DNA of 64,000 nt, from contig VFJW01000037.1 of NCBI GenBank assembly GCA_009885845.1, positions 1 through 64,000 on the forward strand, written 5' to 3'. Of this stretch, positions 1 to 64,000 are shown piece by piece. Position numbers and translations under genes: made by a program. The first letter of the stretch is position 1. Each line of letters starts with the position of its first letter. Below the pieces are notes generated by a model, which saw only the letters and a list, made by a program, of their open reading frames with translations, did no database searches and had not been told where the DNA came from. Origin of the DNA: Geobacter sp. (lineage in GTDB: Bacteria; Desulfobacterota; Desulfuromonadia; Geobacterales; Pseudopelobacteraceae).

Positions 1-2
1 AG

Positions 3-344
3 GTGAGTTGTGCCGAGTGTCATGAGGATCAGCAAAAGGGAACCATGAAGGCGTTTGATGCCTTCAGCCACACACCATCGTTTGTCAAAAGCCATCGTTT
101 CTACGCGGCATCAGATGATCGGCTCTGCTCCACCTGTCACAGAGGCTCTTTCTGTACTGACTGCCATACCAACAAGGTTGAAACAAAACCGTCCACCATG
201 TACGGTAACCGGCCCGACCGGGAGATGCCGCACCGCGGGAACTTCATGACCATGCACAAGATCGAAGGCAAACTTGACCCGGCCAGTTGTTATCGCTGCC
301 ACGGCAGGACCAACAATGACCGCTGCGTGGCGTGTCACAGATAG
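3..344 (+). CDS. Multiheme c-type cytochrome, C-terminal part (5' end outside window)
   Basis: Five CxxCH motifs (CAECH, CSTCH, CTDCH, CYRCH, CVACH) in 113 aa; runs off the window start. Confidence 0.85.
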   Translation: MSCAECHEDQQKGTMKAFDAFSHTPSFVKSHRFYAASDDRLCSTCHRGSFCTDCHTNKVETKPSTMYGNRPDREMPHRGNFMTMHKIEGKLDPASCYRCHGRTNNDRCVACHR

Positions 345-355
345 GGGAGAAAGTT

Positions 356-3091
356 ATGATTCTAGTGAGAAACGGCATAATTCTGCTCATGATCATTAAT
401 CTGTGGGGATGCAGCAAAGCAAATGAAAGTACAGTTACGCTCGATGCAACGGGAAAGCATCCCGCAGGATGGGCGGTCGCCACAACCGGCGGTCTGCATC
501 CGGCGGCGTATCAGACCAATAAAAGCGCCTGTATTGAATGCCACGGCAGTGCTCTGGACCCTCAATCAACAGGCGGTGTCAGCGGCATCAGTTGTTTTAG
601 TGCATCCCGCAGCGGAATCGAGTGTCATCCTGGTGGTCCATCCAGCCATCCGGTCGGCTGGAGTTCCCCTGACAGTCACGGCAGCGCTGCTAAAGCTGAT
701 GCACCCGGCCTGAACTATTGTACACAATGTCATGGCACTAATTTTACGGGTGGTACCGGAAAATCCTGTATGACATGCCATACCACAGCACCACATCCGA
801 CGACCCCATGGAGAGGAACAACTGCGACAGGAACGACCCACACAACGACTGCTACCGCTAACGCATCCGAATGTGCCCGGTGTCACCTTAACAACCTGCG
901 ACTTACCGTCCCCCAAACAGTCCCGGCCGGTTCGACACCCGACTGTTTTAACAGTACAATGTGCCATGGGGTGAGAAGCGGTCATCCTGCCGGGTGGCTT
1001 GCCGCCGGCAGTCACGGCAGTGCCGCCAAAACGACGCCATCCGCATCACAAGGGTTTACGTACTGCACACAATGTCATGGGACCGCTTTTGCCGGCGGTA
1101 TTGGCCTTTCATGTATGACGGCGACGTGCCACACTCCCGCTCCTCACCCGGTGGCTGCAAATTGGCGTTCGATCGGCACGGTCACTCATACGAACACCGA
1201 CGTGAATAATGCCGGAGTATGCACCCAATGTCATAATGCCACCCTGAAGAACCTGGCACAGCCATATCTGGCACGATTTGTTCCTGCCGGATCTTTCGTA
1301 GCGGGAACAGCCGGATGTTTCAACGGCACGCTCTGCCATGCCAACATAATTGCATTGAACAACTGCACCGTCTGTCACGGACCTCTTTCCACCACCGTTT
1401 TTAACTCACTGGCCGGGGTTACCGCACCAAGTGACTCTAAAGTTGGTACCCATATAAAACACTTGAACGCATCAATTCAAGCGACCGCCTATTCGTCCAA
1501 CATTGCCTGTTTGGAGTGCCATACGGTACCCGGCTCATCGACAATCTCCGGATCACACAGAAACGGTGTGAATGACATCGTTTTCGGCACACTGGCAAAA
1601 ACCGGCTCCTTGACGCCCACATATACTGCAGCAACCGGTGTGTGTGCAAACACCTACTGCCACGGGACGACACTGACCGGCGGTGGCTCCAACAAAGCTC
1701 CTGTCTGGAACCAGGCAAATTATCTGGCCACCGGATGCGCCACCTGTCATGGCTTCCCCCCGACGACGGCCAGCAACGGAGCAGCCGTGCATCCGGCAGA
1801 CAATGCCTGTTCAGGATGCCATACCCATGTTAATGCAACCAACAATGGCTTTACGACGCCCGTTCTGCACATTGACGGCAAAGTTGATGTGGCCGCCGGT
1901 GGCGGCAGCTGTATCACGTGCCATGCCTCAATTCAAACCGGAACTCACGGCACACCTCGTGATGCTGTTACCACTGAATTCGGCCTTGCGTGGGGTCACA
2001 AGAAGGCTGGACGCGGTGCAGTAACAGATGCTGATTGCATTGTCTGCCATCTTGAGGGTGATTTTGCATCCCAGGCTCCATCGGCAAAACATAGAGACGG
2101 TAACATCGACCTCCGTGACCCGGATGGCGCCGGTGAGACACCCATTACCACTATTTCCGGCGGCGTATTTACCTTTACCAAATTTGCAACATCGTATGCT
2201 GCCGGAAGCAGGACTTCTACCGGTCATACATCCAATACTGACATAGCAAACGTCATCAGCCAGAAGTTCTGCCTGGCCTGCCACGATGGTACCGGGGCCA
2301 CTAACACAACTGCCCGTTCCAACAATGGTGGCACAGGTACCGCAGCTATGCCCTGGGGTGGCATAGCGCTTGGTGCCGGTTACGTGGCTGTTGCCGACGC
2401 CATCGGCACCCAGGGCCTGGTCGACGTCAGGAAGCAATTCACCACCACAAACTCGTCGGTCCATCCGGTCACGGGGCCGCGTAACAAGGACTTTCCAACT
2501 GCTGCAAGGATGGCTGATCCCTACAAGCCCACCGGATCGAGAGGGACGTCGGGAATAAAATCTGACAGTGTGGTCATGAATTGCTTTGACTGTCACAACG
2601 TGTCCGGTGCAAGCCCGCTCACAACTCGTACAACAGCGGCGCACGGCAATGCGGTAACCGTACGCGGAACTACCTATGCGGCTAATCCGACGCTCTGCCT
2701 TGCGTGTCATTTGACGTATAATGTGACTAATACTCAGTTTCACGGTGCTGGATCAGCGTGGTCAGCAACAGGATCAAGCCACGGTACGGGCGTCGTAGGA
2801 AATTGTCATTACTGTCATGGAAGCAATACCAATGCGACAAAACCGGCGCGGCCCAGACCCGCCCAGGATTACCATGGCAGCAATTCACTGTATGGCGGCG
2901 GCATGTGGCCTACTGTCGGTTCACGGCCCTATGCCTTTATCAGAGGTTGGAGCGGAACCGCTTATCACAGGCCGTTCAGGTCTTCTGAATTCACTGCCGG
3001 CAGTGCTACCTGCGGTACCGGAGCCTGTCCAGGTGGTGGTCAGGTAGGTGATGGCAGTACCCGGACCTACACGCCCGGCGGCTCGTTTTAA
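356..3091 (+). CDS. Large multiheme cytochrome lipoprotein, CxxxxCH/CxxCH-domain family (Geobacter type)
   Basis: Signal peptide with LWGC lipobox; about 20 heme-like motifs by eye, including CX2CH, CX4CH (CMTATCH, CANTYCH) and CX5CH (CFNSTMCH, CFNGTLCH); start placed at internal ATG of ORF 332..3091. Confidence 0.85.
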   Translation: MILVRNGIILLMIINLWGCSKANESTVTLDATGKHPAGWAVATTGGLHPAAYQTNKSACIECHGSALDPQSTGGVSGISCFSASRSGIECHPGGPSSHPVGWSSPDSHGSAAKADAPGLNYCTQCHGTNFTGGTGKSCMTCHTTAPHPTTPWRGTTATGTTHTTTATANASECARCHLNNLRLTVPQTVPAGSTPDCFNSTMCHGVRSGHPAGWLAAGSHGSAAKTTPSASQGFTYCTQCHGTAFAGGIGLSCMTATCHTPAPHPVAANWRSIGTVTHTNTDVNNAGVCTQCHNATLKNLAQPYLARFVPAGSFVAGTAGCFNGTLCHANIIALNNCTVCHGPLSTTVFNSLAGVTAPSDSKVGTHIKHLNASIQATAYSSNIACLECHTVPGSSTISGSHRNGVNDIVFGTLAKTGSLTPTYTAATGVCANTYCHGTTLTGGGSNKAPVWNQANYLATGCATCHGFPPTTASNGAAVHPADNACSGCHTHVNATNNGFTTPVLHIDGKVDVAAGGGSCITCHASIQTGTHGTPRDAVTTEFGLAWGHKKAGRGAVTDADCIVCHLEGDFASQAPSAKHRDGNIDLRDPDGAGETPITTISGGVFTFTKFATSYAAGSRTSTGHTSNTDIANVISQKFCLACHDGTGATNTTARSNNGGTGTAAMPWGGIALGAGYVAVADAIGTQGLVDVRKQFTTTNSSVHPVTGPRNKDFPTAARMADPYKPTGSRGTSGIKSDSVVMNCFDCHNVSGASPLTTRTTAAHGNAVTVRGTTYAANPTLCLACHLTYNVTNTQFHGAGSAWSATGSSHGTGVVGNCHYCHGSNTNATKPARPRPAQDYHGSNSLYGGGMWPTVGSRPYAFIRGWSGTAYHRPFRSSEFTAGSATCGTGACPGGGQVGDGSTRTYTPGGSF

Positions 3092-3133
3092 GTAGATAGT
3101 TTCCATCCGGAAACTCCGAATGAGAAACTGTTG

Positions 3134-3274
3134 GTTTCTGTTTCGGAGCGGAGGAATTTTTCGTTCTGGCAAGGAAATCGAGGAATTGCGCGGAGGCGTA
3201 CGCCAGTACGCCGCACAAGCAAGGCCGAAGATTGACTCCGCCAGAGCGGAAAAGAACCCGTTCCGGACAGAAAC
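3134..3274. repeat. MITE-like or intergenic repeat element with imperfect terminal inverted repeats
   Basis: GTTTCTGTTTCGGAGCGG ... CCGTTCCGGACAGAAAC termini; internal palindrome GGCGTAC-GCCA-GTACGCC; no coding capacity. Confidence 0.5.
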
Positions 3275-3298
3275 TAGATAGCGGTGATGAAGTGATTT

Positions 3299-3330
3299 CT
3301 GGCCCTGCCTGAGAAGGCAGGGCCAGTTTT
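3299..3330 (+). terminator. Rho-independent terminator
   Basis: Perfect 12-bp stem CTGGCCCTGCCT-GAGA-AGGCAGGGCCAG followed by TTTTG. Confidence 0.85.
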
Positions 3331-4440
3331 GTTAATAGCAGATGAGGCTATAGTGCCGACTCACTCAGCGCGGCCGGGGGTTTATACCATTTCCTCACTG
3401 TCAACGGTCATCAATGCTCTCTTTGAAAGCGGCGGACCGTCAAAAACCGGTTCGATGCGCACCATCCAGATCAAGAGGCAAGGCAAAACAGTCGTCACGT
3501 TTGATCTCTATGATTTCTTGCTGCAGGGGGACAAAACCAGGGATCTTCGGCTCATGCCTGAGGATGTCATTTTCATTCCTCCGGTAGGGGCACTTGTGGG
3601 AATTGCGGGAAATGTACGGACACCCGCGATTTTTGAACTGACGGAGGAGACCAGACTCCTCGATCTTATCCGGATGTCAGGTGGTCTTACCGTCACGCAG
3701 GAAGGGCCGAAGACCGAGATGTTCCACATCGACCTCGCCAAAGCGGCGGCGGGTGACCTTCAGCACAATGTGATACTCCGGATGAACGATTATCTGCTGG
3801 TGCGGGCCGTCCCGAATGGAATCTGTACCGGACCGTTTCGCTTGCCGGCGAAGTCAGATACCCCGGAACCTACACCTTCAAGCTGGGAGAGACGCTTTCG
3901 TCTCTTATTGAACGGGCCGGCGGTTTTACCGCGCGGGCATACCTGCGCGGCACCATATTTACCCGCGAGAGAGTCCGGGAGCAGCAGCAGCGGCAGATAC
4001 TGGAAATGGCGGAACGGCTTGAGCGGGAACTGAACGCTTCCGGCTCAGCCCAGATTGCCACATCGTCAGGTCCGGACGATGCCCGGATGATCCAGTTGGA
4101 GCTGGAGCAGAAAAGGCAGTTTATCGGGCAGCTCAGGTCAGCCAGGGCCAAGGGGCGGATCGCTCTCAACGTCATGGAGCTGGCCGCTTTTCGAGGCAGC
4201 GCCTATGATATTGATCTGGAACAGGGTGATGTCATTACCGTGCCGTCAGACCCGAAAACCGTCCAGGTAATCGGATCGGTCTACAATCAGAGCGCCTTTG
4301 TGTCCGAGCAGGGAAAAACACATGACTACTATGTGAATCTTGCCGGCGGCTACACCACACATGCGGACAGGGACAACTCCTTCATTCTGCTGGCAAACGG
4401 CACCGCCGTCAACCTGGACCCCGCGAGACGCCGCCAGAGG
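3329..4440 (+). pseudogene. SLBB-domain polysaccharide export protein remnant (5'-truncated, frameshifted)
   Basis: SLBB-like repeats in ORF 3329..4033 continue in another frame (LYRTVSLAGEVRYPGTYTFKLGETLSSLIERAGGFTARAYLRGTIFTRERV...) into ORF 4006..4491; a single missing G near 3813 would explain the shift; no signal peptide or Poly_export domain. Confidence 0.75.
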
Positions 4441-4762
4441 ATGGTATTCCGTCGCGTCGTCCAGAGACGGTGGCAGGTTGATTGCGGCTGATTGCGCCGG
4501 GGGGATTTACACCTCTTCCGATTTCGGCATCACGTGGGCCACCGGACTTTCAGTCAGCGGCTGGGTCTCTGTTGCCTCGACCGGAGACGGGACCGGATTG
4601 TTCGCTCTTGCAGACAGCGGCGCCCGGTATCTATCCGCTGATTCCGGAGCAACCTGGACCGCAGACGGGTCAGACATCAGCTGGACATCCGTCGCTTCAT
4701 CGGCAGACGGCTCGCGACTGGTCGCCGCTGCAGATGGCAACAGGGTTTACACGCTGCAGTAA
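4425..4762 (+). pseudogene. BNR/Ycf48-like beta-propeller repeat fragment
   Basis: Repeats W.SVASS.DG.RL.AA..GG.IYTS.D.G.TW in ORF 4340..4762; joined out of frame to the SLBB remnant. Confidence 0.6.
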
Positions 4763-4908
4763 TACCAATAAGTTGCAGGGTAATTTCAGAGGTGCGGAGA
4801 ACCTAAAGGTGGGACAAACGGGAAGTCGATGTATGGTCACCCTGAGTTACATCTTTTACATCAGCAACAATACCTCAAATCAAAGATTAATTACGGGGAT
4901 AACCCTGT

Positions 4909-4953
4909 AAATAGGGGTAGACACCAATTTAAAATCAGTGCCTGCCCCTATTT
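4909..4953. repeat. Imperfect inverted repeat (REP-like)
   Basis: AAATAGGGGTAGACAC ... GTGCCTGCCCCTATTT, 14/16 complementary with a short loop. Confidence 0.5.
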
Positions 4954-5006
4954 CCGATTGTTATTGCGACGCAGAAATCATTTAATACTGAATATCGTGA
5001 GTGTTT

Positions 5007-5990
5007 TTAGGTCGGCTTGATCTTTGTCGCCATCAGAACACCACCGCTCAGCGTCCCTTCCACCTCAATCCGAACGTTGTTTGCAACACCGGCAAGAGAA
5101 AGTGTCCCCGTATTCACTGGTTGACCGTTGAGTGTAAAGGTATTGCTGCCAGCTGTAAAACCTTTGACATATCCTTCCAGTGACAAACTGCTCCCCTCTG
5201 CACCACTCGGATTTTCTGTGGCACCTTCGACCTTGGCCGCAGTAAAGGTGGGGTTGGCGCCTGGGGTGTAATTTGCGCCGTTACCGTTCAGTTCAACAAA
5301 AAGATTGTTTGCGATACCGCCGACTGGCAAGTCGGACAGCGAGGCAGTACTGTAATTTACTGTCAGGGCACCAATGGTAAAGGTCTTTGCTGTGGTATTG
5401 AGTCCCGTTATGGTGCCCTTCATTTCGATGCTGCTGCTTGCCAGAGGCGCACTCTTCAGTTCGATGTAACTTGCCTGGATGACACCATTTGCGTCAGGAA
5501 GCCCGCTCACCTCTATCACCGACCCGGACGTCAACCGGGTGAGAGATGTAAAGTTGCTGAAGACTGTCTTGCCAGCAGCGACCGTGGCTGCAGTAGTATT
5601 GACGGCAATGGTCTGGCCAAAGGCCTGAAACTGGCTGCTGCCGGCTGTTGGCGTTACATCGACCGGCCCTTCCAGATTGTCCTTATATTCGACTTCTGTT
5701 GCCGAGCCGTGTATGTCATCACTTTTCGACCCCTTAACGGTCACAACTTTGCCGACCTTTAAGTCAGATTCGAGGCCGGAGTTTTTCTCCACTTTGACGT
5801 TTGATCCTGTGACGTTGTATTCTACGCCATTGACAAAGATGCTTCCAAGAGCGGTTATGACACCTTTATTGATGCCGCTTGTTCCGGTAGAAGTGCTGAC
5901 GCTGCCGCTGTCGCCGCTACTACTGCAGCCGGCAACAGTGAACGCGATAATCGTCATCAGTAACATCGCAATGCTGCAATTCGTTTTCAT
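5007..5990 (-). CDS. DUF5666-type secreted lipoprotein
   Basis: Lipobox VAGCSSSG; repeated GxITALGSIFVNGVEY... and GxIxGLNxxxKTFTIGxLxV units. Confidence 0.7.
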   Translation of the reverse strand: MKTNCSIAMLLMTIIAFTVAGCSSSGDSGSVSTSTGTSGINKGVITALGSIFVNGVEYNVTGSNVKVEKNSGLESDLKVGKVVTVKGSKSDDIHGSATEVEYKDNLEGPVDVTPTAGSSQFQAFGQTIAVNTTAATVAAGKTVFSNFTSLTRLTSGSVIEVSGLPDANGVIQASYIELKSAPLASSSIEMKGTITGLNTTAKTFTIGALTVNYSTASLSDLPVGGIANNLFVELNGNGANYTPGANPTFTAAKVEGATENPSGAEGSSLSLEGYVKGFTAGSNTFTLNGQPVNTGTLSLAGVANNVRIEVEGTLSGGVLMATKIKPT

Positions 5991-6065
5991 AATTCAGATC
6001 TCCTTTTTTTGTAATGGTTGTTGTTCTTTTGGGAAACTGCTTTCCTCACCCCATTTGTGCTTTCC

Positions 6066-6200
6066 TCACCTCCTTTGTGCCGTGTAGACGGTGACCTCAA
6101 CCCCCTGCTGTACCAGTCTGACCGACAGTTCCTCCGCAAACGTTTCAAAACCGCCGTACTGCGCCGGTATACCACGTGATCCAAGTAGCGCGAGTTTCAT
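6066..6200 (-). pseudogene. Truncated glycosyltransferase (DUF1972 N-terminal) remnant
   Basis: MKLALLGSRGIPAQYGGFETFAEELSVRLVQQGVEVTVYTAQRR followed by a stop; preceded by GGAGG RBS. Confidence 0.75.
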
Positions 6201-6385
6201 ACCATCCTCCCTGACCGCCGTTTGTGCAACAAACGCAGCGGTGAGCCATGGAACGATGGTAGCAAATAATTCAGTTGGGTAAGATTGGCGGATGTCCGTA
6301 TTTACGGTCATAATTTCAGACGGGGATTGCTAGGATGTTCATGAGGGGGTGATGCGATGTTGTCCTATACGCTGGCAGTCAGAGA

Positions 6386-7531
6386 TCAAAGGGTGAAATA
6401 AAAGGTCGCCCCCACCCCTTTTTCCGCTTCGGCCCAGATCCTGCCGCCGTGGCGATTGACGATCCGGTATGACGTAGCCAGGCCGATGCCGAATCCTTCT
6501 ATCCCCCCGTCGCTCTGCAGACGATGAAACGGGGCAAACAGCTTTTTCGCCTCATTCTCATCGAAGCCGGCGCCATTATCGCGGACATAATACACGAAAT
6601 CCTCCTGCGTGCTCATTGTGCCGAACTCGATGCGGACCTGGTCCTTCGCAGATGAGTATTTCCAGGCATTCCCGAGCAGATTTTCCATGATTATCCGGAT
6701 CAGATCCGGGTCGCAGTACCCGTGTACTCCTTCTTCAATACAGAACGTCACCCGGCGCTGCGGTTCTTGGCCGGCAAGATTCCTGCTGATTTCATGAACC
6801 ATGGCACTCAGATCAGTCTTGCGTTTCTCCGGATATTTTCTTGCCCGGACGGATAACCTGAGCAGTGCCTCGGCAAGACTGTTCACCCTGACGGCTTCCC
6901 GGTGGATCGTCTCAAGACACTCTGTGCCGATGCTGTCCAGTTTATCGGCATGATGGTCGAGCACTCTCCGGGAGACGTCGCGGATGATGATCATGGGGGA
7001 GCGCAGGTCATGGGCGACGGTATAATCGTACGTCTCAAGCTCTTTGTTGGCCAGTTCCAGTTCTTTTGATCGGTCGGCAAGCTCAACATTCAGCTGCCGG
7101 ATCAGGTTGTTTTGCCGGATGGCTTCCCGCGCCGACCGGATCTGGGCGACGGTCTTGTCAACGACTTTAAAAAACGAATCAACGTCAATCGGTTTCAGGA
7201 CATAATGGCTGATGCCGATCTCGATAGCCTGGAGGAGATACAATGTATCGCTGTACGCGGTCAGGGCGATAATTTCTACAGACGGATCCGTAGCTTTAAT
7301 TTCAGTGGCCATCTCGATACCGTTGGAAACGGGCATATTGATATCGGTGATAACAATATCCGGCCGGTACCGTTTGAATGAGGAGAGCCCCTTCGTACCA
7401 TTCTCTGCGACAAAAAACCTCACATCCGGATAACGGAAGCGGATAATCTCGCTCATCATCTCCCGTGCTTCCTTCTCGTCTTCGACATAGAGCAGGGAGA
7501 GTAAATGATCGTCCGGTTCAACGTTCGGCAC
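6386..7531 (-). CDS. Response regulator receiver / histidine kinase hybrid
   Basis: REC domain (LLYVEDEKEAREMM..DIVITDINMP..LKPID), HisKA (YTVAHDLRSPM) and HATPase (DNGAGFD, GFGIGLATSYRIV). Confidence 0.85.
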   Translation of the reverse strand: MPNVEPDDHLLSLLYVEDEKEAREMMSEIIRFRYPDVRFFVAENGTKGLSSFKRYRPDIVITDINMPVSNGIEMATEIKATDPSVEIIALTAYSDTLYLLQAIEIGISHYVLKPIDVDSFFKVVDKTVAQIRSAREAIRQNNLIRQLNVELADRSKELELANKELETYDYTVAHDLRSPMIIIRDVSRRVLDHHADKLDSIGTECLETIHREAVRVNSLAEALLRLSVRARKYPEKRKTDLSAMVHEISRNLAGQEPQRRVTFCIEEGVHGYCDPDLIRIIMENLLGNAWKYSSAKDQVRIEFGTMSTQEDFVYYVRDNGAGFDENEAKKLFAPFHRLQSDGGIEGFGIGLATSYRIVNRHGGRIWAEAEKGVGATFYFTL

Positions 7532-9761
7532 TGTTCACCTCGATTCTGAACTCTGCACCGTTTCCGGAATTGCGAACGGTCAGGCTGCCTGACATGTTTT
7601 TTTCTATAATTGTCTTCGACATAAACAGTCCGATTCCCGATCCCTTGTCCGGCCCCCTGGTGGTAAAGTAGGGATCAAACAGTTTATCGATGATCTGCTC
7701 GTCGATTCCGCCGGCATTATCAGTGACCGTGACAACGGAACTGTTCCCTTCCTGAAATACACGGATTGAAATCAGACCATCATCAACTGCGCGCTCAACC
7801 AGTTCGTTGCGGGCATTCGACAGAATATTCACGAGTACCTGAGCGTATTCGTTTTGATAGCCGGTGACCAGTACGTCACCTTCCGCCTCGATAGTAATGG
7901 TAATGTTCAGGTTCCGGATGCCCGGTTCAACGAGTGCGGCCGCATGTTCAATCAACTTTCTGACATTGAAGGTCGTGATCTCCTTGTCGATACTGAAAAA
8001 ATTCCTGAAGTCATCTATTGTTCTCGACATGTGTTGAATCAACTCCATGGCTTTACCGGTATTCTCCAGTAAAAACTCCCTGTTGAATCTCGGTGAGTCA
8101 TAAAAAAGCGGTAATTGCTGGATGGCAACTGCGAGCGTGTTTAACGGCTGACGCCACTGGTGGGCAATGTTGTTGACCATTTCACCCATGGCGGCAAGCC
8201 GGTTCTGCTGTATGAGCTGTTTTTCTTTCTCACGCAGCGCATCGACAACTTTTAAACGCTCATCCACCTCTACGCGGAGAAATTCCTCTGCCGTTTCCCG
8301 CACGTCGATCTCTTCCAGCAGGGCATTGACCGTGCCGGCCAGTTCGGTCGTCCGATCCGCGACACGCAGTTCCAGATCGGCCTGGGCTTTTTTCAAATTC
8401 TGAACATTCTGCGTCCGCTCAAGAGCTATGGCGATCTGATTGGACAACGCCTTCATGAAAGATAAATTTTCGGCGGAAAAACGACTCTTGTCGCTGAGAA
8501 AGGAGAGTGAGCCGAGAACCTTTCTGTCATGTGTCATCAGCGGATAGCAGGCGCTGGCAATTATGCCGTAGGATCGTGCCAGTTCAAGCTGCGGCGGGTC
8601 GAGGGCAGCAGGATTGTTACGGATGTCATTGCGGAGTGCACACTCGGAAACGGCTGTGCAGCTGTCGAGCCATTCCATCCTGCGCTGATCTTCCTCCGGG
8701 ATACCGGCGCAGGCGTTCAAGCGGAGGCGTCCGCTTTCTCCGTCGATCAGATAATTGAAGAAGGTGTGGCAGTCGAGAACGTCCATCGCTTTCATACAGA
8801 GCATGCCGATGATATCCTGAGGCGCTTCGGAAGAGAGCAGATGACTTGCCGTCTCGGTCAGCAGGTACAGTTGATTTTCGGCCCATCTGCGCTCGGTGAT
8901 ATCGAGCAGGTAAATGCGCGCAACCTGAAGGCGGGGACTCAGGTAGATGGTTGCATTGAAGCTCATTTCCTGGATTTCAATCGTGCAGTGAAATGTTTCT
9001 TCGCGAACCTTGTCCCACTCTTCGACAAGCTCTTTCAGATTCGCAGGTAGGAATAACCTCATATCAGACTCATCCATCCCGAGGTTCTGCAGTATGTTCA
9101 GTGAGGCCGGATTATGGTAGATGATCCGGCCGGCCAGATCGGTCTCCAGGACCGGGTTCGGGTTCAGCTGCGGAAACGAGGAGAGATGCACCGTCTGCTT
9201 CTCCAGCCGTTTGCGTTCGGAAATATCCATGAAGGCAACGCGGCATTCAGTGCCGTCACCGAACGCATCTGCTTCGACCTGTACAAAAAGCGGCATATTT
9301 CCCCGTGTCACGAGTTCAACTTCACACGTATTCTTGCCTTTGTTCTCAAGTACCTCCTCTAAAAAACCGGTAAAAAAAGAGCGGGCATCGGAAGCGACAA
9401 ACAGCCCGAAGCGGCACCCGAACAGGCGGGACCGCTCGGTTCCGAGCAGGCCGGCAATCGTGAAGTTGGCGGAAATTATAATACCGCTGCGATCGAGAGT
9501 GACATAGCCGATCGGGGCAAAATCGTAGAGTCCGGTATACTTCTCCAGAGTCGCCTCCATTTCACCCCTGGACCGATGGAGTTCTTCGTTCTGCATCTCC
9601 AGTTCGATCTGATGGACCTGCAGTTCGTGAAGGAGTCGCCTGGTTTCTTCCAGGGTTTGGGGCAGCGGCGGTTCTGCCGCGGCCGCGGGCAGCCGTTCTA
9701 CCGCCGCGCGGCGCAGATCCGCTGCCGCCTGTAGCCGTTTTTTGTCGTCGGTGTGTGCCAT
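7518..9761 (-). CDS. PAS/GAF sensor histidine kinase
   Basis: PAS-like, GAF, HisKA (NIAHQWRQPLNTL) and HATPase (DNAGGI, GSGIGLFMSK) motifs. Confidence 0.85.
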   Translation of the reverse strand: MAHTDDKKRLQAAADLRRAAVERLPAAAAEPPLPQTLEETRRLLHELQVHQIELEMQNEELHRSRGEMEATLEKYTGLYDFAPIGYVTLDRSGIIISANFTIAGLLGTERSRLFGCRFGLFVASDARSFFTGFLEEVLENKGKNTCEVELVTRGNMPLFVQVEADAFGDGTECRVAFMDISERKRLEKQTVHLSSFPQLNPNPVLETDLAGRIIYHNPASLNILQNLGMDESDMRLFLPANLKELVEEWDKVREETFHCTIEIQEMSFNATIYLSPRLQVARIYLLDITERRWAENQLYLLTETASHLLSSEAPQDIIGMLCMKAMDVLDCHTFFNYLIDGESGRLRLNACAGIPEEDQRRMEWLDSCTAVSECALRNDIRNNPAALDPPQLELARSYGIIASACYPLMTHDRKVLGSLSFLSDKSRFSAENLSFMKALSNQIAIALERTQNVQNLKKAQADLELRVADRTTELAGTVNALLEEIDVRETAEEFLRVEVDERLKVVDALREKEKQLIQQNRLAAMGEMVNNIAHQWRQPLNTLAVAIQQLPLFYDSPRFNREFLLENTGKAMELIQHMSRTIDDFRNFFSIDKEITTFNVRKLIEHAAALVEPGIRNLNITITIEAEGDVLVTGYQNEYAQVLVNILSNARNELVERAVDDGLISIRVFQEGNSSVVTVTDNAGGIDEQIIDKLFDPYFTTRGPDKGSGIGLFMSKTIIEKNMSGSLTVRNSGNGAEFRIEVNSAER

Positions 9762-9763
9762 TG

Positions 9764-12406
9764 TCAGCCGTTACTCCCCTGCTGACCTTCAAATTGTGCG
9801 ATCTTCCCGCGCAATTCCGCCTCCACTTTCTTGGCTTCGGTGATGTTCGCAAAGGTGATCACCACCCCGCCGATGACGTCATTACCGGTGCGGTAGGGCA
9901 TGATGCGCACCGAAAACCATCTTCCGTCGTTGGCGACAATCTGTTTTTCCGAATAGACCAGTGTCCGCAGCACCTCGCGCGCCTCATCGGCCATTTCGGG
10001 ATAGAGCAGGTCGGTTACGATATCGGACAGCGGACGCCCCACGTCACCCGGAATGACCTTGAAGAGCTTGTCGGCGCCGGTGGTGAAACGCCTGATATGG
10101 AGCTTGTTGTCGAGGAACACCGTGACTATTTCCGTGCTGTTGAGCAGGTTCCGCATGTCGTCGTTCACGCGGGCAAGATCTTCCATTTTTGACTGCTGCT
10201 CGGCGTTCACCGTCTGCAGCTCCTCATTCAGGGACTGCATCTCCTCCCGCGAGGTGGTCAGTTCCTCGTTGGTTGACTGAAGCTCTTCATTGGTGGACTG
10301 CAGCTCTTCATTGGTGGATTTAAGCTCTTCGTGTGAGGACTGCATCTCTTCGCGGGTTGTGAGAAGCTCTTCGCGGAAACTCTGGAGTTCCTCCTCCAGC
10401 TCGATAACTTTAGCGGTTTCGACCGGAACCTTCGCGGAGCGGCCCGATGCTTTCGCTGTTACCGGCGTCGCCACGTCGGTAAAGACGATCATCACCGTTC
10501 CCCGCAGCATCTCCGGCTCTTCAAGCGCCTGAACCGTGACATCAACGGTCTGTGTGCCGCCGTTCGTCCCGATTTTGATCCCTTTGAGCGTAACCGCCTC
10601 TTTCTGGCGCAACGCCTTTTGAAAGGCGTTGTTCAGATCCAGGCGGAGTCCGTCGCGGGCCATGACAAAAATGTTCATGTTGGCCTTGCCGGCCGCCGGT
10701 TCCAGATATTTACCGGTCCGGCCACTGATGTTGAGGATGTCACCAGTCGTATTGGTCAGCACGGCAGCGGGGGAAAACCGCTGAAGCAGCAGTTGCTCGG
10801 CGAGCGACTGAAGGTTGGCAGCAGGGTGCGCCATCGATACCTCCTTGAAAATTCCTGGCAGAGTGGGAACATACGGTGCTGATAACGAAAGCGGATCACC
10901 GGTCTGGAGCGAATCGCGCCGCCGGAAGAGTCGCGACTTGCTGTTGAGCGGTTCGAAAAAATCGGTGAAGGTAGTGATGCTTTCCGCACTGCCTAAAAAC
11001 AGGATGCCGGCCGGATTCAGGCTGTAATGGAACAGGGGTATGAGTTTTTTCTGCATTTCTGTTGTCAGATAAATCAGCAGGTTGCGGCAGATCAGGATAT
11101 CAAGCTTGGTAAAGGGGGGGTGCATGATGACATTCTGAGTGGCAAAGGTGACCATCTCCCGGATCTCCTTGCAGACCCGGTAGCCGCTCCCTTCCGGGAC
11201 AAAAAAACGCTGCAGCCGCTCCGGCGACAGGTTCGCCGCAATTGTTGCCGGATAGATCCCGCGACGGGCCTTGTCGATGGCGTCCTGATCAAGATCGGTG
11301 GCGAAAATCTGCAGCGAGAAACTGCTCGTGGTCCCTGCCTGCTCCAGCGCCTCCTTGAAGGCAATGGCCAGTGAGTATGGCTCTTCCCCGGTTGAGCAGC
11401 CGGTCGACCAGGCCCGCAAACTGCCGCCGGACGGCCGGGCTGCCAGAAGTTCAGGTATCGCCTCACGCTGCAGACATTCCCATGATTCCGGATCGCGGAA
11501 AAAATTGGTCACGCCGATGAGCAGTTCCTTGAAGAGGAGTTCCACCTCCTGCTTGTTCTCCTGCAGGTAGCGGACATATGAGGCGATCCTGTCGATCTGA
11601 TGGACAGACATGCGGCGCTCTATGCGGCGGTACACGGTGTTTTTCTTGTACATGGTGAAATCATGGCCGGTCGTGGCCCGCAGCAGGATGAATACTTTTT
11701 CCAGAGCGCTCTGATCCTTCTCTTCCAGGGTGACCTCACTCCTGGTGATGGCGATGGTGTGCCGGAGGTAGTCGATGATCTTTCCGGGCAGTTCTTCAAC
11801 CGGGGCAACAATATCAACCACTCCGGCGGCGATGGCGCTCCGGGGCATGCTGTCGAATTTGGCGGATGCCGGCTCCTGGGCCAGCGCCACTCCCCCCTTT
11901 TCCTTGATAGCGCGCAGGCCCATCGTGCCGTCCGAGCCCATTCCGGAGAGGATGACGCCAATGCTACCCTGCAGGCAGTCTTCGGCCAGAGAGCAGAGAA
12001 AGAAATCGATCGGAAGACGCAGGCCGCGGGCGGCGGTCGGCTCGAACAGATGCAGCACGCCGTGCAGAATGGACATGTCCCTGTTGGGGGGAATGACATA
12101 GACACAGTCGGGCTTGATCCGCATCCGGTCCTTGACCTGCAGAACCTCCATACCGGTGACCCGGTGAAGCAGTTCGGCCATGATCCCGATATGGGTCGGA
12201 TCGAGGTGCTGCACGATGACAAATGCCATGCCGCACTTATCCGGCACATGCCGCAGGAAGATCTCCAGCGCCTCCAGCCCGCCGGCAGAAGCGCCGATGC
12301 CGACTATCGGAAAGGGGGCGGTCTCCGGTGGCGTTGAAGAACCTTTTGAGGAAGACGGCTCTTGAGCATTTCCACTGTTCAACTTATTTATTTGCTTTTT
12401 CATCAT
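9764..12406 (-). CDS. CheB/CheR fusion methylesterase-methyltransferase with PAS domain
   Basis: CheB (VGIGASAGGLEALE, GSDGTMGLRAIKEKGG), CheR (WSTGCSTGEEPYSLA), coiled coil EELKSTNEELQSTNEEL, PAS; start moved to MMKKQINK. Confidence 0.9.
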   Translation of the reverse strand: MMKKQINKLNSGNAQEPSSSKGSSTPPETAPFPIVGIGASAGGLEALEIFLRHVPDKCGMAFVIVQHLDPTHIGIMAELLHRVTGMEVLQVKDRMRIKPDCVYVIPPNRDMSILHGVLHLFEPTAARGLRLPIDFFLCSLAEDCLQGSIGVILSGMGSDGTMGLRAIKEKGGVALAQEPASAKFDSMPRSAIAAGVVDIVAPVEELPGKIIDYLRHTIAITRSEVTLEEKDQSALEKVFILLRATTGHDFTMYKKNTVYRRIERRMSVHQIDRIASYVRYLQENKQEVELLFKELLIGVTNFFRDPESWECLQREAIPELLAARPSGGSLRAWSTGCSTGEEPYSLAIAFKEALEQAGTTSSFSLQIFATDLDQDAIDKARRGIYPATIAANLSPERLQRFFVPEGSGYRVCKEIREMVTFATQNVIMHPPFTKLDILICRNLLIYLTTEMQKKLIPLFHYSLNPAGILFLGSAESITTFTDFFEPLNSKSRLFRRRDSLQTGDPLSLSAPYVPTLPGIFKEVSMAHPAANLQSLAEQLLLQRFSPAAVLTNTTGDILNISGRTGKYLEPAAGKANMNIFVMARDGLRLDLNNAFQKALRQKEAVTLKGIKIGTNGGTQTVDVTVQALEEPEMLRGTVMIVFTDVATPVTAKASGRSAKVPVETAKVIELEEELQSFREELLTTREEMQSSHEELKSTNEELQSTNEELQSTNEELTTSREEMQSLNEELQTVNAEQQSKMEDLARVNDDMRNLLNSTEIVTVFLDNKLHIRRFTTGADKLFKVIPGDVGRPLSDIVTDLLYPEMADEAREVLRTLVYSEKQIVANDGRWFSVRIMPYRTGNDVIGGVVITFANITEAKKVEAELRGKIAQFEGQQGSNG

Positions 12407-12604
12407 GAGAGAATAACTGTTTTTCCATAAAATTCCATATAAAATTTTGCCAGATAAAATACCGTTCAGATGCATACAGCTTATAGTTTTACGTAAATGC
12501 ATCTGAAAGCAACGAAAAAACCACAGGTTTGCTTATTGGTATGTGCCTGATTATAGCACAAATGGCGTCGTTTTGATGAATCGTAGCCAAATCGTAGCCA
12601 AAAT

Positions 12605-12640
12605 CAAAAAAGGCACTCACGATTTAACGTAAGTGCCTGT
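12605..12640 (-). terminator. Terminator downstream of tRNA-Lys
   Basis: AGGCACTTACG-TTAAAT-CGTGAGTGCCT followed by TTTTTT on the minus strand. Confidence 0.75.
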
Positions 12641-12646
12641 AATGTT

Positions 12647-12722
12647 TGGTGAGCCGCGTTGGGGTCGAACCAACGACCACCTGATTAAAAGTCAGGTGCT
12701 CTACCGACTGAGCTAGCGGCTC
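12647..12722 (-). tRNA. tRNA-Lys (anticodon TTT)
   Basis: Minus strand GAGCCGCTAGCTCAGTCGGTAGAGCACCTGACTTTTAATCAGGTGGTCGTTGGTTCGACCCCAACGCGGCTCACCA; full cloverleaf, encoded CCA. Confidence 0.97.
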
Positions 12723-12924
12723 AAAAAGAAGAGATTAGATACCTTATTATTGAAATAGTGTCAATGTTTATTTTATAAAATGCGCCATCTTGATACTCTT
12801 CCCTCTCAGATAACGGGCTAAAACGCGATCAGAGCGCTCGATGGCTAAGCACTTTAAATTTTTCCTGTTTGTGATATTGTGATGAAGACTTCGACCATTC
12901 CGTATTTTTTCTTACTACAATTCA

Positions 12925-14079
12925 ATGAGGACTTTTGTGGAAATTGTTTCCATTACGACATCTGAAGGATATGAACTTACACGCCTCCGGCACTCCGTGG
13001 TTAAACTTCTTGAGCCACTTGGCGGCATTGCTGCCTTTATTAGCCCTGGGGATCGGGTATTACTCAAGCCGAATATGCTGGCGGCAAAAGATCCGGATAA
13101 AGCTGTCACAACACACCCGGCACTGGTACAGATAGTTGCCGAACTGGTAAAGGAGGCCGGTGGTATTGTATCAATTGGAGACAGCCCCGGAATCGGTGGT
13201 TTTTCGAGAGTTGCAGATAAATGCGGATTTTCCCAAGCCGCCCGTAAAAGCGGCGCGGCGCTTGTTGAATTCAAAGACGGGGTCGAACTGCAGGGGAGTG
13301 GCACGTTTCGCTCAATTCGTTTGGCCCGCCCCTATTACGAAGCCGATAAGATTATTAATCTTCCCAAGCTGAAAACGCATGAAATGATGACGATGACCTG
13401 CGCGGTTAAAAATCTGTTCGGAGCGGTCATCGGGGCTGAAAAAGCAGCCTGGCATATGAAGGCCGGAAGTTCGCGGGAACTGTTTGCCAAGCTTCTGCTT
13501 GAAATATATCAGCTAAAAAAACCGACACTGAATATTGTCGACGCAATCATTGCAATGGAAGGGAACGGACCTGGCAGCGGTGATCCGATTAAACTCGGCC
13601 TATTGATTGCCGGTGCAAATCCGGTAGCGGTAGATGTTATCGCTGGGGCGCTGAGCGGAATTCCAACTAACCTGCTGTATATCGAGCATGAGGCAGTCAG
13701 GATGGGCATTCGGGGAGCCGTTATAGAGGACATTCAACTCTGCGGCACCCCTATAGAAACGATTTCTAAGGCACGTTTTAAACTGCCTTCCGGCCTTGAT
13801 GTCCAATTCGGGATGCCGGCGTTTCTCGCTAAAGCACTAAAAAGCCATCTTACCTCGTATCCAAAAGCCGATCCCGATACTTGCATAGTATGCGGCATCT
13901 GCCGCGATGCCTGTCCACCCGGCGCTATTACCATACAAAACAGCGCGCTGTCAGTTGACAATGCGCGCTGTATTCGCTGCTGGTGCTGTCGTGAGTTATG
14001 CCCGCATGATGCAATGTTGACAACAAGGAGCCTGCTGCTCAAAGTTTTGATGCTTTTATCCGGAAGAAATACTTCCTAG
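12925..14079 (+). CDS. DUF362 domain protein with C-terminal 4Fe-4S ferredoxin domain
   Basis: VLLKPNML...GDSPGIGG..., KLKTHEMMTMTCAVKNLFG; CIVCGICRDACPPGA and CIRCWCCRELCP. Confidence 0.85.
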   Translation: MRTFVEIVSITTSEGYELTRLRHSVVKLLEPLGGIAAFISPGDRVLLKPNMLAAKDPDKAVTTHPALVQIVAELVKEAGGIVSIGDSPGIGGFSRVADKCGFSQAARKSGAALVEFKDGVELQGSGTFRSIRLARPYYEADKIINLPKLKTHEMMTMTCAVKNLFGAVIGAEKAAWHMKAGSSRELFAKLLLEIYQLKKPTLNIVDAIIAMEGNGPGSGDPIKLGLLIAGANPVAVDVIAGALSGIPTNLLYIEHEAVRMGIRGAVIEDIQLCGTPIETISKARFKLPSGLDVQFGMPAFLAKALKSHLTSYPKADPDTCIVCGICRDACPPGAITIQNSALSVDNARCIRCWCCRELCPHDAMLTTRSLLLKVLMLLSGRNTS

Positions 14080-14819
14080 GATTCATCCTCTTCGGAGCCT
14101 AGCGGGATTTCACGGTAGGCGCGTTCCTCCTCCACCCGTTTTGTTTGGGCCTGAAGCTTTTCAAGATCAGACTTGCATTTTACACAGTGGCGGGTAAACG
14201 GCATGGCTTTAAGCCTTCCAAGTGGAATGTCTTCATCACATTCTTCACAAATGCCATATTCTCCTTCATCAATACGCAGCAATGACTCATCGATGCTATG
14301 AATTTTTTCCCGTTCCCGGTCACCAAGCAGCAATCCCAGTTCACGGTCACGCTCTGAAGACGCCTGATCGTAGATGTCCCCACCCGGTTCAATTGCTGCA
14401 ACTGCTTCAGTACCGTTTTTGACAGATTTGCGGATCTCGCGAAGAGTATCTTCTTTCAGTTTTTCAAGAATCAGCCGTATTTCCTGCCACTTTTGATCCT
14501 GAACTGCAACGCCCAAGGCCGGAGGAATAACCGGCTCAGCAACCGTTTCTTCTTTTGGAAGCGTCTGTTTGGCCGGCGTTTCAGACGATTTTGGAACTAT
14601 TTCCCCCAGCGGTTCGGTCGAAACGGCTTCAGACTTTGATTTTTGCTTGGCTTTTGAAACTACCTTATCGGGTTTAGGAGCTTCAACCGGCGGAGGGTCA
14701 AGATGAGTTGCGACATCTTTCTTTATCTTTGCGCCCTTTTTCTCTGGTGCTGTCACAGGTAAGATTTTAACAGGGTCTTTCAACACAGATTCTTTCGTTG
14801 CTTTTGTTTTTGTTGCCAT
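14076..14819 (-). CDS. DksA/TraR-family zinc-finger protein with long Lys/Pro/Glu-rich N-terminus
   Basis: C4 motif CEECDEDIPLGRLKAMPFTRHCVKCK; about 120 aa low-complexity N-terminal extension. Confidence 0.8.
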   Translation of the reverse strand: MATKTKATKESVLKDPVKILPVTAPEKKGAKIKKDVATHLDPPPVEAPKPDKVVSKAKQKSKSEAVSTEPLGEIVPKSSETPAKQTLPKEETVAEPVIPPALGVAVQDQKWQEIRLILEKLKEDTLREIRKSVKNGTEAVAAIEPGGDIYDQASSERDRELGLLLGDREREKIHSIDESLLRIDEGEYGICEECDEDIPLGRLKAMPFTRHCVKCKSDLEKLQAQTKRVEEERAYREIPLGSEEDES

Positions 14820-15008
14820 AGTTGAATTATCTCCGGGCGCAGGAAAGTACGTAGCATAGTCTTAAAAAACGGCGGCAAACTATCACAAAAATCAGAGGTT
14901 TTGTCAAGCTCTCTGTGTACAGTCTGTCATCAGTTAAGCCATCGACAAATGCAGCGCAAAGCCTAATTGGTACATTATTCATCTGAATTTACCAGAAATC
15001 CAAAAATA

Positions 15009-15051
15009 AGACCCCACCGGAAGCCATATACTGGCACAACCGGTGGGGTCT
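15009..15051 (-). terminator. Hairpin terminator of the tol-pal operon
   Basis: Perfect 12-bp stem AGACCCCACCGG / CCGGTGGGGTCT; followed by TTATTTTTG on the minus strand. Confidence 0.7.
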
Positions 15052-15074
15052 GAATAACGGAAATATATTGTTTC

Positions 15075-15686
15075 TTATTTAATTATAGCAAGTTCAGCTC
15101 GTCTGTTTTTTGCCCAGGCAGCTTCATCATCGCCCTTAACAGCAGGTTTCTCTTTGCCATAACTGATAACAGAAAGCTTTTCAGCGTTGACACCAATAGT
15201 AGTTAAATACTTCTGTACTGACTTGGCACGTTTTTCACCCAATGCCATATTGTACTCAGCAGATCCACGATCATCACAGTGTCCTGCAACCTGAATATTA
15301 CCAACGGACGTAGATTTAAGAATTAGGTCAGCATTTTTGGAGAGAACGTCACGAGCATCCTGACGAATATCTGATTTGTCAAAATCAAAGTAGACAGCTT
15401 CGAATTTGTTTTCAGTAGTAGCGTTTTTTGCATTTTGAAGTGCGACTTTTTTATCCGCTTCAGCCTGAGCCACTTTAGCGCTTTCAACCACTTTAGCTGT
15501 TTCAGCCGCTTTAGCTGTTTCAGCCGCTTTAGCCACTTCACTCGGGCTGGCTGGCACGACTTTTTCTGCCGTGACCGCAGGAACAACAGGCTCCTCATTT
15601 TTTACGGCTTCCTTACTTGTAAAACAACCAGAAAGCAATACGGCCATACTGATACCGGTCAAGGATGCTACGATACTCTTTCTCAT
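15075..15686 (-). CDS. pal: Peptidoglycan-associated lipoprotein Pal (OmpA family)
   Basis: LLSGC lipobox; OmpA domain VYFDFDKSDIRQDARDVL...AGHCDDRGSAEYNMALGEKRA. Confidence 0.9.
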   Translation of the reverse strand: MRKSIVASLTGISMAVLLSGCFTSKEAVKNEEPVVPAVTAEKVVPASPSEVAKAAETAKAAETAKVVESAKVAQAEADKKVALQNAKNATTENKFEAVYFDFDKSDIRQDARDVLSKNADLILKSTSVGNIQVAGHCDDRGSAEYNMALGEKRAKSVQKYLTTIGVNAEKLSVISYGKEKPAVKGDDEAAWAKNRRAELAIIK

Positions 15687-15815
15687 ACTTAGCTCCTGTT
15701 CTGCATAAATGAGGCATAATGCCTTGAAAATTCAAATGTGGGGTCATTATACATAACAGCGTTAGTTTTGCAACAGCAAATATAGAAATTCAGGTAAATC
15801 GTCCCTGAATACGGC

Positions 15816-17099
15816 TCAATGTGCTGACCAAACCGGCTGAAAAAACAGCCCCTTCCCTTGTGATACCTTCACCTGTCCGGTTCCGTCGGCGCGCATTACG
15901 TACACCCCGTCGTTACCGCCCCGCTTTGAGCTGAAACAGATGAAGCGACTGTCGGCAGACCAGGAGGGATTTTCGTTATTGCCGTCCGTGGTAAGTTGAG
16001 AGTCTGAAGTGCCGTCCAGAGCAATGGAAAACAAGTTGAAACTTCCATTGACCATCCTCGAATATGCTATTTTGTCCCCCTTTGGAGACCAGCGCGGATT
16101 GACGTTATAACTGCCCGACGTTGTCAGTCGCCTGACATCGCCGCCATCGGCATTCATAACAAATATCTGCGGTTTTCCCAGACGATCAGATACAAAAGCG
16201 ATCTGCTTTCCATCCGGTGACCAGGCCGGGTAGAGATCGAGTGCCGGATTAATCGTCAAGCGGGTTGGATGTCTGCCATCCTTGTCCAGGGTATATATCT
16301 CGGCATCACCATCCTTGCTGAGCGCAAGAGCAATTTTATTTCCATCCGGCGACCAGGTGCCGGTGATATTAAGCCCGGTGCGATTGGAGAGAACGATTTC
16401 TGCCGTGCTGGAGAGGGATCGACGATACAGGTCCGGATTGCCTCGTTTGTATGACGTGAAAATTATCTCCCGGCCATCAGGAGAAAAATCGGGATTCAGA
16501 TTAATAGAACCGTTTTTTGTCAGAGGCAGCGGATTGTGGCCATCCCAATCCATTACATAAATTTCCTTATTCCCCGTCTGAGTTGATACGTAGGCAATCC
16601 TGGTAGTGAACACACCTTTTTCGCTGGTAATAGCTCGAAGTATTTCATCGGAAAACGAGTGGGTGAAACGACGAAGATCCTTTGCTGTGCCGAGATAGCG
16701 TTTTGCAATAATCAGTTTACGGTTAATAACATCAAAGAGTCGAAACTCGATAGTCAGCCGTTCTTCGGAAATGGTGTATTCACCCCGAACCAGCAGATCG
16801 AACCCGGCATTCTGCCACAGAACAAAATCGGCATCGGAAGGTGCTGCCTTTTTAGCGTTCGGCTGCGGTGGGAGGCTTTCTGCAGTAACAACACCGGACA
16901 TATTCATATCAAAGGCGATTACACCTGAGACCGGCTTGACAAATTCCAGATTTACCGGAGGGGAATCGAGGGAAAGCGGCGTCTCGACTGCCAGCTTCAG
17001 GAGACGGCTTCCGGGGGCGTTGACTTCGATATAGCCCGATTGGGCATTCAAAAGAGCCGGTGAAACAGTGAAAAACAGTAGTAACAGGAATATTTTCAT
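15816..17099 (-). CDS. tolB: Tol-Pal system beta-propeller protein TolB
   Basis: WSPDGKQIAF/NPRWSPKGDKIAY repeats; position in tol operon. Confidence 0.93.
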   Translation of the reverse strand: MKIFLLLLFFTVSPALLNAQSGYIEVNAPGSRLLKLAVETPLSLDSPPVNLEFVKPVSGVIAFDMNMSGVVTAESLPPQPNAKKAAPSDADFVLWQNAGFDLLVRGEYTISEERLTIEFRLFDVINRKLIIAKRYLGTAKDLRRFTHSFSDEILRAITSEKGVFTTRIAYVSTQTGNKEIYVMDWDGHNPLPLTKNGSINLNPDFSPDGREIIFTSYKRGNPDLYRRSLSSTAEIVLSNRTGLNITGTWSPDGNKIALALSKDGDAEIYTLDKDGRHPTRLTINPALDLYPAWSPDGKQIAFVSDRLGKPQIFVMNADGGDVRRLTTSGSYNVNPRWSPKGDKIAYSRMVNGSFNLFSIALDGTSDSQLTTDGNNENPSWSADSRFICFSSKRGGNDGVYVMRADGTGQVKVSQGKGLFFQPVWSAH

Positions 17100-17114
17100 T
17101 GTGAATCCAGCATG

Positions 17115-17879
17115 TTATCGTGAGGTCCCATTAGAGATGCCTTTTGGTTTAAATACAAAACCGTTTTCAAAAATGGATTGGTTAGGTGGTGCGGTAAACT
17201 TTTCACTTGCCAGATCAATAGCCCGCCTGACAGCGAGTTCGAATGCGGCATCACCGCTGCTGCGCTCGATCTTCATCCGTGAAAGCCGGCCATCCGCCGA
17301 AATAGTCAATATCACGGATACTTCCGGGTTTTTGGTAGTGTAACTACTCGTTATTTTCAAAGCATCTTCCAACCGTGATTTAATGTAATTTGCATAGTTA
17401 CTCCCTGCTTCGACGCCGGAAGCTGCTAACTTAGCAGTTTTTTGGCTGCTAACGGCCTTCATCTTGCTCCGCAGTTTTTCAAGAACAGATTCTTCATGCC
17501 GCGCTTCACTGTTCCGCTCTAACCGGGCCATGCGTTCTTCAAAAGCGGATTCAGTCTCGGCAGCTTCTTGGCGAGATGTCTTCGCAACAACTTTTGAAGC
17601 GGCTCCAGGGGGTGACGGGACCACCATCGCGGGCATCGGATCACGTGAAATCATTGCAGTTGCTTCGGGCGGTTTAAGTGAGGAACTGCCGGAACGAGGA
17701 TTAACCGTTGGCAAATTAACTACATCGACAAAATACGTTTCCTGAATTGTTATCTGTGGCGGGAGCAGTCGACCCCACCATACCAAAAATAAAAAAACCG
17801 CCAGGTGAATGACGGCTGAAGTGATAAAGCTGGCACAGGCAAAGGTACCAGTGTCTATTTTTGCAACTCGGGTGTTCAT
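17115..17879 (-). CDS. tolA: TolA/TonB family protein (TonB C-terminal domain)
   Basis: N-terminal TM, coiled middle, C-terminal TonB-like domain (ADGRLSRMKIERSSGDAAFELAVRRAI); between tolR and tolB. Confidence 0.8.
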   Translation of the reverse strand: MNTRVAKIDTGTFACASFITSAVIHLAVFLFLVWWGRLLPPQITIQETYFVDVVNLPTVNPRSGSSSLKPPEATAMISRDPMPAMVVPSPPGAASKVVAKTSRQEAAETESAFEERMARLERNSEARHEESVLEKLRSKMKAVSSQKTAKLAASGVEAGSNYANYIKSRLEDALKITSSYTTKNPEVSVILTISADGRLSRMKIERSSGDAAFELAVRRAIDLASEKFTAPPNQSIFENGFVFKPKGISNGTSR

Positions 17880-18292
17880 TATTTTACCGCCGGTTCCGTT
17901 ACCATGCCGAGGCGCTCAATTCCGGCTCCCTTAATATCAGCCATGGTTCGTACAACCTCGCCATAAGGCACTCCGGCGTCTGCTTTCAAAAAAACCTCTT
18001 TTTTAGCTCTGGAGACAAACATGGCTGACAGGCGTTTGCGCAGGTCTGCGGCCGGGACCTCATCTTTGTCAATAAAGACTTTACCGCTTTTGTCGACGGA
18101 GACAACAACTGACTCCTCGACGGGAGTCATTGCTTTGGTATCAGCTTTCGGAAGATTGACCTGAACTCCCTGCTGCATCATTGGAGCGGTTACCATAAAA
18201 ATCACAAGCAGCACAAGCATGACATCCACGAGTGGAGTAACATTTATCTCTGCCATAATGGAGCGGTTGTTGTTTTGTCCTCCCATTGCCAT
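17879..18292 (-). CDS. tolR: ExbD/TolR protein
   Basis: AEINVTPLVDVMLVLLVIFMVTAPMM. Confidence 0.93.
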   Translation of the reverse strand: MAMGGQNNNRSIMAEINVTPLVDVMLVLLVIFMVTAPMMQQGVQVNLPKADTKAMTPVEESVVVSVDKSGKVFIDKDEVPAADLRKRLSAMFVSRAKKEVFLKADAGVPYGEVVRTMADIKGAGIERLGMVTEPAVK

Positions 18293-18295
18293 GAT

Positions 18296-18967
18296 CTATT
18301 TCCCCGCAATATTACGCTGCACGATATTGAGAAACTCAGTTGAGAAGCTGTCCATTTCATTAATCAGCACGCGAATTTTATGCTGGAAGTGGTTGTAGGC
18401 CATGACAGCCGGAATAGCAGCCACCAGACCAATGGCGGTGGCTATCAGTGCTTCTGCAATGCCGGGGGCAACAACCGCCAGCGAGGCGGAACCGGTCTTT
18501 CCGATACCTTCAAAAGCGGTCATTATACCCCACACTGTTCCAAACAGACCGATGAACGGCGATGTAGAGCCGGTTGTGGCGAGAAATGTCAAGTATTTTT
18601 CCAGCCGGGTAATCTCGGAATTCGTTGCACGGCGGAGGGCACGGGAGACGTTTTCAACACCGCCAAGATCTGTACTAAGGGCACTTCCGTCACTCTTGCT
18701 GTCCGGTTCAACAACTTTTTTCAGTTCGCTGTACCCCTCATTGAATAGAACAGTCAGTGGCGAATTGGCAAATCGGTCCACCTGCGATGCAATAGCATCA
18801 AAGCGCTTGGACTTCCAGAAAAAGTCCATGAAGCGTTCTGAGTCTCTCTTTGCACGCTGCACCTGGAAAAATTTGAAGAGGATGATGGCCCAGGAAACAA
18901 CCGAAAATGAAAGCAATAACAGCAGAACAAGCTTAACAATAATGCCGGCACCGAGGATTATGGCCAC
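18296..18967 (-). CDS. tolQ: MotA/TolQ/ExbB proton channel protein
   Basis: GLFGTVWGIMTAFEGI...APGIAEALIATAIGLVAAIPAVMAYN. Confidence 0.93.
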   Translation of the reverse strand: MAIILGAGIIVKLVLLLLLSFSVVSWAIILFKFFQVQRAKRDSERFMDFFWKSKRFDAIASQVDRFANSPLTVLFNEGYSELKKVVEPDSKSDGSALSTDLGGVENVSRALRRATNSEITRLEKYLTFLATTGSTSPFIGLFGTVWGIMTAFEGIGKTGSASLAVVAPGIAEALIATAIGLVAAIPAVMAYNHFQHKIRVLINEMDSFSTEFLNIVQRNIAGK

Positions 18968-19065
18968 GGATGAATACCTCCAAAAAGTTAGAAACCAAAA
19001 AAAACTAGTACTTTCAAACCATCAAGTCAAGACAAAACAGACGGCGCGCATCGGTTCTTAATCTG

Positions 19066-20268
19066 TCAGGGCAGGTGAGTAATGATGTAGTCAAGAATTG
19101 TTCCGGCCAGTTGATCCTTGGACATCAACCCGCAGTCACTGCTGCTGCCGTCTCTGAAAAACAGCAACGCACGATTGGTATCTACATTGAAACCGGAATC
19201 AACCTGACTGACATCGTTGGCAACAATCATATCGAGATTCTTCTCTTTCAGCTTCTTTGACGCGTTTTCAACCAAAGCATCTGTCTCGGCGGCAAATCCG
19301 ACCAGAAACGGTCGCCGCTTTATCCCGGTATTGATTGCTCCGAGTTCGGCAAGAATGTCCGGATTTTTGACTAGTTCAATCGTAGTTGAATCCGCTTTTT
19401 TCTTGATCTTTGTACTGCTCCTCATCTTCGGGCGATAGTCAGCAACCGCAGCAGCCTTAATGATTACATCACAGCCATCAAGCCTTGTCATGACCTCATT
19501 CTGCATCTCAACCGCACTGGTAACGTTAACAACCCGTACTCCATCAGGCTTGGGCAGTGCTGTCGGACCGCTGATCAAAAGCACTTCTGCACCGCGCAGC
19601 TGCGCTGCCCGCGCCAGGGCATACCCCATCTTACCGGAGGAATAGTTGCTGATAAAGCGTACCGGATCGATCTCTTCACGGGTCGGACCAGCGGTGATCA
19701 TAATTTTACGACCAATCAGATCCCGGGGGCTCAGCGCTGACACGGCCGCTTCGAAGATGGCTTCCGGCGGTGCCAGCTTGCCCTTGCCTTCCCATCCACA
19801 GGCCAGACTGCCGCTGACCGGCGCAACGAACCGGCAGCCGAACCGGCGCAGTTTATCTTCATTCTCCTGATAGATCGGATTGGTATACATGTTGACATTC
19901 ATTGCCGGAGCAAACAACACCGGAGCTTTCGTTGCCATAACGGTAGTGGTGAGCATATCGTCAGCTATGCCTGCTGCAATTTTTCCAATACAGTTGGCCG
20001 TGGCCGGAGCAATGATGCAGAGATCGGCACGATCAGCCAAAGAAATATGGCCAATCTCGCGTTCGGCAATGAGATTGAAAAGTTCGGTATGTACCGGATT
20101 GCCTGAGAGGGTCTGGAAGGTGAGCGGTGTGACAAACTCCTGCGCGGCTCGCGTCATAATGACATGTACGTCCGCTCCTGCCTTGGAGAGAAGCCGCAAC
20201 AGTTCAATCGCCTTGTAAACCGCAATTCCGCCGCAGACTCCCAAAATTATTTTTTTATTTCTCAGCAT
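19066..20268 (-). CDS. coaBC: Bifunctional phosphopantothenoylcysteine decarboxylase / phosphopantothenate-cysteine ligase
   Basis: ILGVCGGIAVYKAIELLRLL..., APAMNVNMY, ITAGPTREEIDPVRFISNYSSGKMG. Confidence 0.95.
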   Translation of the reverse strand: MLRNKKIILGVCGGIAVYKAIELLRLLSKAGADVHVIMTRAAQEFVTPLTFQTLSGNPVHTELFNLIAEREIGHISLADRADLCIIAPATANCIGKIAAGIADDMLTTTVMATKAPVLFAPAMNVNMYTNPIYQENEDKLRRFGCRFVAPVSGSLACGWEGKGKLAPPEAIFEAAVSALSPRDLIGRKIMITAGPTREEIDPVRFISNYSSGKMGYALARAAQLRGAEVLLISGPTALPKPDGVRVVNVTSAVEMQNEVMTRLDGCDVIIKAAAVADYRPKMRSSTKIKKKADSTTIELVKNPDILAELGAINTGIKRRPFLVGFAAETDALVENASKKLKEKNLDMIVANDVSQVDSGFNVDTNRALLFFRDGSSSDCGLMSKDQLAGTILDYIITHLP

Positions 20269-20281
20269 GGCCGTACCCCTT

Positions 20282-20905
20282 TTAGAAATAGGGATTACAT
20301 TTTTTTTCATGCCCGATGGTGGTAAGCGGGCCATGTCCAGGATAGGCGGTCACATCATCCGGAAGAGTAAACAGCTTGGTCCGAATTGAGTCCAGCAACT
20401 GTTGGTGCGACCCGCCCGGCAGGTCTGTACGTCCGATGGAATCGGCGAACAGTGTATCCCCGGTTATAACCTTATTCTCGCTTTTTATGTACAGGCAACA
20501 ACCACCCTGCGTGTGTCCCGGTGTGTGCAGCACTTCAACGATATAATCACCGAAAGGTATCTCCATACCATCGTACAGAAATTCATCCGGTTCCGGTGAA
20601 TTTTCTCCGACCATGCCGTACATGCCGGCAACTTCAGCTACTTTACCAAGCAAGTACGCGTCGGACTGGTGTATAAGAAGACGTGCGCCAAAGGATGCTG
20701 CCGCCCGGCGGTTACCGCCGATATGATCAAAGTGACCGTGGGTATTAATGATGGTGCGGATTTTCAGCCCCTGCTTACGGACCTCCCGTTCTATCAATTC
20801 TACATCGCCGCCCGGGTCTACAACAATCCCGTCGAGACTTCTTTCACATCCAAGTACAAAACAGTTGACCGAAAGCGGCCCAACTGCTATTTCCTCAAAA
20901 ATCAT
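20282..20905 (-). CDS. MBL-fold metallohydrolase (glyoxalase II-like)
   Basis: THGHFDHIGG, HTPGHTQGG, GDTLFADSIGRTDLPGG. Confidence 0.9.
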   Translation of the reverse strand: MIFEEIAVGPLSVNCFVLGCERSLDGIVVDPGGDVELIEREVRKQGLKIRTIINTHGHFDHIGGNRRAAASFGARLLIHQSDAYLLGKVAEVAGMYGMVGENSPEPDEFLYDGMEIPFGDYIVEVLHTPGHTQGGCCLYIKSENKVITGDTLFADSIGRTDLPGGSHQQLLDSIRTKLFTLPDDVTAYPGHGPLTTIGHEKKCNPYF

Positions 20906-20981
20906 AGAGATATCTCCTGTTATTGACTTCAATTCCGAAACTGCTACAATGGCCTGATAGATATTCAGGGAGGAAATACCT

Positions 20982-21170
20982 GTGAATAAAAAAGTGATGG
21001 TAGATCAGGATAATTGTATCAGTTGCGGTCTTTGTGTTTCAACCTGTCCCACCGTATTCCGCTTTAACAGTTCCGGAAAATCCGAAGTGTATAATCCTTC
21101 CGGTGCATCAGAAAGTGATATACAACAGGCAATTGACGGTTGTCCCGTTCAGTGCATCAGCTGGCAATAA
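20982..21170 (+). CDS. 4Fe-4S ferredoxin (short)
   Basis: CISCGLCVSTCPTVF ... CPVQCI. Confidence 0.9.
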   Translation: MNKKVMVDQDNCISCGLCVSTCPTVFRFNSSGKSEVYNPSGASESDIQQAIDGCPVQCISWQ

Positions 21171-21196
21171 CACACCACACAGAAAAGGAGTAACAC

Positions 21197-21355
21197 ATGG
21201 AACGCTGGATCTGCACTATCTGTCAGTATGTTTACGACCCTGCCCTTGGCGATCCCGATCGAGGAATTGCGCCGGGCACATCTTTTGAGGCACTGCCGGA
21301 TGACTGGTGCTGTCCGTTATGCGGAGCAGGCAAAGATGTTTTCGAGATGGAGTAA
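21197..21355 (+). CDS. Rubredoxin
   Basis: [52 protein letters not shown]; 52 aa, absent from the supplied ORF track; RBS AAAGGAG. Confidence 0.95.
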
Positions 21356-21396
21356 TTAAACCACCACGTCACACCGCAAAAATTTGCTGATGCAGA

Positions 21397-21432
21397 CATG
21401 AAGCCTTCCAGACAGAAGGCTTCATGCTTTTC
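21397..21432. terminator. Bidirectional terminator hairpin
   Basis: CATGAAGCCTTC-CAGACA-GAAGGCTTCATG then CTTTT; between convergent genes. Confidence 0.75.
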
Positions 21433-21444
21433 AGGCCGGTGCGT

Positions 21445-22527
21445 TCAGGCTAACTCAGGCATTATGGTGATAATAGCACAGAAAAGTTCGTCAAGATCGG
21501 TTCTGGTCATGTCCCCCATATGCGCAATTCTGAAAGTTTCCCCCTTTATTTTCCCGTAGCCGTCATCAAAAGCGAACCCGGCTTCACCAAGTTTCTTCTT
21601 GAGAACCGCCAGATCAATACTACGGCTGTTTTGGCTGCAAGTAAGGGTCTGCGAGCAGTAACGCAGTTCCGGAAAAAGTTCGAAGCCACGACCGGTGACC
21701 CATCCTCGAACGTAATCGGCAAGATCGGCGTGACGGGCCCAGCGTTTTTCCAATCCCTCGGCAAAGATTCTCTCCAACTGTGTATCCATGGCATAGATTA
21801 ATGATATGCAGGGTGTTGAAGGGGTGTTGTCCTTGTCGTCATTAGCGGCAAACTCCATAAAATCAAAGTAATATCCACGTCCTTCCATACCGGCGGCCCG
21901 ATGTAACGCTTTTTCGCTGGCGGTAAAAACCGTCAGTCCGGGAGGGAGGGCAAAGGCCTTCTGCACTCCGAAAATACAGCTGTCAATACCAAGATCATCG
22001 ACGGGAATCTTAAGTGCGCTCATCGATGAGACGGTATCTACAATAAACATTACTTCAGGGAATTTTCGCATTACTTCAGCTATCTCTTTTAAAGGTGACA
22101 TGACTCCGGTTGAGGTTTCGTTATGAATCATCGTCATGCTGTCGTATTTTCCGGTAGAAAGCGCCTGTTCTACCGCTTGGGGGGTAACCGGTTTACCCCA
22201 GTCAAAGCGGATTGCATCGGCCTGCTTACCGCAACGCAGAGTAACTTCATGCCACTTGTCAGAAAATGCACCGTTACAGAAATTGGCGCATCGCTTTCCG
22301 ACGAGGTTGCGAATTGCTCCTTCCATGACGCCAAAAGCGCTGGACGTTGCCAAAAACACCCGATCGTTCGTGAACATCAGTTTTTTCAGACCTGTGGTAA
22401 CGCGACCATGCAATTCGGCATATTCCTTCATGCGATGGCCGATCATTGGTGCACTCATCGCCGTTAAAACGGATTGGTGAACTTCAACAGGTCCGGGAAT
22501 GAACAGCTTTTTATGCATGTGAGACAA
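21445..22527 (-). CDS. Class V aminotransferase (alanine-glyoxylate / serine-pyruvate type)
   Basis: LFIPGPVEVHQSVLTAMSAPMIGHRMKEY, HNETSTGVMSPL, DTVSSMSALKI, FGVQKAFALPPGL. Confidence 0.88.
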   Translation of the reverse strand: MSHMHKKLFIPGPVEVHQSVLTAMSAPMIGHRMKEYAELHGRVTTGLKKLMFTNDRVFLATSSAFGVMEGAIRNLVGKRCANFCNGAFSDKWHEVTLRCGKQADAIRFDWGKPVTPQAVEQALSTGKYDSMTMIHNETSTGVMSPLKEIAEVMRKFPEVMFIVDTVSSMSALKIPVDDLGIDSCIFGVQKAFALPPGLTVFTASEKALHRAAGMEGRGYYFDFMEFAANDDKDNTPSTPCISLIYAMDTQLERIFAEGLEKRWARHADLADYVRGWVTGRGFELFPELRYCSQTLTCSQNSRSIDLAVLKKKLGEAGFAFDDGYGKIKGETFRIAHMGDMTRTDLDELFCAIITIMPELA

Positions 22528-22609
22528 CTCCGCTAGTAGTGTGTATGACTTTACATGAATGAGTGGTTAAGCTATCAAATGAAATTTACAAAGTCAAGAT
22601 TGCGTAAAA

Positions 22610-22650
22610 GCGTAGAAAAAAACAGGGCGACAGAGATGCCTGTCGCCCTG
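22610..22650 (-). terminator. Rho-independent terminator of the cyt/FeS/NrfD operon
   Basis: CAGGGCGACAG-GCATCT-CTGTCGCCCTG followed by TTTTTTT on the minus strand. Confidence 0.8.
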
Positions 22651-22674
22651 AGTGCAAAAAGCTGGAAGTTGCGG

Positions 22675-23970
22675 TCAGTGAGTAGATTCCTCTTTAAGAA
22701 AGGCAGGAATGAACATGTTGATGAAATAGAATAGCACGAACGGGGTTGCAATGACGGTGAGAGCACCGAAGAGCCCTTCTTTGAAGGTCTCAAGGTCATG
22801 CGGAATAATCGGCAGATGATAGTCCATGAAGCCTGAGAAGCTCAGAGAGAACGCCTGGCCGCCGATAACAACATTATAACGCATCATAAATACACCAAAC
22901 AGAACAAGCACGCAGGCGACGGTGGTACGCCGAACCGTACGCCCCGGCAGTGACATCATGATAAAGGGGAGTACATTACCGATGCCATACTGCAGAATGA
23001 ATATTTTGGTAAAGTCCCGCTCCATAATTACTTCACGGAGGATGTCCCATGATTTAACCTGGGTGTAGCCGCGGAAGATCAGGTCAAGTATTTCCAGTGT
23101 CATTGCGGCAATCATGAAATAGAGCAGGTAGTTGGAGGAGATCATCACCTCTGTATGTTTGGTTGCCTCCAGCTCTTCAGCATTCGGGGCGTCTGTGTCC
23201 GTCGCCCAGCGAGCCATTTTGCTTCTGGCCATATACTTACGGATTTCCTGAACGATTACATAGGTCAGGATACAGAGAGCAACTCCGGAAACTACTGCCG
23301 AACAGATGAAGATTACCGGCATAAGCGGAGTCATCCAGAGCGCATTGGCCTTGACTGACCCAAAAATGAACCCCGCATATCCGTGCAGGAAGCAGGCGAC
23401 GGGGATTCCTATTCCGGCCATGATTGTGCAGGCCTTGTGATCCTTTTCTACCGCCTCGGGGCTGATATCCCACGCGCCAAGAGTCATTGCCTGAAAGATC
23501 ATCATGCGTCCGTTGTCAATCATGCTGCGATTCTCCATCGCCATCAAACCCTGTGCCGTCTCGACGAAATATTTGCGGTACACCAGCCATATTTCGGTCG
23601 CAACAATCGCAGCGTACGTCAGAAAGACAATGCCGAAAGCCGAAATCGCGGAGGTAAAATGCGGCGTCATCAGGACATGGATACCTCGAAAAGGTTGCTG
23701 CAGATGCAGCATCAGGGGCATCATGGCTACCGGGAGCAGGGCGAACGAGAACACCAGGGAAAATCGGGCGATCTCCTTCAACTTTTCAATGCCAAAAACG
23801 TGGTAGAGAGATGAGAGTACAAAGGCACCGGCCACAAGACCGGTCATGAATGGATACATGACGATCTGGATCGACCAGTAGATGTACTCATTCGGCAATG
23901 TGAATAATTCCTTGATCGTCCATGCTTCGCCGTGAACTATCATAGCTTGTTGTGCGATTTGCTCTACCAT
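22675..23970 (-). CDS. NrfD/PsrC-type polytopic membrane subunit (copy 2)
   Basis: Multi-TM NrfD-like sequence adjacent to FeS subunit. Confidence 0.85.
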   Translation of the reverse strand: MVEQIAQQAMIVHGEAWTIKELFTLPNEYIYWSIQIVMYPFMTGLVAGAFVLSSLYHVFGIEKLKEIARFSLVFSFALLPVAMMPLMLHLQQPFRGIHVLMTPHFTSAISAFGIVFLTYAAIVATEIWLVYRKYFVETAQGLMAMENRSMIDNGRMMIFQAMTLGAWDISPEAVEKDHKACTIMAGIGIPVACFLHGYAGFIFGSVKANALWMTPLMPVIFICSAVVSGVALCILTYVIVQEIRKYMARSKMARWATDTDAPNAEELEATKHTEVMISSNYLLYFMIAAMTLEILDLIFRGYTQVKSWDILREVIMERDFTKIFILQYGIGNVLPFIMMSLPGRTVRRTTVACVLVLFGVFMMRYNVVIGGQAFSLSFSGFMDYHLPIIPHDLETFKEGLFGALTVIATPFVLFYFINMFIPAFLKEESTH

Positions 23971-23972
23971 GA

Positions 23973-24746
23973 CTAACGCACCTCCTGGGCAAGCCCGATA
24001 TAAAAGGCCTGGGGCTTGGTTCCGAATTCATCCTTCAATACACCGACCCGCTCATTCATGATGATCTTGGTGATTGGATCTTCCGGATCATGAATATTTC
24101 CCATTTTCCGGGCACCGAACGGGCAGGCATTGACACAGGCCGAATCCAGCCCCTTGCTGAGGCGGTGATAGCAGAAGGTACATTTGTCTACAACTTTGGC
24201 AATCGGGTGAAAAAAACGGGCTCCATATGGACATGCCATGATGCAATAGCCACAACCGATGCACCAGCTCCGGTCGACCAGAACAACCCCGTCGTCTGTT
24301 TTATAGGTAGCACCAACGGGGCAGACCTGCGTACAGGCCGGGGATGAACATTGATTGCACAGCTTGGGAACAAAAAATGCTTTCCCGACGTTTTTCGGAT
24401 CAATCTCCTTGAATTCACCACGTCCGAGATCGATGCGGGAATCTATGTATCCATAAAGCGCCGCTTTTGGACTGTCCACATACCGTTTGTCATCTTTCGT
24501 GTACACATATCGTTCTACCCAGGTACGCGAAACGTTGGCCTCGAACGGGATATCGTTTTCCGTCTTGCAAGCCTTGACGCAGAAGCCGCAGCCTACACAC
24601 TTGTTGGTATCAACCAGAAATGCCCACTGGATGTCCGGATTGGCGGCCAGCACCTTTTTCGGGTCGATCAGCGTCAAAGCTGAAACAGGCACAGAAGCAC
24701 CGGCTACAACCAGAATACATTTTTTCAGAAATTCTCGCCTCTCCAT
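23973..24746 (-). CDS. Periplasmic 4Fe-4S ferredoxin subunit, Tat signal (copy 2)
   Basis: ERREFLKK Tat motif; CVGCGFCVKAC, CNQCSSPACTQVCPVGA, CIGCGYCIMACPYGARFF. Confidence 0.9.
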   Translation of the reverse strand: MERREFLKKCILVVAGASVPVSALTLIDPKKVLAANPDIQWAFLVDTNKCVGCGFCVKACKTENDIPFEANVSRTWVERYVYTKDDKRYVDSPKAALYGYIDSRIDLGRGEFKEIDPKNVGKAFFVPKLCNQCSSPACTQVCPVGATYKTDDGVVLVDRSWCIGCGYCIMACPYGARFFHPIAKVVDKCTFCYHRLSKGLDSACVNACPFGARKMGNIHDPEDPITKIIMNERVGVLKDEFGTKPQAFYIGLAQEVR

Positions 24747-25237
24747 TATTTCATTCCCTCCATACTGGGATTATGCGGATTGTGGCATTTAACGCATTCC
24801 ACACCGGTATTGTGTGTTTTAGGATTGATGCCCGGGATACGATGCCGCTCGCTTGTTGTATAGGGGAGGTTCGTGTGACAGCGCAGGCAAAGCTCACGAC
24901 TGCGGTCAATGGTCAGTTTCTCCGGATTTTCGGGATGGTTCATCACCGGGCCATGACAATCTTCACACGGTATTATTCCGTGAAGCTTTTCAGTACGAAC
25001 CTTGACAACGGCACCATGGCATGCGCTGCAGTATTCATGCATTCTCTCACGGCCTGAAGTTCCGTATTTTGCCGGTTGATTCTTCCATTCCATTTCGTTT
25101 GACTTTCGGTGGTACGAGTACATGAAACCCCTTTTCCCCGAACCAAAGTCGTTAGGAACATAGAAGAAGCGAAACAACAGTAACGCTGCTACACAAGCAA
25201 TGACCACGTACAGTGGTCGCCAGACATGACTTTTCAC
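24746..25237 (-). CDS. Membrane-anchored tetraheme c-type cytochrome
   Basis: N-terminal TM; CSACH, CEDCH, CLRCH, CVKCH. Confidence 0.88.
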   Translation of the reverse strand: MKSHVWRPLYVVIACVAALLLFRFFYVPNDFGSGKRGFMYSYHRKSNEMEWKNQPAKYGTSGRERMHEYCSACHGAVVKVRTEKLHGIIPCEDCHGPVMNHPENPEKLTIDRSRELCLRCHTNLPYTTSERHRIPGINPKTHNTGVECVKCHNPHNPSMEGMK

Positions 25238-25367
25238 TCTCTCTCCCTCTTGCCATCATATTCAGTGGCTGCTGAAATTGCCTAAAATGAACCCTGATAA
25301 AAACTGCGGTGAAAAATAGAACGAGATTTGTATTTTTGTCAACAACTAATCCACATGCAGTCTCAAA

Positions 25368-26660
25368 TTACTTCGCCGGTTCGGATTCAGAGTTGATTGT
25401 ATCGGGTTGCTGAACCAGGAACAGCTGGTCGCCAATATAGGAAGTAACACCGTCATCGGCAACATGGAAATCTCCATTCATGATCGGTATGGCAACCCGT
25501 AGCAGCATGGTGAACACAAACAGTCCGGTGGCCCAGATGCCCATCGAGAGGAGCAGTTCGATACCAGATGGCGCGTATTCGTAAATCTCGTGCAGGACAT
25601 CAGGAATGAAGCCGGGAATTACCAGCCCCATTCCCTTCTCGATATACACTCCGATGAAAACCAGGATGCACCCCATTACCAGAGTAACATTGTTCCTGCG
25701 TGTAGCAGGATTCAGGAAGAGAACAAAAGCGATGACATTGAAGATCATTGCCGTCCAGATCCAGGGGACCAGTGCTGAATGGCCATGCAGGCCCTGGAAA
25801 AGATACTGCACAGGAGCAAGATGAACCGACCCGGTGTAATATTCCTTGAACAGTTCTGCGCCGAGCAGGAGCAGGTTGATGAAAATAGCGTACGCGATTA
25901 TTTCAGCTACCTTCTGAATAGCCTCATCCTCGATTTTGAATTTTGTGTATTTGCGCACCAGAAAGAAGATCAGGATCATGAAGGCCGGCCCGGAACAAAA
26001 TGCTGAAGCCAGAAAACGCGGTACCAGGATTGAAGAGTTCCAAAACGGGCGGGCTCCAAGTCCGTTGTAGAGAAAGGCCGTAATCGTGTGGATCGATATC
26101 GCCGAAGGAATCGAAAGCAGCAGCAGCGGTGTGGTGAATTTTTTGTTCGGTTCGCGCTTGTAGTATTTGTTGTAGAGAATAAACACCGCAACCGTGAGGT
26201 TTATCATCAAATAGGTATTAAGCACCACCACATCCCATGCCAGCAGCGACTGAGGAAAGTTGAGCAGACCTATTTTTGGAATCAGGTGCCAGAAACGCTC
26301 CGGCCTGCCGATGTCCACCGTAACAAACATGAGGCACATGACGATTGCCGACACTGCCAGCAACTCCCCAAGTACCGCTATCTCCTTGATCGGCTTCCAG
26401 TGGTAGACGTAGGCCGGTATTACCAGCAGAACTGCCGCCGCAGCGACCCCGACCAGGAATGTGAAGTTGGAGATGTAAAAGCCCCATGAGACCTGATCCC
26501 GCATAGAAGTGACGATAAGGCCTTCATTCAACTGCTGCACATACGCATATGCACCTATAGCCATCAAACTAAGCAGGAAAAGAACCCAGCAGTAGTAGGC
26601 CTTGCTCCCCTTGGAAATCAGAACCAGCGTGCCCATATAAAAGTGCCAGATGTTTTTCAT
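25368..26660 (-). CDS. NrfD/PsrC-type polytopic membrane subunit (copy 1)
   Basis: Multi-TM NrfD-like sequence next to FeS subunit. Confidence 0.87.
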   Translation of the reverse strand: MKNIWHFYMGTLVLISKGSKAYYCWVLFLLSLMAIGAYAYVQQLNEGLIVTSMRDQVSWGFYISNFTFLVGVAAAAVLLVIPAYVYHWKPIKEIAVLGELLAVSAIVMCLMFVTVDIGRPERFWHLIPKIGLLNFPQSLLAWDVVVLNTYLMINLTVAVFILYNKYYKREPNKKFTTPLLLLSIPSAISIHTITAFLYNGLGARPFWNSSILVPRFLASAFCSGPAFMILIFFLVRKYTKFKIEDEAIQKVAEIIAYAIFINLLLLGAELFKEYYTGSVHLAPVQYLFQGLHGHSALVPWIWTAMIFNVIAFVLFLNPATRRNNVTLVMGCILVFIGVYIEKGMGLVIPGFIPDVLHEIYEYAPSGIELLLSMGIWATGLFVFTMLLRVAIPIMNGDFHVADDGVTSYIGDQLFLVQQPDTINSESEPAK

Positions 26661-26758
26661 GGTTGCTCCCTGAATGCGAATTAGTAAGTTAGAAATTATT
26701 TTCTGTGGTTCTCTGGCAGAGAATAATTTAGTTAACGCACTTATCCAGTTTATCTGGG

Positions 26759-27685
26759 CTAGGTTGCGTAAAAATAGTAAAATTTAGGTTGCGTGTTAAG
26801 GTCTTCCTTGAAGATAAAAACCCGTTTGTTCTCGATCAGGTAGCGGATCTCGCTTTCCGGATCGAGCAGATTGCCGAACTTGCGGGCGCCGACCGGGCAG
26901 ACCTCTGCACAGGCGGGATAACGGCCCGGTTGTTCACGGGTTCGCTGAATGCAGAAGGTACATTTCTCCACAACCCCTTTCGGGCGGGGACGATTGCCGA
27001 GATAATGGGTGTTTGGATTAACCTCTTTGGCGGCAATCACCGGTTTGGCCCAGTTAAAGTGCCGTGCACCGTACGGACAGGCCGCCATGCAGTATCGGCA
27101 GCCGATACACCAGTTGTAATCGACAACGACAATTCCGTCGTTTTCTTTCCAGGTGGCCTGAACCGGACAGACTTTGGTGCAGGGAGGTTTCTCGCACTGC
27201 TGGCACTGAACGGGCATATAAAAATGCCCTTTTTCCGGAACGGTTGCCGGATTGTAGTAATGCTCCGCATGTGACAGGTCAATACCCTTTTCCTTATCAA
27301 GCTGCATGACGCGAATCCATTGAACTTGCGGAGTACGTGACTGGTTATTCTCCGTAACACAGGCATACACGCAACGACGACACCCGATACATCGCGACAG
27401 GTCAAGACCGTAGCCGTAGCGGACTCCTTCAATCGGCGGGGTTGTCTTGACGGTAATCTTTTTGTCGTACCGTGTGCTGTATTCCTTTTCCAGACGGGCG
27501 ATGACACCTTTGAGTTCATCCTTTGAAAGTTCACGAAAATGCTTCTGGAAAAACTCCTCCCAGACGGAAGCTGATGCGTCTCTGCCAGGCATCGCAATGA
27601 GGCCAATGCCAGCCGCCAGGCCTTTCAACATCTTACGACGAGACTTATGCAGAACGTGATCATCACATTTTTTTATATCTGACAT
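26759..27685 (-). CDS. Periplasmic 4Fe-4S ferredoxin subunit, Tat signal (copy 1)
   Basis: SRRKMLKG Tat motif; CIGCRRCVYAC, CQQCEKPPCTKVCPV, CIGCRYCMAACPYGARHF. Confidence 0.9.
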   Translation of the reverse strand: MSDIKKCDDHVLHKSRRKMLKGLAAGIGLIAMPGRDASASVWEEFFQKHFRELSKDELKGVIARLEKEYSTRYDKKITVKTTPPIEGVRYGYGLDLSRCIGCRRCVYACVTENNQSRTPQVQWIRVMQLDKEKGIDLSHAEHYYNPATVPEKGHFYMPVQCQQCEKPPCTKVCPVQATWKENDGIVVVDYNWCIGCRYCMAACPYGARHFNWAKPVIAAKEVNPNTHYLGNRPRPKGVVEKCTFCIQRTREQPGRYPACAEVCPVGARKFGNLLDPESEIRYLIENKRVFIFKEDLNTQPKFYYFYAT

Positions 27686-27721
27686 GAATCGTGCTCCCTG
27701 TGTACGAAATAGTTATCTGGT

Positions 27722-28339
27722 TCAGTGGCCGGCTTTCCCCGGTCTGTCCGGCGGCGGCATCGGCTTCAGCGCCTTAAACTTCGGATCGTGCGGATTATGG
27801 CAATGTACGCAGAGCAGATACTGCTTGTCTCCGTTCCAGTCACCGGTTCGCCTGCCGTGAACACCTACCTTCCAGTCACGGAACTTGTCGCCGTGGCACT
27901 GGCCGCAGAGCCGGAACGATTCGGTAAAATCAACAAGTTCACCGGAGACCAGCCGCAATTTGTCGCGATTCACCAGGTTATGGCAATCAGTACACCAGCG
28001 CTGACCTTCAGCATGATGAAGCACTATCTCGGTGTGGTATTCGGTTAGTGCCCGGGGCTTCGAATTGGGCTTCATGTATTTGTGGCACTGACTACAGGGA
28101 AAGGCTCCCTCTGTAAAGGGGGGTCGAGGAACCGCAAAGGTTTTTTCCTTTTGCCGATTTTTGATATCGTACGCAGGCTGCGGCTGCAGTTCCGCTGCAG
28201 ATTTCTCGGTGGTTATCAATTGCCCGGAGCGGTCAAATTCCTTAACCTTGGCGGCAAACACCGGTCCCACAGATAAAAACACTACTGACGCCATGGTGAG
28301 TAACACTATCTCGGGACGAGCAAAATACAGAATTTTCAT
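27722..28339 (-). CDS. Secreted tetraheme c-type cytochrome
   Basis: Signal peptide; CSQCH, CTDCH, CGQCH, CVHCH. Confidence 0.88.
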   Translation of the reverse strand: MKILYFARPEIVLLTMASVVFLSVGPVFAAKVKEFDRSGQLITTEKSAAELQPQPAYDIKNRQKEKTFAVPRPPFTEGAFPCSQCHKYMKPNSKPRALTEYHTEIVLHHAEGQRWCTDCHNLVNRDKLRLVSGELVDFTESFRLCGQCHGDKFRDWKVGVHGRRTGDWNGDKQYLLCVHCHNPHDPKFKALKPMPPPDRPGKAGH

Positions 28340-28530
28340 CTCAACCTCAATGTCGTGAAATAGGGTATTGTTTATCCGTTATATCGCCTTTGCATAAACT
28401 TAGTGATATGAAAGTACAGACAATTTGTCAATACAAAAACGCTTTATAAATAACATGGTTTTGACAGCAGATCTACCGATGGTAACTGCCGGCGGGCCAA
28501 GGTGTTTTGAACGCGTAATGTCAAACGACT

Positions 28531-28568
28531 AATTATCATTTGCATCAGTTGATTACCATTGCAAATAA
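28531..28568. promoter_or_regulatory. Possible Fur-type iron box region upstream of triheme cytochrome
   Basis: AATTATCATTTGCA and GATTACCATTGCAAATAA, two AT-rich half-site-like repeats. Confidence 0.3.
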
Positions 28569-28670
28569 CCTTATATGGAGTATATGAATGATGTCATATT
28601 GACTGTTGTGGTTTAGCAGGTAAATGGATATATACTGAGGTTGGAAATATAGCTCAAAAGGAGAACGCGT

Positions 28671-28991
28671 ATGATCAGGTTTGCAGCAGGCGTCGTTGCG
28701 GTATCAATGTTTGTTTTCCATGCAGTCCCTGTCCAGGCGATCCAACCGGGGAAAACTGTCACATGGGAAACACCCATGGGCAAAGTAGTCTTCGACGGTA
28801 AAAACCATGCAGACGCAAAGGTCGGATGCCTGGATTGTCATTCAAAAATATTCAAAATGAAGAAGGGTTCGACAAAGTTTACAATGGCGGACATAAATGC
28901 AGGGAAATTCTGCGGAAAATGCCACAACGGCACACGGGCATTTGCCACAAATGATAAGGACAATTGCGAAATCTGTCACAAAAAGAAGTAA
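28671..28991 (+). CDS. c7-type triheme cytochrome
   Basis: Signal peptide; CLDCH, CGKCH, CEICH; matches repeat unit of downstream dodecaheme protein. Confidence 0.88.
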   Translation: MIRFAAGVVAVSMFVFHAVPVQAIQPGKTVTWETPMGKVVFDGKNHADAKVGCLDCHSKIFKMKKGSTKFTMADINAGKFCGKCHNGTRAFATNDKDNCEICHKKK

Positions 28992-29072
28992 AACAGTGCT
29001 CTGGTTGTATACACTTGATACAGTCATATATGCCTGCCTGACTCGCATACAAGATCAAAAGATTTACCCTCC

Positions 29073-29102
29073 AGGGCAGCTCTCGTCGAGGCTGCCTTTT
29101 TT
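29073..29102 (+). terminator. Rho-independent terminator
   Basis: GGCAGC-TCTCGTCGAG-GCTGCC then TTTTTT. Confidence 0.7.
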
Positions 29103-29202
29103 GCGTGAGACTGCAGCATCAATTTACAATTGACGATTCCAATCCCGATATGTATAGTTTCCCGCTTGTATACGTTATTTTTTTAATCGAGGAGTCGGGG
29201 CA

Positions 29203-30228
29203 ATGCGAAAAATACTGGTACTTTCATCCCTCGTGCTTTTACTTCTGTCTGCTGTTGTTTGTGGGGCGGCCGAGTATAAGGATGTCACGTTTAGCTTTAA
29301 AAATGCCGGGCCGGTCGTATTCAACCATGAATTCCATCTTAAAAAATACAATAACAACTGTAAAGTCTGTCATGACGCGATCTACAGCCTGAAAAGCAAA
29401 AAACGCTTCACCATGGCCGAGATGGAAAAGACCAAATCATGCGGCGCGTGTCATAGCGGCGTAAAAGCATTCAGCGTTGCCACGGAAAAAGATTGTTCCC
29501 GTTGTCACAGCGGCAAACCACGCGATATTACCTACCAGATTAAAGGTCTCGGCATCTCGGTATTCAGCCACGCAACACACATAGCCAAAACCGGCGGCGC
29601 CTGTAGAGGATGTCACAACGGCATCGTCGTATCTGGCAAGGAAAAATCGGTGACTATGGCAGAAATGGAAAAAGGTCGCACCTGTGGGGCGTGCCATAAC
29701 GGAAAACGGGCTTTTGCGGTAACGGCCAACTGTGATCGCTGCCACAAGGGACTGAAACCAAAAGATATCACCTTCAACCTGAAAGGAGTTGCAGCGGCGA
29801 CGTTCAGTCATGAATTCCATACTCAGGCCTACAGCTGTAAAGATTGCCATACAAAAACATTCCCCTACAAAGTCGTTGTCGGCAAAGCCACCATGGATGA
29901 CATGGTCAAAGGTAAGTCCTGCGGCATCTGTCACAACGGAAAAGACGCCTTCGCATCTTCAGGAGATTGCGCGAAATGCCATAAAGGACTGAAACCTGCA
30001 ATTGTCACGTTCAAGACCGATGGCGGTGAAGCGGCATTCAGCCACGAATTCCATCTGCAGAGCTACAAATGTGTCGATTGCCACACCGGAATCTTCCCGT
30101 ACAAGGCCGGGGCACTGAAAGCCTCGATGAGTGACATGGAATCAGGGAAATCCTGCGGTGCCTGTCATAACAAAGGCAAGGATGCCTTCCCGGTACAGGG
30201 TGATTGCGGCAAGTGTCACAAGATGTAG
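29203..30228 (+). CDS. Dodecaheme cytochrome of four tandem c7-type (triheme) domains
   Basis: 12 CxxCH motifs in four repeats of about 75-80 aa; signal peptide. Confidence 0.92.
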   Translation: MRKILVLSSLVLLLLSAVVCGAAEYKDVTFSFKNAGPVVFNHEFHLKKYNNNCKVCHDAIYSLKSKKRFTMAEMEKTKSCGACHSGVKAFSVATEKDCSRCHSGKPRDITYQIKGLGISVFSHATHIAKTGGACRGCHNGIVVSGKEKSVTMAEMEKGRTCGACHNGKRAFAVTANCDRCHKGLKPKDITFNLKGVAAATFSHEFHTQAYSCKDCHTKTFPYKVVVGKATMDDMVKGKSCGICHNGKDAFASSGDCAKCHKGLKPAIVTFKTDGGEAAFSHEFHLQSYKCVDCHTGIFPYKAGALKASMSDMESGKSCGACHNKGKDAFPVQGDCGKCHKM

Positions 30229-30258
30229 ATCCAGAGGTGCGATTTTGTCATACTAACC

Positions 30259-30303
30259 CGGCAATCCGGGATGCATGTCAAGGGCGTCCGTCCCGGATTG
30301 CCG
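30259..30303 (+). terminator. Hairpin downstream of dodecaheme cytochrome
   Basis: CGGCAATCCGGGA ... TCCCGGATTGCCG, perfect 13-bp stem; weak T-tract. Confidence 0.45.
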
Positions 30304-30728
30304 ATGACCGTGCAATAATTGCTCACCGTATTTTCGCTGAAGCCTGACATATTGACTCTGCAATTACCCTCAACCATACGCCACTTGTTTCCGCGAACAT
30401 TCCGCCCGAGCAGTATCAAAAACTGCCTCCGGTCGTCATACCGATCTTTATCCCGCCGCAAAACCTATCCTGAATCAGTCTCCGACTCTTTACCTGTTAC
30501 AATCCTGAAAACGCAGTTTTCAACGCGTACCCGCGTGCCTTGATCGGCCCGCTGCCGCCTGCTGTCTGCACTTAGTGTATATGGCACAGTAATTCTCCGG
30601 GCAGCATGTACCAATGATGATACCTCCGGGAGTTTTTTTCGGGAGCTTCGTAGACAACTGTTTTTCCCGTGATATACTTTATTTACTGCACTGAATGTGC
30701 AGAAAACCACCGCAAAGGAGAGCTACAC

Positions 30729-30995
30729 ATGAAGAGAATTATCATCGCAGTATTGTCAGTAACAGTTTTTGCCGGGTCAGCACTTGCCGCTGACGTGATG
30801 GAGATGAAAAAAGGTGTGACCTTTAAACACAAAGCGCATGCCGAAGCGCTTAAGGACTGCACAAAGTGCCATGAGAAAGCCGAGGGGGGTAAAATTGAAG
30901 GTTTCGGCAAAGATCTGGCCCACAAAAAATGCAAGGATTGCCACAGTGAAATGAAAAAGGGGCCAACAAACTGTAAAGGATGCCATTCCAAGTAG
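30729..30995 (+). CDS. PpcA-family periplasmic triheme cytochrome c7
   Basis: GVTFKHKAHAEALKDCTKCHEKAEGGKIEGFGKDLAHKKCKDCHSEMKKGPTNCKGCHSK strongly resembles PpcA-type sequence. Confidence 0.93.
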   Translation: MKRIIIAVLSVTVFAGSALAADVMEMKKGVTFKHKAHAEALKDCTKCHEKAEGGKIEGFGKDLAHKKCKDCHSEMKKGPTNCKGCHSK

Positions 30996-31060
30996 CCTGG
31001 AAATCAGCTTCAAAGTTAGTATGTTCTATGGGAAACGCAAGTTAATCTAAGGGAATCAAA

Positions 31061-31093
31061 AAAAGGCGGCAGACTTTGCCTGCCGCCTTTTTT
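31061..31093 (+). terminator. Rho-independent terminator
   Basis: AAAAGGCGGCAG ... CTGCCGCCTTTT TTT. Confidence 0.8.
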
Positions 31094-31202
31094 TCATCCG
31101 GCCGGTTGTGCTTTTCCGTTTTACTGGTAGCATTGATAAAGTTAACATCACTTCAGCTGTGTATAGAATGTTGCCGGAATAAATATGCAGGGAGGATTAA
31201 TA

Positions 31203-33080
31203 ATGTACTTTCGCATCATAGTACTGTTGTTTCTGTTATCACTGTCTTCAACGCCGGTAACCGCCGAACAGGGGATGGCCATAGACCCGGCCACCTGCCT
31301 GGGATGCCACAGCAATAAATTTTCCATTCACAACTTCGCCGCATCCGTCCACGGAAAAAACGCCTGCACCAGCTGCCATGTGGACATTATCGATCTCCCG
31401 AAGCATATGAAAAAGGAGATCAAGGTTCAGAAGGTACAGTGCGAGCGCTGCCATAAAAAGCAAAACTCCGAGCACTATGCCAGTGTACATGCCGAAAAAG
31501 GTGTGACCTGCGCTCAATGCCACACCGATATCCATACTCATAATTACTGGAAAAACGACAAGCGCATCGCTGTTGCCAAATGCGTCCAATGTCATGACCA
31601 GGAAGCGGTCTACCAGAAATCCATCCACGGCAAGGCGGTTGCGGCCGGCAATAAGGATTCCGCCGCCTGCCATGACTGTCATAATCTCCACGCCATTGAA
31701 AAACTGGCTGGCGCAAATGATCATAAAGGTCGCGAATTTCACACTAAAGTCTGCATGAAGTGCCACAGCGACAGTGCGATGATGGCCAGGAACAAGGTCA
31801 CAAATGTCGCGGTTAAATCATACATGGAGAGTTATCACGGCAAGAACTACCGCCTTAACAGTCCTGAAAAAGTTGCCGGTTGTGCCGATTGCCACACGGC
31901 ACATTCGGTATTACCGAAATCTGATCCGCAATCCAGTATCAATCCGGCAAATATGGTCAAACAATGTGCTTCATGCCATCCTAATGCAACTCCACTCTTT
32001 GCAAAGTTTTATGCACACGGCGAGATGACAGACCGGCATAAATATCCGGTCCTGTACTACACGTTTATCGCAATGACCGGACTGCTCCTTTCCACGTTTG
32101 CGGTGTTCTGGATTCACACGCTGCTATGGATGTTCCGCGGTTTTGCCGAGAATCGGGAGAAAGCTGACAAACTGGCCGCTGGAACGCATCATCATGTGCA
32201 CGTTACTGATGCAGGCACACATATGCATGTCATTCCCGACGGTCACAAGCAGTATCGACGCTTCAACCGGCTACATATCTTCCTGCATATTCTGGTCATC
32301 ACCAGCTTCCTGCTGCTTTCGCTGACCGGCCTGCCGCTCAAATTCAGCGGGCAGCAGTGGGCTAACTTCATGATGCAGTTCTACGGCGGGGCTGCAAATG
32401 CCGCACTGCTGCATCGCATCGGTGCCGTAATCACCTTTATTTATTTCGGGTCTGCCATTGCAATGAGTATCCACTTTCTGTTTATTAGAAAGGATATCAA
32501 AGGCAATCCGCTGCAGCGACTGTTCGGCCCGGATTCTCTCTGTTTCAATCTGCGCGATATCAAAGATGTATTTTTTATGGTCAGATGGTTCTTCTTCAAG
32601 GGCCCAAAACCAACCTTTGAACGCTGGACCTACTGGGAAAAATTCGATTTCGTCGCGGTCTTCTGGGGTATGTTCGCCATCGGCGGATCCGGCCTGATGC
32701 TCTGGTTCCCGGAATTCTTCGGTATGTTCCTGCCCGGATGGGCGTTCAATGTCGCAACCATTGTCCATTCTGACGAAGCGCTCCTTGCTACCGGCTTCAT
32801 CTTCACCGTTCATTTCTTCAACACCCACGGACGACCGGAGAAGTTTCCGATGGATTTTGTTATCTTCAACGGGCAAATCTCCAAGGAAGAGATGATTGAT
32901 GAGCGCGGCGATCAGTGGAAACGCTACCAGGAGGAGGGAATAACCGAGCAGTTTGCCTGCAAAAAGACCAGCGGCATACTGTATGACTTCCTGTTCAAGG
33001 GTTTTGGATTTACCGCGCTTTTAATCGGACTTGGACTGATGGTGCTGATGATTCTTGCCTTTCTGAGCGGCGGACACTGA
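31203..33080 (+). CDS. CbcL-like inner-membrane cytochrome: nonaheme c-type domain fused to a cytochrome b (HydC/FdnI-type) membrane domain
   Basis: Nine CxxCH motifs (CLGCH, CTSCH, CERCH, CAQCH, CVQCH, CHDCH, CMKCH, CADCH, CASCH) followed by a multi-TM cytochrome b-like domain. Confidence 0.85.
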   Translation: MYFRIIVLLFLLSLSSTPVTAEQGMAIDPATCLGCHSNKFSIHNFAASVHGKNACTSCHVDIIDLPKHMKKEIKVQKVQCERCHKKQNSEHYASVHAEKGVTCAQCHTDIHTHNYWKNDKRIAVAKCVQCHDQEAVYQKSIHGKAVAAGNKDSAACHDCHNLHAIEKLAGANDHKGREFHTKVCMKCHSDSAMMARNKVTNVAVKSYMESYHGKNYRLNSPEKVAGCADCHTAHSVLPKSDPQSSINPANMVKQCASCHPNATPLFAKFYAHGEMTDRHKYPVLYYTFIAMTGLLLSTFAVFWIHTLLWMFRGFAENREKADKLAAGTHHHVHVTDAGTHMHVIPDGHKQYRRFNRLHIFLHILVITSFLLLSLTGLPLKFSGQQWANFMMQFYGGAANAALLHRIGAVITFIYFGSAIAMSIHFLFIRKDIKGNPLQRLFGPDSLCFNLRDIKDVFFMVRWFFFKGPKPTFERWTYWEKFDFVAVFWGMFAIGGSGLMLWFPEFFGMFLPGWAFNVATIVHSDEALLATGFIFTVHFFNTHGRPEKFPMDFVIFNGQISKEEMIDERGDQWKRYQEEGITEQFACKKTSGILYDFLFKGFGFTALLIGLGLMVLMILAFLSGGH

Positions 33081-33101
33081 AGAGATATCATTTCATAAAC
33101 A

Positions 33102-33121
33102 GGGGGGCTGATCAGCCCCCC
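33102..33121. terminator. GC-rich palindrome between convergent genes
   Basis: GGGGGGCTGATCAGCCCCCC, perfect 20-bp palindrome. Confidence 0.45.
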
Positions 33122-33152
33122 CATTATAAAAACAATGTGTCAGCCGGGGAGA

Positions 33153-34994
33153 CTATTCTTTAACGCCGGTTATCGGGCCAGCAGAGATAACTTTGCTCTG
33201 TTCGGCAGGCTGTTTCTGCCATTTACTAAGTGCAATTGACTCTGCGGCAGCTGCCAGTCCGAATGAGAAGACACTGGAAACCAGCGGCAGGCCATGTGTC
33301 GCCATGAGATCGAACATGAAAACCTTTATTCCGCCGACAATCATGACAAGTATGGCAACATTGCGAATTTCTTTGTTCTTCCTCAGAAAGGCAAACAGGA
33401 TCAAGGCAATAGCAGCGCTGTTTATAAGAACCGACTGCGCACAAACGAATGCATCGCGATGCATTGCCGCGGGAAGCAGCGTAACGACCTGAAACAGTGC
33501 GATTCGCATCATATAGAACCCGCTGATGAGACCGGTAAGGAGAAGAAGGACTGCACTCCGGTCATGCACATCAAAACGACCGAAGAACAAATACTTTTCC
33601 GATGGTGGCCACGAGCGACTCCACTGGTACTGATAAAGAATAATACCTGCCAGTAGGCCGGTTGGAAGTATGTTTACGGCATCCATCGCTGTCGGACCGG
33701 CACCCCTGAATGAAATCACCATAGCCACACAGCAGTATAGCTGGAACAGGTAGGATATTATCCTGATAGAACCACTGCCCCATGTACGGGACATAACGGC
33801 CAGAGTGATGGCTACCAGGGAAATGACCGGCAGGGAGATTACGAACATTCCGGTTGCCACCGGAAGCGCCAGCGCCAGCAGAACTCCACAGGCAAAGGCA
33901 AACGAGCCGGCGCCGGGCGCACCCTCGACGGCTTGTTTTTCCAGCCAGAAGGTCACTATAAGGTAGTATATGGCTATCAATAGCCCAATAACTGCAAGCG
34001 TCTGCTCACTTCCTCCCTGGGCACTAAACACATACATAGCTATGGAGAATGCCCAGATAATGTTGAGAGTGGGAAGAGCTAAATCAAATTTGGATATTTT
34101 TTCAGCGCCGCTTCGAAAGATGCCGAGCAGTCCGAGGATGATATATGTTGTAGCAAATGCAGCTATAACCGGAAGGAACCATGAAATTGCCAATTCCGAA
34201 GAAATTGTTCCCCCCTTGCGCAACTCAGTAACGATCTGAACTCCCCACATCTGCAGCATGACCATAGTGACGACAAGAACTACCCAGCGAAGCCACGAGC
34301 ATCGTTTTATCTTTGCGGCAAAATATCCGAGCAGATTGGCGGTCAGGAGTAACAGAGCAAGATACGGGAAGAACGGGCGTGGATAATCCATTGCAGACCC
34401 TGCGAAGCACATGCTCAGGATGCCGACTGATATAGGGGTAAGGGCGTTAAACTGGCGACTGATCAGAGCCATACCGATGCCGGTTGCCATCAAGGTCAAA
34501 TATGCAGGTACAAGTGGAAGAGAATTGAAGTGTGAGTGCGTCTCTACCACGATGGTCGACATCAGCAGTGCCCCGCTGGCGGCGAAAATTGGTGCAAGCG
34601 GACTCTGCTTATTGTATCTGTACCAGCCGACAATCATCAGGATGGCGGCATAACTCATACCGATAACCGAACCGACAAGCTTATTGATTACTCCGCTGTC
34701 GGTTATGGTACGAAGGATCAGAGCAACTACCAGCAGAAAGCAGAGTGTTGCCAGACGGGGCAGCAATGAAGTGCGGGTAGCCCAGTTAAGTACCTCTTCC
34801 GAAACATCAGTGATTTCATCAGGAGGAATGTCCTTTTCGTATGCCGGAGCTGAAGAACCGGAACCGGGCCCGGAGCCTGCGGCTTCTCCCTCACCAAGAC
34901 GGGCAGCCAGCCGCTCCATCTGCTGTTCCATCGCTTGCAGGCGGGCTGTAAGCTCTTTTTCCCGCTCTCCTGCATTTGTTTCCGGCTCTGTCAT
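33153..34994 (-). CDS. DUF2339-like polytopic membrane protein
   Basis: N-terminal coiled coil then many TM helices. Confidence 0.65.
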   Translation of the reverse strand: MTEPETNAGEREKELTARLQAMEQQMERLAARLGEGEAAGSGPGSGSSAPAYEKDIPPDEITDVSEEVLNWATRTSLLPRLATLCFLLVVALILRTITDSGVINKLVGSVIGMSYAAILMIVGWYRYNKQSPLAPIFAASGALLMSTIVVETHSHFNSLPLVPAYLTLMATGIGMALISRQFNALTPISVGILSMCFAGSAMDYPRPFFPYLALLLLTANLLGYFAAKIKRCSWLRWVVLVVTMVMLQMWGVQIVTELRKGGTISSELAISWFLPVIAAFATTYIILGLLGIFRSGAEKISKFDLALPTLNIIWAFSIAMYVFSAQGGSEQTLAVIGLLIAIYYLIVTFWLEKQAVEGAPGAGSFAFACGVLLALALPVATGMFVISLPVISLVAITLAVMSRTWGSGSIRIISYLFQLYCCVAMVISFRGAGPTAMDAVNILPTGLLAGIILYQYQWSRSWPPSEKYLFFGRFDVHDRSAVLLLLTGLISGFYMMRIALFQVVTLLPAAMHRDAFVCAQSVLINSAAIALILFAFLRKNKEIRNVAILVMIVGGIKVFMFDLMATHGLPLVSSVFSFGLAAAAESIALSKWQKQPAEQSKVISAGPITGVKE

Positions 34995-35289
34995 CTCCTG
35001 CCTCCTGTTAATACAAGATCGCTGCAAATATAACGCTGTTTAAAATAAATGCGTCCGGCCGTTTTGTCAATATGTAGATTGGCCGAATGGCGGTAATCAA
35101 CCGATATGACGAAAGTGGCTGCAATCGAATAGCGTCCAAGATTTGAATCAGAAAATCATTTTATGTTGCTTTATTATTACCTTCATGCTAGGAAAAACTC
35201 TTTATTTATCAATGATGATTTTCGTATACATTAATTCATAAGCTGTTTGTTATCAAGTAAACCATGCTCAGTATCCGAGGAGGAATTGA

Positions 35290-36825
35290 ATGGAACCCGT
35301 AAAAAAAATAAGTGCTGAAAAATACTACATGAACATCATCAGCTTACTGGGAATGCTCCTCTCTGCAATCTCAGGAATTGTCATAGTTCTGTTCCTCGCT
35401 TTGCAGGCGTTTAGAGGGTTTGAAAACCCGTACCTGGAAATAGTGACGTTTTTTGTTTTGCCTATGGGAGTATTATCCGGCGGCGTGCTAACCTACTTTG
35501 GTGCATGGCGCACCCGGAGCAAGCATCGCAGAAACCCCAATGTTGATCTTCCTCCGCTCCCTCGTCTCGACTTCAATGATCCGGACAAACTGCGCCTTGC
35601 TGGCTTTTTTGCCCTGGTAACCGTTGTGTTTTTCGCTATTATCGGAGTTGCAACAATCAAGGGGTTCGAATTTTCCGAATCAACCGCGTTCTGCGGTGAA
35701 GTCTGTCATGTGCCTATGGAGCCGGAACACACCGCCTGGGAACAATCACCTCACGCACGCGTACGCTGCGTCGAGTGTCATGTCGGTTCAGGACTTGATT
35801 ACTACGTCAAAGCCAAAATCAACGGAACCAGGCAGCTCTATTCCGTCCTGACTGGCACGTTCCCGACACCGATTCCAACCCCGGTTCACAACCTCCGCCC
35901 GGCACGAGGTACCTGCGAGCGCTGCCACTGGCCGGAAAAATTCATCTCGGCACGCCATAAATACATTTCTCATAACGCCCCCAACGAGACAAACACTCGT
36001 CGCGATATGCAGCTGCTGATCAAAATAGGCGGGACTCCGGGGGCTCCAAACAGTTCCGGTATCCACTGGCACATCGGCAAGGAAGTTGCCTATATCGCCA
36101 CGGACGAAAAACGGATGGAAATCCCCTATATTTCGGTCAAGAGAAATGACGGCAGTATCGATGAATTCGTCAACGTAGAAAAACCGGTATCAAAAGAGGA
36201 ATTGGCGAAACATGAAAAACGTGTCATGGACTGTATCGATTGTCACAACCGGCCGGCTCACTCATATAACCCCCCAAGCGATGAGCTGGATCACGCCTTT
36301 ACTGCAGGTAAGCTTGACCCATCCCTGCCGTTTGTGAAGAAACTTGCCGTTGAACTGCTGGAGCAGCCGTACAAGAGCAAGGAGGAAGCAACTGCGGCGA
36401 TTAACAAAGGAATTAACGAATATTATGCCAAAAACTACCCCGCCCTGGTCAAAACCAAGGACGCATCGATCAAACAGGCGGTTGAAGAGATTCAGCGCAT
36501 CTACGGCAGAAACTTTTTCCCCAAGATGAAAGTCGTCTGGAGCGCCTATCCGTCACATATGGGACACTTCTACTTCCCCGGATGTTTCCGCTGTCACGAC
36601 GGAAAGCATAAGAATGCCGCCGGCAAGCTTATTTCCAAGGATTGCAACCTGTGCCACATTGTTCTCAGCCAGACACAGGAGAATATCCCCAAAGGCACCC
36701 AGGTAAAAGATTTCGTACACCCGGTTGATATTGGCAACGAACTGACGAAAATGAACTGCAGTGATTGCCACGCCCCTGGCGGCCATGATGTTACCGGCGG
36801 AGAAGACGCGAAAAAGAAACACTAA
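35290..36825 (+). CDS. ImcH-like NapC/NirT-type heptaheme cytochrome
   Basis: N-terminal TMs; AFCGEVCHVPMEPE, CVECH, CERCH, CIDCH, CFRCH, CNLCH, CSDCH. Confidence 0.82.
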   Translation: MEPVKKISAEKYYMNIISLLGMLLSAISGIVIVLFLALQAFRGFENPYLEIVTFFVLPMGVLSGGVLTYFGAWRTRSKHRRNPNVDLPPLPRLDFNDPDKLRLAGFFALVTVVFFAIIGVATIKGFEFSESTAFCGEVCHVPMEPEHTAWEQSPHARVRCVECHVGSGLDYYVKAKINGTRQLYSVLTGTFPTPIPTPVHNLRPARGTCERCHWPEKFISARHKYISHNAPNETNTRRDMQLLIKIGGTPGAPNSSGIHWHIGKEVAYIATDEKRMEIPYISVKRNDGSIDEFVNVEKPVSKEELAKHEKRVMDCIDCHNRPAHSYNPPSDELDHAFTAGKLDPSLPFVKKLAVELLEQPYKSKEEATAAINKGINEYYAKNYPALVKTKDASIKQAVEEIQRIYGRNFFPKMKVVWSAYPSHMGHFYFPGCFRCHDGKHKNAAGKLISKDCNLCHIVLSQTQENIPKGTQVKDFVHPVDIGNELTKMNCSDCHAPGGHDVTGGEDAKKKH

Positions 36826-36845
36826 TCTGCAGACACTGCTTCAAT

Positions 36846-36895
36846 CCAGTAACAGAAGGGCCCGATCAACTCTGATCGGGCCCTTCTGTTACTGG
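36846..36895. terminator. Very long perfect hairpin between convergent genes
   Basis: 23-bp perfect stem CCAGTAACAGAAGGGCCCGATCA-ACTC-TGATCGGGCCCTTCTGTTACTGG; no flanking T-tract. Confidence 0.55.
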
Positions 36896-36914
36896 GATAC
36901 AAACCATTAAATAT

Positions 36915-37094
36915 CTATAACTCCTCATAACCATCATCCGGAGTAAGGTCGTCTTCAGGTTCCTCTGCCGTTCCATCGGATTCAACTGCCTCTTCCTTCA
37001 GATGGCGAATGAACTCGACATTCTCACGGATGGTGTGCCGTACATCTGCAAGAAGTTTTTCCAATTCATCAGACTCTTTTTCGCCAACAGTCAT
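36915..37094 (-). CDS. Small acidic hypothetical protein (59 aa)
   Basis: MTVGEKESDELEKLLADVRHTIRENVEFIRHLKEEAVESDGTAEEPEDDLTPDDGYEEL; just upstream-overlaps the trxB 3' region context; below ORF-track length cutoff. Confidence 0.5.
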   Translation of the reverse strand: MTVGEKESDELEKLLADVRHTIRENVEFIRHLKEEAVESDGTAEEPEDDLTPDDGYEEL

Positions 37095-37096
37095 GG

Positions 37097-39375
<2,279 letters not shown>

Positions 39376-39393
39376 TCTTCTCAAGGAGCAGGA

Positions 39394-40380
39394 ATGCAGA
39401 AGCACAATGTTGTCATCGGAATAGATATCGGCGGTACGACCACTTCGTTCGGATTTGTTGATCGCAGCGGTGCGCTGTTGTGCGAAGAAACCCTGGCCAC
39501 ACAGGGAACCCAGCCGGCATACACTCTGGTTTCCCGCCTGCATGACTCCATCGGGAAGCTCCGTTTGACTCTCCCGCCGGCAGCGAGTATTGCGGGAATC
39601 GGCATTGGAGCTCCCAATGCCAACTACCTTCGGGGAACGGTCGAACATCCAGTCAACCTCAACTGGGGAGCATCGGTCAATCTGGCAGAACTGTTTCGGC
39701 AACAGTTTAATCTGCCGGTCGCTGTCACCAATGACGCCAATGCAGCGGCAATTGGAGAAATGCTGTTCGGCGGCGCACGAGGAATGAAACATGTCATCGT
39801 CATCACTCTGGGAACCGGTCTGGGGAGCGGAATCATTGCCAATGGCGAGTTGCTGTACGGTGCCGATGGTTTCGCCGGAGAGCTCGGCCATACGACTGTT
39901 GATCCTGAAGGGCGGCGCTGTGCCTGCGGAAAACGGGGATGCCTGGAAACCTATGTGTCTGCCACCGGCCTCTGCCGGACACTGACCGAACTTCTGGAAC
40001 TGAGCCCCGACCCCAGTCTTCTGCGAGAATCTGCTATCAGTCGTCTGACTTCAAAACAGATCTATGAAGCAGCCTGTCTTGGTGATACCTATGCCCTTGC
40101 TGCGTTTGATGCAACGGCCCGGACACTCGGCATGAAGCTGGCCGATGCCGTAGCGCATACGAACCCTGAAGCTATTTTTCTTTCCGGAGGAGTTGCCGCG
40201 GCGGGGGATCTGCTGATAATACCGACCAGGCGATATATGGAGGAGTTTTTGTTTACCCCGTACAAAGGGAAGGTCCAGTTGCTCCGGTCAGAGCTTCCTG
40301 AGGGGAGCGGTGCGATTCTCGGGGCGGCAGCGCTGGCCTGGAACGAAGTTGATACGAAAACAAATGCTACACACCCCTGA
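39394..40380 (+). CDS. ROK-family sugar kinase (glucokinase-like)
   Basis: GIDIGGTTTSFG, TLGTGLGSGII, GELGHTTVDPEGRRCACGKRGCLE. Confidence 0.92.
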   Translation: MQKHNVVIGIDIGGTTTSFGFVDRSGALLCEETLATQGTQPAYTLVSRLHDSIGKLRLTLPPAASIAGIGIGAPNANYLRGTVEHPVNLNWGASVNLAELFRQQFNLPVAVTNDANAAAIGEMLFGGARGMKHVIVITLGTGLGSGIIANGELLYGADGFAGELGHTTVDPEGRRCACGKRGCLETYVSATGLCRTLTELLELSPDPSLLRESAISRLTSKQIYEAACLGDTYALAAFDATARTLGMKLADAVAHTNPEAIFLSGGVAAAGDLLIIPTRRYMEEFLFTPYKGKVQLLRSELPEGSGAILGAAALAWNEVDTKTNATHP

Positions 40381-42379
40381 CTTCAACCGTTACATCATAT
40401 AAGGTACTTCCCCGTCCGCCATCGGTAAGTCGTTGTGATGTCAGGGCATTGACCCCTCGATCTCCAGGGATGAATTCTCGCCACCAGACCCCTTCAGTAA
40501 CGACAGTTCCGGGAGGAATCCGCTCCGAAATCAGCAGTGTAAAACGAACTTCTCCCCGGTCATTACCTGCAATCACGGTCTGCCCGTCGGTCAGGCCGCG
40601 TTTCCCGGCATCAACCCGATTCATCAGCAGTTCCATGCAGTGCTGCTTCAGACGCAAATCATCCTGCTCGTAAAAACTTGAATTGAGGGCGAACGGCGTG
40701 ACCGCCGGTTGCAGACGTAATGGATATCCGTCCCGCTCTGAATGAGTCGGGAGCGGGCATGGCAGCGGCTCAACCTCCCGCACATTCAGAATTTCAATTT
40801 TCCCCGAAACCGTCGACCATTCTTTTTTCAGTTCTGTTGGCGGAGTCAGCAGTACTGGATCCCCCTGCCGCAGACGCTCCGTGCCGGCGGCGCTCCGCCA
40901 GGGGTTTTCCGCAACCAGCAGCAACTCTATCAATTCATCTGCAGACAAACGGAAAAAAGATTCCTCCCATCCCATTCCCGCCGCCAGCAGGCTGAAAACC
41001 TCCCAGTTGCTTTTGGCTCCACCAACCGGAGCGATGGCAGCACCGCAGCGCTGGGCATGGTAGCTGCCGTAACAGCGGTACAGATCCGGATGTTCCAGCG
41101 AAGAGGTGGCAGGCAGTACGATATCTGCATATCGGGCGGTATCGGTCAGGAAGCGTTCATGGACTACCGTGAACAGTTCCGTCCGCTCCAACCCCCGGAT
41201 GACGGCATTCTGATCCGGAGCGATAACCGCCGGGTTGGAGTGGTACACATACAGCGACATAACCGGTGGATCGGCCAGTTCGGTCAGTGCAGCTCCCAGC
41301 TGATTCATACTGACCAGTCGCGGCACACGCTCCATGAAATCCTCCCGGGTTACACTCTGAAGAGGGAACGCTCCTCCGGTCGATGTGCCGAGGAAAATGC
41401 CGCCGCCCGGTTTTGACCAGGCGCCGACAGTGGCGGGGAGACAGCTGATTGTCCGTACCGTCATGGCGCCGTTGCCGTAGCGGGTCAGGCCGCTCCCTAA
41501 ACGGATGAAAGGAGCTTTTGCCCCGGCATACTCCCGCGCCATCCGCTCGATGACTTCGGAGGGTAGACCGCAGAGGACAGACATCTGCGCAGGAGAACAG
41601 TCCGGCAGAATCCGCGCGGTCAACTCCTCAAAGCCAAGAACATTGGCGGAGATGAACTCCCGGTCCAGCAGCCCCTCACGTGCAATAACATGCAGCAGGG
41701 CCAACGCCAGAGCGCCATCTCCGCCGGGGCGAACCAGAAACGTTTCATCGGCAGCCTCGCAGGTCGGGGTACGGTACGTGTCTATTGCCCATACCCGTGC
41801 CCCGTTTCGCCGGGCCGACTGGGCATCCCGCATGGCATGGATACTGGTGGCAGCGGCATTGATCCCCCAGAGTATGACCAGGTCGCTCACTTCAACTTCG
41901 GCAGGTTCCATGGCGGGCGTATCCCCCATAAGCGCCTTCCAGCCGGCATCCTTGGCCGGCGAACAGATTGTCCGCTCCAGACGCGATGCGCCCAGTTTGT
42001 TGAAAAAGGCGTGGCCGGCATTGCGCTGCACCAGCCCCATAGTTCCGGCGTATGAATAAGGGAGTATGGCTTCTGCTCCGTGGCTGGCGATGGTCTCCTG
42101 CCAGCGGGTGCAGATAGCTGAAATCGCTTTATCCCAGGAGATCGGTTCAAATTCTCCCGCCCCCTTCTTCCCGACCCGCCTGAGTGGTGTTGTCAACCGC
42201 CGGGGAGAGTGAACGGTCTGCTCATAATGATTCATCTTGGGACAGAGCAGGCCACGAGTGATCGGATGATCCGGATCGCCGCAGACATGAACGGCACGGC
42301 CGTTTTCGACGGTAACCAGCAGGCCGCAGGCATCGGGGCAGTCGTAGGGGCAGACGGAACGGACGGTGGTTTTAGTCAT
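40367..42379 (-). CDS. Molybdopterin oxidoreductase (formate dehydrogenase/BisC-like)
   Basis: CPYDCPDACGLLV...RGLLCPK Fe4S4 motif; molybdopterin and dinucleotide-binding regions. Confidence 0.88.
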   Translation of the reverse strand: MTKTTVRSVCPYDCPDACGLLVTVENGRAVHVCGDPDHPITRGLLCPKMNHYEQTVHSPRRLTTPLRRVGKKGAGEFEPISWDKAISAICTRWQETIASHGAEAILPYSYAGTMGLVQRNAGHAFFNKLGASRLERTICSPAKDAGWKALMGDTPAMEPAEVEVSDLVILWGINAAATSIHAMRDAQSARRNGARVWAIDTYRTPTCEAADETFLVRPGGDGALALALLHVIAREGLLDREFISANVLGFEELTARILPDCSPAQMSVLCGLPSEVIERMAREYAGAKAPFIRLGSGLTRYGNGAMTVRTISCLPATVGAWSKPGGGIFLGTSTGGAFPLQSVTREDFMERVPRLVSMNQLGAALTELADPPVMSLYVYHSNPAVIAPDQNAVIRGLERTELFTVVHERFLTDTARYADIVLPATSSLEHPDLYRCYGSYHAQRCGAAIAPVGGAKSNWEVFSLLAAGMGWEESFFRLSADELIELLLVAENPWRSAAGTERLRQGDPVLLTPPTELKKEWSTVSGKIEILNVREVEPLPCPLPTHSERDGYPLRLQPAVTPFALNSSFYEQDDLRLKQHCMELLMNRVDAGKRGLTDGQTVIAGNDRGEVRFTLLISERIPPGTVVTEGVWWREFIPGDRGVNALTSQRLTDGGRGSTLYDVTVEVRGV

Positions 42380-42409
42380 ATTTCATCCTCTCGGGGCCTC
42401 ATGTAGTGT

Positions 42410-42555
42410 AATTGACGCACCGGTGCACCAGGTCCAGCACCGCCAGCAGCAGGAGCGGCTTGTGCGGCGTTTTTTTTGGTGACCTCGGCCCAGGTCGCGC
42501 CGGGGGCGTGGTTGAGGGAGGCAAAGTGTTTGATGGCGGTAGTTAGAGAGATCAT
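42410..42555 (-). pseudogene. HNH endonuclease N-terminal remnant with frameshift in an A8 run
   Basis: MISLTTAIKHFASLNHAPGATWAEVTKK then, in the shifted frame, PHKPLLLLAVLDLVHR. Confidence 0.55.
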
Positions 42556-42628
42556 GGCCTTGACATTATTGTGACTCAGTATGGAGTTGAGACACGACCC
42601 CTATGTGCCCATCCCTATGTTGCTCCCC

Positions 42629-43792
42629 TTATCGCGGCAGAAATTGAGGGAAACTGTCCGGCTTGAGATCCAGCAGGAACTCCTCACACGGGAGGCACAA
42701 AATATCATCTATCAATAAACGCTCATTACCGCGATACAACAACCAGCGACAGCTCTCCGGAAAGTCCTCAGCGAATTTTTTCAAACCGCGCAGGTCCTCC
42801 GGTCTCACCCTGACGGAGTTCTTGACTTCCAGCGCATGAAAACCGTTTTCGCCGTACACCACGAAATCAATTTCCACCTTCGACCGCGTCTGCCAGTAAT
42901 GCAGACGATGATTGCCTCCGGAATAATCGCACCATGCCCGGAGATGCTGGGCGACAAGACCTTCCAGGGCAGCACCTTCGATCTCTGCGGGCGCATCCAG
43001 TAGTCCTGCAGGGCGATTGGCACGAAAGACTCCGGCATCAAAAAAGTAGAATTTGGGATGCACCGCCAGTTCGCGCTGTGCCCGCCTGGTGAATACCGGC
43101 ACGCGGAATGCCAGCAGCAGATCCTCCAGAATCTCCAGAAAACCTTCCACGGTTTTGCGGTTTACATGGCACTCACGGGCCACGTTCGCCAGATTGAGCA
43201 CGGCGCCATGGGAAAAGCTGATGGCTTCAAGGAAGCGGGAAAAGCTGCCGACAGAGCGCACCATCCCTTCCATCTGCACCTCCTCACGCAAATAGAGGCC
43301 ATTATAGGCGCGCAGGATTTCCTTCGGGTCCTTTGCCGCCAGCACAACCGGCAGCATCCCGAGGCGCAGGGCTTTGTCAAGCTGAAAACCGGACCCGAGT
43401 TCGGCTGCCATAAACGGATGAAGCGATTTCTGTGCGGCGCGCCCTCCAAGAAGATTCACCCCGGCTCGCCGCAATTTACGGGCGCTTGAACCGGTAAAAA
43501 TGAACTGCACGTTTCGCTTCTCTTCGATCAGAAGATGGGCAACTTCCAGCAGGTCGGGAAGTTTCTGGACTTCGTCAACAACAACCTGTCTGGTATCGGG
43601 TCTGGCGGCAAGCAGTTCACGCAGCCGTTCAGGGCGTGCAGACATCGACCGCACGGTCTCGGGATCCAGCAGGTCAATCCGGAGGGCATCAGGAAAGAGC
43701 CTTTGCGTCAGCCAGGTTTTGCCAGTGCCGCGAGGACCGAGGAGAAAAAAGTGATCAGCTGGAGGCGTGAAATATCGTGGCGTTGATTCCAT
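42629..43792 (-). CDS. AAA ATPase with DUF4143-like C-terminus
   Basis: LLGPRGTGKTWL Walker A; VVDEVQKLPDLL Walker B; C-terminal YWQTRSKVEIDFVVYG...ALEVKNS. Confidence 0.88.
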   Translation of the reverse strand: MESTPRYFTPPADHFFLLGPRGTGKTWLTQRLFPDALRIDLLDPETVRSMSARPERLRELLAARPDTRQVVVDEVQKLPDLLEVAHLLIEEKRNVQFIFTGSSARKLRRAGVNLLGGRAAQKSLHPFMAAELGSGFQLDKALRLGMLPVVLAAKDPKEILRAYNGLYLREEVQMEGMVRSVGSFSRFLEAISFSHGAVLNLANVARECHVNRKTVEGFLEILEDLLLAFRVPVFTRRAQRELAVHPKFYFFDAGVFRANRPAGLLDAPAEIEGAALEGLVAQHLRAWCDYSGGNHRLHYWQTRSKVEIDFVVYGENGFHALEVKNSVRVRPEDLRGLKKFAEDFPESCRWLLYRGNERLLIDDILCLPCEEFLLDLKPDSFPQFLPR

Positions 43793-43895
43793 AATGTGTC
43801 GCATTATGGAATCAGTGAGAGTATTTTGCAAGAATTAAATGTCTGCTGAGCTGTAGTTTATGATTGCCGGGGTGATCGATGCAAGTGCGAATGTC

Positions 43896-43955
43896 AAAAA
43901 GTCAAGCCTGACCCCAAAGCCCTTCCAAAAGTCAAGCCCTTCCCAAAGCCCTTCC
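43896..43955. repeat. Degenerate tandem direct repeat
   Basis: AAAAAGTCAAGCCTGACCCCAAAGCCCTTCC then AAAAGTCAAGCCCTTCCCAAAGCCCTTCC. Confidence 0.6.
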
Positions 43956-43978
43956 TGCCATTATCTTTAATAATTACC

Positions 43979-45262
43979 CTACAGCAGGGAGTGATGTTCA
44001 AGAATCCTCTTTGTCTCGACCGGACTCACTCCGGCCTGCTCTGCAAAATCAGGCCAGGCGGCAACCGCCTCCCGAACGTGCTGTATGACTTTCTGGGCTG
44101 TGCCGATACCGAACCGGTTTGCAACCGCCAGCAGATCGTCCTGCGTAATTCCTGAAAACTTTCCATTCACAGACATCAAATGTTGCCAGGTCCATTCTCC
44201 ATCTGGATTATAGGCATAGGTCACATCATAGGCCGGTGCCAGCTCCCAGCGCCCACCCTCTTGCAGAATGAAAGAAATATTCTTGGTGTGGTCATCACAA
44301 TTGGCCGCCATGACGTTGAAAGCCATGCGCCGGAACGCCTCCTCAAGTGCGGAATAATCCAGCCCCAGACGGATAACGGTCTGCAGAAGCTGGCTATAAT
44401 CATGGCTGGCCTTCTGCTTATAGTCCAGGTGGGCCATGGCGCAGAGCGACTGCAGGTGGTGCTTGCGGTTTTCCTGCCGATCAAAGCGCAACGTCATGAA
44501 GTGTGCCCGACCATTCTCTTCCAGCAGGCGGCAGGGTGACATGGCAATGCCTGCGGCGCAGGCCATCAGGTAGTAGGCATACTCGATGCGGCCATAATCC
44601 TGCGTGCCGCCCAACTCCAGATCAGCGCCCATGCCGTCGAACTTGAGCAGCCAGTGCTCGAATCCGGGCTCAACACCGAATTGCCCCGGCCGGATTTCGT
44701 CAGTGGCTGGATTCCAGGCAATGGCCGCCTTGGCCCGTGCCCCCCCCGCCGAGGTGCCAACCTGGATGATCTGCGCAAGTGCTGCCTTGGCAAGGTGGTC
44801 CGAACCCAGTTCGCCATGAACAGCCTGACGGGCACTCTCGACCAGGCGGGAAAGCTTGATGGCCGTTCTGCTGGCAATGGCAGGCGTCCGGGCCGGCTTG
44901 AATTCCAGCGCTCCCATGCCGCGCTTCCCCATATAGGCCAGACGATCAAGCGGCGTCACCTGTTTCTTGTCGATACCCTTCCCCGCCATCCAGGCATCAA
45001 TCAGGGCATTGCCGAAATCGTCCGGCAGGGCGTCCGCCAGCATTGCCGGCAAACGTTTGAAACTCAACTCAGGAAGATCGACAAAGACGAACGGTTCGCG
45101 GGCTTCGCCCAGCGGCATGGTAAGCGGGGCCAGCTCGATGCCCGACTTGACAAATTTGCTGTCATACTCGAAGGCGTAGTACCCCAGGTTCGGCGCCAGC
45201 GCCACCGCGCCGACGGTCTTGCCCCAGATGCGCACCTCGATGGCCTGAACCGGTTTATACAT
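43979..45262 (-). CDS. HipA-family serine/threonine kinase toxin
   Basis: LPDDFGNALIDAWM, YKQKASHDYSQLLQ, AFNVMAANCDDHTKNISFI, LAPAYDVTYAY. Confidence 0.92.
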   Translation of the reverse strand: MYKPVQAIEVRIWGKTVGAVALAPNLGYYAFEYDSKFVKSGIELAPLTMPLGEAREPFVFVDLPELSFKRLPAMLADALPDDFGNALIDAWMAGKGIDKKQVTPLDRLAYMGKRGMGALEFKPARTPAIASRTAIKLSRLVESARQAVHGELGSDHLAKAALAQIIQVGTSAGGARAKAAIAWNPATDEIRPGQFGVEPGFEHWLLKFDGMGADLELGGTQDYGRIEYAYYLMACAAGIAMSPCRLLEENGRAHFMTLRFDRQENRKHHLQSLCAMAHLDYKQKASHDYSQLLQTVIRLGLDYSALEEAFRRMAFNVMAANCDDHTKNISFILQEGGRWELAPAYDVTYAYNPDGEWTWQHLMSVNGKFSGITQDDLLAVANRFGIGTAQKVIQHVREAVAAWPDFAEQAGVSPVETKRILEHHSLL

Positions 45263-45566
45263 GGGGAGTCTCTTTGCTTTTGGAAGCACGTTGTCGCGGC
45301 TGTTTGGCTTTCAGCATCTGCATCGGGCTGATGCCTACTATCGGTGCCAGGGTCTTAAGCCAGCCTGCCCGCCCCAGGGAGCGCAGAACCTTCACCAGAG
45401 AAGTCAATGTTGCCCCTCTGCCGTTTTCAAGATTTTTCACGGCATTGAGCGCAACACCGGCCTGCTCGGCAAGCTGGCGCTGGTCGATGTTCCGGCGCAG
45501 ACGCAGATCGCGCAGTTGCTGGCCGAACTCAATTTCCATCTCTTCCGGCGTTTTTGAACTTTGCAT
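45255..45566 (-). CDS. HipB-like HTH (XRE family) antitoxin
   Basis: LRDLRLRRNIDQRQLAEQAGVALNAVKNLENGRGATLTSLVKVLRSL; overlaps hipA start. Confidence 0.9.
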   Translation of the reverse strand: MQSSKTPEEMEIEFGQQLRDLRLRRNIDQRQLAEQAGVALNAVKNLENGRGATLTSLVKVLRSLGRAGWLKTLAPIVGISPMQMLKAKQPRQRASKSKETPHV

Positions 45567-45734
45567 AAAAATCCTTTTTAGGCCTCTTGATGCAATTACT
45601 GTAACTAATAGACTTAAAATAGTCCATTATTTGTTTATATCCACAGGCCGATGGCCTGGGCTATCCACGGATGCAGACGCTTGATCTCATCCCGTACCAG
45701 AATTCCGGTGACAGCTTACTTAATTCCTGGCCTC

Positions 45735-45870
45735 TCACTTCATCTTCTTTCGTCCCGGCGGCAGGAAATTCTCCCCCGTTACAAACTCCTGCCGGGTTTA
45801 TCCTCAAGATCCCGGCGGGCCTTGCGGGCGATGCCGCCGCCCTTCTTCCCCGCTGCCTTATATCCTCACT
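45735..45870 (-). pseudogene. C-terminal remnant resembling BRO/DinD-type (phage antirepressor-like) proteins
   Basis: KAAGKKGGGIARKARRDLEDKPGRS (one frame) continuing FVTGENFLPPGRKKMK* (another frame). Confidence 0.4.
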
Positions 45871-46122
45871 CCCCATCCGTCCCAATCAACCCTTTTGCAT
45901 CGCTTCCATCAAGCTCAAGAAACGATAGCGAGCAATTAATGTCGTTAATCGTTGTGAATTGCAACTAATTTTGTCGCTAACCGTCGCGAGCAGCGTAGTG
46001 AGAGCAGTCGCGATGTATCGCATGGTGAGCACAACTGATAATCAGCTTTTCCCGCTGTTACTATCGTGATATATAGGAACTTCTCAAATTGATTGAATAT
46101 AACGCGACCCGAGAGGTTTATC

Positions 46123-46683
46123 ATGACACAACAGCCTGAAATTCTGCATTACGCCGTCACCGTGGTCGGCAAGGACCGCCCCGGTATCGTGGCCGCCATC
46201 ACCGAAGGGCTGTTCAACCTCGGCTGCAATATCGCCGATTCCAGCTGCACCATGCTGGCGGGTGAATTTGCAATGATTCTGATTGTGTCTCTGAAAAGAC
46301 CGTTCAGTAAATCACGGCTGATTGAAGAACTGAAACCGGTCTGCGACCGGATCGGGATGACACTCGGCGTGCGCACTCTTCATGCCGATGAGATCGCGCG
46401 TCAGGAAACCGACGGGGAGATCTGCATGATCTCCGTGTATGGTGCCGACCAGCCGGGTATCGTCTATCGAGTCACCCGCGAACTGGCTGCTCGCAGCATA
46501 AACATCACCGACCTCAACACCAAGCTGATCGGTACTGCCGAGGAACCGGTCTACGTATTGATGTTGGAGGTGGCTCTGCCGGAGGGCGAAACTCCTGAAG
46601 GAGTTGAACACACGCTGGCTGCACTGAAAAAAGAGCTGAACATCGAAATCGGCGTGCGGATTATCACTCCGGTGGCTTTCTAA
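46123..46683 (+). CDS. Double-ACT domain protein (GcvR-like)
   Basis: VTVVGKDRPGIVAAITEGLFNLGCNIADSSCTML; second ACT SVYGADQPGIVYRVTRELA. Confidence 0.85.
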   Translation: MTQQPEILHYAVTVVGKDRPGIVAAITEGLFNLGCNIADSSCTMLAGEFAMILIVSLKRPFSKSRLIEELKPVCDRIGMTLGVRTLHADEIARQETDGEICMISVYGADQPGIVYRVTRELAARSINITDLNTKLIGTAEEPVYVLMLEVALPEGETPEGVEHTLAALKKELNIEIGVRIITPVAF

Positions 46684-46685
46684 CG

Positions 46686-47189
46686 ATGCCGGTTCAACCG
46701 ATTTTACGATATCCACACCCGGTCCTGAAAAAACTCTGCCATCGGGTCGAAAAAATCGACCGGAGCATCCGTGATCTGATTCAGGATCTGGTCGACACAA
46801 TGCACGAAGGACCCGGGTCGGTTGGCGTCGCCGCCTCGCAAATCGGCGTCACACTCAGGGTCTGTGTGGTGGATGTTTCCAAAAACCGTCACGGTAAAGA
46901 GAATAATCACGGCCTGCTGCTCATGATCAATCCGGAGATCACCGCGCGCAGCGGCTCTGCGACCATGCGCGAGGGGTGCATGAGTGTGCCCGACTACACC
47001 GGCGATGTCGACCGATCGACCACGATTACGCTGCAGTTCACCCTGCCGGATGGAACTTTACAAGAGATTACGTCGAGCGGCTTTGAAGCGGTTGCTATCC
47101 AGCACGAAATGGATCATCTGGATGGGATCCTGTTTCTTGACCGGGTGACCAGTATCAAGACCGGACTTTTCCGGCGGAAAAACTATTGA
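46686..47189 (+). CDS. def: Peptide deformylase
   Basis: GVAASQIGV, EGCMSVPDY, QHEMDHLDGILFLD. Confidence 0.95.
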   Translation: MPVQPILRYPHPVLKKLCHRVEKIDRSIRDLIQDLVDTMHEGPGSVGVAASQIGVTLRVCVVDVSKNRHGKENNHGLLLMINPEITARSGSATMREGCMSVPDYTGDVDRSTTITLQFTLPDGTLQEITSSGFEAVAIQHEMDHLDGILFLDRVTSIKTGLFRRKNY

Positions 47190-47208
47190 CAGATGCGGAG
47201 TAGAAACC

Positions 47209-47754
47209 ATGTCGGATCTTTTAACCAAAAAGGAACAGAAAGAACTGCTGAAGATCGCCCGGGAAACGATTGCTGCGTATGTCACCAACCGGAAGGTCCC
47301 GGCTGCGGCACCGACATCACCGGGACTGAACTTTCACTCCGGCTGTTTTGTCACTGTCAAGCAGAAGGGAGAATTGCGGGGGTGCATCGGCAATTTCGTT
47401 TCCGGCCAGCCACTGTATCAGCTGGTACAGGAGATGGCGGTCTCAGCTGCCACCCGTGATCCCCGTTTTTACCCGATGAAGGCCGAGGATCTGGCCGATT
47501 TTGCGCTGGATATTTCAGTACTCTCGCCGCTGCGAAAAGCTGCTTCGGTTGATGAGATTACGGTCGGCACTCATGGTATCTACATCGTAAAAGGAAGTTA
47601 TCGGGGGGTTCTGCTTCCACAGGTTGCGACTGAATACGGCTGGAATCGCGACCAGTTCCTGCAGCATACCTGCATCAAAGCCGGCCTGCCGCAGGATGCC
47701 TGGCAAGGGGAATGTGACCTCTACATCTTCAGCGCTCAGGTGTTCGGGGAGTAA
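47209..47754 (+). CDS. AMMECR1-domain protein (AmmeMemoRadiSam protein A-like)
   Basis: GCFVTVKQKGELRGCIGNF, AATRDPRFYPM, GVLLPQVATEYGW. Confidence 0.9.
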   Translation: MSDLLTKKEQKELLKIARETIAAYVTNRKVPAAAPTSPGLNFHSGCFVTVKQKGELRGCIGNFVSGQPLYQLVQEMAVSAATRDPRFYPMKAEDLADFALDISVLSPLRKAASVDEITVGTHGIYIVKGSYRGVLLPQVATEYGWNRDQFLQHTCIKAGLPQDAWQGECDLYIFSAQVFGE

Positions 47755-48623
47755 GCAATCCCGCGCGCCAGCTCTTCAAACTCACCATCAAGCGGTGCAG
47801 TGACCGTAACCTCTCCACATCTGGAACTCTGAAACGTCATCGCCGAGCAGTGCAGCATCATCCGCCCGGCTGTCTGGCCGCCATAGGTCGTGTCGCCGAG
47901 AATCGGCAGACCAACTGAGGCGAGATGCACCCGGATCTGGTGGGTACGCCCGGTCAGCGGACGTGCTTCTATCAGGGAGATGTCACCTGATGATGCAACC
48001 GTCCGGAATTCGGTTTGTGACGATTTGCCCCCTTCAACAATGCCGTAACACGCCGATGTAACCTTTCCAATCGGCGCATCTACTATCCAGCGCTCCTGCT
48101 CCGGACGGCCTGAAACCAGCGCGAGATAAAGTTTATCGACCAGACCATTCTGGAATTGCTTCGAGAGCCGGGCGGCGCCCTGCCTGCTTTTCGGAAAAAT
48201 CATCGCTCCGGACGTACCACGATCAAGGCGATGAACAACCCGGGCCGGCTCGCTGTTCCCCTGCGCCTTGAAATATTCGGCGACCCAGTATTCGAGCGTC
48301 CCCTTCAGCTGATACGGGGTGCGTTGGCTGTTGATCCCGGCCGGTTTGGTGACCGCAATCAGCTCCGCGTCCTCGTACAGTAGCGCCTCCGGCGGAAGCA
48401 GCAGTTCCTGGAACCGACCCGTTTCCATGACACCGATCTCGATGATATCTCCCGCTTTGACACTCCGTGACGCCACCCGCACCAGCGCGACGTTGACCGT
48501 GCAGCCGCCTCGGTCAATAATACGGCGTGCCTCCGATTTACTAACCCCCGCGCAGAGTGTCGCCACGGCATCATCCAGACGGAGGTTGTGCTGCTCTTTT
48601 CCAACAGTTTTTCTCAGTATCAT
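47736..48623 (-). CDS. RluA-family pseudouridine synthase
   Basis: S4-like N-terminus; VVHRLDRGTSGAMIFPKS; TGRTHQIRVHLASVGLPILGD. Confidence 0.93.
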   Translation of the reverse strand: MILRKTVGKEQHNLRLDDAVATLCAGVSKSEARRIIDRGGCTVNVALVRVASRSVKAGDIIEIGVMETGRFQELLLPPEALLYEDAELIAVTKPAGINSQRTPYQLKGTLEYWVAEYFKAQGNSEPARVVHRLDRGTSGAMIFPKSRQGAARLSKQFQNGLVDKLYLALVSGRPEQERWIVDAPIGKVTSACYGIVEGGKSSQTEFRTVASSGDISLIEARPLTGRTHQIRVHLASVGLPILGDTTYGGQTAGRMMLHCSAMTFQSSRCGEVTVTAPLDGEFEELARGIAYSPNT

Positions 48624-48707
48624 GCAGTTCGTAGTACCCTTTTTAGCAACCGATTACAAACAAATCCTTTGTGGCAAAAGCCACCCGATTCTGCTAACCT
48701 CCGCATT

Positions 48708-49298
48708 ATGACAAACACCTCCTCCCCCACCATACCGGCACTGCGCGGGCCGGTGACGCTATCGCACCTGTTCTTGTGCAGTTTTATCCGTGACGGAGAT
48801 CGGGCGATTGATGCGACCTGCGGAAACGGGCATGACACCCTGCTGCTAGCCAGTCTGGTGGGCAATTATGGTCGTGTCTGGGGATTTGATATTCAGCAGC
48901 AGGCGATTACCGAAACCGTCCGCAGGGTGACTGAAGCAAATCTTTCCGGGCGGGTGACACTCCTGCATACCGGACACGAAGAGATGGCACGGCATGTCCT
49001 CTCCCCGGTTCAGGTCGTGCTGTTTAATCTTGGATACCGCCCCGGCGGGGACCGCACTATTATCACCCGTCCCGATACAACTGTCGTCGCTCTGACACTT
49101 TCGCTCTGCCTCCTGTCAACGGGTGGTATTATTATAGTTACTGTGTACCCCGGCCATGAAGGTGGTTTGGCGGAACAGTCTGCCGTCGAGAACTGGGCAG
49201 CGGGGCTTGATCCACATTCTTTTCACTGCTGGCGCATGGGACAAACCAACGTCGCCCGGAATGCCCCTTATCTGCTGTTCATCCAGAAATCGCTCTGA
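48708..49298 (+). CDS. Class I SAM-dependent (rRNA-type) methyltransferase
   Basis: AIDATCGNGHDTLLLASLVG; FNLGYRPGGD; VYPGHEGG. Confidence 0.85.
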   Translation: MTNTSSPTIPALRGPVTLSHLFLCSFIRDGDRAIDATCGNGHDTLLLASLVGNYGRVWGFDIQQQAITETVRRVTEANLSGRVTLLHTGHEEMARHVLSPVQVVLFNLGYRPGGDRTIITRPDTTVVALTLSLCLLSTGGIIIVTVYPGHEGGLAEQSAVENWAAGLDPHSFHCWRMGQTNVARNAPYLLFIQKSL

Positions 49299-49374
49299 CT
49301 TCCATCCTCTCAGCTACTTATCCTACCAAAAAACGAGAAATTTTTATTGACTTCCTACATACAAATCGCTAAAC

Positions 49375-49392
49375 GGAATGAACGTTCATTCC
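49375..49392. promoter_or_regulatory. Palindromic operator for TetR regulator
   Basis: GGAATGAACGTTCATTCC, perfect 18-bp palindrome just upstream of the TetR gene. Confidence 0.8.
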
Positions 49393-49415
49393 TATTTGCA
49401 GGAGAAGATATAAAC

Positions 49416-49991
49416 ATGTCAAAACTGGACAAGCGTGATGAGATTGCTCGTGCCGCTCTGGAGCTAATTGCCGGGCATGGCTTTCACGGCGCACCGATGG
49501 CGATGATTGCCGACCGTGCCGGAGTCGGAGCCGGGACGATCTATCGCTACTTCGAGAACAAGGACGTGCTGATTAACGAGTTGTACCGCGACCTTGAAGA
49601 AAGAATCTACCCGACTATTCTTGATGGGTACGTTCCGGAGAAACCGATCCGCGAGCGGTTTCTCCACCTGGGTGCGGCACTGTTGCGCTACTTTATTGGA
49701 AACCCGCTCGACTTCCGTTATCTGGAGCAGTTTCACAACTCTCCCTATGGTGTGGAGTATCGTCGAGATAAGATTCTGGGGGAAAATGAAGGGTGCGACG
49801 TTTTTCGTGAACTCTTTGAAGAAGGAATAACGCAGCAGGTCATGAAAGAGTTCCCACTGGTCATTCTATTTGCCCTCTCCTTCGGACCGCTTCTGGCTGT
49901 AGCACGGGATCACATTCTCGGCTTCATCACGCTTGAAGAGATGCTGATCGCTCAAACCGTTGAGGCGTGCTGGGACGCGATACATAAATAA
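49416..49991 (+). CDS. TetR/AcrR-family regulator
   Basis: EIARAALELIAGHGFHGAPMAMIADRAGVGAGTIYRYFENKDVLINELY. Confidence 0.93.
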   Translation: MSKLDKRDEIARAALELIAGHGFHGAPMAMIADRAGVGAGTIYRYFENKDVLINELYRDLEERIYPTILDGYVPEKPIRERFLHLGAALLRYFIGNPLDFRYLEQFHNSPYGVEYRRDKILGENEGCDVFRELFEEGITQQVMKEFPLVILFALSFGPLLAVARDHILGFITLEEMLIAQTVEACWDAIHK

Positions 49992-50056
49992 CACACAGGT
50001 TCACGATACTATTTTTTACTGACATAACCAATTACTCCAACGTATCGAGGTATTAC

Positions 50057-51223
50057 ATGCATCAGTCACACAAAAAATTATTTTTTTTCATCATGGCAAC
50101 CCTGGTCGCCGGCCTGTCACTCACCGGCTGCGACAGCACGAAACCCGCTGCCCCTCCGCCAGGCGGTCCTCCGGAAGTAGGTATTATCGTGGTCAAAACG
50201 GAGACGGTTTCCCTTACTACTGAACTTTCAGGTCGAACAGTTCCCCAGATGATTGCCGAAGTGCGACCTCAAGTGAGTGGTATTATCCTGAATAGACGGT
50301 ACACGGAAGGGAGTGATGTGAAAGCGGGACAGGCTCTCTACCAGATCGACTCCGCAGTCTTTGAGGCGGCTTACGCCAGTGCGCGGGCGGCCCAGGCACG
50401 GGTTGAGGCCTCACTGGTATCACTCCGGCTCACTGAGGAGCGCTATCGCGATCTCGTAAAGATCAAGGCGGTCAGCCAGCAGGATTACGATATCGCCTTT
50501 GCAGGTCTGAAACAGGCCGAAGCAGAACTTGCTGCCGCAAAAGCTGCGGTGGCAGCCGCACAAATAAATCTGGTCTACACCAGTGTCAAGGCTCCAATTT
50601 CAGGTCGAATCGGTCGATCAAGCGTGACTACCGGGGCGCTGGTGACCGCCAGCCAACCGACGGCACTGGCTACCATCCAGCAGCTTGACACCATGTATGT
50701 GGACGTGACCCAGTCAACAGCCGAAATGCTCAAGCTGAAACAGAACCTTGCCAACGGCGTGTTGAAAAAGAGCTCCTCGGCACAGGTTAAACTGCTCCTG
50801 GAAGATGGCTCCCGGTATCCATTGACGGGACCTCTGAAATTTTCAGAGGTCTCCGTGGATCAAAGTACTGGATCTGTTACTCTTCGTGCTGTATTTCCCA
50901 ATCCCAGGAAAGAGCTTCTCCCTGGTATGTTTGTGCGTGCCATACTGGTGGAAGGGATATATGAAAACGCCATTCTCATCCCGCAACGTGGTGTGACCCG
51001 TAATCCGAAAGGCGATGCCATGGTCATGATCGTAGGAGCCGAGGAGAAGGTGGAGCCGCGTCCGATCAAGGTGGTCAGGACAGTGGGAGACAGCTGGCTG
51101 GTCAGTGACGGGCTGAAAACGGGGGATCGTGTCATTCTGGAGGGATTGCAGAAAGCGAGACCGGGAACACCGGTCAAAGCGATGCCGTTTGGCAGTGCAC
51201 CGGCAGGGCCACCAAAAAAATAG
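50057..51223 (+). CDS. RND efflux periplasmic adaptor (AcrA/MexA type)
   Basis: Lipobox LTGCDS; GRTVPQMIAEVRPQVSGIILNRRYTEGSDVKAGQALYQID; KAPISGRIGRSSVTTGALV. Confidence 0.93.
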   Translation: MHQSHKKLFFFIMATLVAGLSLTGCDSTKPAAPPPGGPPEVGIIVVKTETVSLTTELSGRTVPQMIAEVRPQVSGIILNRRYTEGSDVKAGQALYQIDSAVFEAAYASARAAQARVEASLVSLRLTEERYRDLVKIKAVSQQDYDIAFAGLKQAEAELAAAKAAVAAAQINLVYTSVKAPISGRIGRSSVTTGALVTASQPTALATIQQLDTMYVDVTQSTAEMLKLKQNLANGVLKKSSSAQVKLLLEDGSRYPLTGPLKFSEVSVDQSTGSVTLRAVFPNPRKELLPGMFVRAILVEGIYENAILIPQRGVTRNPKGDAMVMIVGAEEKVEPRPIKVVRTVGDSWLVSDGLKTGDRVILEGLQKARPGTPVKAMPFGSAPAGPPKK

Positions 51224-51230
51224 CATTAAG

Positions 51231-51345
51231 TTCCTTCTCCCTGAGGACCCACGGGGCCTAAAGGAGAAGGTGGCCGAAGGCCGGATGAAGGGAGAACTGC
51301 ACCATTTCCCCCTCACCCTAACCCTCTCCCTCATGGAGAGGGGAT
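51231..51345. repeat. Intergenic REP-like repeat pair
   Basis: CCTTCTCC...GGAGAAGGTGGCCGAAGGCCGGATGA and CCCTCACCCTAACCCTCTCCCTCATGGAGAGGGG; inverted repeats inside both. Confidence 0.65.
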
Positions 51346-51372
51346 TTTTACATGTAATAAAGGAGCCGCTTC

Positions 51373-54300
51373 ATGCCTAAATTTTTCATTAATCGCCCGA
51401 TTTTTGCCTGGGTGATCGCCATTATGGTCATGCTGGTCGGGCTGCTGTCGATCAAGAAACTGCCGGTCTCTCAGTATCCTGCAATTGCGCCGCCGCAAAT
51501 TGCCATCAACGCCATGTATCCGGGTGCCTCGGCCCAGACCGTGCAGGATACGGTTACCCAGATCATCGAGCAAAAGCTCAACGGCATCGACAACCTGATC
51601 TACATGTCCTCCACCAGCGACTCGGCCGGAGCAGTCACCATTACTATGACCTTCAAGGCAGGGACCGATCCCAATATTGCCCAGGTCCAGGTGCAGAACA
51701 AGTTGCAGCTGGCCGTGCCACTTCTCCCCCAGATAGTCCAGCGCTCGGGGATTCAGGTGGTCAAATCCACCAGAAACTTCCTGCTGATAGTAGGTCTTGT
51801 CTCGGAAGACGGCTCCATGGATCGCAATACTCTGACAGACTACATGGTTTCCAACCTGCAGGACATAGTCAGTCGCCTTGAAGGAGTTGGCGAACTACAG
51901 CTGTTCGGCACCCAGAATGCCATGCGCATCTGGCTGAATCCCGCCAAACTGAACAGCTACCGCCTGACCACCAATGATGTCATTTCGGCGCTGCAGTCCC
52001 AGAATGCCCAGGTATCAGCAGGACAGTTCGGCGGCACCCCCGCCAATCAGGGGCAGCAGCTCAACGCCACCATCAACGCCCGGGCCCTCCTGCAGACTAC
52101 GGAGCAGTTTGATGCCGTCGTCCTGCGCACCAATCCAGACGGCTCCACGGTCAGGCTCAAGGATGTGGCCGAAAGCAAAATCGGCACAGAGAACTACGAG
52201 ATCCAATCCTACTACAACGGCAAACCATTAGGCGGCATGGCAGTTCGACTGGCAGCCGGCGCCAATGCGCTGGAAACCGGAAACCGGGTCAAAGCCAAGA
52301 TGGCGGAACTCTCAAAATACTTCCCCGCCGGCATGAAGGTCGTCTACCCCTACGACTCCACTCCCTTCGTCAAGATTTCCATCGAAGAGGTGGTGCACAC
52401 CCTGATAGTGGCGGTCTTCCTGGTCTTTATCATCATGTTTCTCTTCCTGCAGAATATCCGCGCCACCCTGATCCCCACTATCGCTGTGCCGGTGGTGCTC
52501 CTCGGCACCATGGGGGTACTGGCGGCCAGCGGCTATTCCATCAACACCCTGACCATGTTCGCCCTGGTAATTGTCATCGGCCTGTTGGTTGACGACGCTA
52601 TCGTGGTGGTTGAGAACGTAGAACGCATCATGAGCGAGGAAGGCCTGTCCCCCAGGGAGGCCACCATCAAGTCCATGGGGCAGATAACCAGTGCCCTCTG
52701 GGGCATTGCAACCGTACTGACGGCGGTCTTCCTCCCTATGGCCTTCTTTCCCGGCTCCACCGGCGTCATTTACCGGCAGTTTTCCGTCACCATCATCTCC
52801 GCCATGATTCTTTCGGTGCTGGTGGCCATGATTCTGACCCCGGCCCTTTGTGCCACTATCCTCAAGCCGGTTGCAAAGGGGCATCATGCGGGTGAATACG
52901 GCTGGTTCAGCTGGTTCTTCCGCTACTTCAACCGGACATTTGAATTCTGCCGACACAACTACGAAGGCATCGTTGGCCGCTCCTTCGGCAAGCCGGTGCG
53001 CTACCTGGTTGTCTACGGGTGTATTGTGGCTGCCATGGCGTATGTTTTCCTGCATCTTCCCACATCATTTCTGCCGGATGAGGATCAGGGATTTATTATC
53101 TGCCAGGTACAGCTGCCGGCCGGTGCCACTCAGGAGCGGACCATCCAGGTCATACGGCAGTTGGAACAACATTTTCTTGAAAAAGAATCAAAGACTGTGG
53201 AAGGGGTCATTACCGTTGCCGGGTTCAGTTTTGCCGGTCGGGGTCAGAACATGGGTCTCGCCTTTGTCCGGCTCAAACACTGGGATCTTCGTCAGAGCAA
53301 GGATCAAAAGGCGGCGGCTATTGCCGGCCGGGCCATGGGGGCCTTTTCCAGGTTCAGGGACGGCCTTGCCTTCGCCTTCTCACCGCCGGCAGTACTTGAA
53401 CTGGGTGTGGCCAACGGCTTCGATTTCCAGTTGCAGGATCGTGGCGGTTTGGGTCATGAAAAACTGATGGAAGCGCGCAACATGCTGCTCGGCATGGCTA
53501 TGAAAAACCCCAAGCTGATCGCGGTACGACCCAACGGCCAGGATGACTCACCCCAGTTCAAGCTCGACATCGATGATGTACGGGCGGGCGCCCATGGGGT
53601 TTCACTGTCACAGATCAACGAGGTCCTTGCCACCGCCTGGGGAAGCTCCTACGTCAACGACTTCATCCAGAATGGCCGGGTCAAGAAGGTCTATCTCCAG
53701 TCAGACGCCCGCTACCGTATGGTGCCGGAGGATATCAACAGTTGGTATGTCAGCAACAAGAACGGCCAGATGGTACCGTTTTCAGCCTTTTCCAATGCCC
53801 GCTGGCAATACGGCTCGCCCCGCCTGGAGCGCTACAACGGCATCCCGTCCGTAGAGGTTCTTGGGCAGGCCGCACCGGGGGTAAGTACCGGGGAGGCAAT
53901 GGCCGAGATGGAAAAGATGGCAGCTCAGCTACCGCCGGGGTTTGGGTATGAATGGACCGGCCTCTCCTACGAAGAAAAGAATGCCGGGGCGCAGGCGCCG
54001 GCACTCTACGCCATCTCGTTGCTGGTAGTCTTTCTCTCCGTAGCGGCTCTTTACGAGAGCTGGACTATTCCCTTCGTCAACCTGCTGATGCTTCCGCTTG
54101 GTTTGGTAGGAGCGGTGGTGGCGGTAAAACTTCGCATGTTCCCCAATGATATCTATCTCCAGATCGGTCTTCTTACCACAATAGGGCTTTCCACCAAGAA
54201 CGCCATTCTGATCATCCAGTTCATCAAGGAGCAGATGCATCAGGGACATGAACTGGTAGAGGCAACTCTTTCGGCGGTGAAGATTCGGCTCCGCCCGGTT

Positions 54301-54540
54301 ATCATGACGTCGCTCGCCTTCTTTTTCGGTACCCTGCCTCTGGCCCTTACCAAAGGAGCCGGGGCCGCCGCACAAAACGCTATAGGTACTGCAGTTACCG
54401 GCGGTCTGCTCTCGGCGACATTCATCGACCTGATCTTCATCCCGTTCTTTTTTGTTCTGGTGTCGCGGCGGTTTGGAAAGAAATCGAAGAAACCGGATGC
54501 GCAACCCGTGGCTGCCGAGAATGTTTCGGAGGTACATTGA
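51373..54540 (+). CDS. RND efflux permease (AcrB/MexB, HAE1 family)
   Basis: [41 protein letters not shown]; 1055 aa; canonical family motifs. Confidence 0.97.
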
Positions 54541-54541
54541 T

Positions 54542-55963
54542 ATGACCAATAAAAATGTATGTGTTGTTTTAATGACTACTTTTGTTTTAGCCGGCTGTTC
54601 GACTATGGCTCCGAATTACTCCCAGCCTGCCGCACCAATACCGGCAGATTGGCCAGGTTCCGCGGCATCCCGGACTGAGGCGGCACAACTACAGCAAAAA
54701 ACTGCTGCAGCCATTCCGTGGCAAGAATTTTTTGTTGATACAAAATTACGTACGTTGATGGAGTTGGCACTCAAGAACAACCGTGACCTGCGAGTTGCTG
54801 CCTTGAACATAGAGCGACTTCAGGCACTGTATCAGATCAGACGCTCCGATCTGATACCGAAGTTTGAAGCCTCCGCTTCCGCCAATTTTCAGCGTATCCC
54901 GGGAGACTTATCCGCCTCGGGAAGCACCATGACTACACATCAGTATAACGTCGGACTCGGCATTATTTCATACGAACTTGACCTGTTCGGCAGGGTGAGG
55001 AGTCTAAAGGACCAGGCTCTCGAACAGTACCTCGCCTCCGAACAGGCCCAGCGGACTGTGCAAATCAGTCTTGTTTCCCAGGTCGCCGGGGCCTGGCTGG
55101 CTCTTGCCGCCGACCGCGAGCGACTGCAACGTGCCAAAGATACGTTAACCAGCCAGCAGGAATCGTACAAGCTGACCAGGAGCCGTTTTGAGGCCGGAGT
55201 TTCCAGTTCGCTTGCCCTGAATCAGGCACAAACCACTGTTGATGCAGCGCGAGTGGATATTGCCCGCTATACCACTATGGTGGCACAGGACGAGAATGCG
55301 CTCAATCTTGTGGTTGGCTCTCAGGTTTCAGCCGAGCTGTTGCCACAAGCGCTTTCCGAAACAATTACTGCCATGAAGGACATAGACCCGGGGCTGCCTT
55401 CAGAAGTGTTGTTACACCGACCCGACATTCTCCAGGCAGAAAATCAGCTCAAAAGCCTGAACGCCAATATCGGTGCGGCACGGGCTGCATTTTTCCCCAG
55501 AATCACACTGGTTTCATCAGTCGGCTTCGGCAGTACCGAGCTTTCCGGTCTTTTTAAAGGCGATGCCTTTGCCTGGAGCATTTTGCCACGAGTATCTCTG
55601 CCGATATTCGACGGTGGCGCCAATAAAGCCAACCTGAAGGTTGCGGAGGTGGATCGAGACATTGCCGTTGCCCAGTACGAAAAATCTATTCAGAACGCCT
55701 TTCGGGAAGTGGCCGATGCGCTGGCTCAGAAGGGAACTATTGATGAGTTGGTAGCCGCCCAAAAGTCGCTCACTGACGCGATTTCCGAAAGCTGCAAACT
55801 CTCCCAGGCACGTTTTGATAAAGGTGTCGACAGTTATCTGGCCGTGCTCGACTCCCAGCGTTCACTATACGGAGCCCAGCAAAACCTTATCACTGCTCGC
55901 CTGACCAGTTTGGCCAATCAGGTAACACTCTACAAAGTACTTGGTGGCGGAGGAGCAAACTGA
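54542..55963 (+). CDS. RND outer-membrane factor lipoprotein (NodT/OprM family)
   Basis: VLAGCSTMAPNYSQP; SYELDLFGRVRSLKDQAL; two OEP domains. Confidence 0.93.
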   Translation: MTNKNVCVVLMTTFVLAGCSTMAPNYSQPAAPIPADWPGSAASRTEAAQLQQKTAAAIPWQEFFVDTKLRTLMELALKNNRDLRVAALNIERLQALYQIRRSDLIPKFEASASANFQRIPGDLSASGSTMTTHQYNVGLGIISYELDLFGRVRSLKDQALEQYLASEQAQRTVQISLVSQVAGAWLALAADRERLQRAKDTLTSQQESYKLTRSRFEAGVSSSLALNQAQTTVDAARVDIARYTTMVAQDENALNLVVGSQVSAELLPQALSETITAMKDIDPGLPSEVLLHRPDILQAENQLKSLNANIGAARAAFFPRITLVSSVGFGSTELSGLFKGDAFAWSILPRVSLPIFDGGANKANLKVAEVDRDIAVAQYEKSIQNAFREVADALAQKGTIDELVAAQKSLTDAISESCKLSQARFDKGVDSYLAVLDSQRSLYGAQQNLITARLTSLANQVTLYKVLGGGGAN

Positions 55964-56048
55964 CGGAAACGTCACCAAGTACTTGTTTGCTTTTTCAACA
56001 CGTTGATGTATAGTTTTAACTTAATCTCCTGAGTATTAAAGGATTTGC

Positions 56049-56810
56049 GTGGTACAGGCACTTGGACATACAACAATCGGAATTGTGCGCGACCTGGGAC
56101 GAGCGGGCTGGTTTCTGCTCTATTCGTTCTACATGATTGTCCGCCGACCACCCAGCCTGGTGTACATTTTAAAACAGCTCCGTTTTATCGGCACAAAATC
56201 ACTATTTGTAATTGTTCTGACCGCTGGCTTTACCGGAATGGTTCTTGGACTGCAGGGATATTACACGCTGACCAAATTTGGTTCCGAGGGGATGTTGGGA
56301 ACAGCGGTGGCACTCTCACTGATTCGTGAACTTGGTCCGGTACTTGCCGCGTTAATGGTGACCGGTCGGGCCGGAAGTGCCATTACAGCTGAGATCGGTA
56401 TCATGCGGATTACCGAACAGATTGACGCCCTGGAAACTATGGCGCTTGATCCCTTCAAATATCTGGTCACCCCGAAGTTCATCGCCGCCATGATTTCTCT
56501 TCCGCTGCTATGCGCCATCTTTGATGTCATCGGCATCTATGGCGGCTGGCTGGTCGGAGTCAAGCTACTGGGGGTAAATCCCGGTGCATATTTTTATGAA
56601 ATGGAAAAATCAGTTGTCTGGCGAGACGTCTACTCCGGCTTTTTGAAATCCTTTTCCTTCGGGGTTATCATCGCGTGGATTGGCTGCTACAAAGGTTACT
56701 ACGCCGGCCATGGAGCAGAAGGAGTTTCCAAAGCCACGACCGAATCAGTCGTATTGACCTCTGTAATTATACTCATATGGGATTATTTCCTCACTTCGGT
56801 GCTGCTCTGA
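56049..56810 (+). CDS. mlaE: Mla-type ABC transporter permease (MlaE)
   Basis: ALSLIRELGPVLAALMVTGRAGSAITAEIGIMRITEQIDAL. Confidence 0.93.
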   Translation: MVQALGHTTIGIVRDLGRAGWFLLYSFYMIVRRPPSLVYILKQLRFIGTKSLFVIVLTAGFTGMVLGLQGYYTLTKFGSEGMLGTAVALSLIRELGPVLAALMVTGRAGSAITAEIGIMRITEQIDALETMALDPFKYLVTPKFIAAMISLPLLCAIFDVIGIYGGWLVGVKLLGVNPGAYFYEMEKSVVWRDVYSGFLKSFSFGVIIAWIGCYKGYYAGHGAEGVSKATTESVVLTSVIILIWDYFLTSVLL

Positions 56811-56811
56811 T

Positions 56812-57558
56812 ATGATCACGCTAAGAAATGTGCATAAATCGTTCGGTGCCCAAAAAGTGCTTGACGGACTTGATCTTGATATTCCTGATGGTAAAATTAC
56901 GGCCATAATCGGCCCGAGCGGCGAAGGGAAAAGTGTCCTTCTGAAGCACCTGATAGGCCTTTTGCAGCCTGACAGTGGCACTGTCGAGGTTGATGGCGAA
57001 AGCATTCTGAATCTGCGCCGCTCCGATCTGAACGGTATCCGTGAAAAATTCGGCATGCTGTTCCAGAACGTTGCACTGTTTGATTCAATGAACGTATTTG
57101 AAAATGTTGCTTTTCCGCTAGAGGAAAAGACCTCCCTTTCGAAAGAAGAAATCCGGGAACGTGTTCTCTCGGCACTCGAAGATGTCGGACTGAAAAACAT
57201 TGAAAACAAGTTTCCGGATGAGCTCTCCGGAGGCATGAAAAAACGGGTCGGCCTGGCTCGTGCAGTGGTGCTTAACCCAAAAATCATCCTGTTCGACGAG
57301 CCGACCACCGGACTCGACCCGATCATTAAAAGGGCGATACACCAGCTTATTAAGGACACCCACGACAAGTTCGGCTTTACGGCTGTGATTGTGTCACACG
57401 AAATACCGGAAATTTTTGATGTGGCCCAGAACGTCGCTATGTTGTTTCGGGGCAAAATTTTGCAGCATGGCACATCGGATGAAATCAGGAACTCAGACCA
57501 TCCGGCAATCCGGCAGTTCATCAGTGGCAGCCTGGATGGTCCGATACAGATGGCGTAG
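56812..57558 (+). CDS. mlaF: Mla-type ABC transporter ATPase (MlaF)
   Basis: GPSGEGKSVLLKHLIGL; LSGGMKKRVGLARA; LFDEPTTGLDP. Confidence 0.93.
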   Translation: MITLRNVHKSFGAQKVLDGLDLDIPDGKITAIIGPSGEGKSVLLKHLIGLLQPDSGTVEVDGESILNLRRSDLNGIREKFGMLFQNVALFDSMNVFENVAFPLEEKTSLSKEEIRERVLSALEDVGLKNIENKFPDELSGGMKKRVGLARAVVLNPKIILFDEPTTGLDPIIKRAIHQLIKDTHDKFGFTAVIVSHEIPEIFDVAQNVAMLFRGKILQHGTSDEIRNSDHPAIRQFISGSLDGPIQMA

Positions 57559-57580
57559 ATTCATTACGAGGTATACGGAT

Positions 57581-58033
57581 ATGAACATGGTAAAACTGGA
57601 GATGATGGTAGGCACTTTTATGCTGATCGGAATCCTCTGTCTGGGATATGTTTCAGTTAAACTGGGCAAAATGGAATTTGGCAGCGGTGATTTTTATTCT
57701 GTTACGGCGGGTTTTGATTCGGTATCCGGGCTGAAGCCGGGGGCACGGGTCGAAGTAGCCGGAGTTGAGGTCGGCAAGGTTGACCGGATCGCGCTTGATG
57801 CAAAAAGTGGCGATCGGGCACTGGCTTATCTTAAAATCAAGTCAGGAGTAAAAATAACCGATGATGTTATTGCATCTGTGCGGACGAGCGGGATCATCGG
57901 CGATAAATTCATCAAACTCCGACCGGGGGGATCCGAGACGATGCTAAAGAACAACGATAAGATCCGCGAAACCGAGTCGGCCATTGATATTGAGGAACTG
58001 GTCAGCAAATTCATCCACGGCAAAGTTGAGTAA
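57581..58033 (+). CDS. mlaD: MCE-domain protein (MlaD)
   Basis: VKLEMMVGTFMLIGILCLGYVSVKLG...FDSVSGLKPGARVEVAGVEVGKVDRI. Confidence 0.93.
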   Translation: MNMVKLEMMVGTFMLIGILCLGYVSVKLGKMEFGSGDFYSVTAGFDSVSGLKPGARVEVAGVEVGKVDRIALDAKSGDRALAYLKIKSGVKITDDVIASVRTSGIIGDKFIKLRPGGSETMLKNNDKIRETESAIDIEELVSKFIHGKVE

Positions 58034-58052
58034 ATTTACTAAGGAGCTGTAA

Positions 58053-58181
58053 ATGAATAACCTAGTCAAAATTGCGCTCAGTTTTAGGCCAGATTTGGCT
58101 GTGATGATTGAAGCAAACCGCAGACGTAACCAAAGTTACGTTGAGGATTTGCTGATTGAAGTGCAGACAAAGATGGCCTGA
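58053..58181 (+). CDS. 42-aa small ORF, possibly ribbon-helix-helix-like
   Basis: MNNLVKIALSFRPDLAVMIEANRRRNQSYVEDLLIEVQTKMA; RBS AAGGAG; between mlaD and tolC-like gene. Confidence 0.45.
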   Translation: MNNLVKIALSFRPDLAVMIEANRRRNQSYVEDLLIEVQTKMA

Positions 58182-58231
58182 AGATGAGATGCAAGATGGC
58201 CATATTATTTGTTTACATCTCCTAAAGGAAT

Positions 58232-59614
58232 ATGGCAATGAAATCACTGTTATATACCTGCATGGCTACCTTGGCGCTTGTTGCTTTCGCCGGTGCCAGT
58301 CTCGCTGACGAGAGTCCGACTTCTAAACTTGTTCTAAGTCTGGATGATTGCGTCATTATGGCATTGAAGGCAGCACCTGAACTGGGTGAAGCGCAGAGCG
58401 ATATTGCTCTGGCAACCAGCAAACTGGAAGAAGCAAAGTCATACCGTTATCCTCAGTTTGAATTAAAAGCTCTGGGCGGGCCGGCGCCGACTGCCTATAA
58501 GTCTTCTGTATCACCGGCAATAAAGACTGACGAGTCACTGTTCAGTTTCAATGCCCTTACCTGGTTCACCAGCGCTGATGCTACCTTGATCCAACCGCTG
58601 TATACTTTTGGCAAGATTTCAGAGAGCATGAAAGCCGCAACCCATGGGATCGAAGTCGATCGATCGCGCAAGCAGCAACGGGCCAACGAAGTCGTCCTTA
58701 AAGTTCACGAATACTATAACGGCCTGCTTTTGGCCCGTGAGATGAAAGAACTGGTACTTGAGGTAGAAGAAATCCTTATCAGAGCACGGTCAAAAGCCCA
58801 GAATCTCCTCGATCAGGGATCGGATACTGTTGATCAGATGGATCTCTATAAGCTTGACGCCTTTTCAGGAGTTGCTTCAAAATTTCTTGAAGAAGCCAAG
58901 AAGGGAGAAGCACTCGCTCTGGCTGCCCTGAAAGCTAGAATGGGCCTGCCGGTAGATGCGCAGTTGGAGACCGGAACCGAGCGGCTTGTAATTGTTGATG
59001 TCGAAATACTTCCTCTCAAAACATATATAGAAAATGCCCGGAGCAGGCGCCCCGAATTTCTGCAAATTGCAGAAGGTCTTAAAGCGCGTTCTGCATTGGT
59101 TGAAGCTGCCAAGGCTAACTATTACCCCGACATTTTTCTGGGGGGCCTGGTTTCCTGGGCTTATTCAGAAGGTCGTGAACGTATTTCGAATCCGTATATA
59201 ACCGACCAGTTCAACCATCTGTACGGCGGCATTGCTCTCGGCGCCCGCTGGAAAATTGATTTCGGCATCACCGGCGCCAAAGTTGCTGGCGAGCGGGCCC
59301 AGTATAACCGTTTACTCAGCACTCGTGATTTTGCTGATGCCAACGTGCCGCTGCAGGTCGAAAAGCATTATCTTGATCTTATAGAAGCGAAAAACAGTGC
59401 CACGGCGACACGCGGTGCTTATTTAAACGCAAAAAAATGGGCGGTCACCGCAATAGCCAATTTTGACTTCGGTATGGGTCCTGCCAAAGATATATTCGAA
59501 GCCCTTCAGGCCTATTCAAGTATGCGTGCGGATTTTTTCAAATCAATCTACAATTATCGTATCGCCGCTGCCAATCTGGACTATGCTACAAACGAACCTT
59601 TGCGAATCCCTTAA
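58232..59614 (+). CDS. TolC-family outer membrane protein
   Basis: Signal peptide; OEP-like coiled-coil repeats across 460 aa. Confidence 0.88.
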   Translation: MAMKSLLYTCMATLALVAFAGASLADESPTSKLVLSLDDCVIMALKAAPELGEAQSDIALATSKLEEAKSYRYPQFELKALGGPAPTAYKSSVSPAIKTDESLFSFNALTWFTSADATLIQPLYTFGKISESMKAATHGIEVDRSRKQQRANEVVLKVHEYYNGLLLAREMKELVLEVEEILIRARSKAQNLLDQGSDTVDQMDLYKLDAFSGVASKFLEEAKKGEALALAALKARMGLPVDAQLETGTERLVIVDVEILPLKTYIENARSRRPEFLQIAEGLKARSALVEAAKANYYPDIFLGGLVSWAYSEGRERISNPYITDQFNHLYGGIALGARWKIDFGITGAKVAGERAQYNRLLSTRDFADANVPLQVEKHYLDLIEAKNSATATRGAYLNAKKWAVTAIANFDFGMGPAKDIFEALQAYSSMRADFFKSIYNYRIAAANLDYATNEPLRIP

Positions 59615-59631
59615 AAATCTGGAGGTAGAAC

Positions 59632-60225
59632 ATGTTGAAACGAATTTTACTCGTACTGACAACATCAGTTTTCATGATTTCTGCTGCATGGGCAAGCCCG
59701 ACCGAAGATGTTAAAAAGACAGTCGATGAAGTTGTGCGGATAGTCAGTGACAAAGATCTCAAAAAAAACGAGACGAAACGTCGGCAATCGCTTAAAAAGG
59801 CAATAAGCACCATCTTTGATTACTCTGAAATGGCAAAACGGTCGCTCGGAAAACATTGGAACGTTCGCTCGGCCGCTGAGAAAAAACAGTTTTCCGAACT
59901 TTTTGCAACGCTGCTTGAAAATTCGTACGCACAAAAGATTGAGTCATATAACAACGAGAAAATTGTCTACATAAAAGAATATCAGGAAGACAATGAGCAT
60001 GCCGTGGTAAAATCAAAAGTTGTCACCGCTGCCCGTGACGAGTTTACGCTCGATTACCACTTGTTTAAAGATAACAACAGGTGGATGGTGTACGATGTTG
60101 TTATTGAAGGCGTGAGCCTCGTTTCCAACTATCGCAGCCAGTTCAACAAAACTATCACCTCCAGCAGTTATGAAAAGCTAGTGAAAAAACTGCAGAGCAA
60201 AAATGATGAATTGAAGGCACCTTGA
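59632..60225 (+). CDS. mlaC: MlaC/Ttg2D phospholipid-binding protein
   Basis: TIFDYSEMAKRSLGKHWNVRSAAEKKQFSELFATLLENSYAQKIESY. Confidence 0.93.
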   Translation: MLKRILLVLTTSVFMISAAWASPTEDVKKTVDEVVRIVSDKDLKKNETKRRQSLKKAISTIFDYSEMAKRSLGKHWNVRSAAEKKQFSELFATLLENSYAQKIESYNNEKIVYIKEYQEDNEHAVVKSKVVTAARDEFTLDYHLFKDNNRWMVYDVVIEGVSLVSNYRSQFNKTITSSSYEKLVKKLQSKNDELKAP

Positions 60226-60240
60226 TTAGTGTGAATTGTC

Positions 60241-60418
60241 TTGACACCCGCTTTACCGCTGTGATAAACGACTCGGGCACGCAGTTTCGGAAGTTTTTGC
60301 AGAACGTTGCAAGTAGCACGTTTGACCAGGCTTTGCGCTTTTCCTGCATCAGACTCCAGAAACTTAAGCGGTAACCAAATGTTCCGGCGCAAGACCGGAC
60401 AAAAAAAGGAGGCAGGAA
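60241..60418 (+). promoter_or_regulatory. Putative promoter and long 5' leader of cold-shock gene
   Basis: TTGACA at 60241 with -10-like GATAAA after about 16 nt; roughly 150-nt leader ending in AAAGGAGG. Confidence 0.4.
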
Positions 60419-60619
60419 ATGGCACAGGGCAAAGTAAAATGGTTTAACGACACAAAAGGTTTCGGGTTCATTGAGCAGGAAGGTGGCGAAGACGTTTTTG
60501 TTCACTTCTCCGCAATTGGCGGCGATGGTTTCAAATCACTTGCAGAAGGCGATGCGGTAACTTTTGAAATCACTCAGGGTCCTAAAGGCCTTCAGGCTGC
60601 TAATGTAGTTAAGAAGTAA
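60419..60619 (+). CDS. Cold shock protein (CspA family)
   Basis: [33 protein letters not shown]. Confidence 0.97.
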
Positions 60620-60646
60620 TTCTGACCTGACATCACGTGATCAGCT

Positions 60647-60675
60647 AAAGCCCGCTTACTTAGCGGGCTTTTTTC
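60647..60675 (+). terminator. Rho-independent terminator
   Basis: AAAGCCCGCT-TACTT-AGCGGGCTTTTTT. Confidence 0.9.
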
Positions 60676-62474
60676 GTTTTTTTATGCTCCGGTGTAACCG
60701 CTCGAATCATTCCGGGGCCGTCACCCCACAGCAGCTTAGCATCACCCTCGCGCCCCAGTTCCCTCAAAGCCTCCATCACCTTTGCACGTTCAGCCGGCTG
60801 GTGCCACAGCAGCAGCGACTTTTGCAATCCCTTGTCCCGGTCGCTGGTCGCAGTATAGACCCGCTTTCCACTCATCGGATCATATCCGCTGTAGAACATG
60901 CAGGTGGCAATAGTCCCCGGCGTCGGGGTAAAATCCTGAACCTGCTCCACCTGGATGCCCATTTTTTTAAGAATCAGCGCAAGATCCAGCATATCTGTCA
61001 GGGTACAGCCAGGATGTCCCGAGATAAGATACGGCACGATATACTGACGTTTTCCAAGGCGGGTGCATTCGGAACGAAACCGGGCAAGGAACGTTTCAAA
61101 AGATTTTCTGCCCGGTTTACGCATGATGTTTGTAACGTGATCAAGCAGATGTTCCGGGGCAATTTTGAGCAGGCCACTGACCTGATGGCCGGTCAACTCG
61201 CTGAAATAGGCAGGCTGCCGCTCTAGCAGATCATAACGCACTCCGGATGAGACCGCCGTATGCTGAACACCTTTTATGGAACGGGCGGCCTGCAGCAGTT
61301 CTGTCGCCGGTTTGTCACCGGTGCGAAGGTTTGAACAGATCGCGGGGAAAATGCAGCTTTCGCGTACACATGCTCTCATGGCATCAGGGTTGGTGCAGCC
61401 GAGTCCGAACATGTTGGCAGTCGGTCCACCGATATCGCTGACCGTTCCCCGGAACCACGATTTGCCGGTCAAGGCAGTGATTTCCGAGATGATTGAGGCG
61501 GTACTCCGTGACTGGATTGTTTTGCCCTGATGCATGGTAATAGCACAGAACGCGCACCCTCCGAAGCAGCCGCGATGGCTGGTTACAGAAGTTTTAATCT
61601 GCTCCCAGGCCGGAATTGTTTCACGGTAGGAGAGATGGGGACTCTTTTCGAACGGCAGCGCATAGATGGAGTCCATCTCAGCCTCAGTCAGGGGAAGTGC
61701 CGGTGGTCGACAGATCAGGACCCGACTGCCATGCCTCTGCACGACCGGCCTGGCAGACCAGGGATTCTGCTGCTGGTAGGCCAGGCGGAACGCTTCGGCG
61801 AATTTCTCCTTTGAGGCGGATATTTCCTCATAGGAAGGTATTTCGACGTTCACAGCAGAATCCGCAGCGCTGTTGACATACGCCGTACCCCGCACATCCC
61901 GGATCTCATCCAGTCGTTCGCCGTTCCGCATCCGGACAGATACTTCAAGAATCGCCCGCTCGGCCATGCCGTAAATCAGCAAATCTGCTTTAGCGTCAAA
62001 CAGAATCGAGCGACGTACCTTGTTTTCCCAAAAGTCATACTGGGCAAAGCGGCGCAGCGACGCTTCAATGCCGCCGATTACAACCGGTACGTCCTTGAAT
62101 GCTTCCTTCAGTCGGGAGGTGTAGACAGTTGTCGCGCGGTTGGGTCTGGCTCCGTGGCGGTTACCGGGTGTGTAGGCATCATCATGACGCAGCTTGCGGG
62201 CAGGAGTGTAGTGCGCCACCATCGAGTCCATGGCACCGGCCGAAACGGCAAAAAACAGCCGGGGACGACCGAGAGTCATAAATGGCTCCTTACTGCGCCA
62301 GTCCGGCTGGGAAATGATGCCGACCCGCAATCCGTGCGACTCGAGCCAGCGCGCCAGCAACGGAACACCGAATGCGGGGTGATCAATATAGGCATCACCG
62401 CTGACGAAGATGACATCAAGTTCTTGCCACCCCCGCATCCGTGCTTCTGCCATTGTCGTCGGGATAAATGACAT
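60660..62474 (-). CDS. YgiQ-family radical SAM protein
   Basis: [22 protein letters not shown] radical SAM motif; C-terminal [21 protein letters not shown]. Confidence 0.95.
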
Positions 62475-62477
62475 AGT

Positions 62478-63518
62478 TCAGGGAAAGAGAGCTAAACCTT
62501 CCAGCCCCATCGTTTCGGGGTATCCGCACACCAGATTCATGTTCTGAACCGCCTGGCCGGAAGCGCCTTTTACCAGGTTATCTATAGCCGAAATGACAAT
62601 AATTCGCCCGGTACGCGCATCAACCAGAGGAGCTATGTCACAGAAGTTGGAACCGCGGACGAAAGCGGTGGAGGGGAGACTGCCATTCTCCAGAACCCGC
62701 ACGAACGGTTCACCGGCGTAGAATTCCCGATACAACTGATTGAGTGTTTCGTTGGTAACTGATGTTTTAGGCGTCGCATAGATTGTAGAAAGGATGCCCC
62801 TGTCCATCGGCACCAGATGCGGAGTAAAGGTAATTTTCAGCTGTTCGCCCGCCAGCAGTGAGAGCTCCTGCTCGATTTCCGGGATATGTCGATGAACACC
62901 ACCAGCTCCGTATGCCTTAAAACCCTCATTCACCTCGCTGTAGAGACTGTCAACCTTTGCAGAACGGCCGGCTCCGGTTACACCGGAAGCGGAATCTGCA
63001 ATGATGCAAGACAGGTCGATCAACCCCTTTTTCAGCAGCGGAGCCAAGCCGAGGATAATGCTGGTAGGGTAACAGCCGGGGTTTGCGACAAGTTTTGCCC
63101 CTTTAATCTTTACCCGCCTGATTTCAGGCAAACCGTACACAGCCTTCTTAAGGTTGGCGGGATTAAGATGCGGCTCGTACCACTCCCCATATACCACCGG
63201 ATCGGAAAGACGGTAGTCGGCGGAAAGATCGATGACCTTTTTACCCAATTTAAGAAAAGTCGGCACAACCTCCATTGCCGCTTTATGAGGCAGTGCAGTA
63301 AAGATTATGTCCGCCTTTTCTGAAACCCGTACCGGCTCCAGATTTTCCAGCACAATGTCACACCGCCCGCGTAGTGTTGGGAACACATCGGAAATACGCT
63401 TGCCGGCACTCTGTTCGGATGTCAGACAGGTCACTGCCACCTCAGGATGGCAATGCAGGATGCGGATTAATTCCAGCCCGGTATAGCCGCTGGCCCCGAC
63501 AATAGCAACATTCAACAT
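62478..63518 (-). CDS. argC: N-acetyl-gamma-glutamyl-phosphate reductase
   Basis: [36 protein letters not shown]. Confidence 0.96.
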
Positions 63519-63542
63519 AGATACTTGCTCCTTTCAAAGAAA

Positions 63543-63570
63543 AAGGGGAAACCCTTGCGGATTTCCCCTT
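63543..63570 (-). terminator. Terminator downstream of rpsI
   Basis: AAGGGGAAA ... TTTCCCCTT followed by TTTC on the minus strand. Confidence 0.6.
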
Positions 63571-63600
63571 GTATCACACCAGTGAGTTGCAATCCAGCGA

Positions 63601-63993
63601 TTAACGCTTGGAGAACTGGAAGCGGGCACGGGCAGCTTTTCTGCCGTACTTTTTACGCTCTTTTATGCGGGAGTCGCGGGTAATGAAACCGGCTTTTTTG
63701 AGTACGCCGCGCAGTTCCGGATCGTGCAACAGCAGAGCCTTGGTGATGCCGTGTTTGATAGCGCCGGCCTGACCGGTATCGCCGCCGCCGGATACCGTTA
63801 CATACACATCAAAAATGCCTACTTTTTCCACTAGCTCAAACGGCTGACGAACAACCATCTTGGAGGTCTCACGACCAAAATATTTTTCAAGTGTCTTGTG
63901 GTTTACTGTAAACTTGCCATCACCAGGCTTAAGCCATACACGAGCAATTGAGCTCTTGCGCTTGCCTGTTCCATAATAACTGACTGCTGCCAT
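63601..63993 (-). CDS. rpsI: 30S ribosomal protein S9
   Basis: [24 protein letters not shown]...[24 protein letters not shown]. Confidence 0.98.
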
Positions 63994-64000
63994 ATCGTTT

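Follow-up and report, generated by a model that had tools for sequence, protein, structure and literature searches.

Conserved stretched heme motifs at the second sites of diheme units in a putative porin-cytochrome conduit lipoprotein of Geobacter sp.

The window analyzed here is a stretch of 64,000 nucleotides from a Geobacter sp. contig (VFJW01000037.1, assembly GCA_009885845.1). Near its start, it encodes a multiheme cytochrome in which several heme-binding motifs depart from CX2CH, raising the question of whether motifs with additional residues between the two cysteines still hold heme or are sites in the process of being lost. All of the motifs quoted in an earlier note on this gene, CX9CH (CFSASRSGIECH), CFNSTMCH, CFNGTLCH, CMTCH, and CMTATCH, are present in the open reading frame (ORF) at positions 356 to 3091. 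The ORF starts with an ATG at 356 behind GGGGAGA, 11 nt past the stop codon of a pentaheme cytochrome gene, and ends with a stop codon at 3091. The tally of sites in its 911-aa product is 16 CX2CH, 2 CX4CH, 2 CX5CH, and 1 CX9CH. The features of the locus are as follows.

3 to 344, plus strand: pentaheme lipoprotein cytochrome, the conduit partner; C-terminal part with 5 CX2CH, truncated where the contig starts at base 1
356 to 3091, plus strand: multiheme outer-membrane lipoprotein cytochrome, 911 aa, 21 CXnCH (predicted)
356 to 412, plus strand: signal peptide and lipobox LWGC, mature N terminus at Cys19 (from the sequence; lipobox Cys invariant in homologs)
530 to 544, plus strand: site 1, CX2CH (CIECH)
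593 to 628, plus strand: site 2, CX9CH (CFSASRSGIECH), stretched; both Cys invariant, n = 9 in 39/51 homologs
719 to 733, plus strand: site 3, CX2CH (CTQCH)
767 to 781, plus strand: site 4, CX2CH (CMTCH); CX5CH or longer there in other homologs
872 to 886, plus strand: site 5, CX2CH (CARCH)
944 to 967, plus strand: site 6, CX5CH (CFNSTMCH), stretched; n = 5 in 39/51 homologs
1064 to 1078, plus strand: site 7, CX2CH (CTQCH)
1112 to 1132, plus strand: site 8, CX4CH (CMTATCH), stretched; an in-frame insertion of 6 nt distinguishes it from CMTCH
1220 to 1234, plus strand: site 9, CX2CH (CTQCH)
1316 to 1339, plus strand: site 10, CX5CH (CFNGTLCH), stretched
1556 to 1798, plus strand: GSu_C4xC__C2xCH domain (TIGR01904, aa 401 to 481) with CANTYCH (CX4CH) and CATCH; 47.9 bits against a cut-off of 27
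1643 to 1663, plus strand: CANTYCH (CX4CH)
1907 to 3088, plus strand: C-terminal domain (aa 518 to 911), common to giant cytochromes of other clusters, including a paralog in the same genome on contig C157
3011 to 3031, plus strand: C-terminal Cys pair CGTGACP (C886, C891), conserved without a His; probable disulfide

The ORF product is very probably a multiheme lipoprotein of a porin-cytochrome conduit in which five second sites hold heme c via both cysteines with bis-His coordination, for a total of up to 21 hemes. Both a lipoprotein signal (LWGC, with its invariant Cys) and many CX2CH motifs (16) are present, as in Pcc outer-membrane c-cytochromes. Pfam and NCBIfam matches are limited to general multiheme families and TIGR01904, the Pfam counterpart of which (PF09698) falls just below its cut-off (20.9 versus 21.7). 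Whereas residues 401 to 481 score above the TIGR01904 cut-off, the diheme repeats of the N terminus with their CX5CH and CX9CH motifs lie outside this model. As the earlier note had observed, the differing motifs occupy equivalent positions of N-terminal repeats (aa 77 to 193 and 194 to 317 have 62 residues in common over 109 aligned).

The N-terminal part has homologs in 17 genera of the class (48 of 277 genomes). Because genomes assembled independently show the same pattern, chance and an assembly artefact can be ruled out. In an alignment of 16 homologs, all 20 motif cysteines of the ten N-terminal sites are 100% conserved, those of the CX9CH, CX5CH, and CX4CH motifs included, and the mean identity of the remaining columns is 46%. 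This is the opposite of the lack of conservation that the earlier note had named as evidence against its reading of the CX5CH and CX9CH sites. Mature residues 1 to 310 contain exactly 10 motifs and 10 non-motif His, and all of these His are invariant in the 16 homologs. In a larger set of 43 sequences, every Cys and motif His of sites 1 to 5 is kept and the matching distal His is found in 41 to 43 of the 43; two of the few exceptions are proteins whose repeats end there.

The 54 homologs together contain 695 CX2CH and 334 CXnCH motifs (n = 1 to 17), so that about a third (334/1029) are non-canonical. There are no orphan CH pairs lacking an upstream Cys of their own in the 54 homologs, with all 334 non-canonical sites covered. 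Unpaired Cys are also nearly absent, the exceptions being the lipobox Cys and a few that lie at frame edges or toward the C terminus. CX14CH is among the spacings found in these homologs, and three of them (L130, L131, and L135) carry a contracted CX1CH motif (CSCH); CKCH in Kuenenia is a similar contracted motif, mentioned as reported in a passage of PMC7096707.

The N-terminal parts can be written as a string in which h is a distal His, c is CX2CH, and N is a stretched site, giving hhcN hhcc hhcN hhcN and so on. Read from these strings, the repeat is a diheme unit: two distal His, a CX2CH, and then a second site that is either CX2CH or stretched. The second sites of the N-terminal units in the 911-aa protein are CX9CH, CX2CH, CX5CH, CX4CH, and CX5CH. 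Two distal His are found in 169 of 198 units with a stretched second site and in 48 of 64 with a canonical one, the remainder having 3 or 4. Stretched sites are direct neighbors in only 1 of 975 pairs in the homologs, against 94 expected, and the remaining multiheme ORFs at these loci give 3 of 736, against 40 expected. Within the first ten sites, 181 of 191 non-canonical ones are at even positions, where shuffles average half, and all 10 odd-position exceptions are CX4CH. None of these counts represents independent events, given the common ancestry of the homologs and the origin of repeats by duplication, but the homologs nonetheless show 25 distinct spacing patterns.

The earlier note had described the spacing as drifting. 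The spacings do differ between repeats; however, they are position-specific (n = 9 at site 2 and n = 5 at site 6, each in 39 of the 51 homologs), and "drift" is thus too loose a word. Departure from CX2CH and differing spacing at equivalent positions are nevertheless compatible with decay, in which the module loses its hemes singly, one of the two options in that note, and the C-terminal CX4C represents the last stage. The homologs make this very unlikely. None of the 334 non-canonical sites is half-lost or without its upstream Cys, the cysteines and distal His are invariant, position largely sets the spacing, and the C-terminal pair is kept without a His in all aligned homologs. Gain and loss of hemes proceed instead by whole units; for example, one homolog (L033) lacks an entire 4-heme block.

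That the stretched sites are heme-free, with Cys pairs serving as structural disulfides and an incidental CH, can scarcely be credited. Disulfides could form between cysteines spaced as C-X5-C or C-X9-C, as is probable for the C-terminal pair, but the second Cys is followed by an invariant His, a diheme unit has two distal His whether its second site is canonical or stretched, and plain CX2CH is found at the same positions in other repeats and homologs. Furthermore, a regression of non-motif His on site number gives 1.10 per canonical site and 1.19 (95% interval, 0.84 to 1.68) per non-canonical site, a slope that should be near 0 if stretched sites were heme-free. An arrangement that would leave the His coordination and count the same is a single thioether to the CH cysteine, with the upstream Cys otherwise used, e.g., in a disulfide or metal site. 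We consider this improbable, as the upstream Cys matches the other cysteines in its invariance and the hemes of OmcZ, including that at its CX14CH, are all attached by thioethers. In addition, the number of stretched sites is odd (5, 7, or 9) in many homologs, so that mutual pairing of upstream cysteines would leave one Cys unpaired.

Attachment of heme by both cysteines of the stretched sites is most likely because their Cys and His are invariant, each site has its own upstream Cys and an equal share of distal His, the sites fit the diheme unit, and stretched sites avoid one another as neighbors. The motif conservation, 1:1 His stoichiometry, alternation, and absence of orphan CH are seen in the sequences, and we infer covalent attachment, a surface location, and electron transfer to outside acceptors. 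In the proposed mechanism, the protein would be an outer-membrane, probably surface-exposed lipoprotein of a porin-cytochrome conduit. Each of its N-terminal diheme units would consist of two distal His, a canonical CX2CH, and a CXnCH as the second site, and the residues added between the cysteines would loop out beside a heme that is kept, as for the CX14CH of OmcZ. AlphaFold models of the N-terminal module are weak (pLDDT of 41 with 16 sequences and 62 with 43), and a Foldseek search of these models against the PDB gave no fold match.

The C-terminal CGTGACP had been read as a CX4CH that lost its His. The homologs contradict this: in all that align over the tail, there is a conserved Cys pair with variable spacing that is never followed by a His. 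It is not a lost heme site, and a disulfide is more probable. One of the cytochromes on C157 shares the C-terminal two thirds of the 911-aa protein at 64% identity. The protein thus looks modular, combining N-terminal repeats of the conduit type with a C-terminal domain of giant cytochromes.

In relatives, the operon order is a porin-like protein of ~437 aa, the pentaheme lipoprotein, complete at 158 aa and directly upstream of the multiheme gene, and the multiheme lipoprotein third. The truncated pentaheme gene adjoins the multiheme gene here as well, and the porin would fall beyond the contig start. An operon in another genome (L076) is suggested by its gene order and sizes to be omb-oma-omc. 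Its porin and that of a relative have 27% identity (E = 1e-13), and its octaheme and the relative's pentaheme have 35% identity over 94 residues. By these matches, the porin is similar to an OmbB-like porin and the pentaheme to an OmaB-like cytochrome, and the ORF fits a porin-cytochrome conduit. This likeness to the OmbB-OmaB-OmcB conduit of G. sulfurreducens is partial, in that the smaller cytochrome here is a pentaheme and not an octaheme and the large cytochrome is from another family.

A second, nearly identical pentaheme gene is found in the same genome on C157, followed by different cytochromes. Two near-identical pentaheme genes, at 1 to 344 of the window and 1 to 344 of L005, both begin at contig ends. 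The probable explanation is a conduit duplication at which the assembly broke, the copies being followed by different large cytochromes. Elsewhere in the window, positions 22675 to 33080 encode inner-membrane electron-transfer proteins (NrfD, FeS, multiheme cytochromes, and a CbcL-like protein), so that several parts of an extracellular respiration route are present in the window, and an ImcH-like inner-membrane cytochrome with a CX3CH (CGEVCH) beside a membrane segment is encoded at 35290 to 36825. An SLBB-domain gene of the polysaccharide export type (3329 to 4491) is apparently split over two frames and is probably a frameshifted remnant.

If the stretched sites bind heme, the CcsB/CcsA lyases of the organism must accept variable Cys-Cys spacing. 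The suggestion in the earlier note that lyase tolerance is broader than assumed gains sequence support from the invariant first cysteines, the 1:1 distal His, and the complete absence of orphan CH. The genome has five CcsA-type (PF01578) matches and three ResB-type proteins, consistent with System II, whose lyases would be the ones that tolerate this variation. A dedicated lyase, which CX15CH requires in Wolinella (PMC6976685), was considered for the multiheme gene. No CcsA or ResB gene was found on its contig (C64), which is cut just upstream of the gene; both points tell against the proposed mechanism. A ResB gene does adjoin the paralog cluster on C157 and related giant-cytochrome clusters at other loci. 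ResB-like genes are found beside giant CX4CH-rich cytochrome clusters at L005 (15669 to 16823) and in L006, L008, L009, and L011 to L016, and in L013 and L016 a gene of ~280 aa just downstream is CcsA-like by eye. It is possible that these genes encode a dedicated lyase for the giant cytochromes beside them.

CX5CH and CX9CH are non-standard, as had been noted, but motifs of this kind are already known: in 2014, Shi and colleagues reported atypical CX3-15CH motifs in GSU2724 and other outer-membrane cytochromes of porin-cytochrome systems, and stated that heme binding by CX>4CH remained to be determined (PMC4245776). In OmcZ, a CX14CH has since been seen in a solved structure to hold heme, with the added residues forming a loop (PMC9473688). 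The Pcc cytochromes of Geobacter (GSU2724 ExtG/OmcV and Gura_1837) are alike by description, being multiheme proteins with atypical CX3-15CH motifs whose genes lie together with those for a porin and a smaller cytochrome; in contrast to these, the protein here has 21 sites and the C-terminal domain of giant cytochromes. It shares with the nanowire cytochrome OmcZ a non-canonical site, and the features of such a heme c site (both Cys and the His conserved, a distal His available) are found here. PDB sequence searches (up to E = 10) returned no OmcZ chain; the best profile match was the 16-heme cytochrome 1z1n (E = 2e-4), from which we draw no inference. The sulfite reductases MccA and SirA also have a long-spaced motif (CX15CH or CX12NKGCH), but theirs is one special site with a dedicated lyase, whereas here there are many stretched sites per protein. 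Literature searches under the spellings CX5CH, CX9CH, and the like returned nothing relevant. Within the searchable literature, the comparative evidence and the diheme-unit rule appear to be new.

Heme numbers in Geobacter conduits are usually counted from CXXCH alone. In the family of this ORF, such counts would miss about a third of the sites. The comparative evidence answers the question posed in 2014 about CX>4CH as far as sequence can, and the diheme-unit rule offers a simple predictor of heme number, distal ligands, and module boundaries. The rule also prompts one to ask how substrates are read by CcsBA lyases. A tentative extension, which we regard as possible but doubtful, is a positional rule for the Geobacterales by which the first site of His-His-CX2CH-CXnCH is obligatorily CX2CH and the second tolerates roughly 2 to 17 inter-Cys residues, since System II maturation or heme-pair packing would fix the geometry of the first heme only. 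If this rule is true, the variable loops beside every second heme would provide a surface able to evolve for the docking of acceptors or partners.
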